Shown here: positions 1 through 64,000 of the stretch, piece by piece
How the letters are laid out: each line of letters begins with the position of its first letter
Numbering within the stretch: the stretch's first letter is position 1
Assembly (NCBI GenBank): GCA_014773175.1
Contig: VXCM01003110.1
Location: forward strand, 1 to 64,000
Origin: Lucifuga dentata
Lineage: Eukaryota; Chordata; Actinopteri; Ophidiiformes; Bythitidae
DNA length: 64,000 bases
Direction of reading: 5' to 3'
Translations under genes and position numbers: made by a program
Notes under the pieces: model-generated
Databases searched by the model: none
The model's input: only the letters and a program-made list of their open reading frames with translations
What the model was told of the DNA's origin: nothing

Positions 1-61
1 GGAGGCAGATGATTCGCTGTGGTGACCCCTGAAGGGAAAGCCGAAAGGAAAAGAAGAAGAA
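1..61 (+). mobile_element. LINE 3' end fragment
   Basis: The first 61 bases read as the last codons of a non-LTR retrotransposon reverse-transcriptase ORF (WRQMIRCGDP, then stop) followed by a GAA-rich tail. The same 3' end occurs in inverted orientation at 47848-48077, where more of the ORF is present. The body of this copy lies before the window. The family is a common fish LINE, but I cannot assign its clade from this fragment. Confidence 0.75.
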
Positions 62-224
62 GAATTGGAACTTGAGCAGTATGCCCTTTATTACCCAGTA
101 GGCTTGACAGAATGCTGTTTAATCCAGTGTTTGCTGGCATTTTTAGTTTGGACAGCCTTATTGTCCGGGATTGCAACCCTGATAGAAAATAATTGATGTG
201 CTAAAGGTGACATAGTTAATGTGA

Positions 225-3389
<3,165 letters not shown>

Positions 3390-3699
3390 ACATAAGTTAT
3401 TATCAGTCACATTCGTTATGGAACAAGAGAGAAACATGCATGAGAGCTCTGTATTTTTTCTACAACCTCATTTTATGTCACTGTTTTTGTTCTGCCGTAA
3501 TAAAAAGAAACATATTTTTGTATTGCTTTAAGTGTTTGTGTTGGTCTCATGATTTTTAATTGTCAGTCAACAGAAAAATAATTGCGAGTAACTGCAATAA
3601 TTATATTATTTAAGTAAAAATTAAGTAGTTACAGCTTTAACAATGAAATGATTTCTTTTTTTTCTCCCTTTCATAATTCCATGAATTAAACACAGTTTT

Positions 3700-3986
3700 T
3701 TTGAAATTATACTAAACCAGGGAATATATCCCAGGAGAAGACTGCTTTTACAGAGAAATTAAAATGACTGCGTTCTAAATTCGTATATACTTAACAGACA
3801 AAACATTGAATTTTAAAGTTGGTGTATCACCTGAACATTTGAGTTTGAAAGATAGAGTATTTGACAAAATAACACGGAAATTAAAATACAGCTTTATGTT
3901 TTGGAAAATAGTAAGCAGCAGTAAAAGTAACGTGACAGGAGTAGTATTTATTGGGCTAAAACAAGCAAAATCACTGTCATGGTCCT
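3700..3986. mobile_element. TTAA element, truncated copy C
   Basis: Only one arm is visible, downstream of tmem39b. It ends 'gtcatggtcct' followed by TTAA (3987-3990) and contains the 'ccagggaatatatcccagg' block. The other terminus is missing or too diverged to place, so the left boundary is approximate. Confidence 0.6.
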
Positions 3987-4014
3987 TTAAATATTCCTCG
4001 ATCCAAATCATAAC

Positions 4015-4150
4015 AAAATTTTAATGGGTTCTTCCCTCTGCCATGCCCCATCCTTCCACTAAGTTTATTCAAAATCGATTCTTTTTGAGGAAACCTACTA
4101 AAAAAACAAACCAACTAACAGATGTGGATGCAATCCTAAAAACAATAAAT
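4015..4150 (+). repeat. Teleost interspersed repeat, copy 1
   Basis: The segment 'gggttcttccctctgccatgcc' followed by '..cttccactaagtttattcaaaatc' recurs at 50345-50410. It recurs inverted at 43945-44000. The three belong to one dispersed fish repeat, which elsewhere ends in a 'gcctccaaggctgaggtaa' block. No coding content is seen. Confidence 0.55.
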
Positions 4151-4399
4151 ATTTCATGCTTTCAATGAAATGGAAGAGAGCTGTAACTGAAGATGGAGAA
4201 GAACTGCGCCATCACGTGGCCAGTTAAGATATTCAGGTCCTGTGTAATTACGGCACTTCATGGCAAAATAACAGACTAGAATAACCAGATATATGCAGGA
4301 TATTTGCAAAGAGCCACGATTACAGGTGATGCGTTTAGGGACTCACAATATCCTGTTCACGGCAGCTGTGTGACAGACAGCAGGGTCAACAGTCCCCCN

Positions 4400-4400
<1 letters not shown>

Positions 4401-4440
<40 letters not shown>
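4401..4440. repeat. (GA)n microsatellite with single-N gap
   Basis: About 40 bases of alternating AG/GA follow an 'n' at 4399 in a run of C. The N probably marks an unresolved repeat-length join. Confidence 0.9.
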
Positions 4441-4444
<4 letters not shown>

Positions 4445-4479
4445 AAAATATTGTCTGGCCCTTTAAGAAGGATAAAGCC

Positions 4480-4685
4480 CGGAGCTCCGTGCAAATCGAG
4501 CGCATCGATGCTGCGCTTTGCTTTCCATCAGTCATTTATACGGCTGTAGGAGGATAAAACAACATATTTGCTGTTTTCGTAGATGAAATTTATTTTACAT
4601 AAATGTACTTAAACATATTAAATCTCAGGAGGTGAAATGTGACGCTGTATCCAGCGGCTTAGGCTGTTTGTGCGTAATTGATTCG
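4480..4685 (+). other. Possible non-coding first exon of ccdc28b
   Basis: This GC-richer segment ends in a strong donor (GATTCG|gtaagtgt at 4686). A matching acceptor lies at 5899 (ttgttgttccag|GACG), 77 bases before the ccdc28b start codon. The segment lacks a conserved ORF, so it could be 5' untranslated sequence. Alternatively transcription starts nearer 5770. This is inference from splice signals only. The stretch 4686-5899 holds nothing else recognisable. Confidence 0.35.
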
Positions 4686-5976
4686 GTAAGTGTGTCGTCC
4701 GTAAACGCTTTCCGTTTCACTCTTCATCTCATCTGAATTTAACTAGAATATGTAACGAACTAAGTTATTTCTACAATATAATTAAAGTAGGGAAAGATTC
4801 CAGAGTGTAAAGTTGGCTTTGTGTGAGAACAGTGGCGATCTTTGGATTTTACTTTGAATAGAGGCTTGCGCATTGTGCAGGAGATAAACAGATGCTGTAT
4901 TATAACAATGATTCCATTTGTTATTATGGGATGAAGCTTTATACAGGCCCAGTGCTTAGATCATATGACGTTAATGCAGTCATTTAGTCAAATAACACTA
5001 TAAAACCCCTGTCAAATTTAAGGATAATATAATCTAATAGAAATATTGTAGTCTGCAATAAATAAAAAAACAAATTGAACAAGAATCTAAATTCTGCGAG
5101 AGTATCTGTGATTTTGATATCCAGGCACCTAAATGAAGGTGCAAAACTGTAGAATAAACCTGTGTAAAGTGGGTCCATTTGTATAAAATACACTGATTTA
5201 ACAGTTCACATGATATAATATAAAATACAACAATCCTGCAATAAATCCTACATTTAGGATTTTGATGACATTCAGAGACATGCTAAATCAACCTAAGTGT
5301 TAGTGATCATTTTCTAAAAAGGGTTTCGAATAATATGTCTACTACTGTTTTACATTTTTACATACTTGATAGGGCAATAATATCATCCAGGTGCTAAATA
5401 TTTAGAAAAAATAAAATCAATGGATTTGCAATCCAGTAGATATGTAGATTAGGCTTTTGTGTGTTTTTGGTTGGAAAACATCCATGCTCAGGTCTTAGAA
5501 GGTTAATCTAAAAATATCCACTGCAGGTTAATGTTTCACTCTGATTTTTACACAGAAGAGCATTCTGAAATGCATAAAAATGTTTTCATCCAAAGCTTAT
5601 CATCTGCATGTGAATTTTATTTATTTGTGGCAGATTCATTATTTCCTGGCCTGACAATATCCTAAAACTGAGGAGGGGAATACAAATTCAAGCTTTTTGT
5701 GGCTTAGTTGGTTTTACAGCATTAATCTGAGGATATGGTTAATCTAATAAAGCTGCACTAAGTGCTTCTCTGCAGAGTGGAGCTCCTGAGCTGCAGCTCT
5801 CATTTTGGCTCCGTCTGCTCGCTCCGTCAGCATCTAACACATTCATGTCTAGCAGAGGGATGTTGCTGGTTTTGAACTTCCTATCTTTGTTGTTCCAGGA
5901 CGTCCTGTGCATCATCCTGCCTGTGCCTGCTCAATTGCACTGGAGAGCTTTGTTTAAGAAGCGCAAAACAGAAATC

Positions 5977-8900
5977 ATGGAAGACAAACGGAAGAAGCGG
6001 AGCCCAAAGGTGTCTCTCCCTCAACCCCCTCCTCCTCCCATCAACCCCCGCAAGCTCTCCGTGCTGCCTGCCAGTAAAAGTGCCACCTTCTCTCTTGGCC
6101 TGCCGCAGCCTCCCTCCCCCAAGAACAGAGGCAAGTATAAAAGATCCATAGGAGCAGCAGGGCAGCCCAAAGAGGTGCTCACGGCCTTCGTCCCCCCACC
6201 AAAGACCACCAGGTTTGTTTCTTTGAGTCAGAATATATCAAAACTGGACATAAAGAGGCATATACAAATACAATCCTGCATCTACAGCCTTATCTATTGT
6301 CAGTTTTTGAACCCTTTTTGTTATTTGTTGGTTTCTTTTGCTATTTTCTTCACATCAGCATCCAGCACAGCCACAGGAGAAAATTTATAAAGTCTATAAC
6401 ATCAGTCATAACAGTCAGATTTTGGTGTGGGTCTCAGAATCAAAACTCTTAATATTTCGCATTGACATTCAAAAAATGCAGGGAGAAACCCATGGTAATA
6501 TATATATATATATATATATGCTTTACATAAATAAATGTGACTTTAAATGTGACTAAAGAAAGTAAAGAAAGAAAAGATAATTCCCAGCATTAATAAAAGG
6601 TTCCCTGCATCCTATGCTGAGAAAATTAAAAGGTGAACTGTCTTTAGATGTTTGGGTGTCATATGATCTCAACATTCTCTGTGTTTTTTCTCTCAGGCCC
6701 CACAAGGAGAAGCCCAAGGCCCCCCAGCCTGCAGGGCCCAGTAAAGTAGTCCAGTCCTCCCCCCTGCAGCACTCCTTCCTCACAGATGTCTCAGATGTGA
6801 GAGAGATGGAGGGAGGTCTCCTCAACCTCCTCAATGACTTCCACTCAGGCAAACTTCAGGCCTTCGGTAAGATGGACTTGATGAGCCGGACCACCGCGGG
6901 AATATTCTGTTACAGGCTGAAAATAAAGCCGGCTGAAAAGCAGCTTTGTTACACCAAACACACTGAAATCAAATATCCGCGGTGCTTTTTCTGCACATCT
7001 GCCACAACAGAAATAACTTTGTCCTTCCAATTCCGCCAAAAGAGACGATGCTTTTTATTTAGCTTCTTAACACCTGTCATCTCCGTTCCAGGTAAGGTGT
7101 GCTCCTTTGAGCAGCTGGAGCATGTGCGCGAGATGCAGGAGAAGCTTGCACGGCTGCACTTCAGCCTGGACAGCCACGTGGAGGAGCTGTCAGAGGACCA
7201 GAGGAAGTGCGCCTCAGACCACAACCTGGAGCACCTCCTCTGCAACGTGAGGCCAACAGAATCCATCTCACATTTCAAACATTATGCGAGCTGAAAGTAT
7301 TCATTAGTTTGACCACAGGTATTTTTACAGACTGAGTTTATGGCTTATTCTTTAAAGGGCCAAACTGGTGGTTTTGCATGTTTGAGCCCAATAGCTACTA
7401 CTGCGTACACGTTACGTTACTGCCGACCATTTTCCAAAATATAAAACTGTATTTTACTTTTTGTGTCATTTTGTCGAATCCCCTAATCTTTCAAAATCAA
7501 ATGTTCAGCTGATACACCACCTTAAAATTCAACTCACCTGCTAACACTTCCACATGATTTAGGAAGGCAGTTTTGTCCTGGGACTATATTTCCATGTGGA
7601 GACATACATTTTCTTTTGTGTAGCTCCGTGCTGTATCATTTAAAATAAGCTGATTAACAAGTAGATTTTTACAGCGTACTGGAATGAACTGAAACCAATG
7701 GCTGCCTGGAAGGTAGGAAAAACAATTCAAAAATGGACTGCTCCAGTAGTATTTTTTTGGAAAATGTTGGCAGTAATGTAATGCGTATGTGGGTGTATTT
7801 ATTGGGCTCAAACCTGCAAAACACTGGTACAGTCCTTTAAAATTGATCATTTTCGTGTCCGAAAAGTGCCAAATGACTAAAATTTAGTTTCTAATCCAGA
7901 TAATCCAGAATAATAATAATACTTGATCCAGAATAAATTTGTAATAGTAGAGAATCATCTAAAACATGTTGGTTAAGTGGTTAAATGGTTAGAATTTCCT
8001 TAAAGCAGAGTCAGGCATGTTTCGGTGTCATCTGACCCTGCAGAACCTGAAGTACTGTGAAATATTTCTGCACCGCACTGAAACTGTTTCTGTGGCGAGC
8101 ACAAATAACAACCACATCGTCTCTGGCTGTGGATTTCTGCTGTAGGGAATTACAAGAATGTACCAGAAAGCTTTTTCCAGTTTATTCCACACATTTCTAC
8201 AGACACATTAGATTATTTCTATCCAAGTCAGGTTCAGATTTGCAGAAAATCAAACTATTTACCCCTCCCTAAAGCATCTTAAGATTAGATCTTACCTCCG
8301 TTATAACTCTGTGGGCTAAAATTGTCATGGAAGCACTCTGACTCTAAACCATCATGAAAAAATTATGGATTATTTTATCATGGAAATGGTGAAACAGCAT
8401 CCATTTTCCGCTCTTCTACATCTTCTGTATCTGCAGCGTTGAGTCAAGCTCATGATGTTAGATGCACCATCCCCAAATAAACCCAAATAAACCTCCTGAT
8501 AAAGCAGACACCACAAATGAGTGTAAAAACAGATGAGACGAATCCTACGCAGGTGTAAATGTTGAAATATTCCCATGTTGCTGTTATCTACCACAGAGGC
8601 TGCCTGGAAAGACTTTCTATTGTTAGCGTGTTTTGCAGCTCCCGGTTTCGTTCTGCTGGTGTGGGGATGTGTGAAGGAGGTGAGAAAAAGCCTTCAGCTC
8701 ATTACGCAGACTGCTGCCAAGAATACTTACTGGCTGCAGGAGCCATGGATAATAACTCTCCTACAACACACATTGTGCAGATAAGCAGAGAATATGATGA
8801 TTTGTCTTGCCGGATGATGGAAATTGGAGTCAAATATTGACATGGCAAGGACTGTTATGCAATGTGATCCGGGTTAATGATTATTCACTTGTACTACTGC

Positions 8901-9238
8901 ATCATGCTCTATTTCTGGCTGCTTCTATTTTCACCACACCTCTCATCCAATCACGTCTGTCATTTGTTCCCACAGCTGGAGGAGCTCAGCACCTCCATGT
9001 ATCCTTTCCAAACTGAGTGACTATTTATAGGAGTCAGCGAGCGCTCTGTGTGAATGATCTGCTTTTTAAAAAAAAAAAACNACTATTTATAGGAGTCAGC
9101 GAGCGCTCTGTGTGAATGATCTGCTTTTTAAAAAAAAAAAACTTCAGTCATTTGGCATGGATCCTTAACGTGCCTCTACTCAGACAAAAACTCCACTTGG
9201 CTGAAAATCAGGACCTGCCCAAAACATCCGGACCCTGA
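5977..9238 (+). CDS. ccdc28b: Coiled-coil domain-containing protein 28B
   Basis: There are five coding exons: 5977-6212, 6697-6866, 7092-7246, 8976-8998 and 9184-9238. Phases fit and give 212 residues (human about 200). The start MEDKRKKRSPK matches the family N terminus. The core QHSFLTDVSDVREMEGG, LLNLLNDFHSGKLQAFG and FEQLEHVREMQEKLARLHF is the CCDC28 domain, predicted helical. The LGLPQPPSPK stretch favours paralogue B. The mammalian protein (MGC1203) interacts with BBS proteins and mTORC2 and modifies Bardet-Biedl syndrome and cilium length. The last exon gives IQKLHLAEN, the conserved tail. If the weak donor AT|gtatcc is skipped, the protein would instead stop at 9020. An ATG at 5845 is in frame but sits upstream of the acceptor at 5899, so it was not used. 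Confidence 0.9.
6497..6519. repeat. (TA)n microsatellite
   Basis: This is a short alternating TA run in the first coding intron of ccdc28b. Confidence 0.85.
7356..7836. mobile_element. TTAA-flanked inverted-repeat element, copy D
   Basis: It is bounded by TTAA at 7352-7355 and 7837-7840. The ends read AGGGCCAAACTGG and CTGGTACAGTCCT, diverged but symmetric. It keeps 'ttactgccgaccattttcc', the 'cctgggactatatttcc' block and 'ggctgcctggaaggtaggaaaaac'. It lies in the intron 7247-8975 of ccdc28b. Confidence 0.75.
9020..9142. repeat. Duplicated 61-mer around an N (assembly artefact)
   Basis: Positions 9020-9080 and 9082-9142 are identical and are separated by a single 'n' at 9081. The copies end in a poly-A run. 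They inflate the last ccdc28b intron (8999-9183) from about 123 to 185 bases. Confidence 0.85.
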
Positions 9239-10560
9239 CAAGCGAGGTGTGGATGGATGCAACCGCTCCTCATCTTGCAGCATCCAGCCAGTCTTGGTTG
9301 CCATGGCGTGGATCCAGCTGCCTTAGTAACAGAATGGAAAAAGATCCACAGGAGGAGGGGCTCTTATTTCCTGTTGTGTAAATGAAGCTGAGGAAACATT
9401 GAATTAAGTACCAAAAGCATCACACGGACATCCAACCAAAAATTATAAAACCCTCATTCATAGCACAAGAAACAATCAATGGGTTTACTCAACAGTTTTC
9501 AATTTTATCCTGAAAATTGAACCGTATTAAAGTAACAAACGTATTTGGCTCTTATGTTGACGACGCCACTGTGGGAAGCTCAGGACCTATAAGGGAGTTT
9601 TCATTTTTGCTATTGCTCGAAATGCACACTCCCTTATTTTTATATCTTTGCTAAACGTTTGATATATAAATATATCTAACAGAAGCTAGATCACGAAGAG
9701 ATTATGGACTATGTGAGGACACCAAAATGGAAATCTGATTTGTCTCAAGTCTTTATAAAGATTGTTATGTTGCTTATGTGCAGTTCAGCTACTGTAACAG
9801 GGATTCTGACACATGAAGACATGAACACTGTGTTGGAAATCGCACATTCAGAGTTGAATGCAGCATAGAGCTCCATTTAGTACAATTTCATGATGGCAGC
9901 TACTTTCATAACTGCATTTTGTTTTTTGTTTTTTTAAGAGAATTAGATCAGTTTGGTTTGAAACTCAGCAGCAGCGTATCTTAGCTGTAACATACAAACC
10001 CTGACAAGGTCATTTAAGGTGATATTAGTGCTCAGTTTGAAAGCATGTGGTGTGATTCCTCAAAAGCTTCTTGCATATAATTATTAAACATACTGTAAGC
10101 TTTGTTTTACTCCTACGGTGACATTGTACACGGTTCCCTGTTTAGATCGCAATGTCAGATTCTCCTCATCAGCATTTTGCTCAGCTGTAGTTATTTATTT
10201 CTTGTTGAGATAATAAGACTGATGACTGAACAGAGAATGGTGTGAAATATCTTTTTTTGTATGTTGTAACTTATCATTATTAAAGGCAAATTATAAAATG
10301 AAGTCAAATAATGCATGTTTCTTGGATTAAGTCATTTGCTCTACGACCAAAAAAAACCCTCTAAATGCCTTAATTACAATAAGTGAGTATAGCTGACTTT
10401 TGTATCCTGCTGTTTTTGACCTGTTTATTAAAACTTAAGTGCGAGTGAAGAATAATTTTTCCAAGCAAAAGAATCCGGTCATTGAACTCATCATCAGACA
10501 TCATTTACAAGCACAAAGGGAATCATCATTTCAACGGGACAACTGGAAACTTTGTACAGA
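9239..10560 (+). other. ccdc28b 3' untranslated and intergenic region
   Basis: No coding similarity is seen. The stretch follows the ccdc28b stop and runs AT-rich to a canonical AATAAA at 10561. It is most simply read as 3' UTR plus a short spacer before the convergent togaram1 3' end. Confidence 0.5.
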
Positions 10561-10576
10561 AATAAAACACTTTATT
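10561..10576. terminator. Back-to-back polyadenylation signals of ccdc28b and togaram1
   Basis: AATAAA on the plus strand (10561-10566) and AATAAA on the minus strand (TTTATT at 10571-10576) lie 4 bases apart, between two convergent genes. Each is the canonical hexamer. Whether both are used cannot be told from sequence. If so, the togaram1 3' UTR is about 0.9 kb (10550-11476). Confidence 0.5.
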
Positions 10577-11476
10577 TATATATCAATCTGTTTTTCCTAA
10601 TGTTCACAAACAAATTGAATGTAATTTATCAGAAGAATGGAAAGGCTACTTGCAGACTGGCACTAAACAGACAGAATCATAGATACGAGTTTCACTGTTT
10701 CTTAGTCAACACTCGGTTGATTCCTGTTGTTCCCATCCAGGTGGTTTAGTTCAAACCCTGATCGAGGCATCAGTGTACATAGATATCTCCTTAACAAAAA
10801 TATATACTGTCAGCAAAATTTGGTCATGCAAAAATTTACCAACTCAGCACATCATTAATGTATTTCATATAACAAAACTTAAACCATTACACAATAAATT
10901 ATATACTGTAACATCATACAGTATGATTACAGGTGAAACTAATACTGTGCAAATACACGTTTGAGCTGTACAAAAGTATTCTGTAATCTTTTTTTGTTAA
11001 TTTTTCATAAATCTTCAAAGCAACTACATAAGACACATTTTCAAAATATCACATCACATTTGATGAAACAGCAAAAAATATACACCTTTCAGGTCCCCAA
11101 CTTCTCCTTTTGTGCATTTTCAGTTTTACATTATGTCTTAGTATCTGATTTGTCTACAGTACGTATGCTTATGTTCTTAAAAAAACGATGACAAATCATT
11201 GGATGATGTCGTCGAAAAGACATGACATCTGTCATGATAATGAGCTACGTTTCAAAGTGCAAAGAGAGCAGGTTGTGTGTGTGAGACCTGATACCAATGT
11301 GTTAAAAGTTGCCTATGCTTCTGTAGCAGAGGAAATCTCACTGAGATAAGAATATGAGCTCCTAATCTTTAATAATATAAAAGTGCAGGCACTGTAAGAA
11401 ATGTCTTCAAGTAAGGTCAGTGTTAAATGTTCTTTTCTCCCAACATTTGGGTTGTGTTTGGATTTTGTCTTGCTCC

Positions 11477-13033
11477 TTAAGGATAGGATAAGCTCCTCAG
11501 AAGCTCACTGAGTCCCTTGTGGACATTGGCAGGCTGGGAGGCGGCGCACTCAGTCAGGCTAGGCCCCATCTGGGCGTAAAGGGCTTGGCACAGGTTGGTG
11601 GTGGCGCCGCGCACGCTGCCGCCCCGGCCGTGAACTGTGCCGCTGTGAGTGGACGTGCCCAGGAGGTGCCACAGCAAGGGCAGGACTTTCTGCTCCACCA
11701 TCTGTGGCTTACGAGGATGGAGTTCTGTCACGAGATCTGAATGCAGGAAACGGGAAGCAATAGGAAGTGGTCAGACATGCAGTAGAATCACAATTTAAAA
11801 AGGTAAGGCCACAAACTAGCTGCGGCGTTCAACATTTTGCCATACTGGAATAAAATTACTATGACATTCGTACCTGCTACTTTTTCTATAAGATCCACCT
11901 TAGCTTTGCCGCTTAAAAACTGTGCCTTGGTGCAGAAAGGCTGGAGGAGAAGCATGTTATCTGTCATGGAAACAAAGATAAAGACAAGGTCACGTATGGA
12001 TTAACTGCCCAAATCAGACTTGATTTTCTTAACTTTCAGCAATAACAGAAATGCAAAAGTGAGCACCGAGATTTAGGATAAGCGCGTTAATGGCTCCGAC
12101 GGCAGCCGAGTAGATGGCGTTGTTCTTGGAGTTGAGGTGATTGTCCACAATTGCTGGGACCAGGATGTTGACCACCTGCGACAGATTGTCCTTCAGCATG
12201 TTGATGATTTTCTGGAGAGATTCAAGGGCATGCAGGTTGACCTTGCTGTTGGATTCCTGCAGCCTGCCCCTGAAGGCATCAAAGACCTGGGAAAAAAAAA
12301 AGGGAGAGAAGAAGAAAAACAACATGTTGAACAGACAGTTTGGTGCTTTCTCGATGAAACATTCTTGTGTGTTAATTAAGGATCCAGCACATGGCAAAAG
12401 AATTGAAAACATGCTCATGGTTACTGACTGGGAATATGCTGTTGATGACCATGTTGGGGTTGTGCTGGCAGTCGGTCACCAGCTGGTCGATCCCTTTGAG
12501 TCTCTCTCTGAAGTCCTTTGAACCCAGCAGAGTTGAGATCGCATTGATGTACTCAGTCTTGTCTGCAATGCTCTTTATTTGAGACCTGCAGCTGTAATGA
12601 CTATGCGACTCCCTGTAGATGTTGCAAAATACAACAAATAGTACCTTTATAAACCAGCGGGTAAACATGAATGACTTATACCACATACAAGCTACATCTT
12701 TGTAGCAAACTACAACCGCTCATTAATTTTGGTTTGTCCACAGAGAAAGGCAAAGGTGTCATGAACATCTCTGATGCTCTGGTTGATGTGTGCACACACA
12801 CCTGTTAGTTTGGCTGAGTGACTCTCTGGTGAGAGACAAGGCTCTGACCGTCCCACTGCCAGGGAGGGACCGTCTACCCCTGGCTGACTGACTATCTTGT
12901 GGCATTTCCCCAAGACCCTAAAAAAAAAAAAAAAAAAANAAAAAAAAAAAAAAAAAACATAGCCTCAAAGTAACACCATCAAGCTTTTTCATTATTTGTA
13001 AGATGACAGCGCAGCATACCTCTTTCATAAAGG

Positions 13034-13074
<41 letters not shown>

Positions 13075-14487
13075 AACAAAGCCTGTACCTTAGTATTGAG
13101 AGTGTAGATGGTGTCTCTGACAGCTGCCAGGTCTTTGGTGGCGACATATTTCTCCAGAATCTTGTCAAAGTCTGGGTGGGAGGACAGCAATAGCAGCATT
13201 CGTCTCCCAAAGTACCTGAGGGTTAACCAGCGTTATAATGATTGCTCACACATTTAGTCTCCACATTGTGTGAAACAAACAAAACAAAAAAATCAGTCAA
13301 GCTGCCAAAATACGAAAATACTAATGCATCCCACAAAAGTTCTGAGGTTTTGAAGCTAATTGGCTCCATATTGGCTTCAACAAATGGAAAACGGCAGAAA
13401 CATCTCTACATACCTGGCTTCCTGTGAGGAGTCTTGCGCTAGTTTGATGACGGCAGGAAGGATTCTGTCAGTGAGATCTTTCCCTCCAGACAGGAGACGC
13501 GCGGCACCGACCTTCTCCACCAGAGTGGTGAGATGCTGGGCCATGCATTTCCTCACCACTGCGCTCAGGTGACTAACACACACACACAAAAAAAAAAAAA
13601 ATNAAAAAAAAAAAAAATGCCAAAGATAGACATTTTAACATAACCGTGAGAATTCTAAATTTTAAGAATGGTGAAACAACAGCACAAGCATCTGCGGGCG
13701 TCCATCCTGACCTGAGTCCTCCATTGAGGAGAGCAGCGATGCATCGAGTGGGCGTGCAGTGCTGCACCATGCAGGCCAGCGCTGCATCCACATCCTGCCG
13801 AATAAAGGCATTGCTCTCCCCAGCCTTCTGCAGCAAGACCTTGGCGGTTCCCTCCAGCTCCTGGTCCATGGCCTTCTGCAGGTGGTTGTACAGGTCGCCC
13901 AGCGTGCACACCGCAACCCTCGACACGCCTGACCGCAAGTTCTTCACCTAAATAACATTTGGTGTTAGATTCTCGAGGTGAAGCAGCATTATTGTTGCAT
14001 GCAACATGCGTCACAATGATAACAGAATGTAATACAATGAGTCGGGCTACCTCTTGAATGAGGCACAGGCAGACATCGTGAAGCCTGCCGTGGAGTGTGT
14101 CTGAGTGGAAGTGGGCCAGACACCGCAGGAACATCAGACCCTCTATCTTCTTCTCCCTGATTAAACGACGACACCATAGACTTTATTGAGTAAATATGAA
14201 GATGCTGATTGGTTTTCAGTGTGATGTATGGATAGTGAAGGACTAATATGTGTCTGTTTATTCATTTCATACCTCAAGAATTTGCTACACAAAAATATCA
14301 CAATGTTTGGAATGGCAGAGAAGACCCTGTGTGTATTGACACTTACCAGTCCGCTAAGTTAAGAAGGCTGAAGCTCTGTGCCAGCGCCAGGTCGGGTTTG
14401 GAAAATGGACGGAGATCAGAAGGCTCGGAGTGATTTTTGCTTTGGCTGCCAGGAGACAGCTCATCTAAAAGACCCCATCATTCATCA

Positions 14488-14541
<54 letters not shown>

Positions 14542-17500
14542 GATTCAATCTCATGTTATATCTCCATCAGTCTGAAAGCAAGCGTGTGTGTGGGTGGTGG
14601 TGCGTTAACGCTACAATGTCATAACAAATCATGACAGCACATTAGCAGAGCAGACATCTTATTTGCCCATGCTCCGTTAGCTTCGAAATTCTATTTAATG
14701 ATCTGAAATTTTCTATAAACAAAAACCTGCTAAAGGACCAGTTCATCTATTCATAACGCAGCATGCCACTGCTGAATTTGCCAGATCTGCTGGCGAACGA
14801 CACACCGTTCCACTTACCTGAGCTGTGGGACAGGAAGGGTCTGTTCCTGGTGAGGCTTGGGGCCCTCCTAAGGCGAGGTGGATTTTTGGGGTTTGGGGGA
14901 ACTGTGGGAGGACTTGGCTGGTGGGGTGGAGAGAAGCACTTGGTGGGGCTTTGGGGTCCTGGTGGGATGACGAGACTGGTGGGGCTGATGGAGNGAGAAG
15001 CACTTGGTGGGGCTTTGGGGTCCTGGTGGGATGACGAGACTGGTGGGGCTGATGGAGGACTCGTGGTGGGGGAGGTCTGCCTTAGTGCAAGTCAGCGTGC
15101 TGCCATTCAAATGCAGATCTGCAGCGGAGAAGAGAATTCTTTCAAGTCTGCAAACAATGTCTGCTGCATCATTTCATGTGTCATTTCATCTCTTTAAATG
15201 GATTTAAAATTCATCAGGACAAGGCTCAGCAACACGTCAACAAAATGTTTCAAAACTATTACCTGATTACTTGTTATGTTTTATAGTGAATTAAGACATT
15301 TTCCCCCATAAATTGATTTTAATTGTCTAAGCATTTTATATAGGAGTAAAAATAAAAAATGCTGCTGGAGGTTTCTGAAACATTTTCTTGCCTTTGATAA
15401 TCAACACTGTGTTCTCCTCAGTGGGCACGTCATACAACATCTGTCTCACGCGGTGGCGAATCTTTTCTCGTGCAGGGTCCTCTTGGCCAAATTGCCCTTC
15501 TGGCTGATCCATGCATTGAAGCAGCATCTTGTCACGGGTAGGCCTCGCGTTCTTCTCCCTTTCCTATGCAAATGTGGGTGGGAAAATGCTCAAAGCTGTA
15601 CTTTGGATAATTGGAAACTTTCGAAGAATTTGATGTGGCTTACTGCTGAGCAGAAGCGGCACGAACCTTAAGTTCATTTGGATGTGGGCTGTCGTTGCTA
15701 TCTAGGTGGCTGCCAGACAGAGTGAAGCTGTAGATGTCTATTGAGGGATCACTAGGGGGTTTAGCCACCAAGGTGGCCTGCTCAAATGACATGGCGACTC
15801 CTGGACGGCTTGGGGACGCCGCAGAGCCAAACACACCTAAACATTGAGGGATGGTTGCATATAATTTAAACATACAAATGGAGAGGTGTAGACCACGCTG
15901 ACATGCTGAATTAAATCGTGATTGTGATGTGATTACGATTGTATGTGGTGAAAGAATTATTGGAAAACGAGGTCTATCGCAAGCTGCTTTTTGGCCGCAT
16001 TTCTTTGCAAACCAAACTAACTTTCGGAAGCGCCGTGTGGTTTCTTATAAGCTGCTGTAAAACGTGGTGCTAAACTAGAACAGTGTGACAGCAGACCAAC
16101 ATTAGAAAGAGAATGATGGCACATAAGGTCATTGATAAAGATGTGCAGACTGACCTTTTCCAATGACTCCTTCAGGCATGTCTGTGGCTGGCGAGTTCCT
16201 GCTGCTGCTGTGGCTCTGAGATCCTAATGGGCAAAGGAGATACTGAATTAATAATGACTAGAAGATACAAGCGACAGAGAGCAGAAAGGTTTTTAAGAAG
16301 AGATTTTTAAGTACTGGACTAATGAAATGTTGAAAAGTGGTCCTAGTCTATATTTCTATGCAGCGCAAGATTAAAAATAGGCCGCTGGCTGACCTTTGAC
16401 AGGCTTCAGAGCTCTGATTGGTTCACCACAGGATAGCTTGACCAAGGAAGGGGACGGACCTGTTGTACAAATCTCTTCCTCAGTTCTAATTGTTCCGTTT
16501 GAGTAAGCGACTCTCTGCCCCACAACACCCACCTCAGGTGACAAGTCATCTGTCAGAGAAATCCCTTGGGGAAAAAAGCAATGAATGAAAACTCAGATGA
16601 GATGCAGACCGACACGATGCAGCAGCAGCAAGGTCAATTCTTCTTATTTATACCTTGAAGGCTGCTGAAGTCCATGGATACAGAACCCCTCAGTTTTGCA
16701 GAAGGCATTCTTGCAACGCGAGGCTTCCTCGCTGAAGAGGCAGAGCTTCTCGGACTGTTGACAAGTATGACGAGTGAGATGTTACTGCATGTTGGAATAT
16801 CAGTCAACACCTCCTCGTGCAACACCGCGTGGTTATCAGATCGCTGCTTCACCTTCTCACCAGGTTTGGAATAACATTCGCTCAATTAGCTGAGACCTAG
16901 CAGACTAGAGAAACACAGCAAATGGCTCGAACACGAATGGCTCAAAATTCTTTCTGCTGGACAGTCATGAAAGCAAACATGAAGCAGCATAACACTGAAT
17001 AAAATGTTGCATCTTGTAAAAAGTTGTATCTGCTATATTCTCTTTGAACATTGTATATCTGTTATATTTGCTTTGTATTTTATGTCATTGTGTTTGTTTT
17101 TATGACTGCTAATTTGTAACATCCTGCCCAGGGACTGCGGCTGAAAATGAGCCTTTTTCTAAATCTGATACGTTTACACCAGTTGATTAATGTACATAGT
17201 CCCTGCGAAAATAAATCAGTAAATCAAAAGCACGCCTGAGCTGTCTGATGTCCTCGCACAGTCCTCATCAAACAGCTAATTATGCATTAAAAAAAAAAAT
17301 TCTACATGAACATGACACAAGTATGAACCACACATCTTAAAATGTGAAGGAGTTACAGTATATAGTAGCTACAGTAGTTATGGCGGTGGCAAAATAATAC
17401 AAAAAAATCTAAACTCTGCTATAAGATGTTGACATTTTACCTGATTTTGAGGCCGATGACGGTAGAGTTGGTGGGCGAGCACAGACTGGAAAGGCCGCTC

Positions 17501-20500
17501 TCGCTGGCTGAGCTCGTCAGCCTGGCAGAGGTGTAGAACGGTGAGTCTAAAGCCGAGTCCGGGCTGTCCAGGTCTGGACTGTTCAGGCTTGCCTTGGCCC
17601 TCTTCTTGGCAGCACTGTTGCGTAATGGGCGCAGCGAGTTCATCATCTATAAGCAATAAACATTGGCACAAATGAAAACTCTGGAGTAATCGACTAGATC
17701 CTTGTAGGCTTTGGTCATATACTGTAACACAGTAGAAGCCCTCAACATCATTTCATCATGTTTGCAAGAGTGACGAGCTGCAAACATATAATATGTGTAT
17801 AATACATGTTAACTCATAGCATGGATATAAACAACACCATAATGCACTGTAGTATACGCTGAAGGTTTTCCCCTCCAGCAATTTACGCAACATTAAGCTT
17901 TACATCATCTCCAGCTTAGATAGATCTTAAGTTTTTAGCAAAACTGTCTTTAATTGTGATTATATATAATCTTTACATATATAATTTGTACTCACATGCA
18001 CCTTCAGCCTCAGATCTCTCAAAGTTTGTCATGTTTCAGAAATTCAATGTTTGCTTACAAATTACAGCATACAGATGTCATACGTGAACAGACCTGTTAT
18101 GTTTGTGTGAAATATTACACCTCGCTCTCTCAACATACCTTTACATTTGAAATGAAATATCTTCTAAGAATTATCCTTCAGTACACTGGATGACATAATT
18201 TCCACAAGCCTTTACTGGTTGTTTTTTTTTGGCACAATGAAAGCTCTCGCTTCTCTGCTGAGGCTGCTCACCGTGGATAGTTGCTATATTTAACCTGCTT
18301 TATTTTTCTCCTGCTGCAGTTGAGCGTGTGGGGGTGGCTGCAGCGTTTTTGGGTACAAAACATTAGGGACTGTAACTGAGCCTTTCTAAAAAAAAAAAAA
18401 AAAANAAAAAAAAAAAAAAAAACAGCTGGTTTTGCTGACCTCCTGCACGTCCAGAGGGTCATCCTCTTCAGGCTCATGCATTGTATTGACGCTCACAGTG
18501 TCCAGTTCAACACTCCTCTCTAGCTGTTGGTTCTGGGGGCTGCCTGGACAGTTGGACCTCTGGCTGTTATGAAGTTGGGCCCGCTCTGTTGGAGGGACAA
18601 CTGGTGAGATGGAGAGGGATGTCCTGGTGCTGCACAGAGCCCGGCGGAATGATGAAGTAGAAGAAGAACTCCCCAGGGCAGCACGAAGAGGCCTGGGAGA
18701 GCATCTGCTGGAAATATTGTCTCCTGTAGGATGTAAGAATGGAGGTGAGGAAAAACTCACTTTGAAAATGATGCACTACATTTTTTTCCCATTCTGGTGA
18801 GAAAGCACATGTCCACTATTATCTTTTTACTAGATCACTATCCCCTTACCTGCTTTGTCTCTCCAGGGACTGAGGTCTCGCTGGAGAGGACTACTTTCTC
18901 TCTTGTTAGGCCATGTGTTAGACAAAGACAGGGAGGAGTCAACTTGACGGCGGGACAGTGTTGGAGTAAGCACGCTTCCCGGGAGCGTAGCCAGCGGGTA
19001 GGAGGGTAACAGAAAGGAGCTGGGTGTGGTCGGGTTAGAGGGCAGGGAAAAGGTGCGCTCAACGCTGGGATTCCTTGAGAACCTGGATGCCTTGGGTGCC
19101 ACTGCGAGACAAGATATTCATTTGCAAAGATTCATGAAATGATGTGTATAATGGGAATATGATGGGAATATGATTGAATCTTGAAAACTGAAAAAACAAA
19201 AGTTTGCATTGAAGTTTTTCCCAATTGCTCTTGCTCACCTGCTAAAAATGATGTTTAAAAGGATGGAGATTTTTGTAAAATGAGTCAAATACTTTTCAGC
19301 CCTTACCAACATCTGTTTCAGAGAAGTTGGTGCTTTTAAACATGTCAGGGTCTAAGTTGAGGCTTCCGCTTCTCCTGAGGCGTGCAGGGGACTCGCCTCT
19401 TCTGGTGGACTGAGGCCTCTGTGACTCTGCAGAACCTACGTAAATGCAAAATAGAACCCTGGCATTGTCACTCCACTCTAAACCCTTAAAGGATCATACT
19501 GGTAATTTTTTTTGCATGTTTGAGCCTAATATATTCAATTTTCATACCTGTTACGTTACTGACAACAATTTCCCACAGAATAAACTGTATATCAGCTTTC
19601 CTGATATTTTGCAAAATCTCTTAATATTGCAAAATCAAATATTCAAGCGATACACCCAACTTAAAAATCAAAGTTTCGCCTGCTAATAGTTATGCAAAAT
19701 TCTGAAGTCATGGTTGTTTAAATGTTTCGATAAATGCAGATCTTCTGGGACTATATTCCCAGGTGAAGACATACATTCACTCTGCGTTTTTTTTTTATTG
19801 CACTTAAACGCTAAAATTACTTAACTTAAAAAAAACCCCTGAATATACGTCTTGTTCGATGATGGATTACCTATCCCAAGAACATTTCAAGTATCAACAA
19901 GTTGATTTTAATACCATGCCAGAATAAACTGAAACCAATGGTGGCCTGGAAGGTAGGAAAAACATTTTTTAATTCGCTGTACTACACCGTTGAGCTGATA
20001 TGGTGCAGTGGACTCTATGCCATCTTGTGAGATGAGTAAAACAAACCTGCTCGTCTCAGGGCTTTTGGTGACGTGTGGCATGACGAGTCCTTTGACTCTG
20101 CACACTAATCCGGTTTAATGCTGCTGAGTCCAGCTGAATTGCTGATGACAATCGCTTAGTTATACCTGGTGCTTTATGTGGACTTCAAGGTTGAGGAAAA
20201 AGAAGGCAGCAGGGGAACTTACTGAAACTGGGTACGTAGGTCTCAGGACTCAGCTTGCTGGACAGGGGAAGGAAATCCTCACTTGCCACCTATGAGCAGG
20301 CAGAATTACACAATACTGTCACAATCATTTCCTGTGACGACAACAAGAAAGAATGAAGTTCAAACACAAATCTGAAGTGATCCTTCGAGAACGAGAGCGT
20401 CTGAGTAATTCCACCCACTGGCTTCAACAAAGGGATGCAGGAGAGATTTGACCAACCAAGACAAAGCAATGCCGGCCTTTGGGCCGATCTTCTGCTACTG

Positions 20501-22830
20501 TAAAGGGACACACCTCGATGCAAATTAAGTCTACTGTTCTCATGAAACTTTTACCGTCAGGATGCAATTGTGACACCTGTGAAACTTTGATCGAAGCTGA
20601 ATAAATGATGAAGAGGCTGAGTGATGGAGTAATGACAGATTTTTTGGATCATCGCTCACGTCATCCTTTGTGAGAGTCTGCGGCCGAGGTCAATCTCACT
20701 ACCTGATAGCCGCTCAACTCAAATTGCAGAGCACTCAGTATGATTGCAATCAACAGTGGAGCAGTAAATAAGGCCATGTTTAGAACCCTGTGATATTTCT
20801 AATTATGCTTCAAGCTCCCTCCAACAAATGCACTGTGTGGTAATGGTGTTGCTGGGAGACAGACTGCTGTAAACAGACAGTTTTCAAATGGAGGCTCTCA
20901 GCGAGGTAATAGCTCACACAACTAAATATGGTTGATTAATGTCTTGTGATTTTATTAAGTCATCAGAACCCATATTATTTATATTAGCATCATAGTAGGT
21001 GAATATTCAATGACTGTGTTTTTTACATAATAGAATATGCACTGCTTAATCAAATAAAGCATATACATAATGGTTATTTATAGTTTCTCAACAGGCATAT
21101 TTTAAAAAAGAGGCTTTAAAAAATAAGTCTGTATGTGTGTGTGTGAGACTATGCACACTCTGATGTGTGTTCTGCGCTGTCATGTGAATAATATACACTG
21201 GAGAGTTAGCTTTAAGATGACACCACTGAAGTTTGTCCAGTAAAATATGTAAATGTGTATGATATACCTGTTCTATTCTATCTAAATAGCACCAGAGAGA
21301 TGTAACTATATTTAAATCTTTTTTCCTCCCTAAACCATCCAAAACTCTGAGGAAATTGTCACCTCTGAGACATAATTAAAATGTATTTAAACTTAATAAC
21401 ATAAGCAATGGATAAATGATCGAGAACACAGCTTTTCAATGGTAAATAGATATTTCTGATGTTATGTGTGTGTGAGAATACAAATTTAATATGAAACGCA
21501 CTCCTAAAAGTTCAGTAAAACCAGTCAACAAGTGACTGATTAAGTCCTAATTCCTTTGGCTTTCAATGACTAATTTTAGGAACTTTTTTAAAAAAAACAA
21601 TGTGAACACAGCTTGTAGAGTGAGTAGCCGCTTCATTAATGTCCATCAATGACAACTAAAAGGACAAAATTTGCATCAGCTCTGTAAAATGTAAAAATGA
21701 CGTGTCACAGATATCCCCTTTCAGCAGACACAGCAACAGAAAGCTCATAACAGTCTACTCTCAATCCAGGACATAATAGCGATGTGACCCCCCACCTGTT
21801 CAGAGCACTTCCCGATGGGGGCGCCGCAGTGCTGGTCATTCTCAGTGGATGACAGGCTTGACATTTCCCAGGGTAGCTTGTTCTTCCCCTTACCAGCGCT
21901 GACTATCCTTCTCTGAAGTGGAACATCGTCGGTGAGGGAGCCCAAACTGCCATAGCCATACAACTGGTCAGAGTCTGGCTCGGTTCTGTAGCTCTTAGCG
22001 CTGCTTATCCGTCCTCCGTTAAGCACCCAGTTAAGGTCAGCTCCTGCACTATACTGTGGGGAGAACCGCTGTCCTGATTTGGGCATCACCAAGCCATACT
22101 CCACTATCCCCTCTGAGGAGAGTCTAGGAAGGACATGCCTTGCCCTTCTTGCCTGTACAGCTGCCATAAGACCCTCCACGTCCTCATTCAACTCAACCAT
22201 GTCCACGGCTTTCATCAAGGGTTGCTTTTTCCCAGTGTCGAGGCAATAATCGAAAACAGCAAACAGCTCAAGAGCTGCATGGCGTACCTTTCTTTTGCCG
22301 TCTGTCAGGTAGGGCGCGACCTCAAAACAGAGCTTGGGGATGTTGAAATCATTCCGAGGATGAGTGAGCAAAGCTGCAATAATGATGTTAAGGACATCTT
22401 CCCGAACCCTAGAATTCTTGTGCCTCAAGTTGTCGATGACAAGATCTAGTACGTGTTGTGGTCCAGCAGTTTTCATCAGCTGTCGAAATACATTCATATA
22501 TTCATTCCTGGTGACAGTTCGAGTGTCACCAAGGGCTCTGAGAGCCACTAAGACTATCTGCTTGAAATATTTGTCTGCACTGGAATCTAGTTTCTGAATG
22601 AGTAAGTTTAAAGCTTGTAAGGTGCCAAACAATACTTTAAAATTACTATCATCCAGAAGTCGGGAGATAAAATTTATGAACTCTTTAATACTGTCAGAAG
22701 GGACTGATTTCATGTCCACCTCTGAGAGGATGTTTTTGAGCTTTTCCACCCCATTTGTGCGATTTTGGTAATTCTTCAGGTCCAGAAGCTGCTCATGTAA
22801 CTCCTGGGAGATCAATCCTGGTATCATCAT
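11477..22830 (-). CDS. togaram1: TOG array regulator of axonemal microtubules 1 (crescerin)
   Basis: There are twenty-two coding exons on the minus strand: 22830-21796, 20289-20223, 19435-19307, 19101-18850, 18723-18440, 17643-17441, 16880-16654, 16549-16394, 16223-16155, 15836-15667, 15563-15392, 15118-14818, 14464-14347, 14156-14051, 13947-13712, 13572-13414, 13215-13089, 12917-12802, 12585-12429, 12286-12067, 11960-11874 and 11736-11477. Phases join to 1528 residues once one 63-base duplicate plus N (14931-14994) is dropped. TOG proteins bind tubulin and regulate microtubules in cilia. An N-terminal TOG (MMIPGLISQELHEQLLDL onward) corresponds to human TOG2. A Ser/Pro-rich linker follows with SAGKGKNKLPWE and PLRNSAAKKRAK, then two C-terminal TOGs (VKNLRSGVSRVAV; VNILVPAIVDNHLNSKN). 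Human TOG1 has no counterpart here. The first in-frame ATG is 22830. A likely 5' UTR exon ends at 23519. The exon ending 15392 uses a GC donor. Confidence 0.92.
13036..13072. repeat. (CA)n microsatellite
   Basis: A (CG)n to (CA)n run lies in a togaram1 intron just downstream of exon 13215-13089. Confidence 0.9.
14489..14539. repeat. (AC)n microsatellite
   Basis: About 50 bases of perfect AC lie in a togaram1 intron, 25 bases from the acceptor of exon 14464-14347. Confidence 0.95.
14931..15057. repeat. Duplicated 63-mer around an N inside a togaram1 exon
   Basis: Positions 14931-14993 and 14995-15057 are identical, with 'n' at 14994. They fall in the Pro-rich exon 15118-14818. Removing one copy plus the N (64 bases) restores the phase needed to join the flanking exons, so this is an assembly artefact. 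Confidence 0.92.
19500..19993. mobile_element. TTAA element, copy E (one end lost)
   Basis: It begins AGGATCATACTGG after TTAA at 19496-19499. It carries 'gcatgtttgagcctaatatattcaattttcatac', the 'ctgggactatattcccagg' block and 'ggcctggaaggtaggaaaaac', then breaks off without the second terminus. It lies in the togaram1 intron between 20223 and 19435. The right boundary is approximate. Confidence 0.75.
20290..21795. other. togaram1 first coding intron, no further features
   Basis: This is the AT-rich intron between the first two coding exons. No conserved exon, repeat boundary or RNA gene is recognised in it. Confidence 0.5.
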
Positions 22831-23650
22831 TGATCGTCTTATGGATGTGGTCAAATATGAGAATTGGAGGATGTAAACGCAATCCAGAGAGGATAATAGT
22901 ATTCCTCTGCTTTCTTCTGTGCTTCCATCCTGAGCATGTAGTGATGGAGAACCACAGTTCTAGATGGTCAATCTGTGAAGTCAAAATATATACGGTCTAA
23001 ATAAATAAGCATTTACTTAGAACAGTGAGGAGCAAAAGGTATCATAATGGCTTCGGTAACCGTGTGAATAAACGTGTTACATACGTCATGCAGTATAACT
23101 GATGGAGTGTGTTAATAAAAATCACGATCGATACAAAAGCATGAGCTTCTTTTGATTATGGCGAATATAGGCTCAACCACTTGTGGCTGTCAGCGGCACT
23201 TACATGCAGAACGGTTAAAAATAACACTCGCTGCGGTAAGTTCGTCGCTGCTAAAGTAACGTTACTTAGCTGTGAAGTATTTGGAAATGTCGCCTGTAAC
23301 CTTAACCAGTTACATGATATTACTGCAAAGCCCTGAGAGAGCTAACAATCCCTGACTAAACCTTAAGCAACCTAAGACGGAGACTACACAGAAGCTCAAC
23401 GTTAGCTAACGGTAACAAGCTGCGCTGAGCTAAATAACCTAGCTAAGTTATTCCACTAGTCGTGTTAGTTAGGTAAATACTGGTTAGCAAAGTTAGAAAA
23501 CGATTAAAAAAATTAAACCTTGCATTTCTTCAGCTCCTCCTTCGGTGTCAGTCGACGACGCTAACTAATGTTACGCCGTCCAAATGTCTATGTCATACTG
23601 CAGCAGCTACTGTTCTCACGGCGAAGACATTTTCCAGCTTGTTTTAGTTG
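22831..23650 (-). other. togaram1 5' UTR exons and intron
   Basis: A likely non-coding first exon ends at 23519 with donor AAG|gtttaa. A possible acceptor at 22960-22962 (ccatctag|AACTG) leads into the exon carrying the ATG at 22830. Reading upstream of that ATG is open only back to a TAG within that acceptor and has no other ATG. No TOG-like sequence is seen here. Confidence 0.45.
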
Positions 23651-23767
23651 GTAACTACAGTCCCGAACGTTTGGAAGCTACGAGGGTATTCACACCGAGA
23701 GAGCGCACACACACATACACACACACACTGGGGCAGCAAAATGGCGAATACGTGTAGCAAACGGAGC

Positions 23768-23781
23768 GCTTCCATGGTGAC
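23768..23781. promoter_or_regulatory. Candidate RFX X-box in the togaram1/klhl28 divergent promoter
   Basis: The sequence GCTTCCATGGTGAC fits the X-box form GYYNCC-AT-RGNAAC at all but one specified position. X-boxes bind RFX factors and mark ciliary genes. togaram1 is ciliary and its presumed first exon lies roughly 130 bases away. A YY1-like AAAATGGCG lies nearby at about 23739. The function is inferred. Confidence 0.4.
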
Positions 23782-25670
23782 GCGAGTCCAGGCGGTATCA
23801 TCATCATCACCATCATCATCATCAGCGAGTTGCAGCCATGTGATGAAGACTGAGGCAAACATATGGTGACAAACTTTAAAATAACAAGACCTAAACTCAA
23901 AAAAAAAAAAAAAAAANAAAAAAAAAAAAAAAAAAAGTAACACGTATAGCTTTTTGTTCCATATTTGCACTGTTCGTTAAGATTGTGCCACGGAAAAGTC
24001 ACAATATCATTAAATTACTATCCTTAGATATGAGTTTTTTTTTCACCTAAATGGAATGATGTCATTATTACTGTCAATTAACACCTGTGCCTTTCAATAA
24101 GTTAAAGTATTTACTTACTTTTCATTTTACTGCGGTCCAATATAACAACACCTCAAATTATGGCATCAGACTAGTTGAGTGAACAACTATTAGACAACAA
24201 CAACAAAAAAGTTTTATCAGTAATTGTCACTCAAGTATTTAAGTATAAGTAATAATTGTGAAGAACTGTGCCCCTATTAGAGTTGAATAATAAAACTGAA
24301 AACCACTAAAATTCCTCCCCACGGGGTGAAATAATTATAATCAAAGCTTGGGGACTCTTTTAGATGAAAGAGAAAAAGAAGAAATAATGTTTTTCGGAGA
24401 AAATAAGCTATAGACGTCACCTTGGGCTCTGGGAATTCGTGAGGGGCATTTTCACAACTTTTCGACATTTGTAATCGAAAAAAGAATCAGTCGGTACATT
24501 AATGCTAATGCTAAGCTAATGAAAATTAGCATTAGGTTCTTCCAAGTAAAGAACGTGGTTTTATCTTGAAAGTATCGGAAGTGGGTGTGCTGTTGTCGTT
24601 GTTTTTATCAGAGCAGCTCCGTGGCCCTGTGGCTCCGTGGGTTTAGGTTCGTCACTGTGTTGTTTTCCTGATAGCCGCCTGGGGTTCCCAGCACTGCAAA
24701 ATCCTTCATTACAGCGGCGCATCGAGTCCCAGGTTTGTATTTTGCAATTGTCTTAATAAAAGTGAATATTACCTGAATGCTACAACGTCGCGTTTTGTAT
24801 CTGTCAGCCATGTTACTGTATATCAATCAATGATGCAGCTAGCCACGGTAACCGTGTTTATTTTTAGCAGCTAACCTGCGCTGACTGCAGTGCATAGAAA
24901 AGCAGAAATAGGCACTGTGTAGTCACCGAAATCGATCATTGCTGATGCTTCACTGATGTCTTGTACTGTATGCTAAAGTTGCTTTAATGTGACATTCGTG
25001 GATTGATTTTTCGCTAAGTTACTGTTGATTTTACACTGTGTTAGCTAGCGCTGTAGCTATGTCCTGATGTCACGCTAGTCAAGAGGTAGCCAGTTTTGAT
25101 CTGGGAATGGGCATGTCCTCCCGTCAGAAAGCAAGTCAAGGCCTTAACCAACAAGCTAACATTTTCAGCTAACATTATTGAGACAGAAGGTAATGATGCA
25201 CAGCAGCGTATATTCAGTTTGCTCACGGATAATAACTTAATAATGACCCTGTAGTGAAATAACAAGGACTTTTTATATGAACGCGTTCACACTGTGTTGA
25301 GCCCTTCAGTTAGTAAGGCTGGTTAATGAAAAACTGCATACTAGATTAAGAAGATGATGCTTCTCTAACCACAACTGTAGGCTGCTAACATCTCGGCTTT
25401 GATTAATTTCTGGATTACTTCAAACATCCCTGTAAGTATCATACCGGCCAGTCATGTTTCCATAAGGTTTGTTTACGGCATGTTGCACAGGCTCATGTTT
25501 AGCTAATCTTCCAGTTTTGTAGTCTTTATGGATTAATGGCAGCTGGTCTGGGTGTTTCGTCATTGATTGTTCACCACACAGTTAATATGAGATATTAACA
25601 GATATTTACTGAAGCAGAAGCCTTTAGAAATGTCAACATGGCTCTGATCTGTGCTTTCCTGCACCCAGAG
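23782..25670. other. Divergent promoter and klhl28 5' region
   Basis: This is the spacer between two head-to-head genes. It holds a (CAT)n run near 23798-23824, a poly-A run with an 'n' at 23917, and then sequence that probably includes klhl28 5' UTR exon(s). No coding signal is seen before the klhl28 start codon. The putative final 5' intron ends at 25668 (ttcctgcacccag). Confidence 0.45.
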
Positions 25671-28600
25671 ATGGACCAGCAGGACCAGTCCTATATGTTC
25701 GCCAGTTTGACACGGCCTCACTCTGAGCAGTTGCTGCAAGGCCTACAGCTCTTGCGACAGGATCACGAACTGTGTGACATTGTCCTGCGTGTGGGTGATG
25801 CCAAGATCCATGCCCACAAAGTAGTTCTGGCCAGCATCAGCCCTTATTTCAAGGCCATGTTCACGGGTAATCTGTCTGAAAAGGAGACATCTGAGGTTGA
25901 ATTCCAGTGCATCGATGAGACAGCCTTGCAGGTATGTCTGGAGTCAGCACATACTTTTTTAAATTCTCTGAAAAAATTGCTGTAACCTCTTAGTTTATGT
26001 GATACATTTACAAAAACTTTTACTCTTTATCTTCTAGGCCATTGTTGAGTATGCATACACTGGCACTGTGTTTATCTCCCAAGAAACAGTAGAATCTCTG
26101 CTTCCAGCTGCCAACTTACTCCAGGTCAAGCTAGTGCTTAAGGAGTGCTGCTCCTTCCTAGAAAGCCAGCTGGATGCTGGGAACTGCATAGGCATCTCTC
26201 GTTTTGCTGAGACTTATGGTTGCCATGACCTGTGCCTAGCTGCAACTAAATTCATCTGTGAGAACTTTGAGGAAGTTTGTCAGACAGAGGAGTTTTTTGA
26301 GCTGACGAGAGCCGAATTGGATGAAATTGTGTCCAATGACTGCCTTAAGGTGGTGACGGAAGAGACTGTATTTTATGCTCTGGAATCATGGATCAAATAT
26401 GATGTAACTGAGAGACAACAGCACCTGGCTCAGCTACTGCATTGTGTGCGGCTTCCACTCCTTAGCGTCAAATTTCTCACTCGCCTGTACGAAGCCAACC
26501 ATCTTATACGAGATGACCATGCGTGCAAGCACCTGCTTAATGAGGCCCTTAAATATCATTTTATGCCTGAGCACCGGCTCTCTTATCAGACAGTTTTGTC
26601 TGCACGACCCCGGTGTGCCCCAAAGGTACTGCTTGCAGTTGGAGGCAAGGCTGGACTGTTTGCAACATTAGAAAGGTAATAATCTATAAATCACTTTTGC
26701 AAAGGTTACTTTTGAAAATTCTGGACTGCTGATGTCTTTCTGTCTTTGTTTTACAGCATGGAAATGTATTTTCCCCAGACGGATTCTTGGATAGGCCTTG
26801 CCCCTCTCAGTGTACCCAGATATGAGTTTGGAGTGGCAGTGCTGGATCACAAGGTGTATGTAGTGGGAGGCATTGCCACACACATGAGACAAGGCATTAG
26901 CTATCGGAGACACGAGAGCACAGTGGAGAGCTGGGACCCTGAAAGCAACACTTGGTCCTCAGTGGAGCGTATGGCTGAGTGCCGCAGCACTCTTGGGGTG
27001 GTGGTCCTTGCCGGAGAGCTGTATGCTCTGGGAGGCTATGACGGCCAGTATTACCTCCAGTCGGTGGAGAAATATGTACCCAAGCTGAAGGAGTGGCAGC
27101 CTGTAGCANCCAGTATTACCTCCAGTCGGTGGAGAAATATGTACCCAAGCTGAAGGAGTGGCAGCCTGTAGCACCCATGACAAAGTCCCGCAGCTGCTTT
27201 GCCACAGCCGTGCTGGATGGCATGGTGTACGCTATCGGAGGCTATGGTCCAGCCCATATGAACAGGTACTACTACTACTACTACTGAGACTGGTTTGGTG
27301 CTTTGTTGTTGAAAGGGCCACTTCACCATTTTCTTCACAGTGAGAACTGCGGATTATCCGGAATAACTGGGATGCTGTTTCTGGAAAGCCATGGTGCCAT
27401 TACATTTTTCAAATGTTATTTTTCAATCATTTGAACATACTTTACATACTAAATTTCACTGGAGGCAGAAGGGTCAGTGGTTGGCAAATGAACAAATCTG
27501 GAGGGCTAGATACAACTAATGGCAAGAGGGATAAGTTTTTTGCAAATTGGGTATGCTGGCCCTTTGGAATCATGAGTGAACTGCTAATGGGTTTTACAAT
27601 ATTAAGCAGGGATTATTCAACAATACATATGGGGAACTTAGACTAAGTTTTATAAAGGGAGTAATGAAGTTCTTTGAAAATCAGAGAGACAAAAGCAAAT
27701 TAATTTAACACCTAATATGTGTTATTACACTGTTAAAGGCAAAATACATCCCCTGTCTGTAGACCTGAGACAGCAGGTTTAATGTATAGGTTACGTAAAG
27801 GTTTACCAGTTTGTACTGCTGCTGTACATGTTACCCAACATTTAACTCATCACAACTGATCCTAATGTTTGTCTGTCAACTTTTGGTTATTATAGTATAC
27901 CTCTTTTCATCGAAGTGCTATCTATCAAAGTTTATCTATGATTTTTGGTCCACAGAAAGCCCATAGGATCAAACATACCGCTAACTTTTCTTTGTTCCCG
28001 CAGACGGCATTTGACATCAATGATCCTCTCACACCTTTTTTATAATATAGCTTTTGGATAATGGGAAAGCTTCTGTCCCCTTTAAGATCTCCTAAATGGG
28101 TTTTCTCTCTCAAGGTCCTGCTAGTTGTTTAATACAGATAGCAATCAAGTGAAGGATGTCAAGTGGGGCTGAGAAAATGGCTGGTGGACTGCTAATGAGT
28201 GAAGAGGAATCTTAACTGACAGAAGTGGCTGCGGGTTGGTGGTTAGACCTCTGTTGTTGCTGTGGCTCACTAAAGAGAGTCGTCTCTGTTGTTGCTCGTC
28301 TCCTTGACTCCCCAAACCCCTCAGGAGAATGTGTGTTTGGACAGAGAATCTTAAGGGACTGTTTTTTTGTTCCTTCCCCAGTGACTTCTGTGTCCCTACA
28401 TATTGCAAAACAATCACAAATCGGAATTATTCTGGTAGATGTCTGGGGTTTCATTTGGTGTGGTAACTCACAACTGCCATAGATAGCCTCATTAAATGGG
28501 TTGCACTGGTTATACAGTCACACCACCTGTTAGCCTTTAGCTGCTTTCCTTTCTGTAGTTTCTGTTAATACTACCTATAAGAGCATTTATTGCTCCTGTT

Positions 28601-29955
28601 AAAAATGCTGTTTAGGTCTTGTTGACTTTAGTTTGCATGGTAAGCCTGTTGTCATCATTTGTGACACTTCTTGTGCTGCAGAAATTGAAATGATATGGCC
28701 AGTCTTGACTCTTGTAGCCAATTGAATATAAATGACATGAACCACATGTTGAATTTAGCCAATGCCAGTACAATATAATAATAACATAATGGTCACCCAT
28801 TCTAGTTGTGGACCTCAGGGTGCATGATGAAGACTCCTTGATTACAGCAAACTTTAAATCACAACAACATGATATTTGTTATGGTGCCCAATAGAGCCCC
28901 AAAAATAGAGCTGAGATTTTGAACCTGACAGACTAGGATTTAAAACATCAACAGTAATATGGAAAGTAAAATGAAGTAAGTCAGATTCTCTGTCATATAT
29001 GTTTTTATTCTTGTTCAAGTATGGCAGTTTAAAGAGGCCTCAGGGTGAATTGCATGGTCTTTGTACTCTTGAAATATCATCCGGCATCATACATCCAGTA
29101 GAACTGCACATTTTACTGTTAAGTATTGTATAAATAATGCCACATCTGCACTTTGCAGCGTGGAGCGGTACGACCCCAGTAAGGATGCCTGGGAAATGGT
29201 AGCCCCCATGGCAGATAAGAGGATCAACTTCGGAGTGGGTGTCATGCTCGGTTTCATATTTGTGGTTGGTGGGCACAACGGGGTGTCTCACCTGTCCAGC
29301 ATAGAGAGGTACGATCCCCATCAGAACCAGTGGACAGCCTGTCGGCCAATGAACGAACCCCGCACTGGTGAGTTGAGATTGTGCGCTGCTCAAATTAAAG
29401 GACCATACCATCCATTTTGCATGTTTGAGCCTAATATTTTCAATTTTCATACACATAAGGTTGCTGACAATCATTTCCCAAAGGATACTACTATAACGGT
29501 GAATTAAAAAAATTTTTTCTACCTTCCAGCCCTCCACTGGTTTCAGTTCATTCTGGTACGCTATTGTTACAACTTGTTAATACTTGAAACATTCTTGGGA
29601 AAAATTTAATATATTAGGCTCAAACATGCAAAATGAATGGTATGGCCCTTTAATAGAAGGATGAAAGATGATCATGCCTACATATGCTAGCTCATAGCAT
29701 TTATCAAGCTTATTGTGACTATCGCATCTCAAAAAATAGTGAATTAAGCATATAATCAACCACATATGACAGTGATGTGATTGCCTTCCAGGTGTGGGCT
29801 CCGCCATCGTGGACAACTACCTCTATGTGGTGGGAGGTCACTCAGGGTCGTCCTACCTGAACACCGTCCAGCGCTATGACCCTATTTCGGACAGCTGGTT
29901 GGACTCGAGCGGCATGATGTACTGCCGTTGTAACTTTGGCCTGACTGCCCTTTGA
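25671..29955 (+). CDS. klhl28: Kelch-like protein 28 (BTB-BACK-Kelch)
   Basis: There are five coding exons: 25671-25931, 26038-26675, 26757-27265, 29159-29367 and 29792-29955. After removal of one duplicated 64-mer plus N (27045-27109) they give 571 residues, the same length as human KLHL28. The BTB domain (HELCDIVLRVGD, HKVVLASISPYFKAMF) is followed by BACK (about residues 130-240) and six Kelch repeats with GG doublets (YVVGGIATHM, YALGGYDGQYY, YAIGGYGPAHMN, FVVGGHNGVSHL, YVVGGHSGSSYL). KLHL proteins are substrate adaptors of CUL3 ubiquitin ligases; the substrate of KLHL28 is not established to my knowledge. The start MDQQDQSYMFASL aligns with the human N terminus. An in-frame ATG at 25638 lies within an apparent acceptor tract and is rejected. 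The orientation relative to togaram1 and C14orf28 is conserved with human chr14q21. Confidence 0.95.
27045..27173. repeat. Duplicated 64-mer around an N inside a klhl28 exon
   Basis: Positions 27045-27108 and 27110-27173 are identical around 'n' at 27109. As assembled they shift the Kelch frame. Dropping one copy plus the N restores KEWQPVAPMTKSRS and the exact family length. Confidence 0.95.
27266..29158. other. klhl28 intron 3, no features seen
   Basis: This is AT-rich intron sequence between Kelch exons. I recognise no gene, element end or structured RNA in it. Confidence 0.5.
29399..29648. mobile_element. TTAA element, short internally deleted copy F
   Basis: It is bounded by TTAA at 29395-29398 and 29649-29652. 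The ends AGGACCATACCATCC and AATGGTATGGCCCT are nearly perfect inverted repeats. At 250 bases it is about 40% of the full length, keeping both termini and losing the centre. It lies 31 bases downstream of the klhl28 exon 4 donor. Confidence 0.85.
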
Positions 29956-32900
29956 CCCATGGCCCAGCTGGGTAGGACCCCATGAGAACACTTAGACACA
30001 AAAACGTTTATTTTTGTTGTCTCCTTCTCCTCCTTCACATTCATCCTCCAGGGGCAGAGGAGTGTTACCCACCAACACCGATACACAAAGAGAGAGAGAG
30101 AGAGCCCGCTGGGTGGATGGATGTGCCGGGNTACCCACCAACACCGATACACAAAGAGAGAGAGAGAGAGCCCGCTGGGTGGATGGATGTGCCGGGCTAG
30201 CTGGCCGGCTGGCAGAGGGTCACAGCTGTAGCTGGAGAGATGAGGAAGAGCTGTGCGTTTGCGCGGATAAGAGAGGAAGGTGATTGGGCGGCTGTCGTCG
30301 CGGACACGAGGAGACCACCGCTTTACTGCTGCTGGACCACAATGAGGACCTGAGCCATTTCCCCAGAGGATTGTGGGAGAAATCTGCCACTTCTGTTTCT
30401 ACGTTGGTAGAGTTTGTTTTTGTTAATGGCATTATTTGTGTTAACATTTCAATTTTTTTTTTTTATTTGTTTGTTTTTTTCATTTCCCTGCTGCAACCAG
30501 TATCACATTTAAATTTTGTAGAACCTTGCAGTTTGCTTGTGTATTTGTATGAACATGTGGTTGTGAACCATTTAGTTTGTGTGTCTGCGTGTTTGCCTGA
30601 TGGGTACGTGCATGTCAGATATGATTGCTTTTTATTACGTGTCTGCGTGCAGAACTGACGCTTGGGCTCAGCGACGCGGAGGTTTGCACACCGAGTCCGA
30701 GACCTCTGCGTTGAAATCAGTGCTTCACAAACTTCGAGAAGTTGGAAATCTTTATATTTTCTCAAAGGGCTGCTTTTTCCTCTCTTGTAAATAGTCAAAA
30801 TGAAACACACAGATAAGAGTATATCCTCTGCATTGCCTGTAAATGTTGTTTTTCTGCACTGGGTCATAAGTGTGAGTGTGTGCGCGCAACTCGATTCAAG
30901 GGGGAATGTAGATGTAAATGGCAAACTAACCCCGTTGAATTCTCCTGAGCGTTCACCACTATATCTGTCATCCTTGGAGAAATCCTCATGTTGTAGCTTG
31001 TGTCGCGTCGTGCTGAGGTCAGATCATGCATTTGCAACTTCTCATGGTTGTTCAAATTGACCATGGCCCTGTTTCACCCTTTGGTCAGTACACAATACCA
31101 ACTGGTGCTATATTTAGGATTCAGGATTCACAATGAGGTCAACCTACATTCAGCCTCTGTTATGGTATTGTGGTTTATGTTAGTTGGTTTATGTGCATTT
31201 AAACACTCAGAATCATAAAGACCCCCCTNCCCCCCCCCATCACGCAATAAGTCAAAGCACTAAGTCCCAATGAAAGGAAAGACTGGTTAGAGAACTGCAA
31301 ATGTTTCTCCTCATAATTTCCTCAATATGTAAAGTAGCACTATGCTTTTTTTTTTTTTTTTTTTTTTTGTAATAAATATATGGTAACTGGTAATTTTCTG
31401 CTTCTGAAGAAATGCCACATGGCTTCCCTGACACATTGTCTCTGTTGCAGGATATGAGCACGCTTTGTTGTCTCAAAATATCTGTTGTCAGTACATTTTG
31501 TCTCTCTTGCTCTTCTGGTTTTCTGCCAGCGATCAAGTCTGGCACCTTCTATTTGCTTTCCCCAACCCACCACCAAATGTGATCTTCATGTGGCCACAGT
31601 GTTGCTGGCAAGCTCAGGTTCAAGTTAATCTGTTCACAGCTCCATGTGAAGTGCCAAAACATGACCTCCTTTTTCCAAATCTGAGGTTACTTTCTCACCC
31701 CCAGTGCTAGAAATGGCTTTTCATCCATGTGTGCCACCATTGCAACATTGCTTTTTTTCTTCTTTTTTTTTTTTTTTTCNTTTTTTTTTTTTTTTTTCGC
31801 TAATCTATTAGCATTACATTCTTCCATGCTGTCATGGAGATAGATGATAAAGCGCCAAGGGCTGTACTAGCCAACTCAGGCCAAGCTGCCACTGTCGCCC
31901 ATCCTGCAGGACAGAAACCAGACCAGCAGACTCTGTGTGCTCCCCTGGATGTGTCCAAGTCCAGGAGGACTGAGGGTGTCTGTGCAGCTATGGGCTAGAC
32001 TGAAGGGGCTGGCTAAGCAATGGACAGCAATAGATGGAGCAGGTGTGGTGTGTTTTGTTGAGTTATTTGAGGCTAGTTTGAGCTGCATTGCACAGTGATG
32101 TTTGCACATAAGTGGAATCTTTGAAGCAAGCTCTGCATTGCACTTATAAAATGATTTGATAGTAATTTGTACATGTCTTAATTTAGGCTGAAAGCATTTA
32201 CACAATGCAATAAGACTTCTGTTCCCTTTGTGGATTCATGTTTTGTGTTTAGTCTCTTTATAAAGCCAAAGCATGTCCTTGCTGTAGTGACACGGTAAAT
32301 TTCCTTCATTCTACCAGGTAAATTTGTGAGTCCTTGTAATTATGTTGTGCATGTTTGTCATTTGTTTTTACAAGGCATATGTTTCCTCAGTCAAATTTAA
32401 ACCATTTCTTCATTATTGGCCAAATGGAGGTATATATCTTTGCGGTATTCAGCAGATTTTGCCATATTTAAGTCTTGTAATTTAAATGCTAGACAGGACA
32501 TGTGCTTCTACTTAACCCTTGTACTACACATTTAATTGTTGTATACATGATTATGTATAATTTGTATACATGACTATGTATAATTTCTTCTCCAGATCTT
32601 TAATGACATTTGCCTTGCAAATTAGTCAGTGTGTCACTGGTGAGACATTCAGTTTGTTGCAGATTGTTTGCATTACCATGTGTAGAGCTGTCTACTTTCC
32701 TGTTCATTTTGAGCGAATAACGTGTAACTAAACACAACCCAAGCTTCTTTCTACAAATGTGACTTCAGAAACATGACTGATGTTTTTTTGTATTTATGAT
32801 TCTAATTTGTATTCATGTTCTGTTAACATCACAGTCTGATTTACGTTTAACTGTCTCGTTTTAAGCCTACTGTAATAGATACTATGTTGGTCACTGCAGC

Positions 32901-34889
32901 CACAGCAGAAATTACGCAGGCGTAATTATGTGCTGATGCCATCATTTATCCAGCATCAATGTTCTGTGCACACATCACATACTGTAGATGTAATGAATTT
33001 TGGGAATTCTCTTGGTTTCTGAGGCGAAACTAACTACTTAATGATTTTTGGAATGAGCCTGATGAAATCTGCAAACGTGAATCTGCAAAAGGTATATTAA
33101 AATGAAGTTTGTACACATTTTTATTATGGCCTAACCAATGTTATGTGTTGCCACCACTCTCACCAAAGTGCTTGTTTGAAGAAAGCAGGTGGATGACTAA
33201 GACATAGTCTAGTGTTCAGCTTCTGAGAGAAAAATCCTATGAAACTGATGTCAGTGTTAGCCAAACTACCACTCTGCTTCTTTTACATTTTCCATTGTGT
33301 GTTTGAAGGTGATGATCTTGAATTTTATATCCTGTGGACTAATACTGGAAGATAACCTTAGGTGTAGAAGCAGTAGCTTTTTTCACATTTTATCATGAGT
33401 TAATTGAAGACATTTTACATACATTTCAGTCAGTTTGTGTGGTGCAGTTGTACCCAGTTTAAAATAAATGCCTGCCTTAAAAGGTACTGTTTGCTCTTAT
33501 CTGACTCTAATTATACCCATCCATGTTATGCATAAATGCAACAAAATAAGTCAGCACAAGTTTAATACAAAAAAATATTTGTATTGCATGTTAAAGATTG
33601 ACAATGGCTGCATAGAAGAACAGCAACTGAAAACTAAAAAAATTGAACAAGGATTTGTACTAAACAGGCTTTACATGAACAAAATTTCAGTTTCATTCAT
33701 CAGTTTCATTTAGAGGCACTACGTGATCCCAGTTAATTCTTTAAAAAGTATTACAAAATGACACGTCTTGTGATCTAGACTGCAGTGTATGTCGAGCTGT
33801 AGTGAGAATTTAAGTAATTATTACGGACACGCTGCCAACTATGGCTACATTTACGCTACAGGTCATAAAGAATGCAGTCTGAGCATGTGCAGCAATGATT
33901 GCTGCCACAACATTTTATGATGTGCAAGTCAGAATAGGAAGGAAATTACGATCTGTGTGTTTAGATGACAGTCATATTGGCAGATATCAGTTGTGATCTG
34001 ATTCCATGGTTGTTTTTTTTACTGTTTACAAGTTCACAGCACATACCCGATATTACCATATGTGAGGGAAAAAACAAAAAAAAGAAAAATCAGACATTAC
34101 CTGGCAGTGTAAATGTAGCTGTAGCATAAATGCCCCAGAAATTAAACAAGTAATACTTTCATAAATTAAGCATATTTCAAAGTGCATTTAACATTATAAG
34201 AACTTATGTGTTTTATTTTGCTTAAATGAAATGCTTACCTCCACCATTTGAGCATAACAAACAACAAAATCAGCATGACGTGTGTAACTTTGGTTATTTC
34301 TTTTTTTTTCTCAAGCCACGCTGTAAATAGAAAAAGCACCAATAAAATTGGAGGGTTGATATGCATAAATATATTAGAAAACACTGATAAAACTGTACAG
34401 TTGTAGTGCTGATTGAAATGTGTTATTGCTGTGCAGTCGATACACCCAAGTATTTATCAGCGGTGTAATCCATCTGACAATCATAAACTCTGTAAAATCA
34501 TATGGCAGAAATTTCTCTCACATGGCAGGAACCATGTTTGATGTGCATTCTATACTGCTATTGTAATTTGTGCATACCAGCCCTGAACTATTATAGTCCA
34601 TTTATTCTTGGATTCCAAGTACGCCCCAAAAAAGGGATGTCATTTTTTACAGTGAGCTTTCTGCAAGCATTCAGGCAAAACTGCGCATTTTTTCTTTAAG
34701 CATCTTAGAGCTAACGAGAGAAGAAACCGCTGACAGGGATTCATTACACTGTCTTGAGAATCTGAAAAGTACCGAAACGGCATATTTTGTGAATTGATTT
34801 GAGTTAAGTAAAGCTACTGAGGGGCCATGACACAAAATGATGCTTTTAATGCTGTGCTCTCCAGTGTGTCCAGGTGTGATGAGAAGAGC
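29956..34889. other. Convergent 3' regions of klhl28 and C14orf28
   Basis: About 4.9 kb lie without a recognisable ORF between two convergent stop codons. The stretch contains a duplicated 65-mer around 'n' (30066-30130 and 30132-30196), homopolymer joins at 31229 and 31780, a poly-T run near 31345-31368, and several AATAAA hexamers (for example near 33462 and 34343). Mammalian KLHL28 has a long 3' UTR, so much of this may be transcribed. Confidence 0.5.
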
Positions 34890-37383
<2,494 letters not shown>

Positions 37384-37948
37384 TGCTCTCGGTCCTTCAT
37401 GTCTTACCTCGGACGAAAAGCCAGATAATCTGTTATAGTATTTTTCTAGCACTTGCTGGTGAATCTATACGCGCTTACACCTTTGCAAGAATCCACACAC
37501 CTTCACTGAACGTCAAGTAACACTAATATAAACATTGCTGGGTTTTTTTTTCACAGGAATCCTAACTGTTTTGTAAGTACAGCGGCGCCTGCTGGCTGTA
37601 GGTAAAATTACATGCGTCTCACTCCATTTCTCGCGAGTGAGATAGTTGAACCCTCTCTTTTATTGGTGGATCTACCTGTCTATATTTTGTTAAAGAATTA
37701 TGATTGGCTAGCAAAGTTTGTAGTCCCGCCCACTGGCGAATGTGGAGTTACGTTTGACGTTATTCTAGAAAGTTAATAGGTCGGGTTTTAGGCGTAGGGC
37801 CTGATTCGTGAATAGAACGCACGATGCTAGGACTTTCGGCCCGCCTTTTGTAAAAACTTCAGTTCGTGGAGGACCTTTCGCACTGTTCTTCTTGTCAAGC
37901 AGAGTGCACCAGTCAGACCATCATCTGAGAAATCTGTCAGGCCTAAAG
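37384..37948. promoter_or_regulatory. Bidirectional promoter of C14orf28 and mthfd1
   Basis: Only 565 bases separate the two start codons. TCTCGCGAGT at 37629-37638 matches 9 of 10 bases of the palindrome TCTCGCGAGA, an element known from divergent housekeeping promoters and bound by BANP. Two inverted CCAAT boxes (ATTGG) lie at 37662-37666 and 37703-37707. No TATA box is evident. Motif presence is observed; usage is inferred. Confidence 0.6.
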
Positions 37949-50936
<12,988 letters not shown>

Positions 50937-51742
50937 AGCTGGACTGCACATATCAGTAAGAAGCTTAGTGTTCAGTGCAACATCAAGATTTTATTATCAG
51001 GCTGTAGTTGGCAGGCACTGATGATGACTGTGAATATATCCATCATCTCCCTCTGCTCTCTTCCTCAGCGTGACGAGACAGCCCATCACCCCCACCGAGC
51101 CTTAATGAAATGTGATGGAGTAATAACTGAAAGCGCCTTGCCCTCGCCTGCTGGTGGTGTTTATTTGTTGTTTTTTTTTCACTCAGCCACTGACATCTGT
51201 AAATAACTGATTTGCTTTGCCCAGAGTTCTGCTGATGAATCAAAGAACTTCATTAATGGAAAAACAGTTTAACCCCATGAGAGTTTTGCAAGGGGGAAAT
51301 ATCATATTGACAATTGTTTCACTTACATCTCTGGATCTATTAAACAAGCTCATGTTCTGCATAATATGTTTACATCCCAGAGCTCCTAATGATGACAGTA
51401 ACCAAAAATTCTAAAGTTGTACTCAGAAAACCAGATGTGTATTTGTGTTTACTAAACCAGGTGTCTTCTATCTTTAGCAATCAAATGAACTGTCTTTGTA
51501 AATTATAAAAAATAAAAATTGACAGAATGCAAAAACTAAAGCTTAATGTTTACAGATGAATAGTTTCTATTTTTGAGAGGTGTTGCCTGATTTTCTATTT
51601 TGCCTATCCTGTTTTTTGATTAAATATTTCTATTTCACACTGTCTACCATTGGCAGAGTAAACAGCACTACTGTAAAACTGAACAGTCCTGATGCTGGAA
51701 ATCAGTTCTAATGACAGTACTTTTTACAAAAGATGTAATAAA
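50937..51742 (+). terminator. mthfd1 3' UTR with polyadenylation signals
   Basis: Canonical AATAAA hexamers occur at 51511-51516 and 51737-51742 downstream of the mthfd1 stop. Either could define the mRNA end. No coding content is seen between 51742 and about 52215. Confidence 0.5.
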
Positions 51743-52316
51743 ATCACCCTAAAGGAAGCCACGTGCTGTATTTATTTATTGCTGTATTTATTGTACTATT
51801 GAGTCTGTATAGTTATGTGTTATGTGTGAATCTTCAGACAGAGAAAGTGACTGGTGATCCTTCACTTTATTAGAAATGCAGGTGAGTGACATTATTCTGG
51901 GACATTTTTTGTTTGACATGCATAGTACAAAAGTAGAATGAGTCATTCTTCAGAATAAATTAAAGATACCTAGAAATGTCTCAGCTAAAAGCATTTAAAT
52001 CAATCAAGTCTTATTTTCTATATACAACACACCTAAAGTTTAATCATGGTGCATTTACTGTATTTAATTTCTTTTTTATTGCAGTGACTGTTCACTGATG
52101 TGAGTGTGGTTGGTTATTTCTTGCAGCGTGTAACACGTCAGTGATTGCATCACTATGGAAACCCATTTGCAGTGTTGCTGTTGGCGCTGGACAGTGGTGC
52201 AGACACGTACATGACATATAAACAACTGGAATCTCTTCACACCACTCATTATTCTTCCAAAATGTCAATCAAAAGCAAAATTATCCGGAGAGGATCATTT
52301 TCTGCAATATGACAGT

Positions 52317-53078
52317 TCAATTCCCTCCTTTAAGAAGCGGCCAAAAGCTCTCTGGAGGAACAGGACCAAAAAGCCTTCTCCTTTCTTCCAGGAGCAAATT
52401 GGAGAAACTAATGAGTACATTGAGGAGGAGATAATCATCCTGACTAATGAACATGCTGAAGAGATCATGACCGTGAGCATATACCCAGAGAATGAAGTCA
52501 GATGTCACTATTCTGAGATGCAGACACCGAGTGGAGATGTTGGTGCTGTAATGTTAGAGATCAAGCGCAGTGATGAAACTTCTGAAACTCCATCACATTT
52601 AAATAATAGCTTGAATATGACTGCAGGATCTCGAGAAGATCTGATAGGGAGTAAGGAGATTCAGATGGACTACTGTAGTGCCCAGAGTGGCACGGTGAGT
52701 CAGGATTGTGGCGAATGTCAAAATCTGGACACTTTAAACAAGCAAGAAGGGATAATCAGACCCATCATCTCAGCAGAAATTGCATCGCAGCATCCAAGAC
52801 TGTACGCAACATGCAACAACCACTCAATTCCCCAATGTGTTTCTGAAGAATCTATAGGTCTGCCGGTAAATGAAATACCAGCAGGCATTGTGACAGATAA
52901 TGTTGCAGTTATGGACAATTTTAGTTTGGACATGTTGCATAAAAAGTTGAAAGTCTTCAGTGAGGAAAATGCGGAGCTGCTAGAAACGGCGTGCTCTGTG
53001 GTTCAGGTTGCAATAAAAGCTGCACTGAACCAGTTTAAGAAGGAGCTGCTGGACACAGTTCCCAGTCTGGATCAGTAG
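52317..53078 (+). CDS. akap5: AKAP5-like A-kinase anchoring protein (start unresolved)
   Basis: An open frame ends at 53078. From 52317 it encodes 253 residues. Near its start is a polybasic stretch (SFKKRPKALWRNRTKK), like the membrane-targeting basic region of AKAP79/150. The C terminus carries ENAELLETACSVVQVAIKAA, aligning with the RII-binding amphipathic helix of AKAP5 (LLETA/VV/AI pattern), about 53048 at its end. IPAGIVTD (52875-52898) sits where AKAP5 has its calcineurin-docking PxIxIT-like site. The position right after mthfd1 matches human MTHFD1-AKAP5. AKAP5 scaffolds PKA, calcineurin and PKC at synaptic membranes. The frame is open back to 52215 but has no ATG before 52467, so a 5' exon is needed. 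Candidates are ATGCAG|gtgagt at 51886 spliced to an acceptor around 52292 or 52315. The protein is much shorter than human (427 aa). Confidence 0.7.
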   Translation, partial: SIPSFKKRPKALWRNRTKKPSPFFQEQIGETNEYIEEEIIILTNEHAEEIMTVSIYPENEVRCHYSEMQTPSGDVGAVMLEIKRSDETSETPSHLNNSLNMTAGSREDLIGSKEIQMDYCSAQSGTVSQDCGECQNLDTLNKQEGIIRPIISAEIASQHPRLYATCNNHSIPQCVSEESIGLPVNEIPAGIVTDNVAVMDNFSLDMLHKKLKVFSEENAELLETACSVVQVAIKAALNQFKKELLDTVPSLDQ

Positions 53079-54330
53079 GACTGACACCGTAAAGAATAAG
53101 ATATTATGTTTATGGGTACACACTGTGAAAAGCACTGACAGATTAGTGACAAAACTGACTAAAAAAGCCTCAGTATTCTTCTGTTAGATCATCTGATAAT
53201 GCCTGAAACCCTTTTTCTGTTTGACCATTTGGGAGAGGATGTGTCTGAAAAACTTTGTAGCTTTCCGACAATGGACAAACCAACAATCATGTTCACTTTG
53301 TGCAACCACTGGTCAAGTGTGCTGAAGTGTGAAAACAGAGTTTTAATTTCTTTCTCTCAAGCTCTCTTCTCCCTCTTCACATAACTACTTTTATGCTTAC
53401 AATCCTGTGCTACGCCATGACTACCTTCAAAGAGAGAAATGAATCGTTATCCCCATTAAATGATTCACCGTGTTGAGATCACAAGCAAAGACACTATTAT
53501 TTCCTAACAAAAGAAATGCCATAATAAAAATTAAGCTTAACATTAACCTTTAGCAGTTTATGAAGACACAGAAGACTTGAAATCATGGTGATAACATCTC
53601 CGTTCCTCTCTTTAACAGCAGACTTTTCACTGTACCTTTGGGTGTGGGCATTCTTAATAGGTGTGAACATAATTACATGATTACTTTCCTTTGTGGGCAC
53701 CAGCTCGTATAACCTGTTAAACCTTATAAAACGCTGCGTTCGACAATAACCACAACTTACTCTCCAGTTATTCTTGCACCAGCTAGCTATACTAACCTGC
53801 CAGCCAGAGTTGTTACAATTGCAACCTAATTGGTTATTTTCATTCTTAAAATAGATGTCCCAAACACTTATTTAAACAAACACAAAACTTTCCTTGTGTA
53901 CTTTTCCTTTACTGTGTAGCTCTGTTTCTTTCTTCTTAACCAGCAGAGAGGCTGCTTCCAGAGATCATCCAGAATTCACAAAACCAAGGTTACATTCAAA
54001 ACCCTCATTTTGCAGAGTATAGAATAGCTGCAATAATTTTTGTTTCACCTTTTATATGAGACTAGATCATCACATTTGGAATAATGGCACTGAAAACAAT
54101 CTTTGGTAGTTACCCAGAATTCATAACCACAGTCCAGACTGCCATGCCACAGCATGCCATGGACTGCCATGTTTTGTGTCTGTCCTTAATTTGTCTGTCC
54201 TTAAGGTAGATATGTCAAACTGTCATTTTTACCTGTAGGAACACCCAACCTCACCTGTTCTGCAACTTTCATTCAGTAAGCTGTGGGTGTAGCACTTATA
54301 CGCCCACATTCTTCATCTCATATGGTGCCT
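53079..54330. other. Intergenic, nothing recognised
   Basis: This AT-rich spacer lies between the akap5-like gene and the mini-gene. I see no conserved ORF, element terminus or RNA gene. Confidence 0.5.
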
Positions 54331-54338
54331 TATAAATA
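54331..54338 (+). promoter_or_regulatory. TATA box of the RGG mini-gene
   Basis: TATAAATA lies about 25-30 bases before a presumed cap site near 54360. A short 5' UTR exon ending at the donor CACCAG|gtatgt (54387) follows. The next acceptor (ttttctctag or tag-cag, 54472/54475) leads to the exon with the start codon. Confidence 0.6.
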
Positions 54339-54515
54339 CAGAGAAGACACACCTATAAGTGGCAACCTTTCATATCGTTACACCAGGTATGTATAGTCAA
54401 TAATTACCTGTGGCATTGAATAATTGCTAACGTAACGACTCAATTTTTAAAACCATCTATTATTTTCTCTAGCAGTTTTTTCCTGCTGTACCTGTCAACT
54501 TGAAGACAAATCAAA

Positions 54516-55561
54516 ATGAGTAGTAGCGGTAAGTCTTGATTAATTATTCATTTTTTTAGGATTGCTTTGAACTCGTTTTCAAATCTGCAAAATTAAAAAA
54601 AAAAACAAAAAAAAACAAAACAATTAAGACTAAGGTTAACACATGATACTACCATACAAATCTTTACTGTACTTCTGATATTGAAGCTTAAATTGACTTG
54701 GTCATCTTCAGTGATTATGTATTATAGTAGGTATAACTGAAATATTACAGTAACATGTGAACGGAAGAAATATGAGAGTAGCCTATATGCTATGTACATT
54801 TAAATTGTAAGTCATATTTGAATAATTTCCCCACTAATTCATGACCTGTACAACACTAATCAGTGTTCAGTTTTGATTTTTTTTGTTTTACAATTTTATA
54901 ATCAGTACTTCATATTCAAAGGCAGCAGTGCCTAAAAACCTGTGCACTAATGGAGGGATAATCAACTTGCTTGATGTCTTATGTCTTTTGACATCACTTT
55001 AAATTTTGTTTTATTTATTTCCTGTATTAATTCAAATATAATTTTTCTTTGTGTTTTGTTGCATTACAGAGAGCCAGGTGAGTCATTTTGCTTATAAACA
55101 GTGCTTTACATGTGAATGAAATGACATGACACTGAAGAAAATTCCTAAAAGACGTGATGTTCCCCTCTAGGGTGAGAAGGGGGAGGAAATGCGAAAAGAT
55201 GAGGAAGAAGAGGAAGATTCTGATCCTAAATCTGACTCAGATGGAGTAAGACATCTTTCCTTTTGTTAATGTGTGCTTTGGTTTTTATAATGCTTTGCTT
55301 CGCCGACTTGGTGAGTTTCTAGCAACAGTGTTTTAATTTGATGTAATGTTTTACAGGAAAAAGGAGAGAAAAAAGTAAGTTTGCTCTACACATCCATTTA
55401 TCAGTCTGTGCTTTCAGAAATGGTTGCAATCATTGTTTTTACTGTATGGCTGCTTTCAGGATAAAGGGAGGAGAGGAGGAGGACAAGGAGGAGGAAGAGG
55501 AGGACGGGGAGGAGGACGGGGAGGAGGACGGGGAGGAGGACAAGGACGTGGCACCCCCTGA
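54516..55561 (+). CDS. Small acidic/RGG-repeat protein (unrecognised)
   Basis: There are five coding exons with consensus GT-AG sites: 54516-54528, 55070-55077 (8 nt), 55171-55245, 55357-55374 (18 nt) and 55460-55561, giving 71 residues. The order is MSSSESQGEKGEEMRK, an acidic run (DEEEEEDSDPKSDSD), a lysine-rich link (EKGEKKDKGRR), then a Gly-Arg domain built of GGGR/GGGQ units ending QGRGTP. There is no signal peptide or membrane segment. The composition suggests a nuclear or RNA-binding low-complexity protein, by analogy with RGG/GAR domains only. A TATA box at 54331, a 5' UTR intron and an AATAAA at 55619 support a real transcription unit. I do not recognise an orthologue. The last exon is also open in another frame that would be acidic, but splice phase selects the RGG frame. 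Confidence 0.6.
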
Positions 55562-55618
55562 AGAAAACGTTGATTTATCATTCTATGACAACGAATGCAT
55601 AACATCGAATACATTACT

Positions 55619-55624
55619 AATAAA
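55619..55624 (+). terminator. Polyadenylation signal of the RGG mini-gene
   Basis: AATAAA lies 58 bases after the stop codon and is followed by a GT-rich stretch (cttgtttattgtttgttgg), as expected for a 3' processing site. Confidence 0.65.
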
Positions 55625-56739
55625 CTAATCCAGAAAACAGCAAGTCTTGTTTATTGTTTGTTGGCATAATTGTTCAGTCAGTAGTAAACTGAAAATCTTA
55701 CCTCTCTATGACCTCTTCCACTTTTGATGTGTCTTTGTTGGTACAGCAGAAAAAGAAATTAATAGATGGCTTTCAAAAGTTGAATAATTTAGTTTTCTTT
55801 CATTGCAAGTAATCAGCAATACTGATTATAGATACCCGGTGTGGCAATAAGAAGAGTGCATTTTACTGGTGTGTTCTGTCTCTATTTTTAAAGCAACATA
55901 TAAGATGAAGAATTCTGGCATGTAAGTGCTAAACCCACAGATCACCTACTGACTGTAGACTGAATGAGATCTTTTCTTTTTTAAATGTATGAATATTTTG
56001 GTTGACATAGCAGATGTGGAGCACACGACAAGCTTTTCAATTCTTGGAAGATTCCTCCGTGTTAAAAGGGACCACACCTGTTATATAGGTTATCTGTGTA
56101 TCTTAGTAAGATGTAGGCATAGCAGCATCAAAAACCAAACCAACATGAAAAACCAAATAGCCAGTAGTTTGAAACAAAGGTTTAACAGTGCTGTCCAGGA
56201 GCAATGTCATCATACTGTATTTTGCGTGTATCTTCTGCATTCGATCCATAAGAAATCATTTCAGTTCCTCTTTTCTGGCTCAAAATCTGTCTGAAAATAT
56301 TATCAATCTAGGAAGATGCACTGCTTTTAATGCACATCATTTCCCCCTCTACAGGCTAATTAATTGACTAAGATTTTTTTTAACCTTTATTTATTGGGGT
56401 GGGGGTGGGGGTTGTTCAGTTCACTGAGTGGTGAATGCTCTTTTGCAGAAACGCCCTGCCCACACACTCACACACAATGTTCACACCTGGAAGTCGTCCA
56501 GTACAACCACAGGCTTTAATTAAACGAATGTTTTAGATTCTCTTGATCCCAAGACTGGCTTTGACTCTTTAAAAGTACTACATCATCACTGATCTATCTT
56601 TTAATCATATTTGTTTTATAACTATATTAACTGGTAAAATCTCCAGAAGGCCACTCATTTAATTCCACTACACATAAGGGATCATATGAATGATCTGAAT
56701 AACTAAAGTTCTATTTCAAAATTACCTGTTTTCTCTAAA
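55625..56739. other. Intergenic, nothing recognised
   Basis: This AT-rich spacer has a short G-rich tract near 56397-56413. No conserved ORF or element end is seen. Confidence 0.45.
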
Positions 56740-57560
56740 ATTTTAGATCATTAATTAGCTCATGGCTAAAGGCCTTCCTATCCAGTAAATCCCACATAAT
56801 CTGGATTCAGGGCTAGTAATGGTACACTTGCCGATATTGTAAATTGGCTGGGTAACCATCCATATTGCATAGCCCTGTTTGTTGGCCTTTCTAAAGCCTT
56901 TGATTATGGTGGATCATTCGATTCTCTAACACACTGGATTTGACTCCTTAGTGGTTAAATGTTTGCAGAAGTCCCTCAATGACAGATCTCAATGAGTGAT
57001 CACTGGCAACACAAAGCTCTGTTTTTAGTGCATAAATATACTGTAGGTGTCCCACAGGGCTTAATTTTAGACCCTGTCCTGTTAACATTTCTTAAATAGT
57101 TACAATGCTAACCCACATCTTTATGAAGATTATACTGTATTGTTTTGGAAATAAGCTCAGCTGTTGAAAATCTTCAAGTTGTTCCATCTTAAGCTTGCAT
57201 CCAGTCAATCTTAAAATACATGCTGTTTTCAAAAAACAAAAAAACTCCAAACTCCCTGACTTTAACATGCAGTAATTAATAAAAAGAAATGTCCTTACTG
57301 AAAGGGTTTCCGATATAAGTACCTTGGCATTTGTACTGACAATATTCAATGTGAAGACCCACGACACACCAATTAAAAACCTTAGAAGATACAGAAATAA
57401 GTCTTGTTTTGCCATTTTTGGGTTATGAAAACAACCTTTCTGTACTTGACTATGGTAATGTTATCTACAGACATGTTGAGCAAAGAAGCAAGAGTATGAT
57501 TTCTCAACAAGTAGATGAAAAAGCAATGCCATCCATGTTTGGGCTAATCCTGACATGTTA
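56740..57560 (+). pseudogene. Decayed LINE reverse transcriptase
   Basis: Broken frames contain recognisable non-LTR reverse-transcriptase blocks in order: ALFVGLSKAFD-like (about 56873-56902), GVPQGLILDP (about 57046-57076) and LYEDYTVL (about 57119-57142) in place of the catalytic Y/FADDTVL box, then AVENLQ. Stops and frame shifts are numerous, so the copy is dead. The style resembles L2/Rex-like fish LINEs. The limits are approximate. Confidence 0.7.
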
Positions 57561-57844
57561 ATATGGTATACTCATGTTTTTGTTTTGCTACGCCCAACAC
57601 TCCAAACCATAACAAAAGTAACACGCCTGTCTGCACATTTCACTCCAAAAATCCAGCTTCAAAAATCCAGGCCACACCTATTGTCATCTTGAGGTAAACA
57701 TACTGTAGCTCTGAAATTTGCACGTCAAGTGAATTATGCAGTGCACACAAAGACGAAACAGGTGTCTCTGAGTTATGACTGAAGGTTTACAGTTGGCTAC
57801 ACTCCCAATGCATTGTGACCTGAGCTGAACTGTCATTTCCACTA

Positions 57845-58542
57845 CAGGCCAGAAATTTGAAGCCACCCCCAGATTTAAAAAAAAAAAAAAAAAAAAAATC
57901 ATAAAATCATCAATATTCTGTTTGTTTTACAATTTATTGCACAGGAAATGACAAAAATATAAAAAATAAATGTAACTAATTAGTTTTCAAGAAAAATTTG
58001 TCAACATAAAAGCACTTTGAAGTCATTTCAGGCTCAGACTTTGGTTTCATCAAAGTAACCCCCTCTGGCCAAGTCATAACTCTCAAAACCTTTAGCTTCT
58101 CCTTTGAATGGATGTAATTTTGGCATAATTTTGATGAATGTTTTGTATCATTGTCCCATTGAAGAATGCAATTTTGACCAATAATTTGTAAACCAGATGG
58201 AATCACATGTCTTTGAAGTATGGAATTATAATTCTCTTTCTTCATAATTCCTTTAACTTGGACCAAGTCTGTTAAAACGTGCAAGCAAGGGAGTTTGGCC
58301 AAGGGAGCTGGAACACAACTGGAGTGCCAGTGCACTAATACAGACAGGGCATACCTTCATTAAAAATCATTTCTTAAGCTACAGTGGCTACATAATGTGC
58401 TCTTGTTGACAAATTCTTCTTGAAAACTAATTAGTTACATTTATTTTATATATTTTTGTCATTTCCTGTGCAATAAACTTTAAAACAGTGTACTGATTAT
58501 TATAATTTTTTAATCTGGGGATGGCCTCAGACTTCTGGCCTG
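57845..58542 (-). mobile_element. Internally deleted Tc1-like element
   Basis: It is flanked by TA (57843-57844, 58543-58544). Both ends start CAGGCCAGAA as inverted repeats, with CCCCAGATT conserved near base 30. A second inverted block (ttattgcacaggaaatgacaaaaatat) follows. The minus-strand ORF 58335-57976 is the C-terminal third of a Tc1 transposase (VKGIMKKENYNSILQ, LQWDNDTKHSSKLC). The final catalytic segment is degenerate, and the N-terminal DNA-binding domain is absent. At 698 bases it is under half the usual length and cannot be autonomous. Confidence 0.85.
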
Positions 58543-58544
58543 TA

Positions 58545-60193
58545 GTGTATTTAATGAGCTGCAGGAGTAAAAATATTACAACAACATCATCCTTATGTTT
58601 TCATCTAGCTCTGCAGTAATTAGTGTCAGGCTGGGCACATGTCTATAGGAACACCTCATCTCATTACACTCACCCTTCATCTGAATAAAGGTGCCTATTA
58701 TTGCCCTAAACTGTAGCCTACCCATGTGTATAAAAACAATCAAACCCTGTTAAGTCTCAGTTGTTAGTATTCACATTATTATAATGTTAAATTATAAACA
58801 TAGGCTTTTGTTGACCTGTGTATTGACCTGCATATGAGAACTGTGAAGTAGACAGTTCTGTGTTAGTATTACTTAAAAGTACATGAACTCAACTTGGTAA
58901 TACATCCCCACATTAAAAAGAGTCAGCCACTAAAAATCCAAACAGTTCAACTACTTCAAAACAAAAATACTTTCCAGTTTGTTGGCTACAAGGGCATGAA
59001 TAGAATACCAAGGGGAAGGATAATACAGTATAATACAGTATTTAAAAAAAAAAAAAATCCACGTATGTTTTGTNCAAGGGGAAGGATAATACAGTATAAT
59101 ACAGTATTTAAAAAAAAAAAAAATCCACGTATGTTTTGTTATTCAAGCATCTTACAATATGAGTAAGACCTGGATAGATGCTCCAGTTGACAAAGACGGT
59201 GGTGCCACCTAGTGGACATAGTTGTGAACAACAGTTTAATCTCTGCTGCTGTTTTTTTAACATGACGACATGATGGTGAATGCAGTTCGCACATGTGTTG
59301 CGTCACCACGGTAATTGCCAAATTTTTCTTCTTTTACGTATTTAAAGTTTTACAAAAACAAATTTCCCATATCCCTACAAGCACAACCTGAAGTGTCAAG
59401 GTAATTTAAAGTTAAGTAAGTTAAAAGTCTGGTTTAAGATCATGTGAGAGTATTTTTTTTTTTCACTATCGTTATGTTTTAACTTTATCTATTAATGCGT
59501 CTATACTACAATAAAATTTAAAAAGAACGTACTTGGTGCCTGTGAACCAAAGTTATACATGTATTTACTAAAAAAAAATATTTAAAATTAGCCTTCCACA
59601 GATCTCAACTACAAATCCAATGCAGTGTTATTACCTACATATGTGGCACTAAGACCATTATCCACAATAAGTCGTCTTAAGGTTAGTTAGAATCGTTAAG
59701 CAAGGTTGCTGTTGAATACATTGTACAATATGGATAATACTGAACATTTTTATCATAACATTTATAATTTATATTATATATATATATATATATTAACATT
59801 TTAAAGCTCAGAAACAGAATAGGGATTTTGTTAAAAGCAAAATAAAATCGGTTCAGTGGCTGTCTCCTCACAGCAAGAAGGTTCTTCCAGGCCTTGTAGG
59901 GCCTTTCTGTGTGGAGTTTTATGCTTTAGTGTGATGACGCCTGACGCCAAGGGGCAACATTTTTTTTGTTTTTTCATTAATCCTTAAACATTCCAAATGC
60001 TTGAGGACCAAAATATTTTGTAAAGCGCTTTTGCTCGTTAGTAAGATTAATACAGAACATAGCCTATGCTATGTGAGCTTGAGTACGTCAACTCGGTACA
60101 CGTTTGCTGACTTGTGTTTGTTTCCATAATACTCTGAAATCTCAGAGCAGTAACACTCTAGTCTCGAGTTACTGCCTTGACTGCTGCAGCCTG
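58545..60193. other. Intergenic, with an N-flanked duplicate
   Basis: No gene is recognised. A 65-mer at 59009-59073 is repeated at 59075-59139 around 'n' at 59074 (assembly artefact). A TATA-like TATAAAAA lies near 58729, without a supporting ORF downstream. Confidence 0.5.
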
Positions 60194-61604
60194 CACAGCA
60201 AATTCAGCAGAGTCAAAATAACTCTGTAAGAGTTAATCTCAACACTTTCAAAGTGTCTCATGGGGTCCACTCCCAAAAGTGTTATTTCAACACTTTTCAA
60301 AGTGTTAGCATTTTAACACTATAATGGAGTAAATATTAACTCTGTGCAGAGTTGAAATTTAACACTGCTCGACACTACAAAGTGTTAAATATTCTCAACA
60401 CCAGTGTCAGGAGTTAAAACTGAACTCTTTTAAAGTGTGACATATTTTCAACACTAGTGTAAGGTGTTAAAAATTAACTCTTTTATTGTGTAATTTTTTA
60501 ACTACTTAAGAGTTACCCTCTAATTAGCATATTGTGTGTAAATATAGTACAATACAATTTAATGTATGTTAAAAAATGACAGACCTATCCTGTTTGCTTC
60601 AATCCACATTTTTATTTCAGAAAATCTTAATTAATTACTGACTATAATGCTGTCCAACACTAGTCTCTCCTCTTCATCATCAGCATGATGAAGAGGAGAA
60701 GAACACTTCTCCCTGAACAAAGTGGAATTACTTTGCTCAATAAGAAGCATTTCTCAGTTAAAGCTTATTAAAGCTTCAACAACAAAACAGCAATATAACA
60801 GTTAATAGTAAGCAGAATGCAGCAGGGATATCATAACAAGAACACACACTCTCTCTGATGGTGACACACCAAAAAGTAGAATGCATTCAAATGTAACTCA
60901 AACTGTTACAGCTGCAACAAATAAACTTATACAAAGCTGTAACATTCACAAAAAGGATGATAACAGATATTTACAACAGAACTAGAACTCAGAGCATGTA
61001 ACACTGCTGCAAGCATGCTGGGAGAATCAGAGCAGCTCAATCCACCGTCGCTACAGTGTGTTTACTGCAGACTTTGCATGTCGCCTTTAACAGCAACTTT
61101 TAACTTCTCATGTTGGGCCTTTTAGAGCCTTTGTGTGAAAAACAATAACCTCATTCTAACTCCGTCCAGGAGTATCACCTGCTAGCATGAACTCTTTGAT
61201 AGCATGGCTGCTATTCATAAAGAGAGTGTGGAAAACTTGGATATGATCAAAAACAGTCAAATTTAAGGAAATTAACATTTAAATGTTTACCTAAAAATGA
61301 ATTTTGAAGTTAACCATTGTTGTTGTGACTGCATGTTATGCTCAAACTAATGAAGCAGAAAAAACTCCCAACACCCTCAGAGTTGAAAGCCAGTGTCAAA
61401 AACTTCCAGATCATCAAATCAACACCGTCAGTGTTGATTTGACAAAAATGGCTTCAACACCCAATTTTGACACCAACTATTTAGTTGACCGGGTGTCAAA
61501 AGAGGCAAATTACACCAAATCCATAGTTAGATTAACTCCAGACGTAGTTGGATTGACACTCTTTTCATCAACACCAGAATTTTAACTCTGCTGAATTTGC
61601 TGTG
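60194..61604. mobile_element. Non-autonomous DNA element with perfect 20-bp TIRs
   Basis: CACAGCAAATTCAGCAGAGT at 60194-60213 is exactly repeated in inverted orientation at 61585-61604. Both arms (about 60214-60500 and 61350-61584) are packed with AACACT/AGTGTT motifs in palindromic arrangement. The only ORF (61304-61585, 93 aa) is made from the repeat arm and resembles no transposase. No clear target-site duplication is visible, so the superfamily is not assigned. Confidence 0.8.
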
Positions 61605-61979
61605 TGGGAGAAGCATGTGGCATTTGTCTGCCAGACTTTGCTGCATGTCATTATAGCTCTCAGACTTGACTTTGGCAGAGGCAGCATGCCATGCATAAAG
61701 AATTGTGGAAATCCAGCAGGCATCCCCCCCACCCCCAGTCTTTAGGAAGCTCCTTTAGTACTCTAAACATGTAGTCTGGAGCTTGTAGGTAACAGCTGTT
61801 GAACTGTAGTGGAAAAAATAGAACAGATCTATTTTCTAAAGTCTGGATTATAGCCTACAATGGCAGTTTTGGCATAATCAGATCTGAACGAGACGCAGAG
61901 TGCGAGGATTCCAGGAGCTTTTATAGAAACTCAAAGACCTTATCGCACAGCCGCAGCGACAAAAGTGTCAATTTCCTTT

Positions 61980-62059
61980 AAAATTCTGGAATATTCTGAG
62001 TATTTAACTAGCGTGCGTTGAGCTGGGGATACGCGAGGAGGGGGCAGCACAAGTGCTTT

Positions 62060-62108
<49 letters not shown>

Positions 62109-62329
62109 AGCGGGTGGGTGCAGTGAAATCCGTTAACAGGGGAGCTCTGTGCGTTTGTTAGACGTCTTGGCTGCTTGCCCAACTTGGCTCATTGTAATCA
62201 AGGCATGGTCATCGACTCTAGGCAGCCCTCTCTGCCGCCTCGGCTGCCTTGTGCTTGGACCCTACCCAGCTCCCACCGCTGACATGGAAAGACCTGTGAG
62301 TGCCTCCTCTCCTTTCCCCTCTTCTCATC

Positions 62330-62393
<64 letters not shown>

Positions 62394-62900
62394 GCCTACG
62401 CAGTACGCACTCTTTCTGGATCTCTCTGTATCTGCCTGTCTGCTTTTAGGCTCCTCATTTTCTGCTCCGTGTTCTCCCTGCTGACGGAGATTTGGATGTG
62501 CGTGTGGCTAAATGCAGCATTTCAGCGAGGCGTTTGTGTCTCCGGCTCTACTGCAGCTCTTGTAAGGTGGAGGAAACGCTGGATAGGGAGGAAGCCTTGG
62601 CAGCAACCCCCCCCCGNCCCCCCCCCGTCCGGGCAAGGGTGCCATCCGCTGGCAGAGCCACTACTCCTCTGTTTGTTCTGTGATTGTGTACGCACTGCAC
62701 AACAACACAACCGCCGACACGCAAACACAACAGCCCAACAAAACCCAGAGAGGATCCGTTCCCACGTAAGCTTTGCAGCGTGGGGTAAGGGNGGGGGGCG
62801 GTGACGTTCTTATTGGCCTCGCTGAGATTCCGAGTCGGCGGCGTCTCTACTGACTCCTATTCTTGGTGGTATGTCCTCATGGTCTGTTGTGTTTGGATAC
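61980..62900 (+). promoter_or_regulatory. Possible promoter and first exon of a gene beyond the window
   Basis: This stretch is richer in G+C than its neighbours and holds a (GA)n run (62066-62105) and a (CT)n run (62329-62392). Between them GACATGGAAAGACCT|gtgagt (62282-62295) could be a short coding first exon with a strong donor. Later exons are not in the window, so I cannot name the gene. Single Ns at 62617 and 62792 sit in C and G runs. Confidence 0.35.
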
Positions 62901-64000
62901 CCTGACAACTAGAGCCGTGAGGTAACCAGCCGCTTTCCACTCTCTGCAGCGAGTCCCAACTTTTCTCTTCGTGTTTTTTTTTGGTTTTTTGTTTTTTTGC
63001 ATCTTTCGAACAGGTTTCAAGACAAACTGGATTCAGGATGTTTACATGTTTGCAGACTCCATACTGTAAAAAAAAAAAAAAGGTTTAGTACGTTTGAATG
63101 TGAGAGTTCAACTGATAAATGAACTCGAGATCTTCAACAAAACTCAGATTTAATTTATTCTTACCAAGCGTATGGCAAGCATGGAAGAATTTGTTGCAGC
63201 CCCGGTGTGACGTTCTTTGTGTTATTGCGAGCCGTGAGTCATCGTTCTGTGCAGGAATATCACATGGAAGCAACGAGGACTCTGTCATGTCGTCACCGGG
63301 GCAACAACGGAGGATGACTGACTCCTTACATTTTGGCACTTCTGCTTCCTGTGTCTCTGTCCCTCTGTTATCCGAACACTTCACCCAGCCCGCGGAGAAC
63401 GGGACGCTCCATAAGGAATGAGGAATATTTTTGTCACAGCTTTGACAAACAGTGGGCAACATTTCCGTTTTGGCTACGAATTCTTTTCGCGTCTGCTTTT
63501 CTGTGAACAGCAACAGACGACGGCAGCGTTGATTTCCGTGGGAAGAAACACTTGTTTACACTGATTTAATTGAGAGATCCCTTTTGACAATGGCTGCTAA
63601 ATGATTATCCAACGCTGTTGCTGTCTTGTCCGTACAGGTATTATGATCTTTAGGCTATAATTTATTTATTTATTTTTTGGCATTATATGATTTGCTCATC
63701 TTAGAGTTTGTATGAGGTATAGAGCTGCCATGCAGACAGTTATTTATGCTGAAATTTCATGCTGAAATGAAAGCAGCTTGTTACCAGATCGCCATGCTGT
63801 GATTTGAATCTGTCATTCCGTCTCTCAAATATCATAAACCTGACCTTGACCTATAGTCCTAACTTTGTGCTCGGAGAGTNCCCTTTTTTTTCTCCTCATT
63901 CTCTAGTTTTGTAAGGCATGCGATTTTTTGTACTCTTTAATCGATCGCATGAACCACATCCACCTCAGGAAACCAGAAATCAGAGAAGGAACATAGTTAG
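62901..64000. other. No feature recognised
   Basis: No conserved ORF, repeat boundary or RNA gene is seen. The segment could be the first intron of the gene suspected at 61980-62900. An 'n' at 63880 precedes a T run. Confidence 0.4.

Follow-up and report, generated by a model that had tools for sequence, protein, structure and literature searches.

In a 64,000-nucleotide stretch of a contig from Lucifuga dentata (hereafter, the window), the Cuban cave brotula (Ophidiiformes, Bythitidae), we describe a candidate mini-gene at 54,330-55,624 on the plus strand. In the full reading that we prefer, it would be a real, unannotated, very short and intron-rich gene, whose protein is gated by the inclusion of a microexon; we regard this reading as evenly balanced between being right and wrong. 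Judged from the DNA, the mini-gene is probably real and unannotated, with a predicted coding capacity and a putative function, and the best reading is that it is either lineage-restricted or overlooked. The parts of the model, from the TATA box and the noncoding exon through five in-frame coding exons to a poly(A) signal, would together give an mRNA of ~365 nt, predicted to encode a protein of 71 amino acids. The reading is supported by the optimum splice chain, by the strong donors of the noncoding exon, the start exon and the microexon, by the AATAAA with its U/GU-rich word, and by a 5′ module that was found at this locus alone, where it is duplicated locally. Counting against it are the lack of a protein relative, the weak donor of exon 3, a frame that can be open by chance and an RGG tail made of a GGA repeat. 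The first-pass annotation of this DNA, in which the mini-gene was proposed, did not include the 5′ module in inverted copy, the GGA repeat that underlies the RGG exon, the weakness of the donor at exon 3 or the synteny.

Gene model and splice chain

The proposed model was found base for base in the window. The positions of its elements and of the surrounding features are given in Table 1.

Table 1. Elements of the mini-gene, its duplicated 5′ module and other features of the window
Feature	Position	Strand	Remarks
TATA box	54330-54338	+	TTATAAATA; TATAWAW occurs here at 0.90 per kb per strand
Noncoding exon 1	54360-54386	+	putative start, ~30 nt past the TATA box
Start exon	54473-54528	+	ATG at 54516; 13 coding nt (54516-54528)
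8-nt microexon	55070-55077	+	AGAGCCAG; required by the frame
Acidic exon (exon 3)	55171-55245	+	75 nt, 25 codons; weak donor
Exon 4, EKGEKK	55357-55374	+	18 nt; frame kept when skipped
Last coding exon (exon 5), RGG tail and TGA	55460-55561	+	102 nt including TGA
AATAAA	55619-55624	+	58 nt past the stop; U/GU-rich stretch downstream
Arm A, 5′ module	54211-54546	+	upstream region, promoter, noncoding exon, 5′ UTR intron, start exon, donor
Arm B, inverted partial copy of the 5′ module	55682-56009	-	from the alignment to arm A
Open frame between MTHFD1 and the mini-gene	52215-53075		287 codons
Left side, in order			Tmp39-domain gene, CCDC28-domain gene, TOG-domain gene, BTB/BACK Kelch-type gene, MTHFD1
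Right side, in order			DUF4594 gene (CCDC9B-like), InaF-motif gene (INAFM2), PI-PLC-X gene (PLCB2-like)
N-centred tandem duplications	1904-2033, 9020-9142, 14927-15059, 27045-27177, 30066-30196, 39632-39767, 59009-59139		

The five coding exons with compatible phases, as they had been proposed, were reproduced in their coordinates and in the 71-residue translation. Dynamic programming was used to find the highest-scoring spliced chain from ATG to stop within 54400-55640, with splice matrices based on the general vertebrate consensus and a minimum exon of 6 nt. The optimum, at 15.71 bits, consisted of exactly these five coding exons. The minimum was set at 6 nt because the unrestricted optimum of a first scan (17.05 bits, reached by 0 of 300 shuffles) contained a 1-nt exon. 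None of 1000 dinucleotide shuffles reached 15.71 bits (median -2.1, maximum 12.66).

The same score was reached by 11 of 354 same-size windows (1241 bases, in steps of 620 bases) across the 110,706-base contig on both strands, a scan in which the whole mini-gene need not fit any single window. Nine of the 11, when assigned by position and strand rather than by the exons of each chain, lie on recognised genes (TMEM39-like, TOG-domain, MTHFD1, CCDC9B-like and PLCB2-like). The high-scoring segment at 86801 (+) is unassigned, and that at 44366 (-) is probably false, because it is antisense inside MTHFD1. Thus, with no shuffle reaching the score and nine of the 11 high windows on recognised genes, the mini-gene region scores like a gene. 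The open frame alone is weak evidence, since exons 3-5 are T-poor: at least 71 codons remained open in 123 of 5000 whole-transcript shuffles and in 562 of 5000 per-exon shuffles (2.5% to 11%).

Consensus splice sites had been described for the model. This description holds for the donors of the noncoding exon (CAG/GTATGT at 54387, 5.68 bits, top 0.64% of GTs), the start exon (GCG/GTAAGT, 5.86 bits) and the microexon (8.76 bits, top 0.05% of GTs), the last being the strongest donor of the mini-gene. However, the exon 3 donor, GGA/GTAAGA, is weak; its 0.45 bits are matched or beaten by 9.7% of the GTs on the plus strand of the window. Similarly, the donor of the proposed 5′ UTR intron was confirmed, but the acceptor is ambiguous, being either before 54473 or at an AAG before 54507; the latter is also present in arm B. 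The assumed 5′ UTR contains no ATG, and the coding frame starts at the first ATG that the assumed transcript contains.

At the 3′ end, AATAAA words occur here at 0.98 per kb per strand, and the combination with a U/GU-rich word was counted eight times on both strands of the 64-kb window. Together with the chain statistics, this combination supports, at the sequence level, the earlier description of a complete small transcription unit. The last coding exon is built on a GGA repeat (55467-55540). A second open frame, which is acidic (EEEDKEEEEEDGEED...), traverses this repeat at 55460-55625, passes the RGG stop and reaches the poly(A) signal. It was rejected as an alternative frame through exon 5, since it extends across the poly(A) signal and exon 3 joins a different frame. 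Upstream of the mini-gene, at 53638-53740, a second TATA-like box (CCTTATAAAAC) was observed with a similar CATTCTT word; blastn detected no similarity between it and the mini-gene promoter, and no good donor was seen there by eye.

Predicted protein and its dependence on the microexon

The predicted 71-residue protein, MSSSESQGEKGEEMRKDEEEEEDSDPKSDSDGEKGEKKDKGRRGGGQGGGRGGRGGGRGGGRGGGQGRGTP, contains neither Cys nor His. The net charge is -9.6 in residues 1-40 and +6.7 in the RGG tail, and five RGG and one RG were counted by eye in the last 32 residues of the translation. By the definition of the class (several RGG triplets close together), the closely spaced triplets place the predicted protein among RGG/RG-motif proteins. 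Nucleolin and SERBP1/HABP4 are RGG/GAR-motif RNA-binding proteins with acidic stretches. The predicted protein is like them in having an RGG tail after acidic and lysine-rich stretches; in contrast to them, it has only 71 residues and no folded domain, and the likeness is one of low complexity only. From its composition, the product is predicted to be a disordered, charge-segregated protein that would bind RNA via the RGG tail and would be methylated on arginine.

Both statements of the first-pass annotation on exon skipping agreed with our translations. Skipping of the 8-nt exon gives MSSSG followed by a stop, the immediate stop that had been expected, whereas the frame stays intact when the 18-nt exon is skipped. 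Since translation would halt after five residues without the microexon, the protein would be made solely when the microexon is spliced in. Microexon inclusion is thus a putative on/off gate for the protein.

SRRM3/4 targets are described with a UGC upstream of the acceptor and a strong donor (PMC10551640). The mini-gene exon resembles SRRM3/4-dependent neuronal microexons in its length of 8 nt, the UGC at -10, the guanosines in the pyrimidine tract and the strong donor. However, it differs from them in that its length is not a multiple of three and its skipping kills the frame, and its acceptor (3.14 bits) is not much weaker than those of the neighbouring exon 4 (2.51 bits) and exon 5 (3.31 bits). 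A TGC was found at 75 of 463 comparable AG sites within -12..-4 and at 142 of 463 within -20..-4, and the exon 5 acceptor also possesses one, at -9. Because 75 of the 463 sites and exon 5 share this element, neural regulation of the microexon is a guess.

Relatives and genomic neighbourhood

With the predicted protein, no Pfam family was detected, and the PDB gave weak low-complexity matches only (best E 0.03). Rfam showed nothing at gathering scores in the 64-kb window. A protein collection was searched for candidates that share exact words with the query and have 0.55-1.75x its length. With the whole protein, 7992 candidates were scored and none was accepted at E up to 10; with residues 1-44, the one candidate was rejected at an E cut-off of 1. 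Fish proteins are numerous in the collection, including those of L. dentata itself (an INAFM2 query gave 622 proteins, and many of the best 120 are from named fishes). The scoring step accepts the predicted protein itself, and in a test of scoring only, random variants at 60% identity were accepted in 10 of 10 cases for the whole protein and in 7 of 10 for residues 1-44. Finding no relative makes a well-conserved gene less probable. Within these limits, the searches support the earlier remark that no named family was known for the protein.

When the genome was searched as DNA with 54250-55660, the 34 matches obtained comprised the mini-gene itself, 30 matches in the GGA repeat and three in an A-rich intron stretch. 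Eleven loci from this search were translated and viewed by eye, and no acidic-plus-RGG gene of the mini-gene layout was seen among them. Since arm B, 70% identical and on the same contig, went unlisted in this search, distant paralogues may escape it. Among the papers listed on a small fish RGG protein, PHGR1, CCDC9B, microexon or orphan genes and the neighbouring genes, no title or abstract dealt with the mini-gene. Within the reach of these searches, the mini-gene appears unannotated, and it would be either lineage-restricted, fast-evolving or commonly missed. Deposited data include an L. dentata transcriptome (GIAU00000000) and reads of the sister species L. gibarensis (PRJNA610231), as given in PMC7826195.

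The DUF4594 (CCDC9-type) gene starts ~9 kb to the right of the mini-gene. The InaF-motif frame of this contig matches an L. dentata protein with 100% identity over 93% of the query. On the other side, the open frame next to MTHFD1 is one that we tentatively take for AKAP5, as its terminal amphipathic helix resembles the RII-binding helix of AKAP5; no Pfam family at cut-off and no PDB match were obtained for it. A synteny break is present near the mini-gene on the MTHFD1 side.

Two further features of the window were observed. At least seven of its 20 single Ns lie in the middle of near-perfect tandem duplications of 62-68 bases, which look like an assembly gap-closing artefact; the N at 27109 is inside the Kelch-type gene, and the reading frame is broken there. 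At 57840-58547, nested inverted repeats of 116 nt (84%) and 51 nt (82%) surround a minus-strand frame, which on visual inspection resembles the remnant of a Tc1-type transposase; a Pfam search with this frame detected no family.

Inverted copy of the 5′ module and rival explanations

Arm B lies 42 bases beyond the predicted mRNA end, just past the poly(A) site. The two arms share 70% identity over 336 positions, and their local alignment score is 211, as compared with 64 or less in shuffles (n=500). A wider alignment pairs 53933-54608 with 56285-55647, the outer part being weaker. Arm B has no start ATG; a TATA-like run is retained in it, as is a GTAAG donor, which lies at 55701 on the minus strand. 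No coding chain was seen behind it by eye among the listed minus-strand splice sites. The identity between the arms is 0.89 in the start exon and donor, 0.79 in the core promoter, 0.69 in the noncoding exon and 0.68 in the intron body. The excess at the functional elements is not significant, as 19 of 335 circular shifts equal it; with this result and the value of 0.69 in the noncoding exon, selection on arm B is not shown. Arm B would have arisen when the 5′ half was duplicated locally in inverted orientation, and this inverted promoter copy may drive an antisense transcript.

Four other explanations were weighed against a real, microexon-gated gene. It is possible, though rather unlikely, that the transcript is spliced and untranslated, or that the chain is a chance series of splice-like sites around the GGA repeat, with an ORF left open by T-poor exons. 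The 562 per-exon shuffles with 71 open codons, the weak exon 3 donor, the protein searches without a relative and the one high window of 11 that is probably false, antisense inside MTHFD1, are all consistent with this. However, the chain score was reached in none of the 1000 shuffles, and nine of the 11 scanned segments with at least this score lie on recognised genes. We think it distinctly unlikely that the locus is a relic, left by an inverted duplication of the 5′ half of an earlier gene at this place, with one copy, or both, now in decay. An arm B with neither a start ATG nor, by eye, a coding chain behind it, and an identity excess equalled by 19 of the 335 circular shifts, would agree with decay, and gene loss in cave fishes is described in PMC7826195. 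Against such decay, the copy at 54211-55640 carries no lesion in the frame, the splice dinucleotides or the poly(A) signal.

The mini-gene could also correspond to PHGR1 of mammals, with a sequence that has changed too far to be recognised; this idea is a variant of the preferred explanation and compatible with a real gene, and we consider it very unlikely. The mini-gene adjoins CCDC9B-, INAFM2- and PLCB2-like genes, and CCDC9B, PHGR1, DISP2, INAFM2 and PLCB2 are listed at one locus on human chromosome 15. In human coordinates, PHGR1 points away from CCDC9B, whereas the mini-gene points towards the CCDC9B-like gene; the nearby synteny break on the MTHFD1 side also argues against the correspondence. 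PHGR1 is likewise tiny, with a 434-nt mRNA, four exons and a low-complexity, Pro/His/Gly-rich protein of 82 amino acids that has three conserved cysteines and a lysine (PMC5803922). The mini-gene shares with it the CCDC9B neighbourhood, a tiny mRNA, several small exons and a low-complexity protein, but the fish protein, having no Cys and no His, is not Pro/His/Gly-rich and lacks the three cysteines. The two genes are alike in place and style alone, with no sequence similarity shown. A DNA transposon or foldback element, with the arms as terminal inverted repeats, is disfavoured and seems highly improbable. The arms are indeed inverted repeats, and the ~1.8 kb between their outer ends and the arm length of ~330 bases are proportions similar to those of Tc1 elements. 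However, dispersed copies were not found: a 31-base core-promoter pattern written from both arms matched, with up to three mismatches, the two arms only in the 598-Mb assembly (the reversed control gave 0 matches), and arm B had no other match in a search by which arm A, too, went undetected, and which could therefore overlook copies of ~70% identity. Moreover, no transposase was recognised between the arms. The arms look like a local inverted duplication and not like a dispersed transposon.

The preferred reading of a real gene can be extended to an undescribed fish gene that is absent from the searched collection, makes its microprotein only where the microexon is included, and is flanked by sister promoters whose sense and antisense transcription could cross-regulate; this extended picture is unlikely as a whole. 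Small microexon genes easily escape annotation. If the mini-gene is unexpressed, it would serve as a useful caution, showing how closely a gene can be imitated by splice-like sites that surround a purine repeat. If it is real, a further orphan microprotein, disordered and under a clear splicing switch, would be added, and the two promoters in inverted orientation would be a natural test of convergent antisense control.
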